A DNA stretch of 64,000 nt from Pseudomonadota bacterium (GTDB taxonomy: Bacteria; Pseudomonadota; Alphaproteobacteria; Micropepsales; Micropepsaceae): NCBI GenBank assembly GCA_021804785.1, contig JAJZGY010000002.1, positions 1 to 64,000 on the forward strand, written 5' to 3'. A model generated the notes under the pieces. That model was not told where the DNA came from. It was given only the letters and a program-made list of their open reading frames with translations, and made no database searches. Position numbers and translations under genes: made by a program. The stretch's first letter is position 1. Each line of letters opens with the position of its first letter. Below are positions 1 to 64,000 of the stretch, piece after piece.

Positions 1-2
1 GT

Positions 3-107
3 GGAGCCCAGGGTGTGGGAACCGCCACCACCAATGCCGTGGTCGCCTCCTCCATTCTCATTCTCGCGGCCAACTATCTGCTCACCTCATTGCTGTTCGT
101 ACGGTAA
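3..107 (+). CDS. mlaE: MlaE-type ABC transporter permease, C-terminal fragment (5' end outside window)
   Basis: Frame-3 translation GAQGVGTATTNAVVASSILILAANYLLTSLLFVR* ends 4 bp before the MlaF ATG; typical MlaE C-terminus. Confidence 0.75.
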   Translation, partial: GAQGVGTATTNAVVASSILILAANYLLTSLLFVR

Positions 108-111
108 ACTC

Positions 112-882
112 ATGACCCAGCCCAAAGTCGAGTTGCGTGGCGTCAAGAAGAGCTTTGGCAGCAAGGTGGTTCTCGATGGCATTGATCTTGTCTTGGGAAG
201 CGGAGAGAGCCTCGTCGTCATCGGCGGCTCGGGCACCGGCAAATCGGTCATGATCAAATGCGTGCTCGGCATCCTGCGCCCGGATGCAGGGCAGATTTTC
301 GTTGATGGCGAGGAGGTCACGCGGGTGCGCGGCCGTGCGCGCGACCACATGCTGAAACAGTTCGGCATGCTGTTCCAGGGAGCCGCCCTCTTCGACAGCC
401 TGCCGGTATGGGAAAACGTTGCCTTTGGCTTGATCCAGGGGCATGGCGTAAAGCGAAAGCAGGCCCGCGAGATTGCCATCGAGAAGCTGGCCAAGGTGGG
501 CTTGTCCTCCGATGTGGCCATGCTGTCACCCGCAGAACTGTCTGGGGGCATGCAGAAGCGTGTCGGTCTGGCCCGCGCGATTGCCGCCGATCCCAAGGTC
601 ATCTTCTTCGATGAACCGACCACCGGCCTTGATCCCATCATGGCCGATGTCATCAACGATCTGATCATTTCGACAGTCGAAGATCTCGGGGTCTCAACCC
701 TTTCCATCACCCATGACATGGCCAGCGCGCGCAAGATTTCCGACCGCATCGCCATGCTCTATCGGGGCAAGATCATCTGGCAGGGGGCAACCGAGCAGAT
801 CGACCACTCCGGCAATCCTTACGTGGAGCAGTTCATTCACGGCCGGGCCGAAGGTCCGATCCAGATGGAACTGCGACGCTAG
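112..882 (+). CDS. mlaF: ABC transporter ATP-binding protein, MlaF-type (phospholipid/organic solvent transport)
   Basis: Walker A GGSGTGKS, signature LSGGMQKRVGLARA, Walker B VIFFDEPTTGLDP; ATG at 112 (track ORF start is spurious). Confidence 0.88.
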   Translation: MTQPKVELRGVKKSFGSKVVLDGIDLVLGSGESLVVIGGSGTGKSVMIKCVLGILRPDAGQIFVDGEEVTRVRGRARDHMLKQFGMLFQGAALFDSLPVWENVAFGLIQGHGVKRKQAREIAIEKLAKVGLSSDVAMLSPAELSGGMQKRVGLARAIAADPKVIFFDEPTTGLDPIMADVINDLIISTVEDLGVSTLSITHDMASARKISDRIAMLYRGKIIWQGATEQIDHSGNPYVEQFIHGRAEGPIQMELRR

Positions 883-932
883 GCAACCCTGGGCACGCTG
901 CCAGTCCCCTCATCCGTGCTATAGCTTTGCCC

Positions 933-2294
933 ATGGCCAAACCGCTTTCCTTCACCTGTCAATCCTGCGGAGCTACGCATGCCAAATGGGCCGGGCGCTG
1001 CGATGCCTGTGGCGGCTGGAACACCATCATCGAAGAGGCCCCGATCATTCCCGCCGGTACTGCAGCAAGCCGTCGCAGCAGGGGGCGCCCCTTCGCCCTC
1101 GAGGACCTCACGTCGACCGATCAGGTCCCGGCCCGGCGCATCAGCGGCATCGGTGAATTCGATCGCGTCTGCGGCGGCGGTCTGGTACCGGGCTCGGCGC
1201 TGCTTGTCGGCGGGGATCCCGGTGTTGGCAAATCCACCCTCATTCTTCAGGTTCTGGCGGCCTACGCGCGCGCCAAGGGAGCTGCTGTCTATATTTCTGG
1301 AGAAGAGGCGATGGGCCAGGTCCGCCTGCGGGCCGCCCGCATGGGCCTCGCCGAAGCCCCTGTGGCATTGGGCGCAGCGACCTGCATCGAGGACATCCTG
1401 GCCACCCTCGAGCGTGGCCCCCCTCCCGGCATTCTGGCGATTGATTCGATCCAGACCATCTGGACCTCGGCCCTTGAGGCCGCGCCCGGAACCATTGCCC
1501 AGGTGCGCACGGCAAGCTTTGATCTCGTGCGCTATGCCAAGTCTAGCGGCGCCGCCCTGCTGCTGATCGGCCACGTCACCAAAGAGGGACAGATCGCCGG
1601 GCCCAAGGCCGTCGAACATCTCGTTGACGCCGTACTCTATTTTGAGGGCGAGCGCGGCCATCATTTTCGTGTCCTGCGCAGCGTCAAGAACCGGTTCGGA
1701 GCAACCGACGAGATCGGTGTGTTCGACATGACCGGCCGCGGGCTGGAACAGGTCGCCAATCCCTCGGCCATGTTTTTAGGTGACCGCCTGGGAAACGCTC
1801 CCGGGGCAAGCGTGTTCGCCGGTCTCGAAGGCAGTCGACCGGTGCTCGTTGAATTCCAGTCGCTGGTCGCCCCCCCAAGCTATGGCACACCACGGCGCGC
1901 CGTCGTGGGTTGGGACTCAGCCCGGCTCGCCATGCTCTTAGCAGTGCTTGATGCCCGCGCCGGACTATCGATCACGGGCCATGACGTCTATCTGAACGTG
2001 GCTGGCGGCCTCAAAATCGGCGAACCGGCCGCCGACCTGGCAGCGGCAGCGGCGCTGATCTCCGGGTTCAGCGCCATAGCATTGCCCAAAGACGCGGTAT
2101 TTTTTGGTGAAATCAGCCTTTCAGGCGACATTCGGCCAACCCCGCAGCCTGAACTTCGCCTCAAGGAGGCCCTCAAACTGGGCTTTACAACTGCCGTGGT
2201 ACCGCCGGGCATCAAGGCCGAGATTCCCAATCTGACACTCAAACACATTACCGATGTCGCGGAACTTGCGGCCTTCGTGACCACCCTGCGCTGA
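933..2294 (+). CDS. radA: DNA repair protein RadA/Sms
   Basis: N-terminal zinc motif CQSCGATHAKWAGRCDACG, Walker A GGDPGVGKST, KNRFGATDEIGVF motif, Lon-like C-terminus. Confidence 0.95.
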   Translation: MAKPLSFTCQSCGATHAKWAGRCDACGGWNTIIEEAPIIPAGTAASRRSRGRPFALEDLTSTDQVPARRISGIGEFDRVCGGGLVPGSALLVGGDPGVGKSTLILQVLAAYARAKGAAVYISGEEAMGQVRLRAARMGLAEAPVALGAATCIEDILATLERGPPPGILAIDSIQTIWTSALEAAPGTIAQVRTASFDLVRYAKSSGAALLLIGHVTKEGQIAGPKAVEHLVDAVLYFEGERGHHFRVLRSVKNRFGATDEIGVFDMTGRGLEQVANPSAMFLGDRLGNAPGASVFAGLEGSRPVLVEFQSLVAPPSYGTPRRAVVGWDSARLAMLLAVLDARAGLSITGHDVYLNVAGGLKIGEPAADLAAAAALISGFSAIALPKDAVFFGEISLSGDIRPTPQPELRLKEALKLGFTTAVVPPGIKAEIPNLTLKHITDVAELAAFVTTLR

Positions 2295-2320
2295 AGGAAA
2301 ATCATGCTAAACTCGAATCA

Positions 2321-3001
2321 ATGGCCGCATCCGGTTTGAATTTTTTCGACATGGTGGTTCTCGCCGTGATTGCGATCTCGGCGGTCTATGCCCTTTTGCG
2401 GGGCTTTGTTCGGGAATCCCTGTCGGTCCTTGCCTGGGTCGGCGCCGGCGCCGCCGCGGTGTTTTTCGGACCGTGGCTGGCCCATCGCCTGCATGGCACC
2501 CTTGAGGGCTGGCCAGCCCTGGTCGTCGGCTATGGTGGCGTCTTTCTGGCCGTCGTCATTCCCCTCAGCTTCGTCAGCCACTATCTCGGCCGCACAGTAC
2601 AGCAATCCCCCATTGGCATGGTGGACCGGCTCCTCGGTGCGGTTTTCGGGGTAGCACGCGGGGTCGCCCTGATCGCCGTCTGCTATCTTCTGTTTTCATT
2701 CGCGGTGCCAAAGGCTCGGCAGCCCAACTGGATGACCGACGCCCGCCTCATGCCCCTGATCCAAGCTTCCAGCCATATCCTTTGGGCGCTGGTGCCCAAC
2801 CCGCGTTTGGCCCGTCACAATGGTCTTGAGCAGGTTCAGGCCGTACTGGGCGAAATCGGGCAGAAACGGGGCGATGGAACCTCTACCTCCCCCCAGCAAG
2901 GGGGCCTCGCGACCAAAAGACCTCAAGTCAGCTATAGCGCCAAGGAGCGCGAAGCATTAGACAGGCTCCTCGAGGGCAATGGCAGCGGAAAGCAACCATG
3001 A
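2321..3001 (+). CDS. cvpA: CvpA family protein
   Basis: Multi-TM, N-terminal NFFDMVVLAVIAISAVYALLRGFVRESLS; immediately upstream of purF as in many bacteria. Confidence 0.88.
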   Translation: MAASGLNFFDMVVLAVIAISAVYALLRGFVRESLSVLAWVGAGAAAVFFGPWLAHRLHGTLEGWPALVVGYGGVFLAVVIPLSFVSHYLGRTVQQSPIGMVDRLLGAVFGVARGVALIAVCYLLFSFAVPKARQPNWMTDARLMPLIQASSHILWALVPNPRLARHNGLEQVQAVLGEIGQKRGDGTSTSPQQGGLATKRPQVSYSAKEREALDRLLEGNGSGKQP

Positions 3002-4470
3002 GCGGCCCATCCCGGCACGATCTTGCGGATGAGATTGACGACGACAGACTGCACGAAGAGTGCGGCGTGTTTGGCATCTTCGGCCATATCGACGCTGGTC
3101 CTTTAACCGTCCTCGGCCTTCATGCCTTGCAGCATCGCGGCCAGGAAGCCGCCGGTATCGTCACCTATGACGGAACGCAATTCATCGCCGAGCGACATGC
3201 TGGCCTCGTCGGCGATATTTTCGATGAAAGCAGCGGCCACGTCGAAACCCTCAAGGGGGAGTATGCCGTCGGCCACAATCGCTACTCCACAACCGGCGGC
3301 TCGACGGTGCGCAACATTCAGCCGATCTTCGCCGATCTGGCTGGCGGCGGCATCGCCCTCGCCCATAATGGCAATCTCACCAATGCCCGGATCCTGCGTA
3401 ATCGCCTGACCCGCGAAGGGGCGATTTTTCAGTCGACCTCCGATACCGAGACCATCGTGCATCTGGTAGCGCGCAGCACCGGCAGCATGGTCGATCGGCT
3501 GGTCGATGCCCTCAAGCAGGTCGAAGGCGCCTATTCCCTGGTTGCGCTGACCGCCAAGAAACTGATCGGTGTGCGGGACCCCCATGGTGTCCGCCCCCTG
3601 GTACTGGGCGATCTGGACGGAGCCTTCATACTGACCTCCGAAACCTGTGCCCTGGATATCATCGGTGCCCGCTTTGTGCGCGACATCAACCCCGGAGAGC
3701 TCGTCGTCATTACCCAGGATGGACTTCAGAGTTTCTTTCCGTTCACCCCCGCACCCCGCCGTTTCTGCGTGTTTGAGTACGTCTATTTTTCGCGCCCCGA
3801 TTCCAACGTCGAGGGTCGCAATGTCTACGATGCCCGCAAGGCCATCGGTGAGGAACTGGCCCGGGAAAGCCCGGCCAATGCCGATATCGTCATCCCCGTC
3901 CCCGATTCCGGTGTACCGGCAGCTCTCGGCTATGCTTTGGCCTCGGGGCTGCCTTTTGAGCTTGGCATCATTCGCAATCATTATGTGGGGCGGACCTTCA
4001 TCGCCCCCTCTGACCGCATTCGTCACCTGAGCGTAAGGCTCAAGCACAACCCCAACCGCGCCCAACTCAAGGGCAAGCGGGTGGTCCTCGTCGATGATTC
4101 CATCGTCCGGGGCACTACTTCCAAGAAGATCGTCCAGATGGTGCGCGATGCCGGAGCGGCGGAGGTGCATTTTCGTATCGCTTCGCCTCCTACCACGCAC
4201 TCCTGTTTCTACGGGGTGGACACACCCAACTCCGAAGATCTGCTGGCCCACAAGATGGATGTCGAGGGCATGCGCCGCTATATCGGCGCCGACACCCTCG
4301 CCTTTGTATCGATGGATGGTCTTTACCGTGCGGTCGGCGAACCAGGACGTCGCCGCGAGCAGCCCCAGTTCTGCGACGCCTGCTTCTCCGGCGACTATCC
4401 GATTGAGCTCGCAGACAAGAACGGCGGAGAAAGCGGGCGCCAACTCTCGCTGCTCGCCGAAGTCGCGTGA
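2998..4470 (+). CDS. purF: Amidophosphoribosyltransferase
   Basis: EECGVFGIFG N-terminal Ntn glutaminase, LQHRGQEAAGI, PRPP motif VVLVDDSIVRGTTS. Confidence 0.97.
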   Translation: MSGPSRHDLADEIDDDRLHEECGVFGIFGHIDAGPLTVLGLHALQHRGQEAAGIVTYDGTQFIAERHAGLVGDIFDESSGHVETLKGEYAVGHNRYSTTGGSTVRNIQPIFADLAGGGIALAHNGNLTNARILRNRLTREGAIFQSTSDTETIVHLVARSTGSMVDRLVDALKQVEGAYSLVALTAKKLIGVRDPHGVRPLVLGDLDGAFILTSETCALDIIGARFVRDINPGELVVITQDGLQSFFPFTPAPRRFCVFEYVYFSRPDSNVEGRNVYDARKAIGEELARESPANADIVIPVPDSGVPAALGYALASGLPFELGIIRNHYVGRTFIAPSDRIRHLSVRLKHNPNRAQLKGKRVVLVDDSIVRGTTSKKIVQMVRDAGAAEVHFRIASPPTTHSCFYGVDTPNSEDLLAHKMDVEGMRRYIGADTLAFVSMDGLYRAVGEPGRRREQPQFCDACFSGDYPIELADKNGGESGRQLSLLAEVA

Positions 4471-4544
4471 GCCCCTGCTTGCCATAGGTCCAAAGCCGCA
4501 CGCAGGGCACGCTGCTCAAAACCTGATCATGATGAAAGACTGAC

Positions 4545-5252
4545 ATGGCCCGTTTCAGCGACCGCATTGTTCTTGTCACTGGCGCTTCACGCGGCATCGG
4601 CCGCGCTGCCGCCCTTGGTCTTGCCAAGGAAGGCGCCCACGTGATCGCGCTGGCTCGCACCGTTGGCGCACTTGAAGAGCTCGATGACGAGATTGCGGCC
4701 CTGGGCGGCAGCTGCACGCTGGTACCGCTGGATCTTAAGGATTTTGCAGCTCTCGACCGGCTGGGAGGCTCGATCTATGAGCGCTGGGGCCATCTGGACG
4801 GTGTCCTTGCCAATGCCGGCGTGCTGGGCGTGCTAACCCCGCTCACTCACCTTGACCCGGAGACTTTGGCCGAAGCTATCGCCATCAACGTGACCGCCAA
4901 CTGGCGCCTCATCCGTTCGCTCGATCCGCTGCTGAAGGCCTCGGATTCAGGACGCGCAGTGTTCGTGACGAGTGCTGCGGCTCGCAAGAACCGGGCCTAT
5001 TGGGGCTGCTATGCCCTCACCAAGGCGGCGCTTGAATCCCTCGCTCTGACCTATGCGGACGAGTGCGATAACAGCAAGGTCCGCGTCAATCTCTTCAACC
5101 CAGGACCAATCCGCACGGCGATGCGCGCGCGGGCATTTCCCGGTGAAGACCCCAACAGTCTCAAACAGCCCGATGCCGTTGTTCCTGCTATCCTCGAACT
5201 TCTGGCGTCATCATGCCAGCTGAATGGCACACGACAGGACTTTGCCTCGTGA
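4545..5252 (+). CDS. SDR family NAD(P)-dependent oxidoreductase
   Basis: TGASRGIGRAAA Rossmann motif, NAG, YALTKAA active-site motif. Confidence 0.88.
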   Translation: MARFSDRIVLVTGASRGIGRAAALGLAKEGAHVIALARTVGALEELDDEIAALGGSCTLVPLDLKDFAALDRLGGSIYERWGHLDGVLANAGVLGVLTPLTHLDPETLAEAIAINVTANWRLIRSLDPLLKASDSGRAVFVTSAAARKNRAYWGCYALTKAALESLALTYADECDNSKVRVNLFNPGPIRTAMRARAFPGEDPNSLKQPDAVVPAILELLASSCQLNGTRQDFAS

Positions 5253-5288
5253 ACCCAAGTGGCGCGGTTGAGACCGAGCCCATAAATC

Positions 5289-6035
5289 TCAAACCTGCAT
5301 GCGCGCGAAGCTGCGGGCGGCCAGCAGCAGAAGAATGAATGACAGTGCGAGCGTTACAGAAAGATCCACGAGCAGTGAAAACTGTGAGTTCCCGGTCAGA
5401 AGCCTGCGCAGGGCATCGACGCCATAGGTTAGCGGATCCATCATGGCCAGCACGCGCATGGCCGACGCCACGCGGTCCAGCGGGAAGACCGCGCCGGAGA
5501 GGAAAAACATCGGCATCACCACAAAATTCATGACCAGCGGGTAGCCCTGCATATCCCGCATCAAGGTGCCCAGAAAGAGACCGAAGGCGGCAAATAGAAA
5601 GGCAAGACTGAGCCCGGCACCAACTGCCGCGATCACCCCCCACCAGTGTTCCGGGCGAAAGCCGAGCGCGATGGACAGGAGTAGCACCAAAAGTCCCTGC
5701 AAAGTCGAGGTCGTGGAGCCGCCGAGCACGCGTCCGAACATGATGGCCACGCGACTGACCGGTGCCACCAGCGTCTCCTTCAGAAAGCCAAACTGGCGAT
5801 CCCAGATCAGATCCATGCCCGAAAACACCGAGGTGAAAATGATACTCATCGCCATGATGCCCGGCGCCAGGAAGTTCAGGTAATTCCCAGCCCCCGCGGC
5901 CTGGAACACCCGTCCCAGACCAAAGCCGAGGGCGACGAAAAAGAGCAATGGCTGGCCCAATGAGGCGACGATGCGAGCAGGGCTTCGCCAATACCGCTTC
6001 AGCTGCCGCAGCCACATGACATAGATTGCGCCCAT
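5289..6035 (-). CDS. ABC-2 type transporter permease
   Basis: Six-TM ABC-2 protein; adjacent ATPase gene on the same strand. Confidence 0.85.
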   Translation of the reverse strand: MGAIYVMWLRQLKRYWRSPARIVASLGQPLLFFVALGFGLGRVFQAAGAGNYLNFLAPGIMAMSIIFTSVFSGMDLIWDRQFGFLKETLVAPVSRVAIMFGRVLGGSTTSTLQGLLVLLLSIALGFRPEHWWGVIAAVGAGLSLAFLFAAFGLFLGTLMRDMQGYPLVMNFVVMPMFFLSGAVFPLDRVASAMRVLAMMDPLTYGVDALRRLLTGNSQFSLLVDLSVTLALSFILLLLAARSFARMQV

Positions 6036-6037
6036 GG

Positions 6038-6835
6038 CTAGCGTCTCCAGGCTTTGCGCAGATTGCGCATGCGTTCGAGGCCGCCATCGTCTCCCTCGCG
6101 GATCTCATGGCCCGTGAGCGTGAGAAACGCCTGTTCCAACGACTGGCTGTTAGTCTGCGCACAGAGTTCCTGCGCAGTGCCCATGGCCACGATCGCGCCA
6201 TGGTCGATGATGGCAATGTGGCGAGCAACACGCTCAGCTTCTTCCATGTAGTGCGTGGTAAAGAAAACTGTGGTGCCCTGACGTGCATTGAGTTCCTGCA
6301 GATAGGACCACATGTGGTTGCGCGTCTGCGGATCGAGGCCGAGGGTCGGTTCGTCAAGAAAGATGATCCGCGGCTCGTGAAGCAGTCCACGGGCAATCTC
6401 CAGCCGCCGCTTCATGCCGCCGGAAAACTCCCGCACCAGGCTGTCGCGACGATCGTAAAGTTCGACAAACGCAAGCAAGGTGTCGATGCGCTGCCGCCGC
6501 TCTGCCTTCGCGACCCCGTAAAGAATGCCGTGAAACTCCATGTTCTCGAAAGCGGTTAGGTCATCGTCAAGGCTTGAATCCTGGAACACGATGCCGAACG
6601 AACGACGCACCGCATAGGACTGGGTAACCGGATCAAAGCCATTGACCCGCATCCGCCCCGAACTCGGTCGCAGGATGGTGGTCAGCATCTTGATTGTGGT
6701 CGACTTGCCAGCACCATTGGGTCCCAGAAAGGCAAATATATCTCCAGCCTCGACCCTGACCGTAACATCCTTGACCGCCATGACCTCGCCGAAGCGCTTG
6801 CACAGATGCTCGACTTCAATCACCGCAGCCATCAT
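6038..6835 (-). CDS. ABC transporter ATP-binding protein (drug/polyketide exporter type)
   Basis: Walker A LGPNGAGKSTT, EFSGGMKRRLEIARGL, FLDEPTLGLDPQTR. Confidence 0.9.
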   Translation of the reverse strand: MMAAVIEVEHLCKRFGEVMAVKDVTVRVEAGDIFAFLGPNGAGKSTTIKMLTTILRPSSGRMRVNGFDPVTQSYAVRRSFGIVFQDSSLDDDLTAFENMEFHGILYGVAKAERRQRIDTLLAFVELYDRRDSLVREFSGGMKRRLEIARGLLHEPRIIFLDEPTLGLDPQTRNHMWSYLQELNARQGTTVFFTTHYMEEAERVARHIAIIDHGAIVAMGTAQELCAQTNSQSLEQAFLTLTGHEIREGDDGGLERMRNLRKAWRR

Positions 6836-6837
6836 GC

Positions 6838-8184
6838 TTATCCGTCTGCAAAGGGATTTTTGGAGGTGCGCAACATAAAACGTATCGGGGTTCCCTCGAG
6901 CGCAAATGTCTCCCGCAAGCCATGCGCCAGAAAGCGCAGATAGCTTTCGGGGAGCGCCTTCAACTGCGTACCGAACAGGGCGAAACTGGGAGGACGCGCC
7001 TTAGGCTGGGTCATGTAGCGGATGCGCACGCGCCGGCCATGAATCGCCGGCGGAGGATGACGCGCGAGCGCCTGTTCGAGAAAGCGGTTCAGCTGGGCAG
7101 TTGTGACACGATGGTTCCAAGCCGCATCGGCCGCTTCGATCGCCGTCCCAAGCCGTTCCATACCCTCGCCAGTGCGCGCCGAAATGGCGACGAGAGGCGC
7201 GCCAGATACTTGGGGCAGCGCGGCATCAAGGCTTTGCCGGAATTCCTTCAGCTTGCCCTGAGGGTCGGAGAGCAGGTCCCACTTGTTGAGGGCAAAGACG
7301 ATGGCGCGCCCTTCGCGGGCGATCAGATCGGCAATCGAGAGATCCTGCTTTTCGAAAGGGTGGGTGGCATCCATGATCAGCACCACGCATTCGGCAAAGC
7401 GGATGGCCCCGAGGCTTGAGCCGACCGCGAGTTCCTCGAGCGTCTTACCGGCCACGCGCGCCTTCCTGCGCATACCCGCGGTGTCGTAGATCAGGACCGG
7501 GCGGCCTGCAATCTGCCAGGCCGCAGCGATGGCGTCGCGAGTGATCCCGGCTTCCGGTCCGGTGAGCGCCCGTTCGCTGCCAATCAGTCGATTGAACAAG
7601 CTCGACTTGCCAACATTGGGCCTGCCGACAAGTGCAATGCGCAGCGGCTTGATGGTGCCCTCAGAGACCTCCTCCTCATTCTCCTGCGGGGGGCGCGGCA
7701 AGAGCGCCTGCAATTGTTCGAAGAGTTCCCCCACCCCCAGACCGTGCTCGGCCGACACCGCAATGGGCTCGCCAAATCCCAGGCCGTAGGCTTCAGAAAA
7801 ACCTCCCTGCGAGGCGCGGCTCTCACATTTGTTGACGACCAGGATAATAGGCTTGCCGGAGCGGCGCAGGCTGAGAGCAATGGTTTCGTCTCCCGCCGTA
7901 ATCCCTTCGCGTCCATCAATCATGAAAAGACACACGTCCGCCTCTGCGATGGCCAGGCGCGACTGCAGCGTCATGCGCTGGGCCAGGCTGCCATCGGGGC
8001 CCATCTCAAATCCCGCAGTATCGACAAGACGCAGGGTCATGCCGTGGAGTTCGATCTCGGCCTCCTGGCGATCCCGGGTGACACCCGGGGTGTCATGCAC
8101 GATGGCAAGACGGCGTCCAGCGAGCCGGTTGAACAGTGTTGACTTGCCGACATTGGGCCGGCCGATGATGGCAACGCTCAGCAT
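6838..8184 (-). CDS. der: Ribosome biogenesis GTPase Der (double Era-like GTPase)
   Basis: Two GRPNVGKS(T/S)LFNR G-domains, C-terminal KH-like domain. Confidence 0.96.
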   Translation of the reverse strand: MLSVAIIGRPNVGKSTLFNRLAGRRLAIVHDTPGVTRDRQEAEIELHGMTLRLVDTAGFEMGPDGSLAQRMTLQSRLAIAEADVCLFMIDGREGITAGDETIALSLRRSGKPIILVVNKCESRASQGGFSEAYGLGFGEPIAVSAEHGLGVGELFEQLQALLPRPPQENEEEVSEGTIKPLRIALVGRPNVGKSSLFNRLIGSERALTGPEAGITRDAIAAAWQIAGRPVLIYDTAGMRRKARVAGKTLEELAVGSSLGAIRFAECVVLIMDATHPFEKQDLSIADLIAREGRAIVFALNKWDLLSDPQGKLKEFRQSLDAALPQVSGAPLVAISARTGEGMERLGTAIEAADAAWNHRVTTAQLNRFLEQALARHPPPAIHGRRVRIRYMTQPKARPPSFALFGTQLKALPESYLRFLAHGLRETFALEGTPIRFMLRTSKNPFADG

Positions 8185-8262
8185 GGCTACCTTGAGAGCC
8201 GGTGGCGCTCACATTGTCCAATTGGGGCATGAGCCCATGATTCATGTACGAAAGGGACTAGC

Positions 8263-9693
8263 TTAACGCAACGCCACGAGTTCTGCACCGCGGGTATAAA
8301 GATAGACCATCTGATTGGCGACAATCGGACTGATGGTTTCGCCATCCGGGATGGAGATCCGTCCCAGCACATGGCCACTATAGGGCGAGATCGATTCGGC
8401 ATGGCCGTCAGAGGAGGTGACGATGAGACGATTGGAAACCAGCACCGGACCCGCCCAGACGATTGGCCCTTCGTGGTTCTCGGGATCCTCCCACCGCGAA
8501 AAAGCATGCATCCACTTTACCTTACCCGTCTTGCGCTCAAGGCAGAGTAGCTGATTGCGGGTGGTCATCACGTAGAGAACGTCACCGGCAACCCAAGGGG
8601 TATAGATACCTGTGATATCCTTGGTCCACACCCGCTCTCCGGTGCTCAGCCTGATGGCAGCCATCAGGCCTGAATGGCTGATGGCAAAGACCATGTCGCG
8701 ATCAATCACCGGTTCGGCGGCGATGTCGTCGATCTCGCCCAGCGCAGTGATGCTGTGGAGCTTGGAAAGCGTGTCGGACCAAGCGACATGCCCATTGGTC
8801 ACACGAATGGCAAAGAGCTCCCCTGAGGTATAGGGCGCGATCACATATTCGTTGGCCACTGCCACGCTCGAGGACTTCAGGATCGAGGCATGTTCGGAGA
8901 TGCCCTCTTGGTCCCACAGCTCGTGGCCGTTCTTTTCGTTGAGCACATGCAGATGATTGTCGACCGAAGAAACGAAGACCCGCCCGCCATTGCCTACCGG
9001 AGCATTGATAAACGGCGTACCGATGTGAGTACGCCACAAGGTCTTGCCACTGGCCGGATCAAGCGCCAGAACGTCGCCAAAGCCGGTGGAGACAAAGATC
9101 TTTCCGTTGTCGGAACCAAGTCCCCCGCCATAGCCCTTAGTGGGGTCGACGCGGCTGTCACTTCCGATCAGACCGAAGGACAGTTCGCTGAGGATGCTCT
9201 GTTCGCCTCTAGGTGCCACTGACCGCTTCCACAGACGCCTGCCTGTGGTCGCGTTGAAGGCGTAAACGTGACTGGCGGAATCAAGTACGAAGATCCGCCC
9301 GCCAGTGACGATGGGCGGCGCGGTCAGGCGGGAATCGCTGTCTGAACCTTTGCCCGCCTCGTGCTCCCAGACCACTCTCAGTGGCCCCGATGCCATGAGG
9401 TGATACATGGCGTTGGTGGCGTAGCCTCCCGCTTCTGGCCAATCGTGATTGACGTAAGGCGCAGGAAGCACCACGGGGACCGATTTCAATTTCGGATCGG
9501 GACGCAGCTCATTGGCTTCGGTCAGAACCGGAATGCGCGTGCCCTTGAGGTTGGATTTGGTGGGCGTGCTGGCAAACCAGTGCGAAACCGCACCGAGACC
9601 AAGCTGATCCAGCGTGCCGCAAGCTCCCAGTGACAAAGCGAGGCCAAGACAAAGCGACAGGCGCCAGGTCCGACACAGCGTCGATGACTTCAT
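8263..9693 (-). CDS. bamB: PQQ-like beta-propeller lipoprotein, BamB-like
   Basis: Lipobox LALSLGACG, WD/PQQ-like repeats (LDSASHVYAFNATTGRRLWKR etc.); upstream of der. Confidence 0.8.
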   Translation of the reverse strand: MKSSTLCRTWRLSLCLGLALSLGACGTLDQLGLGAVSHWFASTPTKSNLKGTRIPVLTEANELRPDPKLKSVPVVLPAPYVNHDWPEAGGYATNAMYHLMASGPLRVVWEHEAGKGSDSDSRLTAPPIVTGGRIFVLDSASHVYAFNATTGRRLWKRSVAPRGEQSILSELSFGLIGSDSRVDPTKGYGGGLGSDNGKIFVSTGFGDVLALDPASGKTLWRTHIGTPFINAPVGNGGRVFVSSVDNHLHVLNEKNGHELWDQEGISEHASILKSSSVAVANEYVIAPYTSGELFAIRVTNGHVAWSDTLSKLHSITALGEIDDIAAEPVIDRDMVFAISHSGLMAAIRLSTGERVWTKDITGIYTPWVAGDVLYVMTTRNQLLCLERKTGKVKWMHAFSRWEDPENHEGPIVWAGPVLVSNRLIVTSSDGHAESISPYSGHVLGRISIPDGETISPIVANQMVYLYTRGAELVALR

Positions 9694-10484
9694 CGGTGAG
9701 CGTGGCCTCGACGTTGATGGGGCTTCGGATGGGTCGTAGCCGCCTTATGCCCGCTGGTCGCGGGTTTGGCGAGCGCCGGCGCAGTACCGGCCTTGGCTGC
9801 GGGAGGCGTGGCAGGCGGCGGCACCACACCATAGGCCTTGTCGCCCCCGGCATGGAGGAAAGTGGCCATAGCATTGGCGCGCTGACGCACTCCGATCGGA
9901 GCTTCGACATTGGCGGCCAAGGCCTGATATTCCTTCGCGGCGAGCGCAAATTTGCCGTCGCGATAATCGGCGTAGGCGAGAATTTCCCGGGCCATGAACC
10001 GCCAGGGGCTGGCAGCAGCGGTCAGAGGCGTCAGGAGCGCTTCAAGCTGCAGCCGCGGCATCGTATCGGCAAGCATCCAGCCCTCACGCAGCTTGGCAAC
10101 GGCGGCGAGGAGCGGATCATCGCCTGCTGCCACTTTCTTGTAGAGTTCGAGTGCATCGGCACGATGGCCGGCTGCCAGCAGCGCATCGGCATTGTGCAGG
10201 CGGGACACCACAGCATAGCCGGGCGGCGCCGTATCGGCGATCTTGGCGAAGGCCGTCGCCGCCTGTGCCGCATGGCCAGAAGCCATCAGCGCCTCGGCGG
10301 CCATGTAGGCCTGCGACGCCTTCAGGCTTGCGCGATGCTCGTAATAACGCCAGACCTGATAGCCTGCGGCCGCGAGGATGATGAGCGCCACCACAGCGAT
10401 GATATAATCGCCATAGCGCTTCCACAGCTGCGCATAACGCTCGCGGCGGACTTCCTCCTCGATTTCGCGGAAGATGTCGGACAC
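9690..10484 (-). CDS. YfgM-like tetratricopeptide/membrane-anchored protein (BamB-Der operon)
   Basis: N-terminal DIFREIEEEVRRERYAQLWKRYGDYIIAVVALIILAAAGYQVWRYY; overlaps bamB-like gene by 4 bp. Confidence 0.8.
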   Translation of the reverse strand: MSDIFREIEEEVRRERYAQLWKRYGDYIIAVVALIILAAAGYQVWRYYEHRASLKASQAYMAAEALMASGHAAQAATAFAKIADTAPPGYAVVSRLHNADALLAAGHRADALELYKKVAAGDDPLLAAVAKLREGWMLADTMPRLQLEALLTPLTAAASPWRFMAREILAYADYRDGKFALAAKEYQALAANVEAPIGVRQRANAMATFLHAGGDKAYGVVPPPATPPAAKAGTAPALAKPATSGHKAATTHPKPHQRRGHAHR

Positions 10485-10715
10485 CAGAAATTCCTTAGGC
10501 TGGGATCGACCGAAGCATCAGGACGCCACTCCCAAGTCTCCGACCAACGTCTTGACGGCGAAGGATGATTAGCGACTTGAGCGGCAATCCGCAACTCGCG
10601 ATATCGGGAACGGCGCCGCCTCGCCCGGCCCTGGCCGCGCCCCCGCTTTACCGGAAGTGGAATTTTTCAGCATAATATCTGCCCAAGCTGGGCTGGGCGC
10701 CGTGAAGGAGGCCAT

Positions 10716-12278
10716 ATGACTGCGGTTGAACAGGCCCCCAACGGGGCGAGGGCCTCACGTGACACCCCCGTGGGTCTGCGCATCGCGATCATCTGCGCGA
10801 TGATGGGCACCTTCATGCAGGTGCTCGATTCGACCATTGCCAATGTCGCCTTGCCCTACATGCAGGGTACCCTGCAGGCCAGCCGCGACCAGATCACCTG
10901 GGTTCTCACCTCCTACATCGTGGCTGCCGCGGTGATGACCGCTCCCGTAGGCTGGCTGTCCGCCCGCATCGGGCGCAAACCTTACTTTCTGATCAGCATG
11001 ACCGGGTTCACCGTGACCTCGGCGATGTGCGGGGCGGCCCAGTCCCTCGATCAGATGATCTTCTTTCGCATGCTCCAGGGCCTTTTTGGTGCCGCCCTCT
11101 CCCCCCTGTCGCAGTCCGTGGTGCTGGACCGCTTCCCCGCCGAAAAGCGCGGCATGATCATGTCGATCTGGGGCATGGTGGTGATGGTGGGTCCCATCAT
11201 GGGGCCAACCCTAGGCGGCTGGCTGACAGATAATTATTCCTGGCGCTGGGTCTTTTACGTGAACGTTCCCGTGGGGATTCTCGCAGTTCTGGGAATGCTT
11301 ATATTCCTTTCTGAAGATGAAACCGTGGAAGCGAAGACGTTCGACTGGACTGGATTTACGTTCTTTGCCATAGCCATTGCAGCGCTTCAGTTTATGCTCG
11401 ATCGAGGAACCTCGAAAGACTGGTTCTCATCTGGTGAAATCATAACAGAAGCTGTTCTTTCTGGGACAGGTGCCTATCTTTTTATTGTCCATTATTTCAC
11501 AAGCGATCAAATCTTCCTCCCTCGCGGCCTTTTGAAGGACGTGAATTTCGTCTCTGCGCTCGTGCTGACGTTTTTCGTCGGCGTCCTGATGCTGGCGACC
11601 ACCGCGCTCCTACCGCCGTTCCTGCAGGATCTGGGTGGCTACACCGTGCTCGATACCGGCCTGATGCTGGCGCCGCGCGGGGTGGGCACCATGCTGACCA
11701 TGATGCTGATGGGCAGGGTCGTCATGAAGGTGGATGCCCGTCTGCCCATGGCGGTTGGCTGTGTGCTCTTGACCTGGTCGATGTGGCAGATGTCGTTATG
11801 GACCCCGTCCGTGACCCAAATGACGCTTGCCAGCACCACTTTCGTTCAGGGTGTCGGCATGGGACTCATTTTCATTCCTGCCAATGTCATGGCCTTCGCC
11901 ACCCTGCCCTCCGAACTGCGCACGGATGCGGCGGCGATCATCAATCTGGTCCGCAACATGGGGATGGCCCTGGGGGTCTCGATCACCTCCTCGGCCCTGG
12001 CAGCGAGCATGCAGACTGTTCACGCCTCGCTGGCCGCCCATGTCACCCCCTTCAATCGGGCTCTGTCTGTCAATGGGCCAGCCCTGTTCTACAACCCGCA
12101 ATTGCCGCTGGGCCGCACGATCATGGAAATGATCGTCAACCAGCAGGCGCTCGCAATATCCTATGCCGACACCTTCTATCTGATGCTGTTCCTCAGCCTG
12201 CCGGCATTTCTGGTGCTGCTCGTGATCCCCAAACCCGAACCGACGGTCGGAACCGTCAAGATCGAGCCCCTAGAATAG
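10716..12278 (+). CDS. DHA2 family MFS multidrug transporter, EmrB-type
   Basis: 14-TM EmrB/QacA family; MQVLDSTIANVALPYMQG, WLSARIGRKPYF, GPTLGGWLTDNYSWRWVFYVNVPVG. Confidence 0.92.
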   Translation: MTAVEQAPNGARASRDTPVGLRIAIICAMMGTFMQVLDSTIANVALPYMQGTLQASRDQITWVLTSYIVAAAVMTAPVGWLSARIGRKPYFLISMTGFTVTSAMCGAAQSLDQMIFFRMLQGLFGAALSPLSQSVVLDRFPAEKRGMIMSIWGMVVMVGPIMGPTLGGWLTDNYSWRWVFYVNVPVGILAVLGMLIFLSEDETVEAKTFDWTGFTFFAIAIAALQFMLDRGTSKDWFSSGEIITEAVLSGTGAYLFIVHYFTSDQIFLPRGLLKDVNFVSALVLTFFVGVLMLATTALLPPFLQDLGGYTVLDTGLMLAPRGVGTMLTMMLMGRVVMKVDARLPMAVGCVLLTWSMWQMSLWTPSVTQMTLASTTFVQGVGMGLIFIPANVMAFATLPSELRTDAAAIINLVRNMGMALGVSITSSALAASMQTVHASLAAHVTPFNRALSVNGPALFYNPQLPLGRTIMEMIVNQQALAISYADTFYLMLFLSLPAFLVLLVIPKPEPTVGTVKIEPLE

Positions 12279-12484
12279 AGATCCGGCGTCACGCCGGCCC
12301 GGCGCCCGCACTGGCTCGCTCCGTTAGAAAGCCTTTAAGGGCGAGACTGCCGCCTCGGCTCCACCCCCATTGCGAACGGGGCCAACTTTTAGGCATGATG
12401 CCATTCTGTCGCGCTTTCCTCCGCCGGGGGGGGAGTGGGCGCGGCGGCAAACTAGGCACCCGGCGGGACTCAATCGGCAACATC

Positions 12485-13120
12485 ATGGCGAATTATGACA
12501 CGACGCGCCTCGCACAGGCATCGGCTCGAGGCACCATCAAATGGTTCAACGCGACGAAGGGATACGGCTTTATCACTCTGGAACGCGGCGGTGACGCGTT
12601 CTGTCACGCCAGTGCCCTAGCCGCGGTCGGTGCAACAGATGTTCCACCCGGATCGACCGTTGTCTGCGATCTGCAGGAATCCCCGCGTGGCCTTCAGGTC
12701 GTGGCCGTCCACAGCCTCGATACCTCGACCGCAGAAGCCCAGCCGCCGCGCAAGCCGCGCGGCCTGGGAGGCGGCGACGATGACCGTGGCCGACGCGGCG
12801 GGTTCGGTCGCGACAGCGGAGGTTTCGGTCGCGACAGCGGAGGCTTTGGCCGCGACAGCGGAGGCTTCGGCCGCGACAGCGGAGGTTTCGGCCGTGACAG
12901 CGCCCCTTCCGGTGCCATGGTCGATGGCCGGGTCAAATTCTTCAACGACCAGAAGGGCTTTGGCTTCGTGGTTCCGGAAAATGGCGGCGACGATGTCTAT
13001 GTCCATGCCAGTGCACTGCGCCGTTCGGGGTTGGCCGCGCTTACACCCGAACAGCGCATCCGTTACTCCACCCGGCAGGGCATGAAGGGCGTCGAAGTCG
13101 ATCGCATCGAGGTGCTGTAA
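12485..13120 (+). CDS. Two-domain cold-shock protein with glycine-rich repetitive linker
   Basis: CSD1 GTIKWFNATKGYGFITLERGGDAFCHASAL and CSD2 GRVKFFNDQKGFGFVVPENGGDDVYVHASAL, linked by (GGFGRDS)x5; ATG at 12485 (upstream extension in track overlaps the MFS gene and is spurious). Confidence 0.9.
   Translation: MANYDTTRLAQASARGTIKWFNATKGYGFITLERGGDAFCHASALAAVGATDVPPGSTVVCDLQESPRGLQVVAVHSLDTSTAEAQPPRKPRGLGGGDDDRGRRGGFGRDSGGFGRDSGGFGRDSGGFGRDSGGFGRDSAPSGAMVDGRVKFFNDQKGFGFVVPENGGDDVYVHASALRRSGLAALTPEQRIRYSTRQGMKGVEVDRIEVL
12797..12901 (+). repeat. 21-bp tandem repeat x5 encoding (GGFGRDS)5
   Basis: Read directly: ggcgggttcggtcgcgacagc and four near-identical 21-bp copies. Confidence 0.95.
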
Positions 13121-13129
13121 GGAGGCGGC

Positions 13130-15013
13130 CTATTCGGCCGCCTCATCTCGATGCATGCGTGCAGCATCCGGACTAACATCGGGATCATGTTCGGCCGCTT
13201 TCAGCCGCTCGCGCGCTGCTGCAGCTTCTTTTTGCTTGTTCCACATCGACGCGTAATGGCCTCCGCGTGCCAGCAACTCGCTGTGACGGCCGCGTTCGAT
13301 GATCTCGCCGTGATCCAGTACCAGGATCTCGTCGGCGTCAACCACCGTTGACAGCCGATGCGCGATGACCAAGGTCGTGCGGTTCTGCGCCACCAGATTG
13401 AGCTCGCTCTGGATCTCGCGCTCGGTGCCGGTATCGAGTGCCGATGTCGCTTCATCCAGAAGCAGGATCGGAGGGTTCTTCAGTATGGTGCGAGCAATCG
13501 CCACGCGCTGTTTCTCGCCGCCAGAAAGTTTCAGCCCGCGTTCACCAACCATGGCATTGTAACCATCCGGCAGCTCGCGGATGAAAGGTTCGATCTGGGC
13601 CATGCGCGCCGCCTCCTCGATCTCGCTCTCGCCGGCGCCAATCCTCCCGTATGCAATATTGTACCGGATGGTGTCATTGAAGAGCACCGTGTCTTGCGGA
13701 ACGATGCCGATAGCTTGCCGCAGCGAGGCCTGTGTGACCTTGCGGATATCCTGCCCGTCTATGCGAACGGCGCCGCTCTCAATGTCGTAAAAGCGGTAGA
13801 GGATGCGACTGATGGTCGACTTTCCCGCGCCTGACGGCCCCACCACTGCAACCGTCTTGCCGGCCGGCACACGAAAGCTGATGCCCTTGAGAATGGTGCG
13901 TGCCGGTTCATAGGCAAAGACAACCTCGTCAAAGACAATCTCGCCTCCGGTAATGGCAAGGGGACGGGCGTCGGGTGCATCGACCACTTCCTGGGGCTGA
14001 TGCAGCAGACGGAACATGGCATCCATGTCCACCAGCGCCTGGGTGATTTCGCGATAGACCGTCCCCAGAAGGTTGAGTGGCATGTAAAGCTGCATCAAGA
14101 TCGCATTGGCCATCACGAAATCTCCAACCGTGAAGCGCCCATATTTGATGCCAAAAGCGGTCATCGCCATGACCGCTCCCATGCCCAGCGCGACGATGAT
14201 CGCCTGACCAGTATTGAGGATCGACAGAGAGGTTTGCGATGCGATCGAGGCACGGGTAAATTTTTCCATCGAGCGATCAAATCTGCTCGTCTCGTGCGCC
14301 TCGTTGTTGAAGTACTTGACCGTCTCGTAATTCAAAAGACTGTCGACTGCCTTTGTGTTCGCCTCCTGATCAGACTGATTCATCTCCCGGCGGAACTGGA
14401 TACGCCAGCGCGTCACGGCCAGGGTGAACCAGCCATAGGCCACCACCATCGTGAAGGTAACGAGCGCGATCCAGATGTTGAGCGTAGCGATAAGAATCGC
14501 GCAGAAGATCAGGAGCTGAAACAGCGTCGGAAAAATATTGAAAAGGGCAAAGGACAGGAGCGTATCGATGCCTTTGGTGCCGCGCTCGATCACCCGCGAC
14601 AGCCCGCCCGTCTTGCGTTCCAGATGAAACCGCAAGGACAGGGTATGAACATGGGCAAAGGTCGAAACCCCCACCTCGCGCATGGCGTGATACTGAACCT
14701 TGGCAAAAATTCCATCGCGCAGCTGCGCAAAGGCCTGCATCAAAATACGTGCGAAGACATAGGCTCCCACCAGCGACAGCGCCGAGCTGAGAGCGATCTG
14801 TGCCGGGCTCTTGGCCAGCGCGTCGGTGATGTAGCGCATCACCACCGGGAAAGTGGCGGTGGCGAGAATGGCCAGAACAAGGCAGGCGAGCGCCACCAGA
14901 ACGCGCAACCTCAGATCAGGCCTGCCCTTTGGCCACAGATAGGGCATGAGCCGCCACAGGGGGGCCAGCTGTGCGGTACCACCACCTTCTTCGACAAGCG
15001 ATCGGCGCATCAA
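13130..15013 (-). CDS. ABCB/Atm1-type ABC transporter (fused TMD-NBD)
   Basis: VVGPSGAGKSTISRILYRFYD, LKLSGGEKQRVAIARTILKNPPILLLDEATSALD; TMD with NYETVKYFNNE motif typical of Atm1/HMT1. Confidence 0.92.
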   Translation of the reverse strand: MMRRSLVEEGGGTAQLAPLWRLMPYLWPKGRPDLRLRVLVALACLVLAILATATFPVVMRYITDALAKSPAQIALSSALSLVGAYVFARILMQAFAQLRDGIFAKVQYHAMREVGVSTFAHVHTLSLRFHLERKTGGLSRVIERGTKGIDTLLSFALFNIFPTLFQLLIFCAILIATLNIWIALVTFTMVVAYGWFTLAVTRWRIQFRREMNQSDQEANTKAVDSLLNYETVKYFNNEAHETSRFDRSMEKFTRASIASQTSLSILNTGQAIIVALGMGAVMAMTAFGIKYGRFTVGDFVMANAILMQLYMPLNLLGTVYREITQALVDMDAMFRLLHQPQEVVDAPDARPLAITGGEIVFDEVVFAYEPARTILKGISFRVPAGKTVAVVGPSGAGKSTISRILYRFYDIESGAVRIDGQDIRKVTQASLRQAIGIVPQDTVLFNDTIRYNIAYGRIGAGESEIEEAARMAQIEPFIRELPDGYNAMVGERGLKLSGGEKQRVAIARTILKNPPILLLDEATSALDTGTEREIQSELNLVAQNRTTLVIAHRLSTVVDADEILVLDHGEIIERGRHSELLARGGHYASMWNKQKEAAAARERLKAAEHDPDVSPDAARMHRDEAAE

Positions 15014-15106
15014 TCAATGTCCCATGTTGCCGCCGGCAAAGGTCAGATAGCCGGCGATAAAGGCAAGAACGGCAATGGCAGCCAGGATGACGAATGGACG
15101 GCGCAC
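15014..15106 (-). CDS. Small single-TM protein (30 aa), GTG start
   Basis: MRRPFVILAAIAVLAFIAGYLTFAGGNMGH*; stop directly abuts the Atm1-type gene start; upstream GAGG 6-7 nt before GTG; absent from the ORF track because of size. Confidence 0.6.
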   Translation of the reverse strand: MRRPFVILAAIAVLAFIAGYLTFAGGNMGH

Positions 15107-15228
15107 CGCTAACCTCACTTTGGCCTCGTTTACGAAGCTATGCCTCAAACCGCAACCTGTGTCCCCAGAGTCCAAGTCCGCTGCCGCACGGCGTTCCGCC
15201 GCTTCAGCATGAGAAAGCCTCGCCTGTC

Positions 15229-15825
15229 ATGACCTCCCCTGCAACGCCCTCCTCGTCCGAATCCTTTACCGTCTGTGTCTTTTGCGGCTCGTCTTTGGGC
15301 AATGATCCGCAGTTTGGGCGAGAGGCCCGCGAGCTCGGCCAGCGGATCGCGCGGGCCGGCTGGTCACTGGTCTTCGGTGGCGGCGACGTCGGTCTTATGG
15401 GCGAAACCGCCCGCGCCGTGAGGGCCCTGGGGCAGCCTGTCCATGGTGTCCTGCCTGAATTCCTGCAGCAGCAGGAGCACCCCATGAGCCACGGCGAAAG
15501 CCTTGAGCTGACGGCGGACCTGCAGAGCCGCAAGCGCCGCCTGCTGGCCGCCGCAGACGCCTTCGTCCTGCTTCCCGGCGGCTTTGGCACGCTGGACGAA
15601 TTCTTCGAGGTGCTGACCGAGGCCCAGCTCGGCGTCCACCACAAACCCATCATCCTCGTCGACGTCGCGGGCTATTACACCCCCCTCCTGGCGCTGCTCG
15701 AACACGCCGTGCATCACGGCTTTGCCCGCCCGGAAAGTCTGGGATTTGTCAGCCGCGTGCCGGACGCAGCAGCGGCGATCGAAAGTCTGCTCCAGGGCGG
15801 CGGCAACGCGCTCGCCCGCCCCTAG
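15229..15825 (+). CDS. TIGR00730/LOG family Rossmann-fold protein (cytokinin riboside 5'-monophosphate phosphoribohydrolase-like)
   Basis: VFCGSS...LVFGGGDVGLMG, SRKRRL, LPGGFGTLDEFFE motif. Confidence 0.93.
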   Translation: MTSPATPSSSESFTVCVFCGSSLGNDPQFGREARELGQRIARAGWSLVFGGGDVGLMGETARAVRALGQPVHGVLPEFLQQQEHPMSHGESLELTADLQSRKRRLLAAADAFVLLPGGFGTLDEFFEVLTEAQLGVHHKPIILVDVAGYYTPLLALLEHAVHHGFARPESLGFVSRVPDAAAAIESLLQGGGNALARP

Positions 15826-16430
15826 GACAGCGGCCTTGGGACGGTGACAAGCAGGTGCCGAAAATAGCGGATAGCCGAGGGAGCATCCCATTTGGCGGTA
15901 CCGACCACCCGTGCGATCTCCCGCCCCTCCGGGTCGATGAGGATCGATGTCGGCAGCCCATACGCATCAAAGCTCCGGATGAAGGCGTGAGCGGGATCGC
16001 GCCACACCCCGAGACTCTCGGCCTGGTGCGCAGCCAGAAAAACACGGATGGTCTTCGCATCGGCATGGCCGACATTGACCGCCACGATATCAAGGCCGCG
16101 CCCCTTGAGGGCGGTCTGCAGCGCCGCCAGCGCGGGCAGTTCGCGTACACAAGGTGAACACCAGGTCGCCCAGAGATTGACGAGCAGATAGTGCCCGCGG
16201 AAGGCGTCCAGCATCTTCAGCCGGCCGCGCCCATCGGCAATGGCGATATCCGGTGCCAGGTGGGGATGACGAAGCGGCTGCAGACGGGAGAGTGCCGCCG
16301 GCGGATTGCTCACTGCGTGGACAGGCCCCGACAGGATCACATATAGAACCCCAACAAGGACCGCAGCCGCGGCGGCAAGTGCGGCGGCAGGCAAGGGCTT
16401 GAGGACGGCCTTGGCAACAAATCGAGGCAT
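15822..16430 (-). CDS. TlpA family thiol:disulfide oxidoreductase
   Basis: [20 protein letters not shown] thioredoxin-like motif, N-terminal TM; divergent from argH. Confidence 0.9.
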
Positions 16431-16439
16431 CTAGCACCA

Positions 16440-17822
16440 ATGACGAAGAACAAGATGTGGGGGGGACGTTTTTCCACGGGGCCCGCTTCGATCATGGAGG
16501 AAATAAACGCCTCCGTCGATTTCGACAAACGCCTCGCCCACGAAGATCTTGCCGGATCGAAGGCTCACGCCCGGATGCTGGCCGCCTGTGGCATCATCAG
16601 CGAGGCTGACGGTGCGGCGATTGTTGGTGGCCTGGAGGAGATTGAAGTCGAGATCGCGGCTGGCGACTTCGAATTCAAGCGGAGCCTCGAGGACGTGCAT
16701 CTCAACATCGAAAGCCGGCTGGCCGAAAAGATCGGGCCGGTCGCCGGCCGCCTGCATACCGCGCGTTCCCGCAATGATCAGGTCGCCACCGATTTCAGGC
16801 TGTGGGTGCGTACGGCCTGCGGCCGCGCCACGGCTGGGCTCAGAGCCCTGCAGCAGGTTCTGCTCGATCTGGCTGCGACCCATGCCGACACCATCATGCC
16901 GGGCTTTACCCATATGCAGCCGGCCCAGCCGGTGACCTTTGGCCACCACTGTTTGGCCTATGTCGAAATGTTCGCCCGCGACTGCGACCGCTTTGTGCAG
17001 TGCGCCCGTCGTCTCAACGAATGCCCTTTGGGCGCCGCGGCCTTAGCTGGAACACCCTACCCCATCGACCGCTCCATGACGGCCAGGACTCTGGGCTTTG
17101 AGGGGCCTGCCCGCAACTCCCTCGACGCGGTTGCGGCGCGCGACTTCGCCCTTGATTACCTCGCGGCCGCCACCATCGCGGCCACTCACCTGTCCCGGCT
17201 GGGCGAAGAAATTGTGGTATGGGCCAATCCGGGCTTCGGCTTTATCCGCCTCAGCGATGCCTTCTCGACCGGCTCCTCCATCATGCCCCAAAAACGCAAT
17301 CCGGATGCGGCCGAACTCGTGCGCGCCAAAAGCGGGCGTATTCTGGGCAGCTTCGTTGGCCTCGCGACGGTAATCAAGGGACTGGCCCTCGCCTATGCCA
17401 AAGACCTGCAGGAAGACAAGGAGGCGGTGTTTGCGGCCGCGGACGCACTCGAACTGTGCCTTGCCGCGATGGCGGGCATGCTCAGCGATCTCACGGTACG
17501 CGCCGAAGCAATGCGCAAGGCGGCCGAAGCCGGCTTTCCCACCGCCACGGACCTCGCCGACTGGTGTGTGCGTGAGCTTTCAATTCCCTTCCGCGAGGCC
17601 CACCATATCGCCGGTGCAATTGTCAGACAGGCCGAACAGATGGGTGTGGCATTAGCCGAGGTGCCCTTGTCGCAGATGCAGAAGGTCGAAGCGCGCATCG
17701 ACGCGCGGGTCTATGACGTGCTGACGCTCGAGGCCTCAGTCAAAGCGCGGCGCAGCTTCGGCGGCACTGCACCTGAGCGCGTGCGTGAGCAGATCGCCTA
17801 TTGGCGCGGACAGCTCGCATGA
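16440..17822 (+). CDS. argH: Argininosuccinate lyase
   Basis: [19 protein letters not shown] signature. Confidence 0.97.
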
Positions 17823-17965
17823 TCCGCCGTATTCTGGCGCTGGGCGCCCTTGTGCTCGTGCTGACAGGATGCGGGGTTAAATCCAACCTCGTCATGCCCG
17901 ATGGCAAGCCCACGCCCAAGCGCCAGCAGGATCCGTCGCGCCCCCCAAGCCCACTGGGACAATAA
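17819..17965 (+). CDS. Small lipoprotein, LptM/YifL-like
   Basis: [48 protein letters not shown]; lipobox LTGC followed by CGxKxxLxxP; overlaps argH by 4 bp and lysA by 1 bp; not in ORF track. Confidence 0.82.
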
Positions 17966-19227
17966 TGCGTTACTTCGAATATCGGGACGGCACCCTTCAT
18001 GCCGAAGAGGTCAATCTCGCGGCCCTGGCGCAAGAGGTCGGGACGCCATTTTACTGTTACTCAGGCGCCGCGCTGCGCCATCACTATGAGACCTTCGCCG
18101 CAGCCATGCCGAAAGGGTCCTTGATCGCCTACTCGGTCAAGGCCAATGGCAATCTTGCCATACTGCGCCAGCTGGCGCGGCTGGGCTGCGGCGCCGACAT
18201 TGTGTCGGGCGGCGAACTAAAGAAGGCGCTGGCCGCCGGCATTCCCCCAACCCGCATTGTTTATTCCGGGGTCGGCAAAACCGTTGGCGAGATGACACGC
18301 GCGCTTACCGCCGGCATCTTGCAGTTCAACGTCGAAAGCGAAGCCGAACTTGAAGCACTCAATAACGTTGCCCTCTCTCTGGGCACACGCGCACCCGTCG
18401 CCATCCGGGTCAACCCCGATGTCGATGCCCGAACCCACGCCAAGATCACCACCGGCACCAAGCAAAGCAAATTCGGTATTTCCTGGAATCGCGCCCACCA
18501 GGTCTATGCCAGAGCTGCCCGTCTCGACGGCATCCGTATCGTCGGCATCGATTGTCATATTGGCAGCCAGATCGTCGAGCTGGCTCCGTTTGAAGCTGCC
18601 TTCACCCGTATCATCGCGCTCACCCGGGATCTGCGCGCCGAAGGCCTCCCCATCACCTCGATCGATTTCGGTGGCGGGCTCGGGGTTGCCTATCGTGCAG
18701 ACAATGCCCCGCCTGCGGAGCCCAGCGCCTATGGCGCCATGATCGCCGCCTTGACCCGCTCCCTTGAGGCGCAGCTCATCTTCGAACCTGGACGGCGCCT
18801 CGTGGCGGAAGCCGGCATCCTTGTGGCGCGCGTCATTTACATCAAAGAGACAGAAACCAAGCGCTTTGCGATCCTCGATGCCGGCATGAACGATCTCCTG
18901 CGCCCTGCGCTCTATGATGCCTATCACGAGATCCTGCCCTTGAACGGCCCCAAAGCGGGCACAACTGTCTACGATGTTGTGGGTCCGGTGTGCGAAACCG
19001 CCGATCTCTTCGCACACGAGCGCAGTCTTCCCGAGCTCAAGGCTGGCGATCTTGTCGCCATTCTGACCGCCGGGGCCTATGGCGCCGTCATGGCATCGTC
19101 GTACAATGCACGACCGCCTGCCGCCGAGGTGCTCGTCGAGGCAAAAGACTGGGCGATCATACGTGGCCGCGCAGATGAGGATGCCCTTGTCCAACAGGAT
19201 CAACTCCCGCCCTGGCTGGAAAACTGA
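17965..19227 (+). CDS. lysA: Diaminopimelate decarboxylase
   Basis: PLP motif YSVKANGNLAIL, HIGSQI, GGGLGV, PAYGAVMASSYNARPPAAEVLV. Confidence 0.97.
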   Translation: MRYFEYRDGTLHAEEVNLAALAQEVGTPFYCYSGAALRHHYETFAAAMPKGSLIAYSVKANGNLAILRQLARLGCGADIVSGGELKKALAAGIPPTRIVYSGVGKTVGEMTRALTAGILQFNVESEAELEALNNVALSLGTRAPVAIRVNPDVDARTHAKITTGTKQSKFGISWNRAHQVYARAARLDGIRIVGIDCHIGSQIVELAPFEAAFTRIIALTRDLRAEGLPITSIDFGGGLGVAYRADNAPPAEPSAYGAMIAALTRSLEAQLIFEPGRRLVAEAGILVARVIYIKETETKRFAILDAGMNDLLRPALYDAYHEILPLNGPKAGTTVYDVVGPVCETADLFAHERSLPELKAGDLVAILTAGAYGAVMASSYNARPPAAEVLVEAKDWAIIRGRADEDALVQQDQLPPWLEN

Positions 19228-21580
19228 CCGCGTCGAGCGCTTCATCGCGCTGGCGCGCGTCATCGTGGCATTCGAACGGCTGTGGTCCGGGCTGTGGCCT
19301 GCCACCGGCCTGATCGGTCTGTGGCTGGCTGCGGCACTATTTGGTACCTTTGCGCGACTGCCTGGCTGGCTGCACCTCTTCCTGCTGCTGCTTATCATCG
19401 TCGCTGTTGTCGATCGACTTTTTTTGCAGTGGCAGACCTTCGCCTGGCCGAACTGGGAGGAGGGCGCCCGCCGCCTCGAGCGCGATGCAACCCTTGCACA
19501 CCGGCCCATCAGCGAAGCCGAAGACACCCTGGTCCTCGGCCGGGGCAATGCCTTTGCTGAAGCCCTGTGGCGGGCGCACCGGCGGGCCGCACTCTCCCGC
19601 ATCACGCGGCTGCGGCTTGGTCTTGCTCATCCCGGCCTGGCAAAAAAGGATCCGCGTGGCCTGCGCTTTGCCGTGCTCGCTCTTCTGGTCGGCGGCGTCG
19701 TGGTTGCCGGCCACAACTGGTCCGCGCGCCTGGCTGACGCCTTCCTGCCCGATTTTTCGCCCGCCCAGAGCGCACATCTGGATGCCTGGATCACCCCTCC
19801 TGCCTATACAGGGGAAGCGCCGCTCTATCTCGGCGGGCACACAAAGCGGATCTTGGTGCCACAAGGCTCACAGCTGGTGATCCACGTGCATGGCGCCCTC
19901 GCCCCGCCACGCTTGACCAGCGACCAAGGGCGTACGCCACGCTTTGCGGCACCGTCCGGCGGAAACCGTGGCGAGTTCGTGAGCACATCGGCGCTCATCA
20001 CGAGCCGGCACCTGACCGTGATCGCTGATGGCCACACCCTCGCCCACTGGCAGATCGAGGTTCAGGCGGATCGTCCGCCGGTGGTCGGCTTTGCCGCCCC
20101 TCCACAGCCTACGGCACGCGATGCCACCAAAATCTCGATCCTTGCCAAGGATGACTATGGCATTGCCAAACTCGAGCTTAGCCTGACGCCACTTGAGGGC
20201 GTGCGCAAGACGGCGGTGGTGGTGGCCCTGCCGGTCGATGACCCCAGTGCCAAGACCTTGCGCGAGACAGTGTACGAGGATCTGACCCAAAGCCCCTATG
20301 CCGGTATCAAGGTTCGCGCGATCCTCAAAGCCACAGATGCTGCGGGAAAGAGCGGGCAGAGTGCAGCGGCCATCTTTACTCTGCCGCAGCGCATCTTCAC
20401 CAATCCTCTGGCGCGCGCCCTCGTCGAACAGCGACGCAATCTTGTCGTTGGCGATCTGGCGGCCCTTCCGAACGTGGTGGCGACACTCAACGCGTTGACA
20501 CTCGTACCACAATATTTTTTTACCGACAGGCTGGGTGCCTATGTGGCAATCCGCAGCGCCTACCACGCCTTGCGCAATCTCCACGATCGCCACGACCTCG
20601 TGCGCGTTGAGGACCTTCTCTGGCAGACCGCACTCGCCCTAGATCACAAAGACGCCACCCGTCTTGGCCAGCAATTGCGCGCGCTCCAGGCCATGCTGAC
20701 AAAGGCACTGGCGAGCGGCGACCCCCAGAGCCAGATCAACGCGCTGATGCAGCGCTATCAAAAGGTGCTGCAAGAGTATCTGACGAAGCTGGCACAAAAC
20801 GCCGCTCCAGGTGCCATGACGTCACCCGAGCCCCATGTCCGCATCATAACCGGGCAGGAACTCCAAGACATGATGAAGGCGATTCAGCAGCTGGCGCAGA
20901 TCGGTGATCGCGCCAAGGCCGCACAGCTGCTGGCGCTGTTGCAGAATCTGATTGAAAACATGCAGGTGCGGACGGCCCAGGGCGACATGGGTAGCGGCCA
21001 ATCCGCAGCGGGCAAAGCCGCCACCGACGCCATCAAAAAGCTCGGCGATATTACCGGACGCCAGCGCGAACTGCTCGATAAGACCTATCGGCTGCGCCAG
21101 GGTGACAGCGTACCAAAGGATGGCACGCCCCAGGCACTGGCAGAGGCACAATCCCGCCTCAAAACCGCACTTGGCCAGGTGCTCAAAGGGCTCGGAGCAA
21201 ACCACGCCAAGATACCCGAGAGCCTCAACGATGCAGCAAAGGCGATGGGCAAGGCCGCGGAAGAGCTCTTCGCGCGCCGTCTTTATGACGCCGGCACAGC
21301 GCAAAAGCAGGCGCTCGTGGACTTGCAGAAGGGCATCGCGAACTTGGCCACGCAGGCCGGTTCCGGTGTCGCGGGCACCGCGTCAGGGAACCAAGATCCC
21401 TTCGGCCGGCCGCAGGGCGCGCAAGGTGCCATCAGTGGCGAAAACCTGCAGCTACCCGACAAATCAACGCTGAAGCGTGCGCGCCAGATCCTGCAGGAAC
21501 TCCGCAAGCGGGCCGGCGAACCCGGGCGCTCCCGAGAAGAGCTCGACTATATCGACCGGCTGCTCAAGGAGTTTGATTGA
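19175..21580 (+). CDS. TIGR02302/DUF4175 family membrane protein
   Basis: N-terminal TM helices plus long helical C-terminal region; located after lysA as usual in Alphaproteobacteria; start codon 19175 or 19181 chosen. Confidence 0.8.
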   Translation: MRMPLSNRINSRPGWKTDRVERFIALARVIVAFERLWSGLWPATGLIGLWLAAALFGTFARLPGWLHLFLLLLIIVAVVDRLFLQWQTFAWPNWEEGARRLERDATLAHRPISEAEDTLVLGRGNAFAEALWRAHRRAALSRITRLRLGLAHPGLAKKDPRGLRFAVLALLVGGVVVAGHNWSARLADAFLPDFSPAQSAHLDAWITPPAYTGEAPLYLGGHTKRILVPQGSQLVIHVHGALAPPRLTSDQGRTPRFAAPSGGNRGEFVSTSALITSRHLTVIADGHTLAHWQIEVQADRPPVVGFAAPPQPTARDATKISILAKDDYGIAKLELSLTPLEGVRKTAVVVALPVDDPSAKTLRETVYEDLTQSPYAGIKVRAILKATDAAGKSGQSAAAIFTLPQRIFTNPLARALVEQRRNLVVGDLAALPNVVATLNALTLVPQYFFTDRLGAYVAIRSAYHALRNLHDRHDLVRVEDLLWQTALALDHKDATRLGQQLRALQAMLTKALASGDPQSQINALMQRYQKVLQEYLTKLAQNAAPGAMTSPEPHVRIITGQELQDMMKAIQQLAQIGDRAKAAQLLALLQNLIENMQVRTAQGDMGSGQSAAGKAATDAIKKLGDITGRQRELLDKTYRLRQGDSVPKDGTPQALAEAQSRLKTALGQVLKGLGANHAKIPESLNDAAKAMGKAAEELFARRLYDAGTAQKQALVDLQKGIANLATQAGSGVAGTASGNQDPFGRPQGAQGAISGENLQLPDKSTLKRARQILQELRKRAGEPGRSREELDYIDRLLKEFD

Positions 21581-22421
21581 ACTCCGCTGCCTCTGGCATC
21601 AAAGCCTGCACAATGGGGGCAAACGCGCTCATCTGCTGCATGCCCGCAGGACCAAGCGTCAGGCCCCCATCAACGACGAGGGCCTGACCGGTGACCCAAT
21701 CAGAACCGTCCGACGCGAGATAAAGCGCAGCCTCCGCGATGTCGCGGGGCAAACCCCCGCGACGGATCGGTTGACTGTCGCTGGCCGCCGTCGCAATGGC
21801 CTCAAGACGGGTATCGGCGAGCTGGCTGGGAAGGCCCAGTGCCGTGGCAAAGATGTTGGTGGCGATAAGGCCTGGACAGATGCAATTGACCCTGATGCGG
21901 TGTTCGGCGAGCTGCACCGCCGCCACGGTGGTCATGTGGATGATCGCCGCCTTGGCGATCGAATAGAGCATGGGCCCGTAACCCGCGCTTAGACCTGCCA
22001 CCGACGCGGTGCTGATAATGGCCCCGCCAGAGGCCCGTTTGAGGGCCGGCACCGCATGCTTGATACCGAAGAGCGCGGCGCGCACATGCAGATGCATGAC
22101 GCTGTCAAAGCCCTGGGCGCTGATCTGATCAACCGTCTCATTGGCCCCACCGGCACCAGCATTGTTGAACACGCAGTCCAGCCGACCGAACTCAGCTTCG
22201 GCCGCGGCGATGGCCGCCACGATCTCAGCCTCTTCAAGCACGTTGCAATGGATATATTTGATCCGCCCCGGCGCGCTCTCTTCCAGGCGCCGGCCGCGAT
22301 CATCGGCGATGTCCGCTGCGATGACCCGTGCCCCCTCGCGGGCAAAGAGTTCAGCGGTCCCCCGGCCAATGCCGCTCCCCGCCCCCGTGATCACCGCAAC
22401 CTTGCCCGCAAGTCGTCCCAT
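21564..22421 (-). CDS. SDR family oxidoreductase
   Basis: MGRLAGKVAVITGAGSGIGRGTAELFAREGA, NNAG, YSIAKAA. Confidence 0.9.
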   Translation of the reverse strand: MGRLAGKVAVITGAGSGIGRGTAELFAREGARVIAADIADDRGRRLEESAPGRIKYIHCNVLEEAEIVAAIAAAEAEFGRLDCVFNNAGAGGANETVDQISAQGFDSVMHLHVRAALFGIKHAVPALKRASGGAIISTASVAGLSAGYGPMLYSIAKAAIIHMTTVAAVQLAEHRIRVNCICPGLIATNIFATALGLPSQLADTRLEAIATAASDSQPIRRGGLPRDIAEAALYLASDGSDWVTGQALVVDGGLTLGPAGMQQMSAFAPIVQALMPEAAEFNQTP

Positions 22422-22480
22422 GCTGCATTCCTCCTTCGCGCTGATTGACCGGTGCACCTTGGCCAGCCTAAATCGCAACC

Positions 22481-23641
22481 ATGATCGATGCCATCTCCCT
22501 TGCCCAGAACCTGATCCGCTGCCCTTCGGTCACGCCCAAGGACGCCGGCGCCCTTGACGTACTGGAAAGGGCCCTCGCCCCGCTGGGGTTTCACTGCCAG
22601 CGCCTGCGCTTCGAAGAAGACGGCACCGAAGGGGTAGACAATCTCTATGCGCGGCTGGGCACCACGCAGCCGAACCTTGGCTTTGCCGGACATACTGACG
22701 TGGTTCCGGTCGGCGATGTTGCGGCCTGGACCGTTGACCCCTTCGGCGGCGAGATCCGCGATGGGGTCCTTTATGGCCGTGGCGCAGCAGACATGAAGTC
22801 CGCGATTGCCGCCTTTGTCGGGGCCTGCGCGCGCGTGCTCGAGGGTGGCCGGCCAAAGGGCTCGATCTCGCTTCTGATTACCGGCGATGAGGAAGGGGTC
22901 TCGATCAACGGCACACGCAAGATGCTCGGCTGGATGCGGGCTCAGGCAGAGCAGCTTGACCATTGTCTGGTCGGTGAACCCACTGCGGCAGCTCGTTCCG
23001 GCGACACCCTAAAAATCGGCCGTCGCGGGTCGATGTACGTGTCCTTTACCGTGCGCGGCATTCAGGGTCATACCGCCTATCCCCAGCGTGCCCTCAATCC
23101 CATCCCCATCCTGGCCACGCTCGCAAGCGAGCTGGCCGGCGAGCCTTTGGACGGAGGCACCGAGCACTTTGAGCCTTCAACCCTCGTCTTCACCAGCTTT
23201 GATGTCGGCAACACCGCTGGCAATGTCTCTCCGGCCGTAGCCCAGGCCCGCTGCAATATCCGCTTCAACGACCTGCACACGTCCCATCAACTTGAACAGC
23301 GCCTGCGGGCGCGGGCCGACGCCGTCGCGGCACGCATGGGTGGACAGATCACGCTCGAAACCCGTGTCAGCGGCGAGGTCTTTTTGACCAAGCCGGGTGC
23401 TTTTACCGAACTCATTGCCCGAGCCGTCCGCAGCGTCACCACGGAAGCACCGCTGCTGTCGACCGGTGGCGGAACCTCCGATGCACGATTCATCAAGGAC
23501 ATGTGTCCGGTCGCCGAACTGGGTCTTCCAGGCACCACCATGCATAAGGTCGACGAGTGCATGCCGGTGTGCGAGATCGCGCAGCTGACAGATATCTATA
23601 CGGCGCTGCTCAAGACCTATTTTGCTTCTCCCCCGCGATGA
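22481..23641 (+). CDS. dapE: Succinyl-diaminopimelate desuccinylase
   Basis: GFAGHTDVVPVGD, GRGAADMKSAIAAF, TGDEEG, STGGGTSDARF. Confidence 0.96.
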   Translation: MIDAISLAQNLIRCPSVTPKDAGALDVLERALAPLGFHCQRLRFEEDGTEGVDNLYARLGTTQPNLGFAGHTDVVPVGDVAAWTVDPFGGEIRDGVLYGRGAADMKSAIAAFVGACARVLEGGRPKGSISLLITGDEEGVSINGTRKMLGWMRAQAEQLDHCLVGEPTAAARSGDTLKIGRRGSMYVSFTVRGIQGHTAYPQRALNPIPILATLASELAGEPLDGGTEHFEPSTLVFTSFDVGNTAGNVSPAVAQARCNIRFNDLHTSHQLEQRLRARADAVAARMGGQITLETRVSGEVFLTKPGAFTELIARAVRSVTTEAPLLSTGGGTSDARFIKDMCPVAELGLPGTTMHKVDECMPVCEIAQLTDIYTALLKTYFASPPR

Positions 23642-24441
23642 ACCAGGCCGCAATCGGCATCTTCGATTCAGGCATGGGTGGACTGACGGTGATGCGGGCC
23701 TTGACGTCTGCGTTGCCCTCAGAACAGTTCATCTATCTCGGTGATACTGCCCGCCTTCCCTATGGCACCAAGAGTGCCACCACCGTGCGTCGCTACGCCA
23801 TGCAGGCAGCGCAGGCTTTGGCCCTGCGCGGCGTCAAGCTGATTGTGGTCGCCTGCAATACCGCAAGCCTTGCCGCCCGCGAGCTGGCCGCAAGCCTGGC
23901 GCCACTTCCGGTGCTCGGGGTGATCGAGCCGGGAGCTGCGGCCGCCCTTGCCGTGACACCGCAGGGCCCCATCGCGGTCCTCGCCACCGAGGGGACGGTA
24001 AAGGAGGGCGCGTACGCCCGCGCGATCGGCGGCCGCGCAACAGTGCTGCAGCAGGCCTGTCCGCTCTTCGTGCCGCTGGCTGAGGAAGGGCTCATCGATG
24101 GGCAGATCACCGAGTTGGTGGTACGGCGCTATCTGGAACCAGTCCTCAGCCAAAGCCCTGCGCCGCGGACGCTGCTTCTGGGCTGCACCCATTATCCTGT
24201 CCTGCGTGAGGTGATCCGCCGAATTGCCGGTCCTGAGCTTGCAATCGTAGACAGCGCCCAAACCACTGCTGCCGCGGTGACGGAGCTGCTGCGCGTGCGT
24301 CAGCTCAGAGCCGACCGCAACGCACCGGCTGCACCGCGCTTTCTCGTCACCGATGCTCCTGAGCGCTTTGCCCGCATCGGTCAGGTCTTTTTTGGTGAGG
24401 TGATCGATCCGGACCAGGTTGAACTGATCGATCTTCAGTAG
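23638..24441 (+). CDS. murI: Glutamate racemase
   Basis: [30 protein letters not shown]. Confidence 0.96.
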
Positions 24442-25172
24442 TCGACAGCTACAAGATAAAGCCCGTCAGCCGGCGCCACCGGACCGCAGCGCTCGCGACT
24501 TGCGGCCGCAAGGGCGGCCGCCACATCACGCGCGGTCCACTTGCCCTCGCCCACCAGCTTCAGGGTTCCCACCATCGAGCGCACTTGGTGGTGCAAGAAG
24601 GAACGCGCCGACGCCGCGATCAAGAGCTCATCACCCTGCGCGGTAACCACCAGGCGGTCCAGCGTCCGGACCGGTGATTTGGCCTGGCACTCCGCAGCAC
24701 GGAAGGTAGTAAAATCATGCGTGCCGATGAGCGTTTGTGCAGCGTCATGCATGGCTGCGCCATCAAGCCTGCGTGCGAGCTGCCATGCGCGTCCGCGTTC
24801 CAATGCAAGCGGCGCCCGTCGGCACACGATGCGATAGCGGTAGTGGCGGGCTTTTGCCGAGAACCGCGCATGAAAATTCTCCGCCACCTGTGATGCATCG
24901 AGGATCGCCACCGGCGCAGGGCGCAGGAAGTGATTGAGAGCGTCGCGCACCTTCGACGCGGCAAACTCGCGCGAAAGATCAAAATGGGCGACCTGCCCCA
25001 GGGCATGCACGCCGGCATCGGTGCGCCCTGCCGCCGACAGCGTTACCTGTTCGCCGCTGAACCTGAAGATCGCCGCTTCGATTGCGCCCTGCACCGAAGG
25101 ACCATTGTTCTGGCGCTGCCAGCCGCAAAATGGCCCCCCATCATACTCGATGCGCACACAGTAGCGCGCCAT
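24435..25172 (-). CDS. truA: tRNA pseudouridine(38-40) synthase TruA
   Basis: [33 protein letters not shown]. Confidence 0.97.
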
Positions 25173-26089
25173 CAGCCGAGCCGTTCGCCGGGATTAAGCA
25201 CAAATCCCCGCAACAGCTCCTCAGCTGCCATGGGCGCGCGCCCCGCCCGCTGGACCCGCAGGAGCCGCAACGCTCCCGCTGCGCAAGCGACGGTCAAATG
25301 CCCATCGAGCACCTCGCCGGGAGCCCCGCTCTTGTCGACCGGTTCGGCAAGGAGGATTTTCAGCCGCTCGCCACGCACCTCGCACCAGGCGCCTGGCACG
25401 GGCGACAGCGCCCGGATGAGACAGTCCAGCTCGGCCGCCCCCCGGTTCCAGTCGATGCGTGCCTCCTCCTTCTGAATCTTGTGTGCATAGCAGATTCCCT
25501 CGCTTGGCTGCGGCTGGGGCACAATGCTGCCACGCTCCAGCGCGGCGAGGGCCCGCACCATCAGATCGGCGCCAAGCCGGGCCAGCTCGTCATGCAGTTC
25601 GCCCAGTGTCTTGCGCCCGATCGCCGTACGCTCGGCCATCAAAATGGGACCGGTATCAAGGCCCTCATCCATGCGCATCACCATGACCCCGGTTTGCACA
25701 TCGCCAGCCATAATCGCCCGCTGCAGAGGCGCCGCCCCGCGCCAACGTGGCAACAGCGAACCATGAAGGTTGAAACAGCCCAGGCGCGTTGCCTCGAGCA
25801 CCCTCTTGGGCAGCAAGAGACCATAGGCGACCACCACAGCCGCATCGAGACCAAGCGCGGCAAAGGCCTCCTGCTCGGCCACTCCCCTGAGACTGATGGG
25901 GGTGCGCACCTCAAGGCCATAGCGCGCGGCAAGCCGTGCCACCGCGGAGGGCTCAGCCTGCAATCCCCGCCCCTTGGGTCGCGGTGGCTGGGAATAGACA
26001 GCGGCGATGTCATGGCCCTGCGCCAGCAGCTCCGCGAGCGTGGGCGTGGCAAAATCCGGCGTGCCCATGAAGGCCAGACGCAAGGCCAT
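25172..26089 (-). CDS. fmt: Methionyl-tRNA formyltransferase
   Basis: [41 protein letters not shown]. Confidence 0.97.
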
Positions 26090-26090
26090 C

Positions 26091-26609
26091 TCAGCTGGCC
26101 TTTTTCAGCTTCTTCGCCTTGGCGAGCTTTTTGAGCGCCATCGAGCGCTTCAACTTCGAAAGATGATCAACAAACAGAACGCCGTTCAGGTGATCCATCT
26201 CATGCTGCAGGCAAACGGCCAAAATACCTTCTGCTTCAAGGTGTTGCAGATTGCCATCAGCGTCTAGATACTCAGCCTTGATCGCCTGCGACCGTTCCAC
26301 TTCATCCCAGATCTCGGGGACGGACAGACAGCCCTCCTCCATCACCGCGGTCGCCTCAGAACTCCAGGTGATGATCGGGTTTATGAATACGCGCGGATTG
26401 CGCCGTTCCTCTTTTTGCTCGACATCCAGAACAAGGATGCGCCTGGCGACGCCAACCTGGATCGCAGCAAGTCCGATCCCTTCCGCGTCGTACATGGTCT
26501 CGATCATGTCGGCGACAAGGGTTCGGATATGATCGTCCACCCCCGTCACCGGCTCGGAGACGAGTTTCAGGCGCGGATCGGGCGCAATCAGGATCGGGCG
26601 AACGCTCAT
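26091..26609 (-). CDS. def: Peptide deformylase
   Basis: GIGLAAIQVG, EEGCLSVPE, CLQHEMDHLNGVLFVD. Confidence 0.97.
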   Translation of the reverse strand: MSVRPILIAPDPRLKLVSEPVTGVDDHIRTLVADMIETMYDAEGIGLAAIQVGVARRILVLDVEQKEERRNPRVFINPIITWSSEATAVMEEGCLSVPEIWDEVERSQAIKAEYLDADGNLQHLEAEGILAVCLQHEMDHLNGVLFVDHLSKLKRSMALKKLAKAKKLKKAS

Positions 26610-26701
26610 GGGCCTCAGATAATGGCACGTCGGTTGCCGGTCAAGAAACTGCGAATCGGTTATGGTTCCCGAAACGTTCGGGCCGGGGAGACAAAGCGGA
26701 C

Positions 26702-28273
26702 ATGGCGCACATTTTTGCCTTTTTGAGCGCTGGCTTCAGCCTTGCTGCCGCCATCCTTGCGGCGCTGGCCTGGCGCCGGCGCCAGGGCGGAGAGCTGGGC
26801 GAGCTGATCCGCGCCGAAGCCGACCGCAGTCGGGCCGAGCTCAGCGAACAGACCAGAGGTCTGCGCGAAGAGCTGGGCGGCAAACTCGACCGTGGTCAGG
26901 AGGCACTGCGTCTTGCCCTCGAGACCCGCCTTGAGACCTTCGACCGGCGCCAGTCGGACGAGGCACGGGCGCTGCGCGAGGAGCTGACCACAAATTTCAG
27001 GCTTTCCTCCGAGCAATGGCTCACAACCCTGAAGGACATGAGCGGGCAGCAGAAAGAACGGCTGGACGGGTTTCTCCTCCAGCTGACCCAGCTCAGCGAA
27101 AAGCAGGCAGCGGCGGCAGACGCCTTGCGCGCCAGCGTCGATGCCAGACTCGAAACCATCCGCACCAACAATGAACAGAAGCTGGAGCAGATGCGTCAGA
27201 CCGTCGAAGAGAAGCTGCAATTGACCCTCGAGCAGCTGGCTCAGCTGACCGAAAAACAGACAGCAGCCGCCGATGCCTTGCGCACCAGCGTCGATGCCAG
27301 GCTTGAAACCATCCGCGCCAACAATGAACAAAAGCTGGAGCAGATGCGTCAGACGGTCGAAGAGAAACTGCAGTCTACGCTCGAACAGCGGCTGGGCGAG
27401 TCCTTCCGCACCGTCTCTGAACAGCTCAAGGCGGTACATCAGGGACTGGGAGAGATGCAGAGCCTGGCCACCGGCGTGGGCGACCTCAAAAGGGTCCTCA
27501 CCAATGTCAAAACCCGCGGCACCTGGGGCGAGGTACAGCTTGGCGCCCTGCTCGAACAGTTTCTTGCCCCCGATCAGTTTGTGCGCAATGCGCAGTGCCG
27601 TCCCGAAAGTGCCGAGCGTGTGGAATATGCGGTGCGCTTTTCAAGCCTGGAGGACGACAGCGACCTGTTCCTGCCGATCGACGCCAAATTTCCCCAAGAC
27701 GATTATGAGCGGCTTCTCGCCGCTGCCGAATGCGGCGATGGCGCCGGCGTCGAGGCCGCAGGAGCCGCCCTGGAAACACGGGTGCGCAGCTTTGCCAAAG
27801 CGGTCGCTGAAAAATACATCAATCCGCCCGTGACAACCGATTTCGCGGTGCTGTTTCTGCCGACCGAAAGCCTGTTCGCCGAAATCCTCCGTCGCCCCGG
27901 CTTCTTTGACGGGCTGCAGCGCGACTATCGCGTGACGCTGGCAGGTCCGACCACGCTTGCCTCCATGCTCAACGCGTTTCAAATGGGGTTTCGCTCGCTG
28001 GCCATTCAAAAGCGCTCAAGTGAAGTCTGGCAGCTGCTTGCGGCCGTGCGCAGCGAGTTCGCCGAGCATGGCAAGGTGGTCGATACCCTCAAGCGCCAGC
28101 TGGGTGCCGCCTCCAATACCATTGATCGTCTCGGTACCCGTACCCGGGTGATGAACCGTAAGCTTCGCGATGTTGAAATCCTGCCATCGCGCTCCGCCAC
28201 GACCCTGCTTGGCTTGGCCGTCCCCGAGGACCTCGAGGAAGCCAGCGTGGATGACGCGGCGGATGAAGAATGA
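26702..28273 (+). CDS. rmuC: DNA recombination protein RmuC
   Basis: N-terminal TM and long coiled-coil; NVKTRGTWGEVQLGALLEQFLAPDQF and DAKFPQDDYERLL RmuC core. Confidence 0.94.
   Translation: MAHIFAFLSAGFSLAAAILAALAWRRRQGGELGELIRAEADRSRAELSEQTRGLREELGGKLDRGQEALRLALETRLETFDRRQSDEARALREELTTNFRLSSEQWLTTLKDMSGQQKERLDGFLLQLTQLSEKQAAAADALRASVDARLETIRTNNEQKLEQMRQTVEEKLQLTLEQLAQLTEKQTAAADALRTSVDARLETIRANNEQKLEQMRQTVEEKLQSTLEQRLGESFRTVSEQLKAVHQGLGEMQSLATGVGDLKRVLTNVKTRGTWGEVQLGALLEQFLAPDQFVRNAQCRPESAERVEYAVRFSSLEDDSDLFLPIDAKFPQDDYERLLAAAECGDGAGVEAAGAALETRVRSFAKAVAEKYINPPVTTDFAVLFLPTESLFAEILRRPGFFDGLQRDYRVTLAGPTTLASMLNAFQMGFRSLAIQKRSSEVWQLLAAVRSEFAEHGKVVDTLKRQLGAASNTIDRLGTRTRVMNRKLRDVEILPSRSATTLLGLAVPEDLEEASVDDAADEE
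27080..27385 (+). repeat. In-frame tandem duplication (2 x 153 bp) in the rmuC coiled-coil
   Basis: Units 27080-27232 and 27233-27385 encode 51-aa copies identical at 45/51 residues by hand alignment. Confidence 0.92.
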
Positions 28274-28303
28274 GAGGACCGGCCGGCACGGTCGGCGACG
28301 CCG

Positions 28304-28906
28304 CTAAAATCCCCGTCGCGCCGCAAAGGCCGCAGCCAGCGTGCCTTCATCCAGATAATCGAGTTCGCCACCCACGGGCACGCCATGGGCAAGACGGCTG
28401 ATTTTGACCCCGCTCGGCGCGATCAGATCACTCAGCCAGTGGGCGGTGGTTTGACCTTCCACCGTCGCATTCATGGCGAGAATGACTTCCCTGACCCCGG
28501 CCTCGATGCGCTCGAGCAGTCCCTTGAGGTTCAGTCGCTCGGGTGTCACTCCATCCAACGCACTCAGCGCACCGCCCAGCACGTGATAGTGTCCCTTGAA
28601 GACGCCGGCACGTTCCAGCGCCCAAAGATCAGCAACGTCCTCGACGATACAAAGCACCTTGAGATCCCGTCGGTTGTCACGACACAGCGCACACGGCGAC
28701 TGGCTATCGAGATTGCCGCAGATCTCACAGTTCTTGACGGCTTCGGCAGCCTGACGCAACGCGGCCGCCAACGGCTCGAGCAACTGTTCGCGTTTCTTTA
28801 GCAGCGTAAGAGTGGCGCGGCGCGCCGAACGCGGGCCCAGACCGGGCAGCCTGCCCAACAGCTGCACGAGACGTTCGATTTCCGGACCGACAGGATAATT
28901 GGCCAT
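28304..28906 (-). CDS. recR: Recombination mediator RecR
   Basis: [17 protein letters not shown], zinc finger [16 protein letters not shown], Toprim. Confidence 0.96.
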
Positions 28907-28977
28907 AATTTCTTCTAGCAGCGCCGCAGCCATCTTGTCATGGTGCCGCCGCGAAAATCCCCCGCTGCGGAGTTCAC

Positions 28978-29685
28978 GTGACGATTGCCCCCAACCGGCT
29001 CATCATGCCCCATCCCCTGACCATGGTCGGCAATGACGGCAGCCTCGAGCGCCGCCTCATCGCCCGATTGGGGCCGGATACCGTTTTCATGATGGGTGAC
29101 AATCCGGCCTATGCGGCGATGCCGGAAAAGCCAACATTGCTCGACTTCTTTCGTTACCGCTTCGGCGCCATCGTGCGTAACCATCTCGCCCTCAGTGCCT
29201 TTCACGCCCTCAAGGCCGGCCACAGCGAAAGCGTGGTCATGGCCTGCCTGCTGCACGACATCGCCATGGGCGCACTGATCCATGCAGAGCATGGCTATTG
29301 GAGTGCGCAGCTGGTGCGTCCCTATGTCAGCGCGGAAATTGCCTGGGCAATCGAAAAGCATCAGGCACTGCGCTTTTTGCCCGATCCCGAGGTGGGCTAT
29401 GACTATCCCGAGATCTACCATCGCTTCTTCGGACGGGAATATGTGCCGCCTCCCCACATCCAGAAGGAGGCAGAGGCCGCACGCCATCACGCCTGGTACA
29501 TGACGAGCCGCATCATCACGCTCAACGATGTCTACAGTTTCGAAAGCACGGAAGCGCCCCAGCTGGAGCTGTTCGAGGACATCATCGGGCGCAACTTCCG
29601 TCAGCCCGAAGAGGGCCTCGGCTTTGACGGCTCACCCGTCGCCCATATGTGGCGCACCATGATCTGGCCGGAGAACTTTCTCTAA
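28978..29685 (+). CDS. HD domain-containing protein of unknown function
   Basis: HD-type metal ligands: SAFHALK...LLHDIAMG...HAEHGYWSA...EKHQALRF. Confidence 0.75.
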
Positions 29686-29689
29686 CTGC

Positions 29690-30016
29690 CTAAAATCCCG
29701 GCATCTTGAATCCTGGCGGCAAACCAAGCCCGCCGGCGAGCTTCTGCATCTCATCGCCCAGACGGCGTTCGACCTTGGCCTTGGCATCGCCGGCCGCTGC
29801 AACGATCAGATCCTCGACGACCTGCCGTTCCTCGTCCACGAACAGCGAGGGATCGATGGTCACGCGTTTCAGCTCGGATTTTCCGGTCATAGTGACACGG
29901 ACAAGTCCACCGCCGGCAACGCCTTCGACCTCAAGGCGCTCCAGTTCGATCTGCATCGCTGCAGCTTTTTCCTGCATGGCTTTGGCCTGTTGAAACAGAT
30001 CGGCCAGTTCCATCAT
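29690..30016 (-). CDS. YbaB/EbfC family nucleoid-associated protein
   Basis: LFQQAKAMQEKAAAMQIELERLEVEGVAGGGLVRVTMTGK; between recR and dnaX. Confidence 0.95.
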   Translation of the reverse strand: MMELADLFQQAKAMQEKAAAMQIELERLEVEGVAGGGLVRVTMTGKSELKRVTIDPSLFVDEERQVVEDLIVAAAGDAKAKVERRLGDEMQKLAGGLGLPPGFKMPGF

Positions 30017-31779
30017 TCATCCTCCTCGCCAGTCTCGCCATCCGCAGCGAGCAGCGGTTCCTTGTCTATGACCCGAATAACCTCGGCTCCTGGAAAGCGG
30101 TCCAGAACCGCACGCACCATGGGCTCCGCCAGGACCCGCTCCAGGCGGGCCGTGATCTTCGCCTTGCGCGCTTCGGCAATGCTCGGTGCGCCGCCCTCAC
30201 GGGCCAGGCTTACCACCCAGCGCTGGCCGGTCCAGTCCCTGAGCTTCTGCGCCAGATCTTGGGCAAGGGTACGTGGCGCGCGTGGTCCCGGCCGGAACTC
30301 GAGGCGTCCTGGCTCGAGGGTCACCAGATGCACATCGTTCTCAAGGTGAACCTTGAGCACTGCAGCGCCCTTGGCCATGGCGAGAGCCACAACATCCTCG
30401 AGGGTGCACAGGCTTGGTCCGGCATCACCCTGCGCCTGCGGAACCGTCTGCTGCGCCAGTACCGGGGCACGGCCATCGCTGCGGCTGCGCGCCGTGACCA
30501 GCGGCGCCGATGGCGCGGCAGGCATGGCAGCTGCCGGGGTGGCAGGCCGCGTCGACATGCTTTCCATCACCTCGCGTACCAGCCGATCGGTCGGCGGCAG
30601 ATCAGCGGCGTAGGCGAGACGGATGAGTGCCATCTCGCAGGCCGCCAGAGGTCGGCTCGCGTCGCGAACTTCGAGGAGCCCCTTGAGCAAAAGCTGCCAG
30701 GTCCGGGTCAGAGCTGGCACGGTCAAGCCCGCAGCCAGCTGCGCGGCCCGTCGTGCTTCCCCGGAGCTGCCATCAAAGAAGCCTTCGGCCGCTGGTGCAA
30801 CCTTGAGCCGGGTAAGAAAGTGGGTCAGCTCCAACAGATCCTGCATCACCTGCAAGGGGTCAGCGCCATGTCCATGCAGGCCTTCGAGTTCGCGTAAGGC
30901 CGTCTCGATATGCCCGCCCATCAGAGCCTCGAACAGATCGAGGATGCGTCCATGATCAGCCAGTCCCAGCATCGTACGCACGCTCTGCGCCGCGATCGGC
31001 TGACCTTCGCCATGGGCGATCGCCTGATCGAGCAGCGATAGTGCATCCCGAACCGAGCCCTCTGCGGCGCGCGCAATCAGGGCCAGCGCATCATCAGCGA
31101 TGGGCACCTGCTCCTTGTCCGCGATCGTCCTGAGATGGGCGATGAGAACTTCGGGCTCGATCCGACGCAAGTCAAAGCGCTGGCAGCGCGAAAGCACGGT
31201 CACCGGAACCTTGCGGATTTCGGTGGTGGCGAAGATAAATTTTACATGCGGCGGTGGCTCTTCGAGGGTTTTCAGCAGCCCATTGAAGGCCTGCTTCGAG
31301 AGCATATGCACTTCATCGATAATGTAGACCTTGTAGCGAGCCGAAGCCGGAGCATAGCGGACACCCTCAATGATCTCGCGGATGTCGTCGATGCCGGTAC
31401 GCGAGGCGGCATCCATCTCCTGCACATCGACATGGCGCGATTCAGCAATGGCGCGGCAGGGTTCGCAGACGCCACAAGGCTGGATTGTCGGCCCGGTTTG
31501 CGTACCGCCAGGGCCCACACAATTAAGTGCGCGCGCGACGATACGCGCCGTCGTGGTCTTGCCCACCCCACGCACGCCAGTGAGCATGAAGGCATGGGCA
31601 ATACGGCCCGTGGCAAACGCGTTCTTCAGCGTTCTGACCAATGGTTCCTGGCCGATCAGCCCGGTAAAGTCGGAGGGGCGATATTTGCGCGCGAGCACGC
31701 GATATTGCTCGGCGCTCTTTTGCGGCGGCGCTTCGAGGCCGAGGCTCGGCCCTTCGTCCAGCGTCTCGTCTTGGTCCAT
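30013..31779 (-). CDS. dnaX: DNA polymerase III subunit gamma/tau
   Basis: VLARKYRPSDFTGLIGQEPLVRTLKNAF, GVRGVGKTTTARI, IDEVHMLSKQAFNGLLKTLEEPP. Confidence 0.97.
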   Translation of the reverse strand: MDQDETLDEGPSLGLEAPPQKSAEQYRVLARKYRPSDFTGLIGQEPLVRTLKNAFATGRIAHAFMLTGVRGVGKTTTARIVARALNCVGPGGTQTGPTIQPCGVCEPCRAIAESRHVDVQEMDAASRTGIDDIREIIEGVRYAPASARYKVYIIDEVHMLSKQAFNGLLKTLEEPPPHVKFIFATTEIRKVPVTVLSRCQRFDLRRIEPEVLIAHLRTIADKEQVPIADDALALIARAAEGSVRDALSLLDQAIAHGEGQPIAAQSVRTMLGLADHGRILDLFEALMGGHIETALRELEGLHGHGADPLQVMQDLLELTHFLTRLKVAPAAEGFFDGSSGEARRAAQLAAGLTVPALTRTWQLLLKGLLEVRDASRPLAACEMALIRLAYAADLPPTDRLVREVMESMSTRPATPAAAMPAAPSAPLVTARSRSDGRAPVLAQQTVPQAQGDAGPSLCTLEDVVALAMAKGAAVLKVHLENDVHLVTLEPGRLEFRPGPRAPRTLAQDLAQKLRDWTGQRWVVSLAREGGAPSIAEARKAKITARLERVLAEPMVRAVLDRFPGAEVIRVIDKEPLLAADGETGEEDE

Positions 31780-31841
31780 GGCCGACTATATCAAGCCGCG
31801 GCCGAGCAATGCGGGCTCCGGCGGCGTTTCTGTGGATAAGT

Positions 31842-31935
31842 GAGAGCCCGGCCACGACCCAAAGCGGATTCGTTACGGCTGCTTCCTTCCGGACCTGACC
31901 GGGTTGGCGATAGCTTCGCCCGTAACCGGACTCCC
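31842..31935 (-). ncRNA. ffs: Signal recognition particle RNA, small bacterial type (4.5S)
   Basis: Minus strand contains GGTCAGGTCCGGAAGGAAGCAGCC apical domain; ends GGGAGTCCGG / CCGGGCTCTC pair over 10 bp (two G-U); located upstream of dnaX. Confidence 0.93.
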
Positions 31936-32000
31936 GCAGACCATATAGCGGCAGATGCAGAAAATTGCGAGTCGGGCGCCGCGAAAACACCGAGACCAGA

Positions 32001-33548
32001 TCATGCCGCGGCCTTCCGACCATCCAGCAGCCGCGTTTCAGGCAGGCTGAGGGTTACGGTTGTGCCTTCACCGGGCTTGCTACGAAGCACGAGCCTGCCG
32101 CCATGCAGTTCCATGATCTGCCGGGAGAGCGGCAATCCGAGCCCGGTGCCCTCGTAGCATCGGGCGAGCGTCGAATCTACCTGACCGAAATACTCCATCG
32201 CCCTGGGAATATCCTCTTGCGCGATCCCAATGCCGGTATCGCACACATCTATCGCCACACCACTGCTCGTCCTGCGCGCCAGCACAATGACCTTCCCACC
32301 CTCCGGCGTAAACTTGATCGCGTTGGAGAGGACGTTGATGAGAACCTGCCGCAGACGTCTGCGGTCGGCACGAACGTGGGGAATTGCTGGCGCGACCTCG
32401 CATTGACATTGGAGCTGCGCAGTTTCGATGCGGCCGGCCAGCATGCGCACCGTCTCGGCCACAACGTCGACGAGATCGACATCTTGGTCTTCCAGATCTT
32501 CTTCGCCGAGATCCAGGCGCGTCAAATCGAGGATGTCATTGATGAGCGCAAGAAGATGGGCCCCGCTATCGTGAATGGACTTGGAATAGTCGCGATACTT
32601 CGGATTGGAATGCGGGCCAAACATTTCGCTCGCCATCAGGTCCGAGAATCCGATGATCGCATTTAGCGGCGTACGCAGCTCATGGCTTATCGTCGCCAGG
32701 AAGCGGGACTTTGCCAAGTCGGCAGATGCAGCGGCGCCAAGCGCAACACGCAATGTCTCCGAGGTTTCCTCAAGCTGAGATTTCACGGCTTCCAGCTCGG
32801 CGATGTGTGCACGCAAATTCTGTGATTCGCGCGTCTGCAACCGGATATCAACGAGCACACCGGCAAGTCCGGCCGCAACGATCGCCGCAGCTGCGGACGC
32901 TACGCCGATCGCAATCGCCAGCCGATCCACCACACCTTGTGGGATAAGAATATGCGGATCGTAATGATAGATCACCGCCGCCATCCCGGTGAAATGCAGG
33001 CCGCAAATGGCAATCGTCAGAAGCAGGCAGCTCGCAATTCGCATGTGCCATTGCTGGCGGAATGAGGCCCATAAGGCAGCTGCAGAAAAAGTGATGCCGA
33101 TCGCGATTGATGCGCTCACATAGCGCAGGTCCCAAACCGGGTAGGCCGAAATTTCCAGCGCGGCCATACCGACATAATGCATCACCGCGATTGCAATGCC
33201 CGCCACCGCTCCGCCGATCAACGGCCCGAAGCGGGAAAGAGCAAGCCAGAACCCGAGGCCGCATAGCACGATGGCCAGCAGAACCGAGGCGACGGTCAGA
33301 TCGAGATCGTAGGCAACGGGCATCCCCACCTGGTCGGCAAGCATGGCAATGAAGTGAGTTGCCCAAATCCCGAACCCTGCGACAACAGAAGCGGCCACAA
33401 GCCAAAGCGCGCGCATTTTGCCCGTCGCGGCGCGGGTATGCGCGATCATGCTGATCGCGGTAATGCTGGAAAACAGGCAGAGTGTGGCAGCGAGGAATAC
33501 TAGCCGCAGGTCGTGGTGATCAGCGATACACAGATACACATGGTACAT
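32001..33548 (-). CDS. MHYT-domain membrane sensor histidine kinase
   Basis: MHYT repeats (THFIAMLA, MHYVGMAALEI, LHFTGMAAV), HisKA FLATISHELRTPLNAIIGF, HATPase VCDTGIGIAQEDI / GTGLGLPLSRQI. Confidence 0.9.
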   Translation of the reverse strand: MYHVYLCIADHHDLRLVFLAATLCLFSSITAISMIAHTRAATGKMRALWLVAASVVAGFGIWATHFIAMLADQVGMPVAYDLDLTVASVLLAIVLCGLGFWLALSRFGPLIGGAVAGIAIAVMHYVGMAALEISAYPVWDLRYVSASIAIGITFSAAALWASFRQQWHMRIASCLLLTIAICGLHFTGMAAVIYHYDPHILIPQGVVDRLAIAIGVASAAAAIVAAGLAGVLVDIRLQTRESQNLRAHIAELEAVKSQLEETSETLRVALGAAASADLAKSRFLATISHELRTPLNAIIGFSDLMASEMFGPHSNPKYRDYSKSIHDSGAHLLALINDILDLTRLDLGEEDLEDQDVDLVDVVAETVRMLAGRIETAQLQCQCEVAPAIPHVRADRRRLRQVLINVLSNAIKFTPEGGKVIVLARRTSSGVAIDVCDTGIGIAQEDIPRAMEYFGQVDSTLARCYEGTGLGLPLSRQIMELHGGRLVLRSKPGEGTTVTLSLPETRLLDGRKAAA

Positions 33549-33863
33549 GTTAGGAATGGTATCCGCCCGGCAGTGAAAATTCTCTGAGCATCGCCAGCTG
33601 CGGCCATAGGTATTTTCCCCAACCTGAACCGGCTGACTGAACCGCCAGACATGCAGAAGATCGCCCGGCGACGCCAAAGTTCCCACGCGGTGGTGGAAAG
33701 GAACGCGGGTTGCGGTCAGCTTTGCTGGTTAAGGAAAATTACCGGCCTGGGTCATCAAGTCCCTGAGACCCAATTGGATGGGCAATGGCGCCCGCCGGCT
33801 GGTAACCGGACCAGCACCGCAGCTTCTTTACAGCAGCATCATTCAGGTTTCGCTCGAGCCGGC

Positions 33864-34748
33864 TCACCCGGCGAAATCCTTGATCCACCGCGACACGCTG
33901 GCGGGCTCCTCATGGATCACCCAATGGCTGCCATGGGGCACCCGGATCATCTTAAGGTTCGGGACGAATTCCTCGAGCCCGTCCAGGCAGCCTGGTAGTA
34001 GCGCCTTGTCCTGCTCTCCCCAGATTACTAGCGTCGGCACGCTGACCCGCAGTGTCTCGGGCTCGTAAAGCCGGTCGGCATTGGAGCCTTCGCCACTTTT
34101 GGGCGGATCAAGGCGCATTGCCCTGTACCAGTTGAACATGCCCGTCAGCGCCCCCGGCTGCGCCCAGGCCTTGAGGTACTCAGACTTGTCAGCCGCGCTC
34201 AAATGCCCAGCTGCCGCGACTGGGGCGAGGCTCTGCCAGAGCTGCGCGTAGCCATTCGCTGCAAAGCGCGCTTCCGACCCTTCCGCGCGGATGTCGAGAA
34301 TGTACTGGCTGGCACCAGCCTGTGCCGGGTTGTTTGCGATCTCGCGCGCGAAGGTCCCTGGATGCGTTGCATTGATGATCACAAGCTTCTTCAGGTGCTC
34401 AGGTTTCTTGATTGCGTAAGCCCAGGCCAGCGCGCCACCCCAGTCATGGGCGACCAGTATGAAGGGTTTGTCAGCAGAGAAATTTGCGGCAAACGCATCC
34501 AGGTCGTCGACCAAGCGCTTGGTGCGGTAGCGCGCCACCTCGGCCGGCCTGGAGGAGAGATTGTAGCCTGGCAGATCGGGCGCCACACAGTGGAAGTGCC
34601 CCGAAAGCTCTTCCAGTACATCTTTCCAGCAGTACCAGAACTCCGGAAAGCCATGTAGGAACAGCGCCAGCGGCGCGTCCTCAGAGCCGCTCTGCGCATA
34701 GTGCAACATGAGTTCATTGGCTGGCGCGAAGCCCTCACGGATCGTCAT
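33864..34748 (-). CDS. Alpha/beta-fold hydrolase (epoxide hydrolase/haloacetate dehalogenase-like)
   Basis: LFLHGFPEFWYCWKDVL, VAHDWGGALAWAYA nucleophile elbow, HGSHWVIHEEP. Confidence 0.88.
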   Translation of the reverse strand: MTIREGFAPANELMLHYAQSGSEDAPLALFLHGFPEFWYCWKDVLEELSGHFHCVAPDLPGYNLSSRPAEVARYRTKRLVDDLDAFAANFSADKPFILVAHDWGGALAWAYAIKKPEHLKKLVIINATHPGTFAREIANNPAQAGASQYILDIRAEGSEARFAANGYAQLWQSLAPVAAAGHLSAADKSEYLKAWAQPGALTGMFNWYRAMRLDPPKSGEGSNADRLYEPETLRVSVPTLVIWGEQDKALLPGCLDGLEEFVPNLKMIRVPHGSHWVIHEEPASVSRWIKDFAG

Positions 34749-35512
34749 GGCTCGTTCTCCATGGCTCTGCGGTGCTTGCCGCGGGTGAGTGCGACGATGA
34801 TGCCTCGCAAGGTCCTTACCTCCTGGTCGCTCAGCTGCGCCCGCTGGAGCATAGCCCGCAGATTGAGCTTCATCTGCCCCACCCGATCGGGCGGATGCAG
34901 AAATCCTGCCTTGAGAAGCTCGTCTTCGAGGTGCGTAAAGAGGTACTGCAGCTCTGCATTGCTTGCCGGTCGCGCCAGTCCGCCATAGTCGATGCGGACC
35001 GCGGGGGTGCCATCAGCACTGCGAAGCCATTCATAGGCGTTTAGCAGCACCGCCTGGCCGAGATTGAGGGAGGCAAAGTCGGGGCTGGTCGGAATGGTGA
35101 TGATGGCCTGGGCGAGGGCAACTTCCTCATTGTCGAGGCCAGAACGTTCATTGCCGAACAGAAGCCCGCAGCGGACACCCTCACTGGCCTTCTGACGCAG
35201 ACTGGCAGCAGCTGCACCCGGTGTCAGCACAGCCTTGGCGACGCCACGCGTGCGTGCGGTGGTGGCGTAGACCAGCTCAAGGTCGCTCAACGCATCTTCT
35301 AGCCGCTCGAACACCCGGGCGCCTTCGACGATGCGCAGCGCGCCGGCAGCCATGGAGAAGGCTCGCGCGTTGGGCCAGCCATCGCGCGGGGCCACCAGAC
35401 GCAGATCGGTCAGCCCGAAATTGGCCATGGCACGGGCGGCCGCACCGATATTTTCGCCAAGCTGTGGCCGCGACAGGATGATCGCGGGCGGCAGGGGGGA
35501 CACAGAGGTCAT
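34745..35512 (-). CDS. TrmJ/TrmH-type SPOUT RNA methyltransferase
   Basis: [62 protein letters not shown]; start at MTSVSPLPP. Confidence 0.92.
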
Positions 35513-35554
35513 CGCGCTGTTCTGCCGCGTGCGCGTCCTTTCGTCCAGCCCGCT

Positions 35555-35583
35555 TTGACGCAAGATGGCGGCTTGGCTATAGG
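35555..35583 (+). promoter_or_regulatory. Sigma70-like promoter of icd
   Basis: TTGACG-N17-TATAGG upstream of icd. Confidence 0.7.
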
Positions 35584-35614
35584 CACGGGAGGAAAAATGC
35601 CAACCGAGGCTCCC

Positions 35615-36826
35615 ATGGACAAGATCAAAGTTGCCAATCCGGTCGTCGAACTCGACGGCGACGAGATGACCCGCATTATCTGGGAGCTGATCAAGACCAA
35701 ACTGATCCTGCCCTACCTCGATGTCCCGCTTGAATATTATGATCTCTCGGTCGAGCATCGCGACGCCACCGATGATCAGGTCACCGTCGATGCTGCCAAT
35801 GCCATCAAGAAGCACGGTGTGGGCGTCAAGTGTGCCACCATCACCCCGGACGAAGCGCGGGTGGAGGAATTCAAGCTGAAGAAGATGTGGAAGTCCCCCA
35901 ATGGCACAATCCGCAACATCCTGGGCGGGGTGATCTTCCGCGAACCCATCATCTGTCGCAACGTGCCGCGCCTCGTCCCCGGCTGGACCCAGCCGATCGT
36001 GATTGGTCGCCACGCCTTTGGCGATCAATACCGCGCCACGGATTTCAGATTCCCGAGCAAGGGCAAGCTGTCGATCAAATTCGTCGGCGAGAACGGCACC
36101 GTTATCGAACATGATGTGTTCGATGCCCCGGGCGCGGGTGTCGCCATGGCCATGTACAATCTCGATGAATCAATCAAGGATTTCGCCCGCGCCTCGATGA
36201 ATTACGCGCTGATACGCAAATATCCGCTCTATCTTTCGACCAAGAATACCATCCTGAAGGCCTATGATGGCCGCTTTAAGGATATCTTCCAGCAGGTTTT
36301 TGACAGTGAGTTTGCCGAGAGCTTCAAGAAGGCCGACCTCACCTATGAACACCGGCTCATCGACGACATGGTCGCATCTGCCCTGAAGTGGAGCGGGGGT
36401 TATGTCTGGGCGTGCAAGAACTATGATGGCGATGTGCAGTCCGACACGGTGGCACAGGGCTTCGGCAGCCTGGGCCTGATGACCAGCGTGCTGATGACCC
36501 CGGATGGCCAGACCGTGGAGGCCGAGGCTGCACACGGCACGGTGACGCGTCACTACCGACAGCACCAAAAGGGACAGGCGACATCGACCAACTCGATTGC
36601 CTCGATTTTTGCCTGGACACGTGGTCTTTCCCACCGCGCCAAGCTTGATGGCAATGAGCGTCTCGCAAACTTTGCCCAGACCCTCGAGAAGGTGTCGGTA
36701 GACACCGTGGAAGCGGGCTTCATGACCAAGGATCTCGCGCTTCTGATCGGGCCGGAGCAGAAGTGGCTGACCACTGAGGGCTTCCTCGACAAGCTTGGTG
36801 AGAATCTGCGCGCCGCATTGGCCTGA
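35615..36826 (+). CDS. icd: NADP-dependent isocitrate dehydrogenase
   Basis: [27 protein letters not shown], eukaryote-like IDH; in-frame upstream ATG at 35597 is an alternative start. Confidence 0.96.
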
Positions 36827-36849
36827 GCAAACCGCCACCGCATGAGCGC

Positions 36850-36882
36850 GGCTGCGCCTTTTAGGCGCAGCCCGGGCCTTTT
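36850..36882 (+). terminator. Rho-independent terminator after icd
   Basis: ggctgcgcct-ttt-aggcgcagcc perfect 10-bp stem followed by cgggcctttt. Confidence 0.65.
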
Positions 36883-36942
36883 GCCGCAGCATCTGGCCAT
36901 GCGCCAAGGCACAGAGTGCGGTTCAAGCTCACGCGGGCGTGA

Positions 36943-39618
36943 TCAGCCGCGCCAGCTTTGCGCGCGGGCGACAATGGCGGCGCGGATCGCCTCCACTGCT
37001 GCCTCAAGCTTGTCGACCTCCGGGCCGCCGCCCTGAGCCATGTCGGCGCGCCCACCTCCCCGGCCTCCCAGAGGCTCCGAGCCGATACGCACGAGCTCGC
37101 CCGCAGAAAAGCGGGCAGAGAGATCCGCAGAAACGCCAACAACCAGCGACACCTTGCCTTCGACTGTATTGGCAATCACGACAATGCCCGAACCAAGCTT
37201 GGCCTTGGCTTCATCGGCAACCGCTTTGAGATCCTTGGTGGGAAAATCACGCAGCGGACGATAGAGAAAGGCGACGTTGCCTATCGTCTCCTGACCCTCC
37301 GCCGCAGCGCCGGCATCGCCAGGGCCGGCCAGCGCCAGAGCCCGCCGGGCCTCAACCAGCTCCCGTTCCAGGCGCCGCCGCTCTTCGCTCAGTTGCTGGA
37401 GACGCACCGGCAGCTCGCCGGGAGCAGTTTTGAGCACGGCAGCTGCCTCCCGCGCCAGATCTGCACGAGCCGTCAGGTAGAGTCGGGCCGCTTCGCTGGT
37501 CATCGCTTCAATGCGGCGGACACCGGAAGCGACGGCAGTTTCGGCCAATATCGTGAACAGGCCGATGTCACCGAGGCGGCGCACATGGGTGCCACCACAG
37601 AGCTCCACCGAATAGGGCATGGGTCCGCCATTGTCCTCACCCATGCTCAGGACACGCACTTCATTGCCGTACTTTTCCCCGAAAAGCGCTTCGGCGCCGG
37701 CGGAGATCGCCTCCTCTGTGGGCATCAGGCGCGTGGACACGTCGCCGTTCTGCCGGATGACGGCATTAACCTGGCTTTCGACGCGCTCGAGTTCCACGCC
37801 GCTGAGAGCCTTGGGATGGCTGAAATCAAAGCGCAAACGGTCGGGTCCCACCATCGAGCCTTTCTGGGCCACGTGCGGGCCCAGAACACGTTTGAGGGCA
37901 GCGTGGAGCAGATGTGTAGCCGAGTGGTTGGCGCGCGTGGCACGACGGCGCTCGGCATCAATGCGCAGTTCAACCGCATCGCCGATCTTGAACTCCCCGC
38001 GTGATACGACCGCGACGTGAACATGCAGTGCACCAAGCTTCTTTTCCGTGTCGCGGATTTCGGCCTCAGCACCTTTGGCGGAGAACATAGCGCCCTCATC
38101 GCCGACCTGCCCGCCGGATTCAGCATAGAACGGGGTCTGGTTGGTCAGGATCCGTACCGTGTCGCCGGCTTTGGCCGCGTCCACCCGATGGCCATCGTGG
38201 ATCATAGCAAGGATGGTGCCTTCGGCCATGTCACTGTCATAGCCCAGAAACTCACTCGCCCCGAACTCCTCGCGCAGCTCGAACCAGATGCGGTCGTCGC
38301 TGGCTTCACCCGATCCCGCCCAGGCCCTGCGCGCTTCCGTGCGCTGCCGTTGCATGGCGGCCTCGAAGCCAGCGCGGTCCACGCCGATACCGCGCACACG
38401 CAAGGCATCCTCGGTCAGATCGAGCGGAAAGCCATAGGTGTCATAGAGCTTAAAGGCCGTTTCACCTGCCAGCTCCTCTCCGCTGGACAATTGCTCGCTG
38501 GCCTCGTCAAGCAATTTCAGGCCACGCGCCAGCGTCTCACGAAAACGCAGCTCCTCAATACGCAAGGTTTCCGAAATCAACGCCTCGGCGCGTTTGAGTT
38601 CCGGGTAGGCCTGCCCCATTTCGGCAAGCAAGACCGGTACCAGCCGGTACAGCAACGGCTCCTTGGCGCCCAGAAGGTGGGCGTGCCGCATGGCACGACG
38701 CATGATCCGACGCAGCACATAGCCACGCCCCTCATTGGAGGGAAGCACGCCATCGGCAATCAGAAATGACGTAGAGCGAAGATGATCGGAAATCACCCGA
38801 TGACTGGCAGCATGAGCCCCGGTTGCGCCTTGTCCGCTCAGTTCAGCCGAGGCCTGGATGAGATGGCGGAACAGATCGGTGTCGTAATTGTCGTGCACGC
38901 CCTGAAGAACCGCAGCGATCCGTTCAAGTCCCATACCGGTATCGATCGAGGGCCTGGGCAGGCGCAACCGCTCCGCCCCTGGCTGCTGATCGAACTGCAT
39001 GAACACAAGATTCCAAATCTCGACGAAACGGTCACCATCGGCGTCGGGCGAACCGGGCGGTCCACCAGCGATATGGTCTCCATGGTCGTAGAAAATCTCG
39101 GAGCAAGGGCCACACGGACCGCTGTCGCCCATGGACCAGAAATTGTCGCTGGTAGCAATCCGGATGATCCGCGAATCGCTGAAACCCGCTACCTTCTTCC
39201 AGATCTGCGCAGCATCCTCATCTTCAGCGAAGACGGTCACTGTGAGCTTTTCGGCCGGTATGGCAAACTCACGGGTGAGTAATTGCCAGGCAAGTGCGAT
39301 CGCGTCGTCCTTGAAGTAGTCCCCGAACGAGAAATTGCCCAGCATCTCGAAAAAAGTGTGGTGCCGGGCGGTATAGCCGACATTATCAAGATCATTGTGC
39401 TTGCCACCGGCCCGCAGACATTTCTGCACGCTGGCTGCCCGGGAATATGCGCGCGTTTCCTGACCGGTGAACACGTTTTTGAACTGCACCATGCCGGCAT
39501 TGGTAAACAGCAGGCTGGGGTCGTTGCGCGGCACCAGGGGCGAGGAGGCGATAACCTCATGGCCATGCCGGTGGAAGAACTCGAGGAAGTTCGAGCGGAT
39601 GTCAGCGAGACTTTTCAT
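36943..39618 (-). CDS. alaS: Alanyl-tRNA synthetase
   Basis: [46 protein letters not shown]; editing-domain [10 protein letters not shown] and VELCGGTHV. Confidence 0.97.
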
Positions 39619-39667
39619 ACCCCGTATGTAGCGGGGTCGCGGCTCGCTGTCACCACGGCCAAGCAAG

Positions 39668-39704
39668 CGAAAAGGAGGGGCGCCCCGAAGCGGAGCGCCC
39701 CTCC
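39668..39704 (-). terminator. Rho-independent terminator after recA
   Basis: Minus strand ggaggggcgc ... gcgcccctcc 10-bp stem followed by TTTT. Confidence 0.75.
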
Positions 39705-39770
39705 CGGAGCCGTTCCCATGCCAACAGGAACGACAATTGATCGGACGCGCTTCGCCTCGGCCGAGCCGGC

Positions 39771-40847
<1,077 letters not shown>

Positions 40848-40907
40848 GCCACCGCTCCTTATTCCATAGCCCCGGGCAAATCCCAAGGGGCTGGCTGAGG
40901 CGGATCG

Positions 40908-40934
40908 TACATGTTTTGTTCCTGTTCGCAAGGA
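40908..40934 (-). promoter_or_regulatory. recA promoter with overlapping SOS-box-like element
   Basis: Minus: TTGCGA-N16-TACGAT; within it GAAC-N7-AAAC (plus GTTT-N7-GTTC at 40913-40927), one mismatch from the alphaproteobacterial LexA box GTTC-N7-GTTC. Confidence 0.55.
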
Positions 40935-41128
40935 TGGAAATAAGATATTGTTTTTACAGTATTATTTAAATATGTTCAGGAAACGTTCGCGGAACTCGTG
41001 GGCAGCTTCGCATTGCCGGCTCGCGGCGCTGGCGCCGCCAGGGAGAGAGGGGCAAGAGATATTCCGTACACGCTTGCTCTGAGCCCGCCTGCTTGGGCAA
41101 GGTAGCCTGTGCAAATCCGGATGCATTC

Positions 41129-42331
41129 ATGACCAACAAATCCGACAGGACCTTGCCACCGTGGCTCCTGGGCTGGGGAAATTTACCGCTCGCGATCAAC
41201 GGCTCGGTAGGCATCATTGCCGTTCCAGATCTGCTCGCCTCTGCACACACACCGGAAGTTCAGATCGCCACGGTGACCTCGCTTTATCTTGCCACAGCCT
41301 TTATCGGGATTCCGATCACTCCCATTTTGGACTGGCGCTATGCGCGCCGCAGCTATGCGATTGTCTTTACCATTTTGTGCGCGATCTTCACCTGCGCCAG
41401 CCTGCTCGCCGTTCGCAATGTCAGTCTGCTGACCATTTTTCTTTTCCTCAGCGGTCTTTCCAACGTGCTGGTCGTCAATTCGGTAGGAGGCTGGTTCGGC
41501 AATCTGCTGCCGACCGAGCAGAAAGATTCACTGGGAGCCTGGTTTACCATCGCCAATTTTAGCGGCGGCGGTGTGGCCGCGGCGTTTTCGATCTTCGCCA
41601 TGCGCCATTTGCCTGCGCCGTGGGGAGCCATCGCGACGGCCGCTCTCGTTCTGCTCGTACTGCCGCTTTACCTGAGTACACCTTGTCCGCGTGCGGATGG
41701 TAAACTGGCCAGCGAGAGCTTTCAGGCGTTCAGCACCGATGTGATCGCCATGTTCCGCCGCAAGGAGGTACAATGGATCCTCGCAATATTTCTGGCTCCT
41801 GCCGCCTCCTTCGCGCTCACCAACACGCTTTCGGGATTCGGTCACGACTTCCACACCTCCGACGAAATGGTAGGGCTCATCGGCGGTGCCGGCGTCGCCA
41901 TCGCCGGGGTTTGCGGCAGTCTCGTCGTACCGCAGATCGCCAAGCGTATGTCGCCCGTTACCATCTATCTTTTGGTCGGCCTGGTCGGCGCCACCTTCAC
42001 CGTCTCGCTCCTGCCCCAGGCGCACGATGCCATCACCTTCGGTATCGCCATCATGGGCGAAAACCTGTTTCAGGCCGCCGCCTTCTCAGCAGCCAATGCC
42101 ATCACGCTGCGTACCATCGGTCATGACAATCCGCTCGCGGCCACCCAGTATGGCGTGCTCCTGGGCGCGACGCAGATTCCACTGACGTATATGCAGGTCC
42201 TCGATGGCAATGCCTACCACGTCGTCGGCCTCGTCGGCACGCTGCTGACAGACGCCGGCGTCAGCGGCCTCGCCTGCTTGATCCTCGGTACACTCTATTG
42301 GCAATTCGGCCGCAAGATCGCGACGATCTGA
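41129..42331 (+). CDS. MFS transporter
   Basis: About 12 TM segments, YLATAFIGIPITPILDWRYARRSY loop; start MTNKSDRTLPPW. Confidence 0.75.
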   Translation: MTNKSDRTLPPWLLGWGNLPLAINGSVGIIAVPDLLASAHTPEVQIATVTSLYLATAFIGIPITPILDWRYARRSYAIVFTILCAIFTCASLLAVRNVSLLTIFLFLSGLSNVLVVNSVGGWFGNLLPTEQKDSLGAWFTIANFSGGGVAAAFSIFAMRHLPAPWGAIATAALVLLVLPLYLSTPCPRADGKLASESFQAFSTDVIAMFRRKEVQWILAIFLAPAASFALTNTLSGFGHDFHTSDEMVGLIGGAGVAIAGVCGSLVVPQIAKRMSPVTIYLLVGLVGATFTVSLLPQAHDAITFGIAIMGENLFQAAAFSAANAITLRTIGHDNPLAATQYGVLLGATQIPLTYMQVLDGNAYHVVGLVGTLLTDAGVSGLACLILGTLYWQFGRKIATI

Positions 42332-42363
42332 GATCTGTCCGACCAAGGCTCGTTCATGGCGGC

Positions 42364-45300
42364 TTACTGTACCGAAGGAATAGCGTCAAAACTCTTCTTG
42401 AAATCCTTCATAAAGCTCTCAAGAGTGTCGATCGAGGCAACCTTGGCTGCAACATCGCGAAAGGCCACGCCTTGCGTGGAAACATTCTGGGTAACAACAG
42501 CAAAGGACGCGGCATCGGGGCCTTGAGCCATCTGCTGGGCGAAATGGCTACGCAACCGCGACAGGCTCGCGGCATCACCCGCGAGCGAATAGGCGATCGC
42601 CGCCCGCATGACATAGCGACGCTGCACTTTGCTGAGCGCCCCTTTCGTTGACCATGCATCGCCGAGCAGCGCTTCAGCCTCCCGCCCGGCCAGGGGCCAG
42701 TTGCCGCTCTCCCAATATATGTCGGCCCGCAGACGCTGGGTATCTGCACCCTTCTCGACCGCGATCAGATCCAGCGCCTGCGTATATTGTTTGAGCGCGG
42801 CCAGAGCCCTGGCCTCCAGTAGCAGACGTGCATGGGCAACATCATCGGGCATCCCCGCGACCCGCGTGGCCCGCAACACCGCGAGCGCATGCCGGGCCTT
42901 GTGGTCCATCAGATAGACCATGGCCAGACGCCCGGCTACCTGTGCCTGAGCAACGCCATTGAGGCGCTTGTCGACCTGGTATTTGAGCAGCTTTTCCGCA
43001 GGCCCGAGAAGATCGATGTCAACAAGCCGGTTGGCCATGCGACGGATCATGGCATCACCGTCAGCGCCAATCGGCGTCAGGTCGATGTAGTCATAAAACA
43101 GACCCAACGCCTGGATGGGTGGCATCTTGTCGGCCTTGCCATGAAGGAAAAGCGCAATGAAGGCCTTGCGCATGTCGTCCTGGACATGGCGCGTGGATTC
43201 GTCATTGGGGAAACTCTCGACCGCAACCTGCAGCACGCCAAGGCCCTTGCGCCACTTCTTCTGCGCAAAATAGAGCGAGCCAAGCTTGCGTAGCGTCTGC
43301 AATTCAAGTGCGTCTCCACGCCAGCGATAACGCAAGCGCTCAAGACTGGCGATAGCCTGGCTCTGGCTTATGGCACCGGCCGCAAGAGCCGATAGGGCAT
43401 CATCATAGATCGCGTGCGCTGCAACCTTGGGATCCGGGCATTGCTTCAGCGCCGCAAGCAATGGTGCCGCGGCACGATAGCGGCCCTCTGCCACAGCTAT
43501 CCGTGCCTGCGCCAGTTCGGCTTCATAAGATAGTGGTGGCCTCAGGCCCTTGGGTATTCCGGCCAGCACTTTTTTGGCTACCCCCAGCGCCCGCGTGGCA
43601 ATGGCTGCATGGGCATAGGCGAGGCGTACGCGGGCCTGCCAGTTTGGCGGGTAACGCCCGATAACGCTCATCGCCAACATCAGGGCGTGGCGCGCCTCCG
43701 GCCAGCGTCGCAGCCCGGCATCGGCAAGGCCTCGCCAGATCGCGGCATGGGGATCATTCGCGAACGCTGTCGCAGAGAGGGCCGATCGTGCATCACGATA
43801 TCTTGCCATCATAACGTCGGCGGCGGCCTTGATGGTCTGAAGCTCCGGATCGTCCTGCAAAGTCGGATCCGAACTCTGCATTTGGGCAACCACCCCGAGC
43901 GCTTCGGCATCAAGCCGGTTGGCGACGTAGAATTGCGCTTCCTGGCGGCGCGCGCCATTGGCCTGCGCCGAGGGCAGGGCCGCGGCCGCATCGCGCAGGG
44001 CCCGCTCGGTCTCCAGCACGTCCAGATGCATGGGATGTGCCCAGGCAGCAAAATTGAGGTAGCTCGGCCCGTTGGTAATTTCGGCGAGTGTTGCAGGATT
44101 TGCTACCGCAGGAATTGCGCCAGCCGTCAGTCGCAGGCCGCCCGGCCGGCTGATGCGCACATGATCGCCAGAACTGCGGACGTCCAGACCTTCAGCATAG
44201 GGCGAAATGACGAGCCCGGAAGCGCTCGGCAGCGCCGCAAAATCAACATAGCGATCCGCATGCGTGAGCACCCGTCCGGGTGTCGCAGGAACGACGATGA
44301 GCGTGTCGCCCGCCACCGGATCGTTCAACTGAAGCGGCACCTGGGCGCCTGGCAATGCAACGCGCAACGCCGCAACATCAGGAGTATCAATATCGCGGGT
44401 AATCGTCAGGGGCCGGGCGACAGAGGTGCTGGCGAAGCTGGGTGCTATACGCACCACGTTTGCAGCTCCGTCGCTTGTGACACGAATCTGCTCAGCTTGG
44501 CGCAGTGCGATGCGTACCACGCCTACACCCGCCTGGCTCGAGACCGTAACAGCATTGGAAAATCCACCCAGGGCCTTCGTCAGGAATGACACCTGCAGTG
44601 GCTTTGCCGAACTCAGAACAATCCACGCGTTTCCTTCACGCATAAACGCCGCAATCGCCGTACCTGCTGGAAAGCTCAGCGTGGCCGAGCTGGCGTTCGC
44701 CGTAACCGGCAGAGACGAGCTCAATGTGGCTGCGTCTTTGGCGCGATGCGGCCGCGGAGTGGGCAGCGGCACAACAACCTTCCGCGCCGTCTTGCCATCG
44801 ATCGCTGCCACGGCATTCAGCACTGCCTGTCGCTGCGAGACAGCTTTCGCTGCACCATGCTTCGGATCTGACGTTAGCCAATGGATTTTACCCCTGGCCG
44901 CTGCACCCTTCACGCCCGGTGGATCATAGCTCTGGCTATCACTGCGCGGCGCCAGAATATCCAGCACCACATCATCTCCGCTGCGGAAGCTATGATAGCC
45001 GGATCCCGCCAGGGTGTTGAAGCTAATAACCGTTCCGGTGCTGTCGACGTGCCAGCCTGCGGCTTTGACCCAGGGCGGCGCCACGGTTTCCAGCGCCGTG
45101 AAGTCCGGACGCAACTTGGCGTCAAAGTGAAGGGTGATCCGCCCGGAACCGGGGAATATCGAATAGGTAATGGGCGACTTGAGGACGAAGAGCAGACGCG
45201 AGAAGTGAGCATAGGCACCCGCGCGGATCGGCAGGACCGGCAGCGTCGCGATATTCACCGGTTTGGGTGTCACCGGTGGCGGCGGCGGCAAATCTGGAGG

Positions 45301-45678
45301 GGTACCGGTATAGTTCGCCGGAACCAGGTCGACAGCGAAAAGGTCACCGGAGCTGGACTGATGCAGCCACACCGGGTTTATGAGTGCAAAGCGGAAGGTT
45401 TTGCCGCGGGGGCCAGCATGGGCATCGGAAATATAGCGCGGCAGCCTGCGCATGATCTCTTTGGCGGTGAAAGGCGGACGATGGGCAAATTGAAGCACAA
45501 AAACACTGTCTTCAACCTTCGCTTCGGGGTGCTCATTGCTGAAAATCAGCCGCCCATAGCCATTCGCGCTCGTGATCGTTAGGCCAGCGGCACAGGACGG
45601 GCCAGCAAGACCAAGAGCAAACGCGGCGATGGCAGTCCAGCGCCGCACCTGCCCCTCTCTGCCGCGCGTCAGCGTCAT
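42364..45678 (-). CDS. Large (1104 aa) putative secreted TPR-like protein of the fliL-fliM-motE operon
   Basis: Signal peptide RRWTAIAAFALGLAGPSCAAG; beta-rich N-terminal region, PPPPPVTPKP segment, helical repeat C-terminal half; 22 bp downstream of the motE-like gene on the same strand. Confidence 0.75.
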   Translation of the reverse strand: MTLTRGREGQVRRWTAIAAFALGLAGPSCAAGLTITSANGYGRLIFSNEHPEAKVEDSVFVLQFAHRPPFTAKEIMRRLPRYISDAHAGPRGKTFRFALINPVWLHQSSSGDLFAVDLVPANYTGTPPDLPPPPPVTPKPVNIATLPVLPIRAGAYAHFSRLLFVLKSPITYSIFPGSGRITLHFDAKLRPDFTALETVAPPWVKAAGWHVDSTGTVISFNTLAGSGYHSFRSGDDVVLDILAPRSDSQSYDPPGVKGAAARGKIHWLTSDPKHGAAKAVSQRQAVLNAVAAIDGKTARKVVVPLPTPRPHRAKDAATLSSSLPVTANASSATLSFPAGTAIAAFMREGNAWIVLSSAKPLQVSFLTKALGGFSNAVTVSSQAGVGVVRIALRQAEQIRVTSDGAANVVRIAPSFASTSVARPLTITRDIDTPDVAALRVALPGAQVPLQLNDPVAGDTLIVVPATPGRVLTHADRYVDFAALPSASGLVISPYAEGLDVRSSGDHVRISRPGGLRLTAGAIPAVANPATLAEITNGPSYLNFAAWAHPMHLDVLETERALRDAAAALPSAQANGARRQEAQFYVANRLDAEALGVVAQMQSSDPTLQDDPELQTIKAAADVMMARYRDARSALSATAFANDPHAAIWRGLADAGLRRWPEARHALMLAMSVIGRYPPNWQARVRLAYAHAAIATRALGVAKKVLAGIPKGLRPPLSYEAELAQARIAVAEGRYRAAAPLLAALKQCPDPKVAAHAIYDDALSALAAGAISQSQAIASLERLRYRWRGDALELQTLRKLGSLYFAQKKWRKGLGVLQVAVESFPNDESTRHVQDDMRKAFIALFLHGKADKMPPIQALGLFYDYIDLTPIGADGDAMIRRMANRLVDIDLLGPAEKLLKYQVDKRLNGVAQAQVAGRLAMVYLMDHKARHALAVLRATRVAGMPDDVAHARLLLEARALAALKQYTQALDLIAVEKGADTQRLRADIYWESGNWPLAGREAEALLGDAWSTKGALSKVQRRYVMRAAIAYSLAGDAASLSRLRSHFAQQMAQGPDAASFAVVTQNVSTQGVAFRDVAAKVASIDTLESFMKDFKKSFDAIPSVQ

Positions 45679-45700
45679 CCCAGCCGGCCTCCGTACCACG

Positions 45701-46477
45701 CTAGTTCTGCGCTGCGGGCGGTGGCGATGCGGCCGCGCCGCTGGCCGCCGCCGCGCCAGCAGCAGCGACGGTGTTCGGTGACGGTGCAGCCTGCTTCGCG
45801 GCCGTGGTGGATGTGGCGGCAGCATGCGACGGTGTTGCCACATTTGCCTGCGGTGCCTGCGCGGCAGCTGCCGTTGCAGCGCCCTGCGGCAGCCGCAGCC
45901 GCTCGGCCAATGCCACCGTCAGCGCCTGCGCGTTCTGCGGCGACATGGCAGAAAGAATGGGAGCCAGAGCGTCCGGCTGCATGCCGGAAGCCACTTCCAG
46001 AAGCACATGTTGATCGAGGGAATCGAAGATACGTCCGGCGTTGCGCGGTTTCATGGCCGAATAGACCTTGATCAGAGTTGCGACCTGCTTGGCCTCGGCG
46101 GCGTCGCGCTGTCCAAGCAATGCCTGAATTTGCGCCTTGAGGCCTTTGAGATCAGCAATCTTGGCGTCTACACGCTTTTCTGCGGCGGTCAAAAGGTTGG
46201 CGCGCATATTCAGCGCCTGCGCGTCGCGATCAAGGGCCCGCCGACGCTTTGCCAGGGAAGTCAGGACGTCGATTTCCGAGGCGCTATCAGTGTTCTCATC
46301 AAGCATTGCATCACTGGCACTCGCGCTCTTGCTGGAAGAAGGCGGCGCGGAGGTTGCCGTTGCCGGCGCCCCGGCACGAGCCTGTGCAATCAGGTTTGCT
46401 CCTTTGAGGGCGATCAGCGTCCCGCACATAAATATGACCACAGGTAACAGGCGAAGCTGCCTGAAGAGCTGGCTCAC
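45701..46477 (-). CDS. motE: MotE family protein (MgtE-N-like domain)
   Basis: N-terminal TM/signal segment, coiled-coil, VATLIKVYSAMKPRNAGRIFDSLDQHVLLEVASGMQPDALAPILSAMSPQNAQALTVALAER. Confidence 0.8.
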   Translation of the reverse strand: MSQLFRQLRLLPVVIFMCGTLIALKGANLIAQARAGAPATATSAPPSSSKSASASDAMLDENTDSASEIDVLTSLAKRRRALDRDAQALNMRANLLTAAEKRVDAKIADLKGLKAQIQALLGQRDAAEAKQVATLIKVYSAMKPRNAGRIFDSLDQHVLLEVASGMQPDALAPILSAMSPQNAQALTVALAERLRLPQGAATAAAAQAPQANVATPSHAAATSTTAAKQAAPSPNTVAAAGAAAASGAAASPPPAAQN

Positions 46478-46905
46478 CGCACACCCCCCACGGCCTGTTC
46501 AAGCGGCAGCTTGGTACGCAAGACGCGTGGACCTATACCAGCCAAGCGCTCGGCTGCCGCCGGCAGAACCGGCGGCTTTGAACCACCTTGCGTCTCAACG
46601 CTGCGCTCGATGCGTGCGGCAATGCGATCACCGCTTGTGGTGAGTACAGAGAGCTCATCAATCGCAGCACGGGCTTTCGTGACCTTTTCATCGAGTTCCT
46701 CGATCGCACCAGAAGCCGCTGACTTCAGCAGCCGCATCGAGGTACCCGCCGCACCGATAGCGCCATTAAGTTCGGCAATCACGACCTTGAGTCCGTCCTG
46801 GCCCTTGCGCATCGCGCTGAGTTTGCGCTCCAGGACAAGACAGAAGCCAAGCGTGGCCACGAGCAGGATGCACAGTAATATTTCAATATAGAGCGAGATC
46901 GACAT
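46474..46905 (-). CDS. DUF6468-type flagellar-operon membrane protein
   Basis: N-terminal TM then ERKLSAMRKGQDGLKVVIAELNGAIGAAGTSMRLLKSAA; located between fliM and motE. Confidence 0.75.
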   Translation of the reverse strand: MSISLYIEILLCILLVATLGFCLVLERKLSAMRKGQDGLKVVIAELNGAIGAAGTSMRLLKSAASGAIEELDEKVTKARAAIDELSVLTTSGDRIAARIERSVETQGGSKPPVLPAAAERLAGIGPRVLRTKLPLEQAVGGVR

Positions 46906-46914
46906 GGTGGCTCC

Positions 46915-47955
46915 TTACAGCTGCCGTGAGGCGTCGGCGCGTTTGACCGCCTGCTCGACGCGGACAGCCACAGCATTGCCGACGCGTCCCATGCGTCCGC
47001 TGAGCAGCGGTACATGGCCACAGCGCAGCTCAATGGTGGAGTCCGGATTTGCATTGAGCATTAAGGTATCGCCGACCTTGAGATCCATAACTTTTGATAC
47101 CGACATCACCTGCTCATCCAAGATCGCCTGAATGTCGAGCCGCGTGCACCACAGCTCGGTTGCAAGATGGGTTTCCCAGATTGAGTCACGACCGAATTTT
47201 TCACCCATGAACTGTTGCAGCAGCAGTTTGCGGATGGGTTCGAGGGTGGCGTAGGGCAGAAGCAGCTCCGTGCGTCCGCCACGATCTTCCATGTCGATAC
47301 GCAGCTTAACGAGGATGGCGGCGTTGGCCGGGCGTGCAATCGCTGCAAAGCGTGGATTGGTTTCAAGTCGATCGAGCGTAAAGTTGACAGGTGCCAGAGG
47401 TTCGAAAGCCTGGGTCATGTCCTGCAGAATGACTTCCGTCATGCGCTGCACCAGACTGCGCTCGATGGTGGTGTACGGACGCCCCTCGATACGCATCGCC
47501 GCGGTTCCCCGACGGCCTCCCAGCAATACGTCAACGATCGAATAGATGAGATTGGAATCGATCGTGAAAAGCCCATAGTTATCGAGTTCTTCGGCCCTAA
47601 ATACCGAAAGAATGGCGGGCAATGGAATGGAATTGAGATAATCGCCGAAGCGGATTGACGTGATGTTGTCGAGACTGACCTCGACATTGTCGGAGGTAAA
47701 GTTCCGTAAGCTCGTGGTCATGAGCCGAACCAGGCGGTCAAAGATGATTTCGAGCATCGGCAGGCGTTCGTAGGATACCAGCGCCGAGTTAACTATGGCG
47801 CGGACACCAGACTTGTCCTGCAGCTGTTCATCATTGACATCGAAGCCCAGAAGGCTGTCGATCTCTTCCTGGTTCAGAACGCGTTCACCCGCCACTTGGC
47901 TGCCATTTTCACTGTCGGCAGCTGCTTCCTGCGGCGCTAGCTCTTCGTCGGCCAT
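46915..47955 (-). CDS. fliM: Flagellar motor switch protein FliM
   Basis: LNQEEIDSLLGF N-terminus, LPMLEIIFDRLVRLMTTSLRNFT. Confidence 0.96.
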   Translation of the reverse strand: MADEELAPQEAAADSENGSQVAGERVLNQEEIDSLLGFDVNDEQLQDKSGVRAIVNSALVSYERLPMLEIIFDRLVRLMTTSLRNFTSDNVEVSLDNITSIRFGDYLNSIPLPAILSVFRAEELDNYGLFTIDSNLIYSIVDVLLGGRRGTAAMRIEGRPYTTIERSLVQRMTEVILQDMTQAFEPLAPVNFTLDRLETNPRFAAIARPANAAILVKLRIDMEDRGGRTELLLPYATLEPIRKLLLQQFMGEKFGRDSIWETHLATELWCTRLDIQAILDEQVMSVSKVMDLKVGDTLMLNANPDSTIELRCGHVPLLSGRMGRVGNAVAVRVEQAVKRADASRQL

Positions 47956-47969
47956 AATCTTGGTTCCAT

Positions 47970-48503
47970 TTACTGAACAATCATTTCCTTGAGCAGAACA
48001 TCCTGCACGCGGTAGGGTGCGACAGCGACATTGATCCGCCGCAGGAGCTCTTCCTTCACCCGCATCACGGACGCCGAGCCCTGCAGATCGGCGACGCGTA
48101 ACTCGCGCAAATAACTCTGAAACTGATCTACAATCCGCGGCATCAGCACCTTAACGCCCTGCTCTTCCTTGGCGTTTTTGAGCTCAAGTGTGACTTCAAG
48201 CTTGAGATAAGTGGGATTGCCGTTCTGGCTTTGGATGTTCACCACGATGTCGGGCACGTTGTAGAACGCGACCTTCGGCGGCACGAGCGGTAAAGACGCT
48301 TCCTTGACTTTGGCCAGATGTGTTTCCGGCTTGGACGCAAAGAGGAAGAAATAGGCAGCCGCGCCCGAACCCAGGAGCACGACCAGGCCGGCCGCAGCGA
48401 TGACTAGCAATTTCCTGTTTGCCAGAAGCCCCTTCTTGGGCTGAGACGCAGCCTCTGCGCCTTCTTCATCTTCCTCGTCCGGTTCGGCACCCTTGCCCGC
48501 CAT
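47970..48503 (-). CDS. fliL: Flagellar basal body-associated protein FliL
   Basis: Single TM, FYNVPDIVVNIQSQNGNPTYLKLEVTLEL; upstream of fliM. Confidence 0.93.
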   Translation of the reverse strand: MAGKGAEPDEEDEEGAEAASQPKKGLLANRKLLVIAAAGLVVLLGSGAAAYFFLFASKPETHLAKVKEASLPLVPPKVAFYNVPDIVVNIQSQNGNPTYLKLEVTLELKNAKEEQGVKVLMPRIVDQFQSYLRELRVADLQGSASVMRVKEELLRRINVAVAPYRVQDVLLKEMIVQ

Positions 48504-48553
48504 AGCGACCGCCTCTGATCCTCTTCGTAGGGGGGCAGGTTAGGCAGTCGTGG

Positions 48554-48571
48554 TTAAGGACTGGTTCAAAT
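48554..48571 (-). promoter_or_regulatory. CtrA-like box upstream of fliL
   Basis: Plus tggTTAAggactggTTCA (minus TGAACCagtccTTAACCA); one mismatch from TTAA-N7-TTAA. Confidence 0.55.
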
Positions 48572-48661
48572 TGCCGGGCAGAGCGCGCCCTGTCGGCAAG
48601 ATTTGCCGCCCTGGGGCCGCGCCGCCAGGCAAAATTCCCGAGTTTTCAAGGGCACGAGCGT

Positions 48662-48677
48662 TGGCATGGCAGCTGCA
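48662..48677 (+). promoter_or_regulatory. Sigma54-like -24/-12 promoter of the flgF operon
   Basis: TGGCATGGCAGCTGCA versus consensus TGGCACGN4TTGCW; GG-GC spacing correct; 40 bp upstream of flgF ATG. Confidence 0.6.
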
Positions 48678-48716
48678 AGGGTAGGTTGCGAGGACCAGAA
48701 GGGATCCGGAGCCGCC

Positions 48717-49463
48717 ATGGATAATTCACTGCTCATTAATCTGTCGGGTCAGCTTTCCGCCTACCAGGCGATGGACATCATTGCCAACAACCTCGCGAAC
48801 ATGTCGACACCCGGCTTCAAACGCGAGGGCATGAAGTTTCAGGAATTCCTCTCGACCGTACCGCCAACCACGACCGCCACCGGCTTGCAGAGCAATGCGC
48901 CTTTGGCCTTCGTGCAGAATGGCGGGGTGTTTCGTGACGTCAGCGAAGGTCCGATGAACAAGACCGGTGCCGCGCTGGATATGGCAATTTCTGGCAATGG
49001 CTTCTTTCAGGTGCAGACCCCCAATGGTGTTCGCTACACCCGTGATGGCCACTTCCAGCTCAATTCCGAAGGACAGATCGTCGATGACAGCGGTTATCCT
49101 CTGGTCGGCGATGGCGGCCCCATTACCGTGACACCGCAGGACGGTGACATTCATGTCGCCGCCGACGGCACGGTCAGCGGTGCGCTCGGACAGCTCGGGA
49201 CGATCAAGATTGTTGGCTTTGCAAGCCAGGCAGCGATGAACCAGCAAGGCTCCAATCTCTACGCCACCAGCCAGCAGCCCCAACCTAATCCCGGTGGAAC
49301 CATCCAGCAGGGCATGCTCGAAGACTCCAACGTTCAGCCCGTCATGGAAATGAGCACGATGATCAAGATCATGCGCAAGTATGAGATGATCGCGTCACTG
49401 ACCAAAAGCCAGCAGCAGTTACAGACTCAGGCGATTACCCAACTGGGTACCATCCAGCCGTAA
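48717..49463 (+). CDS. flgF: Flagellar basal-body rod protein FlgF
   Basis: QLSAYQAMDIIANNLANMSTPGFKRE, C-terminal motif VQPVMEMSTMIKIMRKYEMI. Confidence 0.95.
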   Translation: MDNSLLINLSGQLSAYQAMDIIANNLANMSTPGFKREGMKFQEFLSTVPPTTTATGLQSNAPLAFVQNGGVFRDVSEGPMNKTGAALDMAISGNGFFQVQTPNGVRYTRDGHFQLNSEGQIVDDSGYPLVGDGGPITVTPQDGDIHVAADGTVSGALGQLGTIKIVGFASQAAMNQQGSNLYATSQQPQPNPGGTIQQGMLEDSNVQPVMEMSTMIKIMRKYEMIASLTKSQQQLQTQAITQLGTIQP

Positions 49464-49475
49464 GGAGACCCCGTC

Positions 49476-50258
49476 GTGCGTGCACTCAGTATTGCAGCTA
49501 CGGGCATGCAGGCCCAGCAAACCAATGTCGAGGTTATCGCCAACAACCTCGCCAACATGAACACCAGCGGCTTCAAGGCGCAGCGGGCACAGTTCGAAGA
49601 TCTGCTCTACCAGAACGTTCTGCAGCCAGGTTCGCAGACCTCCGACACCGGCACGCTGGTTCCATCTGGCATACAGCTTGGCTCTGGCGTACGTACCGCT
49701 TCGGTCTATCGCATCGACACGCAAGGCACGCTCACACAGACCTCCAATCCCTATGATATGGCAATCCAGGGAGCAGGATTTTTCAAGGTCACCTTGCCCG
49801 ATGGCACCTATGCTTACACGCGCGCAGGCAATTTCGGCCTGTCACCCACCGGTGAGATCGTCAACAGCGACGGCTACACGGTAGCCCCGGGCATTGCCGT
49901 TCCGCCCAACGCACTCAGTGTCACCATCAATCCGGAAGGCCAGGTAGAAGCCACCGTGCCGGGAACCTCCACCCCCACCGTGCTTGGACAGCTTGAGCTG
50001 GACCGTTTTGCCAACGACGCCGGGCTGAATGCGCTGGGAGGCAATCTGCTCAGTGAGACCCCGGCCTCCGGTCCACCCCAGGCCGGCGTACCCGGATCGT
50101 CGGGCTACGGCACCATCCAGCAGGGCTATCTGGAAACCTCAAACGTCAATCCCGTCGAAGAAATCACCGCACTGATCACCGCCCAAAGGGCCTACGAGAT
50201 GAACTCGAAGGTGATCACCGCCGCCAATCAGATGATGCAGACCACCGCGCAGCTATGA
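49476..50258 (+). CDS. flgG: Flagellar basal-body rod protein FlgG
   Basis: GTG start; MRALSIAATGMQAQQTNVEVIANNLANMNTSGFKAQRAQFEDLLYQ. Confidence 0.97.
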   Translation: MRALSIAATGMQAQQTNVEVIANNLANMNTSGFKAQRAQFEDLLYQNVLQPGSQTSDTGTLVPSGIQLGSGVRTASVYRIDTQGTLTQTSNPYDMAIQGAGFFKVTLPDGTYAYTRAGNFGLSPTGEIVNSDGYTVAPGIAVPPNALSVTINPEGQVEATVPGTSTPTVLGQLELDRFANDAGLNALGGNLLSETPASGPPQAGVPGSSGYGTIQQGYLETSNVNPVEEITALITAQRAYEMNSKVITAANQMMQTTAQL

Positions 50259-50761
50259 GGTTAGTCATGAAAGCGATCGTCCTGGCCGCCGCCCTGAGCC
50301 TTGCCGCACTGCCTGCATGGGCGCAGAGCGACAGTGTCGCCACAATCAACGCCAAGACCGTGCGTGTCGTCGTACCGACGCACAATATTCCCCGTGGTGC
50401 GATGATCACCGCCGCCGATCTCGCCTTTGCCAATGTATCGCAGGCACGGGCTTATGGCGATGTCGTCGCCAGCATGAGCGAACTCGAGGGCAAGGAGGCG
50501 CGCCGCTTCCTCGAAGCCAATCAGCCTCTGCATGCCTCCGATGTGCGCGCTCCCATTCTTGTCGCCAAGGGCAGCACCGTGACAATGATCTTCACTGCGC
50601 CTGGCATCTCTTTGACCGCTGTCGGCAAGGCGATGAGCGAAGGCGGCATGGGTGAGACCGTCACAGTGCTCAATCCGGTATCCTACCGCCAGATCAGCGC
50701 TGTGGTGACGGGCCCGGGAACCGTTGCCGCTGGGCCCACACTCGCAGCGCCCAATCTTTAA
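50255..50761 (+). CDS. flgA: Flagellar P-ring formation chaperone FlgA
   Basis: Signal peptide plus SAF-like domain VPTHNIPRGAMITAADLAFANV; in flgFG-A-H order. Confidence 0.87.
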   Translation: MRLVMKAIVLAAALSLAALPAWAQSDSVATINAKTVRVVVPTHNIPRGAMITAADLAFANVSQARAYGDVVASMSELEGKEARRFLEANQPLHASDVRAPILVAKGSTVTMIFTAPGISLTAVGKAMSEGGMGETVTVLNPVSYRQISAVVTGPGTVAAGPTLAAPNL

Positions 50762-50776
50762 CCTCTCGACCAACCA

Positions 50777-51538
50777 ATGAGCTCCTCCATGCTACGCGCC
50801 CCCCTGAAATCGATCGCACTTGTTGTTGTCGCCGGCTTTGCCCTTTCGGCCTGCAGTGCCGTGGATCGGCTGGAGCACATTGGTGAAGCGCCCGCATTGT
50901 CACCGATCACCAATCCCACGGCCCTGCCCGATTACCACCCGATCTCAATGCCCATGCCACCAAAGCAACCGCCAGATACCTATCTCACCAATTCGCTTTG
51001 GCCGGTGGGTTCACACAGCTTCTTTCCCGATCCGCGTGCGAGCCATATCGGTGACCTTGTGACGGTCGATATCTCGATTGCCGATGCAGCCAAGCTCTCC
51101 GACAGCACACAGCGCGGGCGCACCAATGCGGACACCGCGGGCATTGGCAATCTGTTTGGCCTGCAAGGCCAGCTGGCCCAGGTCACGGGCGCCGATCCGT
51201 CCAAGCTCGTCAACATGAACTCGACGACATCCAATCAGGGCTCTGGCTCCATCGCACGCTCCGAGACCATCAATCTGACGCTAGCTGCGGTCGTCACCCA
51301 GGTGCTGCCCAATGGCAATCTGGTGATCCAGGGCAACCAGCAGGTACGGGTCAATGATGAGCTGCGCGATCTTCAGATCAGCGGTATCGTGCGCACCGAA
51401 GACATCACCAGCAACAATACCATCAACCTGTCGCAGATTGCCGATGCACGGCTGTCCTATGGTGGCAGAGGCCAGATCACCGATGTCCAGCAGCCGCCTC
51501 TTGGGCAACAGCTCTACGATATCTTGATGCCGTTCTGA
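50777..51538 (+). CDS. flgH: Flagellar L-ring protein FlgH
   Basis: Lipobox ALSACSAV, SLWPVGSHSFFPDPRASHIGDLVTVDI, RGQITDVQQPPLGQQLYDILMPF. Confidence 0.95.
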   Translation: MSSSMLRAPLKSIALVVVAGFALSACSAVDRLEHIGEAPALSPITNPTALPDYHPISMPMPPKQPPDTYLTNSLWPVGSHSFFPDPRASHIGDLVTVDISIADAAKLSDSTQRGRTNADTAGIGNLFGLQGQLAQVTGADPSKLVNMNSTTSNQGSGSIARSETINLTLAAVVTQVLPNGNLVIQGNQQVRVNDELRDLQISGIVRTEDITSNNTINLSQIADARLSYGGRGQITDVQQPPLGQQLYDILMPF

Positions 51539-51560
51539 TCAGACCGGTAGCATTCCAGGT

Positions 51561-51594
51561 AATGGCCGGACCACAAAGGTCCGGCCATTTTTTT
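51561..51594 (+). terminator. Rho-independent terminator after flgH
   Basis: aatggccggacc-acaaa-ggtccggccatt 12-bp perfect stem followed by T run. Confidence 0.88.
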
Positions 51595-51683
51595 GCCGGG
51601 GCCGGTGCACGTAAGGGCCGCAGGTGGGCACGTTGGCGAGCCCTCCCCCTTCATCCGCTTCGCCGGGGCAGGGCCTGCGCGGT

Positions 51684-52130
51684 CTAATCGTCCCGATAGA
51701 CCTTCTCGCGGCGCTCGTGACGCTCCTGGGCTTCGATCGACAGAGTTGCGATCGGTCGCACTTCAAGACGCTTGAGGCCGATCGGCTCGCCGGTTTCCTC
51801 ACAAAAGCCGTAGGACCCGTCCTCGAGGCGGCGCAGCGCAGAATCGATTTTGGCAATCAGCTTGCGCTGGCGGTCACGGGTGCGCAGCTCGAGCTGACGC
51901 TCGGCCTCGGTTGCCGCCCGATCTGCCAGATCGGCATTGGGCGTGGTCTCGGTTTGAAGATTCTGGATGGTTTCCCGGCTTTCACGGAGGATCTCCTCCT
52001 TCCAGCCTGTCAACTTACGGCGGAAATATTCCCGCTGCTTTTCATTCATGAAGGGTTCACGTTCCGACGGCCGATAGCCGGGCGGAAGTTCTATACCCAT
52101 GGACACACCCCGAAAGTTAAATCGCGCCAT
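51684..52130 (-). CDS. dksA: RNA polymerase-binding protein DksA
   Basis: MNEKQREYFRRKLTGWKEEILRES, YGFCEETGEPIGLKRLEVRPIATLSIEAQERHE. Confidence 0.95.
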   Translation of the reverse strand: MARFNFRGVSMGIELPPGYRPSEREPFMNEKQREYFRRKLTGWKEEILRESRETIQNLQTETTPNADLADRAATEAERQLELRTRDRQRKLIAKIDSALRRLEDGSYGFCEETGEPIGLKRLEVRPIATLSIEAQERHERREKVYRDD

Positions 52131-52142
52131 TCGAGCGCGCGC

Positions 52143-52171
52143 CTTATACAGGGGCCCACCTAAGGGTTCAA
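52143..52171 (-). promoter_or_regulatory. Sigma70-like promoter of dksA
   Basis: Minus strand TTGAAC-N17-TATAAG just upstream of dksA. Confidence 0.75.
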
Positions 52172-52207
52172 TCAGAAAAGGAGATTCGCGCCGTGGCCCG
52201 TGCAGGA

Positions 52208-52639
52208 TCAGGCCGCTTTCTGTTCAGCCATTTCCAGTTTGGCCAGCTCGACCTGGGCACGGAGCTCGATTTCGTCCAGAACCGGCTGGAGCTGCGGATC
52301 GCTGAAATGATCGGACCGGATGGAGATAGCCCTCGCCAGGCGCTGCAGTGTGGTTCTCGGCAAGGTGCCACTCAGCAAGCCCTCATGCAGTTCATCCAGC
52401 ACCTCCAAGAGCTGCTGGCCCCGTGCCAGCCCTTTGGAGCGCCCCGTGGTCGCATCATCGACACCCTGCAGTGCGAGGATTGAATCGAGCGCGGCCAATG
52501 GCGCCGCACCGCGGACGAGCGTGGTTTGAGGCGTATCGCCCGCGGCCAGCGAAAAGCCGCCCGCTGACGCGCCAGAGGCGCTGCGGGCCTTGGCCGCTGC
52601 ACGGGTACGATCAAGCCGTCCAGTTCCAGCAATGTCCAT
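52208..52639 (-). CDS. fliX: Flagellar assembly regulator FliX
   Basis: VDDATTGRSKGLARGQQLLEVLDELHEGLLSGTLPRTTLQRLA typical FliX region. Confidence 0.9.
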   Translation of the reverse strand: MDIAGTGRLDRTRAAAKARSASGASAGGFSLAAGDTPQTTLVRGAAPLAALDSILALQGVDDATTGRSKGLARGQQLLEVLDELHEGLLSGTLPRTTLQRLARAISIRSDHFSDPQLQPVLDEIELRAQVELAKLEMAEQKAA

Positions 52640-52683
52640 AGGCGCTACTCCCGCCCTTCAAGCCCTACCATCGTCCCCTATGG

Positions 52684-52698
52684 TTAAAATCAGGTTCA
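52684..52698 (-). promoter_or_regulatory. CtrA-like box upstream of fliX
   Basis: Plus TTAAaatcaggTTCA (minus TGAACCtgattTTAACCAT including flank); same arrangement as upstream of fliL. Confidence 0.55.
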
Positions 52699-53175
52699 CG
52701 CCCGGTGGTAGGGATGGCGGCAGAGAATGGTCAAACCGCGATAGATCTGCTCGCACAGCATGGCGCGGACCAAAAGATGCGGCCAGGTTTGAGCCCCGAA
52801 GGCAAGAGTTTGTGCTGACCCGAAGGCGTCCGGGGGAAGGCCATCTGGCCCCCCAATCACAAACACAAGATCACGACTGGCCGCATTGCAGAGCCCGGAA
52901 AGTTGTTCGGCAAAACTCTGGCTTGTCGTGTTGGTACCGCGCGGATCAAGCACAATGACATGGGCCCCAGGAGGTATCTTGCGGGCCAACCGCTCGGCCT
53001 CTTCAACCCTGCGGGCCCGTCCCTCACGCAGCTTGGAGACCGGCACTTCCTCAAGCGCGATCTGGGTGATGCCTGCCTGACGGCCGAGTGCCCGCGCCCG
53101 TCCGATGAAGTCATCGCACAGGGTGGCCTCGGGGGTACCACGCCCATGTCCTACCGCGGCAATCGTCAAGCGCAT
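52696..53175 (-). CDS. rlmH: 23S rRNA (pseudouridine(1915)-N(3))-methyltransferase RlmH
   Basis: VIVLDPRGTNTTSQSFAEQLS, FVIGGPDGLPPD, RAMLCEQIYRGLTILCRHPYHRA. Confidence 0.96.
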   Translation of the reverse strand: MRLTIAAVGHGRGTPEATLCDDFIGRARALGRQAGITQIALEEVPVSKLREGRARRVEEAERLARKIPPGAHVIVLDPRGTNTTSQSFAEQLSGLCNAASRDLVFVIGGPDGLPPDAFGSAQTLAFGAQTWPHLLVRAMLCEQIYRGLTILCRHPYHRA

Positions 53176-53178
53176 GGC

Positions 53179-53700
53179 CTAGTGCGCCGCACGTTCGGGC
53201 TCAGGCACCTGCCACATGCCTTCGAGGTCATAGTACTGTCGCACCTCTGGGCGGAACAGATGCACAATGACATCGCCAGCATCAACGAGGACCCAATCAC
53301 CTTGTGCCAGGCCATCGGTAGGCCGCGTACCATAACCGGCTTCCTTGAGGCGTCTGACCAGATGTTCGGCGGTGGCAGCGACATGGCGCGACGAGCGACC
53401 GCTTGCAATCACCAGCGCATCGGTCAGCGACGAGCGCCCAGCAAGATCGATGACCACAATATCCTCCGCCTTGTCGTCTTCCAGTGAGGCACGAACCAAG
53501 GCCAGGAGCCCAGCCTCCGCCGTCGCGGCCTTTTTGGGAGAGGATTTGCGCTTTGGAGAGGAGGCGGCGGACCGCTTTGGTGCTGCCTTACCTTTGGGTG
53601 TGGCGGCCGGCTTGGCCGACGTCGTTTTGGCACGTACGCGTTTGGCCGGTCGTGCGGATTTTGGACGTATCAGCTTGGATCTCCCTGTTAGCGGATTCAA
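53179..53700 (-). CDS. rsfS: Ribosome silencing factor RsfS with basic Lys/Ala/Ser/Pro-rich N-terminal extension
   Basis: KAEDIVVIDLAGRSSLTDALVIASGRSSRHVAATAEHL core; ORF begins with TTG, start uncertain. Confidence 0.9.
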   Translation of the reverse strand: MNPLTGRSKLIRPKSARPAKRVRAKTTSAKPAATPKGKAAPKRSAASSPKRKSSPKKAATAEAGLLALVRASLEDDKAEDIVVIDLAGRSSLTDALVIASGRSSRHVAATAEHLVRRLKEAGYGTRPTDGLAQGDWVLVDAGDVIVHLFRPEVRQYYDLEGMWQVPEPERAAH

Positions 53701-53704
53701 TTTA

Positions 53705-54331
53705 TCACGGAGGGCTTGCCCCCACCAAACGACGGGCGCGGATGGCGCTCGCGCTCAGAGGGTGGCGTGGCCCGTCCAGCACGATCAAGGCGGGCGGCCG
53801 GCGCAGCGCAAAGCCCCTAGGGGTAAAAACGCGGGACCGCAAAAACCGCTGCGCCGCAGGTGCGCGCAAGGCGGCCAGGCTCGAGCCGGGACGGATGATG
53901 ACGGCAACTGGCACCAGACGCATGATTCCCTGCCAGTCCCGCCAGCGATGGAATTGCTCCAGATTGTCACTGCCCATCAGCCAGACAAAATGGACCCCGG
54001 CAAAACGCTGCTGCAAGCGCCTCAGAATATCGACCGTGAAGCGCGTGCCCAGACGCTGCTCCAGATCGGTGATGACGACTCTCGGATGAGAGCAGAGTGC
54101 CTTGGCATCAGCAAGGCGCTGCGCCAAGGGTGCCATGCCACGGACGGCCTTCAACGGATTTTGTGGCGTCACCAGCCACCAGACATAATCGAGACCCAGC
54201 CTCCTCAGGCCAACCTCAGTGATATGAACATGGCCAGCATGGGCCGGGTTGAAGGAGCCGCCCAGAAGACCGATACGCAGTCCCTCAGCGACCGGACCTG
54301 GGGGGAGCAATTCACTCACGGCATTGACCAT
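53705..54331 (-). CDS. nadD: Nicotinate-nucleotide adenylyltransferase
   Basis: IGLLGGSFNPAHAGHVHI, FVWLMGSDNLEQFHRW, SASAIR; start MVNAVSELL chosen, overlaps proA end. Confidence 0.93.
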   Translation of the reverse strand: MVNAVSELLPPGPVAEGLRIGLLGGSFNPAHAGHVHITEVGLRRLGLDYVWWLVTPQNPLKAVRGMAPLAQRLADAKALCSHPRVVITDLEQRLGTRFTVDILRRLQQRFAGVHFVWLMGSDNLEQFHRWRDWQGIMRLVPVAVIIRPGSSLAALRAPAAQRFLRSRVFTPRGFALRRPPALIVLDGPRHPLSASAIRARRLVGASPP

Positions 54332-55571
54332 CCCCACGAACCACATATTTGAAGCTGACCAGCTGCTCAGCGCCAACCGGACCACGGGCATGCAGTCGGC
54401 CCGTGGCGATGCCAATTTCGGCACCCATGCCAAATTCGCCGCCATCGGCAAACTGCGTCGACGCATTCCACATGACGATTGCCGAATCCACCTTGCGCAA
54501 AAACTCCTCGGCCACCGCTGCATCTTCCGTAACGATGCAGTCCGTGTGCTGCGAACCGTAGCGCTCGATATGGGCGATTGCGTCCTTCAGTCCATCGACA
54601 CAACGTACCGCAATGATCGCATCCAGATATTCGCTACGCCAGTCTTCCTCACTGGCCGGCACCGCCTCGGTGATACGCTCGCAGACCGCCGCATCACCGC
54701 GGATCTGGCAGCCAGAGGCCGCAAGCTCTTCGAGCACCGCTGCCCCGAGCGTAGACAGAACCGAGCGGTCAATTAGCAAGGTCTCAACGGCACCACAGAT
54801 CCCGGTGCGGCGCATCTTGGCGTTGTGCACCAGTGCACGCGCTTTCGCGATATCGGCGGCTTCGTGCAGATAGATATGCACAAGACCCTCCAGGTGGGCC
54901 AGCACCGGTACGCGGGCATCGGCCATCACCCGCGCGGTAAGGGATTTTCCGCCACGAGGCACGATCAGATCAAGATTGCCCTCAAGCCCCCGCAACATCA
55001 GGCCAACTGCGTCCCGGCTCGGTACGGCGACCAATTGGACGGCTGAAGGTGGCAAGGCGCTGGCCGCAACCCCGGCAACGAATGCCGCATGAATAGCGCG
55101 CGCGCTTTCGCGGGCTTCGGATCCGCAGCGCAGGATCGCCGCATTCGCCGACTTGAGGCACAGCGCGGCAGCGTCGGCTGTAACATTGGGCCGGCTTTCA
55201 TAGATCACGCCAATGACACCGATCGGTGTTGTCATCCGTGTGATGGTGAGGCCATTGGGTCGCGACCACTCTGCCAAAGTTTGACCAACAGGATCGGGCT
55301 GTCTGGCGATCGCCGCAACACCACTGGCCATCGCTTCCAGACGCACGGGGTCAAGGCGTAACCGATCCAGGACCGGCGCTGACAGCCTCATAGCTTGGGC
55401 CGCATCAAGATCTCGGGCATTGGCGTCCAGAATGGCGTCACGGTGGTCACAAAGCGATTGGGCCGCAGCTTCAAGCGCGCGGCTGCGGGTTGTCGCCGGG
55501 GCCTCGCGCAATTGTCCGGCCGCCGTCCGCGCCCTGTGACCCATTGCCAGCATCTCGGCGTCGAGACTCAT
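54312..55571 (-). CDS. proA: Gamma-glutamyl phosphate reductase
   Basis: [39 protein letters not shown]. Confidence 0.97.
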
Positions 55572-56701
55572 GTCGTAACCTGCACGTTCAGAGCCAGATC
55601 ATCGCGATGCACCATGACATCACGTCCGCGATAGCCAAGGATCTCGGGGATTTCGTCCGTGTGCCGACCTATGATGGCGCGGGCATCCTCGGCACCATAG
55701 GCACTGAGGCCGCGACCCGCCTCGCGGCCATCCGGTCCTAGAATGCACACGGCGTCACCGCGGGCGAAGTCACCCTCAACTGCACGAACGCCAGCTGGCA
55801 GCAGACTTTTGCCGGCCAGCAATGCCGCGAGTGCTCCCGCGTCGATATACAGTGTTCCCTGTGGTTTCAGGCTGCCTGCAATCCAGCGCTTGCGCGCAGC
55901 GGAGGGCGAAGTCGTTGCCAGAAAGCGGGTATGACGGCCACCCGCGCGCAATTTTTCCAGCGCACGGTCCTGCCCTTTGGCAATCACGACCTGGCAGCCC
56001 GCCGCCGTCGCAATTCGCGCTGCCGCAATCTTTGAGGCCATGCCGCCACGGCCCAAACCTGAAACCGAACCAGCCGCCATGGCTTCAATCTCGGGCGTGA
56101 TCTGCGCGACGACATCGATAAAACGCGCGTCCGGTTCGCGGTGCGGATTGGCGCTATAAAGACCATCGACATCCGAGAACAGGATCAGGACATCGGCGCC
56201 CATCATCGATGCCACCCGGGCGGCCAGCCGGTCATTGTCGCCATACCGGATCTCGGCAGTCGCGACGGTGTCGTTTTCATTGATGACTGCCACCGCGCCG
56301 AGCTCCAGCAAGGTCGACAGCGTGGCCCGTGCATTCAAATAGCGGCGACGTTCCTCGGTATCATCGAGTGTCAGCAACACCTGGGCGGCAACCAATTTCT
56401 GCCGTGCCAGCGCTTCGGCCCAGGCCTGCGCCAGCTTGACCTGCCCGACCGCCGCCGCGGCCTGACTTTCTTCCAGCCGCAAAGCTCCCGGCCTCAGACC
56501 AAGCGCAGAGCGACCCAGCGCAATGGCTCCGGAAGAAACGATCACAAGCCGATGGCCTTGCCGCGTCAGCTCGGCAAAGTCTGCGCACATGCCATCGAGC
56601 CAATTCTGACGCATGGTACCACCTGGTCCGTCGATCAGGAGCGCCGAGCCGATCTTGACGAGAACAAGCGAGGACGCTGAATGCGCGAACAGATCCGTCA
56701 T
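55568..56701 (-). CDS. proB: Glutamate 5-kinase (with PUA domain)
   Basis: [32 protein letters not shown]. Confidence 0.97.
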
Positions 56702-57735
56702 GGCGCCCAGCGCTTTACATTTGGCTCTTTGTCATGGTGCAGAGTACGGGCCTCACTGATCGCACCAGCCATAACGCGTACAACCTCGTTCACGCCCTCA
56801 CCGCTGACCCCTGACATCGCGTAGACATCGCTTCCACTCGCCCTTTGGAGCGCGGCGCGCTTGCGCTTGAGGGCCGCGCTCGAGAGCGCATCGATTTTGT
56901 TCAGCACAAGAATTTCGCGCTTGTGGTCAAGACCGTGTCCATAAGCTTCCAATTCATGCCGGATGGTGCGGTAGGCGCGGACAATATTGCTCTGGGTGGC
57001 GTCAATCAGGTGGAGGATGACACTGCAGCGCTCGGCATGGCCGAGAAAACGATCACCGAGGCCAACACCGCCATGGGCTCCTTCAATCAGACCCGGCAGA
57101 TCGGCAAGCACGAATTCGCGTTCGTCGATGCCAACGACACCCAGCTGCGGAGTCAGTGTCGTAAACGGGTAATCGGCAATCTTGGGACGGGCGGCCGAAA
57201 CCCGTGACAAAAAGGTCGACTTTCCCGCATTGGGCAGACCGACGAGACCAGCATCTGCAATCAGCTTGAGCTGCAGAACAATGATCCTTTCCTCACCGGG
57301 CTGACCCGGATTGGCATGGCGCGGAGCCTGATTGGTCGCGCTTTTGAAATGTGCATTGCCGAAGCCGCCATTGCCCCCTCTGGCAAGCAGTACGCGTTGA
57401 CCGGTCTCGGTCAGATCAGCAATCAGGCTTTCTCCGTCCTCCTCATAGATTTCGGTTCCCACCGGAACCTTGACAATAGCATCTGCACCAGCCGCCCCGG
57501 ACATCTGCTTGCCCATGCCAGCTTCGCCATTTTTGGCGTAGACATGCTGCTGATAGCGGTAGTCGATCAGGGTGTTGAGATTGGCAACCGCTTCGGCGTA
57601 GACATCGCCACCGCGTCCGCCATCGCCTCCCCAGGGGCCTCCGAACTCGATGAATTTCTCGCGCCTGAACGCCACGCAGCCATTGCCGCCCTTCCCCGAG
57701 CGGATATGCACCTTTGCGACGTCGAGGAATTTCAT
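56698..57735 (-). CDS. obgE: GTPase ObgE/CgtA
   Basis: [61 protein letters not shown]. Confidence 0.97.
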
Positions 57736-57870
57736 GATCCGTCCTTCAATCTGCAGCGACAGCGTGATCCCGGCCCTGGCAATCCTGCCGCGCTTTGCCC
57801 CGGCGCGCGGCTGCCGAGTACCAGCGGCCTGATACATGGCATAGCCGCGCCACCCGCGCACCTATGCTTA

Positions 57871-58437
57871 TCATGGCTGAAGCGACCGTCTTTCGACCGG
57901 CGAGACACCAATCGGGGCAGTCAGCATCGCCGGTTCAAGGATCATGTCGTGGCAGAAGATGCGTTCACGGCGGGCCAGACAGTCGCGCAAAGAGACCCCC
58001 GCCGGCACAAACCCCAGCTTCTGCAGAACCCGTCCGGAGTTCGGATTGTCATCAAACCACCCGGCCACCAGATAGGTGGCGCGAAGCACCTCAAAGGCAT
58101 AGTTGACAACCGCCCGTGCCGCCTCGCTGGCATAGCCAAAGCCCCAATAAGGCCGCGCCAGCCAGTAGCCGATCTCATAGGCGCCATCTGCACAGACGTG
58201 CGCGCCGCATCCACCGATATAGGCCGCACCGCACTTGAGCGTGATGCCAAGCACGAGATCTGCGGTCACACCCACGCGGGCGAGAAGAGCCTCGGCATCG
58301 CTCTGGGTATAGGGGTGGGGAACACGGGCAAGATTCTTTGCCACCTGCCAGTCACCCACTCCCGCGGCAATCGCGGTGGCGTCGCTTAACGTGGGGCTGC
58401 GCAGCACCAGGCGCTCGGTTTCCAGGATCGGACTCAT
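57871..58437 (-). CDS. GNAT family N-acetyltransferase (RimJ/RimL type)
   Basis: LETERLVLRSPTLSDATAIAAG, YWLARPYWGFGYASEAARAVVNYAFE; ATG at 58437 (track ORF extension overlaps rpmA). Confidence 0.9.
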   Translation of the reverse strand: MSPILETERLVLRSPTLSDATAIAAGVGDWQVAKNLARVPHPYTQSDAEALLARVGVTADLVLGITLKCGAAYIGGCGAHVCADGAYEIGYWLARPYWGFGYASEAARAVVNYAFEVLRATYLVAGWFDDNPNSGRVLQKLGFVPAGVSLRDCLARRERIFCHDMILEPAMLTAPIGVSPVERRSLQP

Positions 58438-58459
58438 GACATTCTCCGGGCGAGACAAG

Positions 58460-58487
58460 AAAAAAGGGAGATGGCGGTCCATCTCCC
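58460..58487 (-). terminator. Rho-independent terminator after rpmA
   Basis: Minus gggagatgg-accg-ccatctccc stem followed by T6. Confidence 0.8.
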
Positions 58488-58535
58488 TCGCCCGATGGCC
58501 GCCCCTGCTGGCGGCCGGATGTTCCGGAAGGCCGC

Positions 58536-58814
58536 CTATTCCGCCGCCGTCTTGGCTGGGGCAAACGGGAGCACCGATACGTAAGTGCGGCGCTTGAAGC
58601 CGGTTTTGAACGCAACCTGCCCGTCGCTGGTGGCAAAGATCGTATGATCGCGACCCATTCCGACATTGGTTCCAGGGTGGAACCTGGTACCGCGCTGACG
58701 CACGATGATGTTGCCAGCGGCGATGGCTTCGCCGCCAAATTTCTTCACACCCAGCATCTTGGGGTTCGAGTCGCGTCCATTGCGCGAAGAGCCGCCGGCC
58801 TTTTTGTGCGCCAT
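58536..58814 (-). CDS. rpmA: 50S ribosomal protein L27
   Basis: [31 protein letters not shown]. Confidence 0.98.
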
Positions 58815-58885
58815 CTGTCCTGTCCTGCACTTGTTCGCCCCAAACCTTCAGGGCAACAAAGGTTTGCTAATTCGCCCAGTCCGGC

Positions 58886-59197
58886 TTAGCCGACATGGAT
58901 TTCCGTAATCTTCACCTTGGTAAAATGCTGGCGATGCCCGCGCTTGCGCCGCGAGTCCTTGCGGCGCCGCTTCTTGAAGGCAACTACCTTCTCGCCACGG
59001 CCCTGCTCGACAATCTCGGCCATCACGCTCGCACCACCAACGAGAGGAGCACCGGCACGTACCGTCTCGCCCCCCACCATTAGCACGTCGGCAAACGTCA
59101 CCGCCGCGCCTGCCTCGCCCTCCAGCTTCTCAACCGAGAGCACGTCATCTTTCGCGACCTTGTACTGCTTGCCGCCAGTGCGGATCACCGCAAACAT
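58886..59197 (-). CDS. rplU: 50S ribosomal protein L21
   Basis: [53 protein letters not shown]. Confidence 0.97.
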
Positions 59198-59279
59198 GGA
59201 CCAAATCCTTGAAAAACGTTGCCTTTGCGCGCGCCAAGCTGTCCCAGCGGGGTTCCCGGGCGGGCTCCGAAAGGCGGGC

Positions 59280-59307
59280 ACTATAGCGATGCGCGATTGG
59301 CGGTCAA
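59280..59307 (-). promoter_or_regulatory. Sigma70-like promoter of rplU-rpmA
   Basis: Minus strand TTGACC-N16-TATAGT. Confidence 0.7.
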
Positions 59308-59447
59308 GCAGGATCCTGCGGCCCAAGTGCGGGAGGGGTGCCACAGTCTGATCGCACCGTAACCGGATGGCACCAAAGGGTGGCCAAGCGGTGCAAGGGA
59401 CCGAAAGCCTTCGCCAAAATCTGCCCGCCCCAGTATGGTGCGCGCGC

Positions 59448-60050
59448 ATGCGCGCCATGATGGATGTTCTCTATAATTTCCATTGGATCGTGCCCGGCGA
59501 GGCCGCGCGCGCGGCTCAGGCCTATGCGGGAGGGCTTGGTCCATTTCTGCGCCGTCACAAAATTCGCACCGTGATCAATCTGCGCGGCGCCAATCCCGAT
59601 TGGCACTGGTGGCATTATGAGCGCCGGATCTGTGCCAGCGAAGGCATCACTCATGTCGATGCCATGCTCTCGAGCAAACATCTGCCCTCACGAGCCATGC
59701 TGGCGGGCCTTCTTGAGGCGTTTGAACACAACCCCAGGCCCTTGCTGCTCAAATGCTCTGGGGGCCAGGATCGTACTAGCCTCGCGGCCGCTCTTTTCAT
59801 TCTTTACCACCAAGGCTGGCAGGGCGAGGCAGCCGCACTCGCCCAGTTTGCACGCTGGCCCTATCTGCATCTGCCCAAACCTTATCAGCGTTGGCTACGC
59901 CTGTTCGTCGTCTATGCCAGGGAAGAAGGGCACGGCAGGGACCTCGCCGCGTTCGTGCAGCAGGATTATAGTGCCGGCGCGTTTCGGGCCTGGCTCGATG
60001 CTCGCGGTCAACGCAGCGCCTACCGCAATGTCTATCGTGAGGCCTCTTGA
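59448..60050 (+). CDS. Tyrosine/dual-specificity protein phosphatase-like protein
   Basis: CX5R P-loop [21 protein letters not shown]. Confidence 0.8.
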
Positions 60051-60177
60051 TGCAGACCCTGTGCGTATGCAGAGCCCGGCCCATGGTTTACGGACCGCAC
60101 CTGTCGCGCCACGCGCCCTTGAGGTTGGAGACCGCCAAGCCTGCGCCTCGCGGGGCTCGTTCAGAGCTGCAGGACTG

Positions 60178-60795
60178 ATGCAACTGCCCCATGCCCTTGC
60201 CATCGCCGAAGGTGTCCAGCTCTGGCCTGAGGCGCTCGATCAGTCACAGCAAGCAGAATTGCTGGGGGCGGTACTGTCCGCGGTTGAAAAGGCCCCCTTC
60301 GTGCACCCAACCATGCCACGCACCGGCACCCCCTTTTCGGTGACCCAGACCAATTTTGGCACCTTGGGCTGGGTTTCCGACCGCGACGGCTACCGCTATC
60401 AGGAACTCCACCCCAATACCGGTAAGCCTTGGCCACCTATCCCCCCGATGCTCATCAGCCTCTGGCACGCGGCCCTGCCCGATGCCCCTGATCCGCAGTG
60501 CTGCCTGGTCAATTATTACGACGCCGGTGCGCGTATGGGGTTGCATCAAGACCGCGACGAGACCGCGCTCGATGTTCCAGTCCTGTCGGTGAGCCTTGGC
60601 GCGAAGGCGCTGTTTCGCCTTGGGGGCACAAGCCGGAAAAGCCCAAGCCGCAGCCTGACACTGCACTCCGGTGATCTGCTTGCCTTCGGTGGCCCCGCGC
60701 GACTCGCCTTTCATGGCATTGATCGCATCGTAGCGGGCAGCTGCGGTCTCGTTCCTGATGGCGGACGTATCAATCTGACACTGCGTCGGGTCTGA
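60178..60795 (+). CDS. alkB: Alpha-ketoglutarate-dependent DNA repair dioxygenase AlkB
   Basis: CCLVNYYDAGARMGLHQDRDETALDVPVLSVSLGAKALFRLGG; LAFHGIDRI; RINLTLRRV. Confidence 0.94.
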   Translation: MQLPHALAIAEGVQLWPEALDQSQQAELLGAVLSAVEKAPFVHPTMPRTGTPFSVTQTNFGTLGWVSDRDGYRYQELHPNTGKPWPPIPPMLISLWHAALPDAPDPQCCLVNYYDAGARMGLHQDRDETALDVPVLSVSLGAKALFRLGGTSRKSPSRSLTLHSGDLLAFGGPARLAFHGIDRIVAGSCGLVPDGGRINLTLRRV

Positions 60796-60805
60796 GCGAT
60801 CGCGC

Positions 60806-60841
60806 AAAAAAGACGCCCGGTCAGGGGAATGACCGGGCGTC
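60806..60841 (-). terminator. Rho-independent terminator (minus strand)
   Basis: gacgcccggtca-ttcccc-tgaccgggcgtc perfect 12-bp stem followed by TTTTTT on minus strand. Confidence 0.9.
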
Positions 60842-60953
60842 ATGCGCCGTTACGCGCCGGTGTCGGGAGGGGATGACCGACACCACGAGAGGGCTCCATC
60901 CAGCTTGCGAGCGGGGGGGCAGTGCCTGCTGGATGGCGTCGTCGCCCGTCTCG
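60806..60953 (-). ncRNA. Candidate small RNA with C-rich hairpin loops and intrinsic terminator
   Basis: Minus-strand hairpins: 9-bp stem 60896-60904/60928-60936; 8-bp stem 60859-60866/60877-60884; 12-bp terminator 60812-60823/60830-60841 followed by U6; possible promoter TTGAAA-N17-TAGGTA at 60960-60988. Confidence 0.55.
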
Positions 60954-61079
60954 TCCTACTACCTATGCAGCGAGGCAACAGTTTTCAAGTATTTTCTACA
61001 TAAGATGACGTCATGATACAATTTTAATGGACAGTTGCTAAAACGGTACAGTTTGTTGGCGACAATCAATCCGCAAGGC

Positions 61080-61412
61080 CTAGGCGCCGGGCTGGCAGAC
61101 AATGCCCTTTTCCGCGAGGAACGGGCCAAGCTCGTCGGCTTCGTACATTTCACGCAAAATGTCCGAACCTCCGACAAATTCACCTTTGACATAAAGCTGG
61201 GGAATGGTCGGCCAGTTGGAGAACTCTTTGACACCCTGACGAACCTCTGGGTCCTTGAGAACATCCACCGACTTAAACTTTACACCCAGGCTGGAAAGGA
61301 TCTGCACCGCGACAGAGGAAAAGCCGCACTGCGGAAACACTGGCGTGCCCTTCATGTAAAGCACGACGTCATTATCTGCGATTTCCTTGGCGATCTGATC
61401 ACGCACGCTCAT
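61080..61412 (-). CDS. grxD: Grx4 family monothiol glutaredoxin
   Basis: VVLYMKGTPVFPQCGFSSVAVQIL, WPTIPQLYVKGEFVGGSDILREM. Confidence 0.96.
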   Translation of the reverse strand: MSVRDQIAKEIADNDVVLYMKGTPVFPQCGFSSVAVQILSSLGVKFKSVDVLKDPEVRQGVKEFSNWPTIPQLYVKGEFVGGSDILREMYEADELGPFLAEKGIVCQPGA

Positions 61413-61509
61413 TGCACGAGGCCTTTCAATGGACTGGAGGTAAACCCATGATCTAAGAACCGTGGCTCAGGGCGTCAAGATCAGCCTGGGTCCCCGGCAT
61501 CTACCGCCA

Positions 61510-61743
61510 TCACACCTTGACGCTGGTCTGCAGCGACAGGGCGTGCAGGACACCGCCCATGCGGCCCTTCAGCGCATCATAGACCATCTGATGCTGCTGG
61601 ACCCGTGTTTTGCCCTTGAACGCACTGCTCGCAATCATGGCTGCGTAATGGTCATTGTCACCAGCCAGATCGGTGATCGTAACCTCGGCATCCGGGAAAG
61701 CTTCCTTGATCAGCCTTTCGATCTCTGCGGCCTGCATCGCCAT
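61510..61743 (-). CDS. BolA family protein
   Basis: IERLIKEAFPDAEVTITDLAGDNDHYAAMIASSAFKGKTRVQQHQMVYDAL; adjacent to grxD. Confidence 0.95.
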   Translation of the reverse strand: MAMQAAEIERLIKEAFPDAEVTITDLAGDNDHYAAMIASSAFKGKTRVQQHQMVYDALKGRMGGVLHALSLQTSVKV

Positions 61744-61838
61744 TCCAGCACCTATTTCCTGTTCAACCCATTATACAAGTAGCAAGCGTGCATCAGAGCT
61801 GGGGCCGCCCCGACTGCACCCAAGAGCCACTGGATACA

Positions 61839-64000
61839 TCAGTTCACGGGCGGCAGCTCGCCTTGCCCCATATAGGCGGGGAACCAGCCTTCATGCACCG
61901 CGCGCAATTGCTCGAGACTAAGCTTGGTTCCGCCGAGGACCAAATGATCGCCACACACCTCGCCAATCCGCCAGCAGGGTAGGCGCCGCCGCCGCGCTTC
62001 CGCCAGAACCTCGCCAGCCTGGTCAGCCGGCACGGACAGGAGATAGCGTCCCTGATCCTCACCAAACCAGAAGGCCACGTCATCGACCGAACCTGCAGCT
62101 GGTCCATCCCCACCTTTAGTTGGGGCAAGCACCACCCCAATATCACCCGCCAAGGCCATTTCGCTGACCGCCACGAGCAACCCGCCATCACCAACATCAT
62201 GGCAGGTGTCGACGAGCCCCGCTTCGATCAAGCCTCGTACAAACCCGCCATGATCGCGCTCAGCCACCAAGTCGACCGGCGGCACAGCGCCCTCCTCGCG
62301 TCCCTCGATCTCACGCAGGAAAATCGACTGGCCGAGATGCCCTCGCGTATGACCAAGCAGCAGCAGGGCATCACCCTCACGCTTGAAGGCAAGGCTTGCC
62401 ATGCGTTGCACATCGCCGATGAGCCCGATGGCACCGATCGTCGGCGTGGGCAGGATCCCTTCCCCATTGGTCTCATTGTAGAGTGAGCAATTGCCCGAGA
62501 CGATGGGGCAATCGAGGACACGGCAGGCCTCGGCAATGCCATCGATCGCCGCCACGATCTGCCACATGATTTCAGGCTTTTGCGGATTGCCGAAATTGAG
62601 ATTGTCAGTCGCCGCAAGCGGACGTGCACCCACGGCCGAAAGATTCCGACAGGCCTCAGCCACCGCCTGCTTGCCGCCCTCGAAAGGATCGGCAAAGCAG
62701 TAGCGTGGTGTTACGTCCGTAGTCATGGCCAGCGCCTTCTGGCTGGCATGGACGCGCACCACCGCAGCATCGCCACCCGGACGCTGTACCGTGTCGTTCA
62801 TCACTGTGTGGTCATATTGTTCCCAGATCCAGCGACGCGCGCACAGATCCGGCGAGCCAAGCAGATGTAGCAGACAGTCACCCAGGGGCCGGTTCCGATC
62901 ATAGGCGGGAACACCTGATGTGGCCGGACGGCGTTCAAAGGGCCGCTCATAGAGCGGCGCCGCATTGGAAAGCGCCCCCACCGGAAGATCGGCTACCACT
63001 TGACCTCTGTGTCGGACCACGAGGCGATCGGTGGGGGTGGTGACACCGATGACGGCAAAATCAAGCTCCCACTTTTTAAATATTGCTTCCGCCTGCTTCT
63101 CCCGCCCCGGCTTTAATACTGCGAGCATGCGCTCCTGGCTTTCCGAGAGCATCATCTCGTAGGCGGTCATCTCCGCTTCGCGCTGGGGCACCTTGTCGAG
63201 ATCCAGATCGATACCGGAACCGCCCTTGTCCGCCATCTCGGCCGAGGAGGACGTGAGTCCTGCCGCCCCCATGTCCTGAATGGCGATAATCGCATCGGTC
63301 TCCATCAGTTCGAGGCACGCCTCGAGCAATAGCTTTTCGGTAAAGGGATCGCCGACCTGGACCGTGGGACGTTTTTCCTGTGCGTCTTCGCCAAATTCAG
63401 CTGACGCCATCGTGGCCCCGTGAATGCCGTCGCGTCCCGTTTTGGAGCCGATATAGACTACCGGATTGCCAGCCCCTTTGGCTGCCGACAGGAAGATCTT
63501 GTCGGCCCTGGCAAGTCCCACGCACATCGCATTGACGAGAATGTTGCCGTTATAGGAGCGGTGAAAATTGACCTCTCCCCCGACTGTCGGCACCCCCATG
63601 CAATTGCCATAGCCGCCAATGCCGGCCACGACACCTGACAGCAGATGGCGGGTCTTGGGGTGCTGTGGCGCCCCAAAGCGCAGAGCATTCAGCATTGCGA
63701 TCGGCCGGGCACCCATCGTGAAGACATCGCGCATGATGCCACCAACGCCGGTCGCCGCCCCCTGATAGGGTTCGATGAAACTTGGGTGGTTGTGGCTTTC
63801 CATCTTGAACACAGCCGCATCGCCATCGCCAATGTCGACCACACCCGCATTTTCTCCGGGGCCCTGTATGACCCAGGGGGCCTTTGTCGGCAGGCGACGC
63901 AAATGCACCCGGGTGGACTTATAGGAGCAGTGCTCAGACCACATGACGCTAAACACGCCCAGCTCGACAAGACTGGGGGCGCGGCCGAGAAGCTCGAGGA
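61839..64000 (-). CDS. purL: Phosphoribosylformylglycinamidine synthase subunit PurL, 5' end outside window
   Basis: [50 protein letters not shown]; frame stays open to window edge ([17 protein letters not shown]). Confidence 0.96.

Follow-up and report, generated by a model that had tools for sequence, protein, structure and literature searches.

The window, the 64,000-nucleotide stretch of DNA analyzed here, carries between grxD and alkB on its minus strand a conserved, covarying RNA gene that has its own promoter and terminator and is homologous in sequence, architecture and ancestral locus to RusT. RusT (CCNA_R0199) is a 118-nt Hfq-bound small RNA (sRNA) of Caulobacter crescentus with four stem-loops, whose gene lies between lolA and xth, and it was reported in 2024 with homologs in Caulobacteraceae only (PMC11005374). 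On computational evidence, the window RNA is very likely a member of this family. With slightly less confidence, though still as a highly likely explanation, we propose that the locus as a whole encodes a RusT ortholog. An earlier note on this DNA had proposed a free-standing, trans-acting type of sRNA with exposed C-rich loops, a proposal that is supported by the conservation, the covariation, the separate promoter and terminator, and the homology to RusT.

Fold and conservation of the RNA

The predicted RusT-family sRNA spans about 147 nt (60806..60952, minus strand). Its 3′ end is the T6 tract at 60806, whereas the 5′ end near 60952 is inferred from the position of the -10 element and from the start of Caulobacter RusT. 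The folding energy of this RNA is -78.6 kcal/mol compared with -54.4 +/- 3.9 kcal/mol in dinucleotide shuffles (z = -6.2); the 185-nt span originally delimited gives a z of -5.1. The predicted fold comprises four stem-loops: SL1, SL2, a short SL3 and the terminator. The three hairpins first noted, with their loops and the T6 tail, lie at the positions given for them, as do the convergent alkB and the stop codon of grxD. New here are SL3, the outer part of SL1, another conserved element upstream of the promoter, and the conservation itself.

SL1 (60887..60952, minus) consists of an outer stem, for which single-sequence folding yields 4 bp or more in 88 of 90 relatives, and an inner hairpin, CCATCCAGC...GCTGGATGG, whose pairs change on both sides among relatives. 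Its loop (GCACUGCCCCCCCGCUCGC) contains a C7 tract (60913..60919, minus) that is a candidate second seed. This C-tract loop motif occurs in 72 of 90 order members by a strict definition and in 75 by a relaxed one, mostly with a C-run of 6-8. The fold and covariation define SL2 (60858..60885, minus), the predicted seed hairpin and equivalent of RusT SL2. Its loop, UCAUCCCCUC (60867..60876, minus), is the predicted target-pairing seed by virtue of its conservation and its match to RusT, and the core AUCCCCUCC is found in 87 of 90 order members. SL3 (60844..60857, minus) is a short hairpin, GCGC-GUAACG-GCGC, that is the positional counterpart of RusT SL3, and 87 of 90 order members have such a hairpin. 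Finally, the Rho-independent terminator (60806..60841, minus) has a 12-bp stem, a UUCCCC loop and a U6 tail, and 11 of its 12 pairs vary on both sides among relatives.

Searches of relatives with blastn reveal a conserved block that spans both the promoter and the RNA. Among the weakest of these matches is one in G012 that resembles coding sequence rather than sRNA, and another in G039 that belongs to a diverged member of the family next to lolA and xthA (L114). A covariance model built from 18 sequences (R1) matches the window at 60806-60960 (E = 9.9e-37) and detects it in 68 of 69 genomes of the genus Rhizomicrobium, in 93 of 96 order genomes and in 60 of 60 good-quality assemblies, nearly always as one strong match, as for a single-copy gene. 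Weak second matches occur in a few genomes; one of them, at G002:C2:276889-277069 (+) (E = 5e-5), accompanies the main copy and is a possible paralog or a chance match.

Covariation and conservation in relatives, the check that had been suggested for the stems, come out clearly in favor of a structured RNA: the stems change by compensation, and the loops stay fixed or nearly so. Specifically, in an alignment of 90 sequences fitted to the model, 94.9% of the cells are paired and 26 of 36 pairs show double changes. The doubly changed cells number 486, as against 133 in shuffled controls and no more than 120 when the partners are slid. Compensatory changes appear in 18 of the 36 pairs even in a MAFFT alignment, which is not fitted to the structure. 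The quality of the sRNA alignment would support a new Rfam family. In the suggested Rfam scan, no family reaches threshold at the sRNA; at the gathering threshold, the whole window yields only the bacterial small SRP RNA (RF00169), at 31840-31934 (-).

Kinship with RusT

The genome used for comparison, which we take to be that of Caulobacter crescentus, was located by a PopZ sequence (100% identity), and its identity rests on this match and on its fit to the published RusT features. The lolA-xth region of this genome contains a predicted RNA of 118 nt with four stem-loops (L232:1342-1459), in which C53 falls within the CCCC of AUCCCCUCC, in agreement with the description of RusT (PMC11005374). 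The seed of RusT is SL2 (nt 45-57), where C53 has been shown by compensatory mutation to take part (PMC11005374), and this seed region corresponds to the SL2 loop of the window RNA, with AUCCCCUCC common to both. A second covariance model made from Caulobacteraceae RusT sequences only (R2) has its best match in 464 kb of the window genome at 60808-60901(-), with 26.3 bits (E = 7.7e-5), whereas the next match reaches 12.2 bits (E = 0.58). R1 in turn detects the RNA in the Caulobacter loci. We therefore file the window RNA in the RusT family on the basis of the lolA-xth locus, the fit of the 118-nt length and C53, and the mutual matches of R1 and R2.

Besides the four stem-loops, the SL2 seed loop, the terminator and the ancestral lolA-xth locus, RusT and the window RNA have in common a TTG-type -35 element and a GCATA near the -10 element. 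They differ in length (118 versus 147 nt) and in neighborhood, the window RNA having moved beside grxD and alkB. Furthermore, SL3 agrees in position but not in sequence, and SL1 of the window RNA is longer and carries the nearly invariant C7 loop where Caulobacter RusT has only CCGACCCGC. The C tract of SL1 may be old and have been lost in Caulobacter, because relatives of the family f147 (L213 and L216) have a C7-C8 tract there.

This difference gives rise to an alternative in which the RNA shares ancestry with RusT but has another main job, with the C7 loop of SL1 as its chief seed for G-tract mRNAs in this order, possibly without Hfq. The high conservation of this C-rich loop across the order, against the CCGACCCGC of Caulobacter, is what such a role would predict, and both sX13 and GsrN act through loops of this kind, the former independently of Hfq. 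However, the SL2 seed shows equal or greater conservation, and no other part is shared as well with Caulobacter; in addition, the window genome encodes Hfq. We consider this alternative unlikely, although it is the strongest competitor to a RusT ortholog that pairs through SL2.

Genomic neighborhood and class-wide distribution

Neither of the genes that flank the RNA in the window is part of it: alkB (60180..60795, plus) is a convergent open reading frame, and grxD (61080..61412, minus) lies upstream. An alkB homolog adjoins the RNA in 45 of 75 order loci. By contrast with the window arrangement, the RNA of other genus members lies downstream of puuD, a MOSC protein gene or a class III aminotransferase gene, and faces alkB or a phosphatase gene. 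The place beside grxD is probably a recent rearrangement with no functional meaning. These comparisons bear on the suggestion that the RNA is a 3′ UTR of grxD, or is derived from one by bolA-grxD read-through. Although the two are on the same strand, with about 127 nt between the grxD stop codon and the predicted sRNA start, dozens of species that have grxD elsewhere conserve both the RNA and its promoter. We reject this reading as most improbable because, of about 66 genus members, only three (G000, G020 and G005, the window species and two relatives) have grxD beside the RNA.

Loci with the order lolA-puuD-RNA-alkB within the genus (L098 and L102) link the lolA locus to the grxD/alkB locus. 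When R1 was run against 290 genomes sampled over the class, with no use of gene information, clear matches were obtained in several other families. At least 25 of the 28 resulting loci whose flanking DNA was read (L098-L125), which include a few from the window genus and have short flanks that cut off some genes, have lolA and/or xthA no farther than about 1.5 kb away. The rest carry a class III aminotransferase gene, which is the only such neighbor in L111. In many families, an unnamed acidic protein ending in NIF or NLF is encoded between the sRNA and xthA (L205-L209 and L099-L121). Several diverged members at lolA/xthA (L112, L114, L116 and L122-L125) have no C7 loop, and ahead of their terminator is a short hairpin, for example GCTCC-GGAGC; these may form a distinct subfamily.

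The same loci serve to judge membership in the alpha-r7 family (RF02342), whose RNAs also have C-rich apical loops and whose model gives the best sub-threshold Rfam match to the window RNA, over its full length (22.2 bits, E = 0.015). This score is far below the Rfam gathering cut-off of 60 bits, and the model does not pick the window locus genome-wide. Moreover, alpha-r7 resides at polA (PMC3771888), whereas the window RNA is at grxD/alkB and its relatives are at lolA/xthA; among the loci that the alpha-r7 model does pick, none of four has lolA, xthA or a class III aminotransferase gene. Both model score and locus thus reject alpha-r7 membership, to which we assign only a minimal chance.

The occurrence of RusT in further orders, where the locus is shared and the seed hardly altered, is new and places it among the broader conserved trans-acting sRNAs of Alphaproteobacteria. 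We somewhat favor a history in which RusT is an ancient, class-wide sRNA kept at lolA-xthA as the RNA arm of NtrYX control of envelope and iron functions, while Micropepsales-type lineages acquired or retained a further seed, the nearly invariant C7 tract, which broadens or alters the target set. Whether RNA-mediated control of envelope transporters by NtrYX goes back to the ancestor of the class can now be tested, as can the contribution of the second, C7 loop.

Predicted regulation and comparison with other C-rich sRNAs

The segment upstream of the RNA (60960-61060) is AT-rich, as had been noted, with 38% GC compared with 61% in the window. Two promoters had been suggested there, and only one of them is borne out: TTGAAA (60988-60983) followed after 17 nt by TAGGTA (60965-60960) is strongly conserved, and the adjoining spacer ACTGTTGC is conserved too, whereas TTGTAT...TAGAAA is not. 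By its boxes, the sRNA promoter is of the sigma70 type. Conserved among 86 sRNA promoters are a -35 element TTGNAA, a 17-nt spacer with the motif CTGTGGC, and a -10 element TAnnnT, and a GCATA just 5′ of the -10 element and overlapping it is nearly invariant. The TTG and TGT are invariant by selection, because the set was gathered with a TTG...TGT pattern, but the remaining letters were not preselected, and the positions flanking these triplets are strongly conserved too. Farther upstream, counts in 88 relatives and alignments define another conserved element (61023..61050, minus; ...CTGTCCATTAAAA), around CTGTCATTAAAA, which is a candidate regulator site even though its first half is weak in the window genome.

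Published motifs for ChvI (TTGC-N3-GCAA) and CenR (TGA-N8-TGA) do not match the sRNA promoter boxes. PHO-box half-sites are spaced by 11, whereas those here are 16-17 apart, so that CTGTCAT is not read as a PHO box. Elsewhere, the gap between ntrC and ntrY (L262 ~5860-6010) contains two CTGTG[GT]C motifs, one of them within the palindrome TTCACGCTGTGGCGTGAA; they resemble the motif in the sRNA promoter and, as a post hoc lead, constitute a possible NtrX operator.

In Caulobacter, NtrX binds and represses the RusT promoter, RusT is induced by iron starvation or chelation or by zinc, Hfq binds at SL3, and the RNA represses TonB-dependent receptors and OmpW in an Hfq-dependent manner (PMC11005374). 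By analogy, we lean toward a mechanism in which the window RNA, under NtrYX control, represses TonB-dependent receptors with the assistance of Hfq. In one cluster of the ntrBC-ntrYX type, the window genome has hfq together with genes for two NtrC-type regulators, of which the second is placed as NtrX, and the conserved promoter boxes appear compatible with NtrX control. Hfq would bind the RNA, probably at SL3, a site that is only predicted since the sequences of SL1 and SL3 differ from those of Caulobacter RusT. The SL2 loop AUCCCCUCC, and here also the C7 loop of SL1, would then pair with G-rich Shine-Dalgarno or start regions in mRNAs that encode envelope proteins, TonB-dependent receptors among them, and thereby block translation.

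Target evidence comes from 14 TonB-dependent receptor genes, recognized by plug domains in one genome and given mechanically chosen starts, and from a background of 294 other genes in 464 kb. GGGG lies no more than 20 nt from the chosen start in 9 of 14 receptor genes versus 49 of 294 (17%) background genes (p = 1.6e-4). This result depends on start choice: the first ATG gives p = 4.6e-5, whereas the first possible start codon gives p = 0.06-0.07, which is not significant. The shift in hybridization energy between receptors and background is weak (p = 0.024 for SL2 and 0.07 for SL1). One receptor, L238 (G000:C81, near 9570), has its start covered by GGAGGGGATGA, which matches SL2 perfectly over 11 nt with a hybridization energy of -24.2 kcal/mol, lower than that of any of the 294 background genes. 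This match to the SL2 loop involves the ribosome-binding site and start of the gene, GGAGGGGATGATG, and makes L238 a candidate first target. The G-tract enrichment and the L238 match fit receptor repression, short of proof, and G-rich start regions could serve other C-rich sRNAs.

Several such RNAs are known. The earlier note had compared the loops to those of alpha-r14 and CcsR, an analogy that does not extend to family: CcsR carries the CCUCCUCCC motif, which is absent from the window RNA, and ar14 is missing from the Rfam scan. NfeR1 of the alpha-r14 family likewise pairs through C-rich loops at translation starts, but it has three CCUCCUCCC motifs, where the window RNA has zero, and is Hfq-independent (PMC10746234). 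Similarly, PmaR of Agrobacterium uses a single-stranded C-rich loop as its pairing site, although it adopts a spoon-like structure and is restricted to Agrobacterium and one close relative (PMC6234868). In GsrN of Caulobacter, a C-tract loop pairs with G-rich mRNA sites, but this sRNA is controlled by the general stress sigma factor, activates katG and is limited by sequence to Caulobacteraceae (PMC5869019). Finally, sX13 of Xanthomonas resembles the window RNA in its stable stems and apical C-rich loops, which target G-rich motifs near start codons, yet it is located at polA and is Hfq-independent (PMC3771888), and no homology between the two was found in this analysis. Thus, sX13, GsrN, NfeR1 and PmaR work in a comparable manner but are families other than that of the window RNA.
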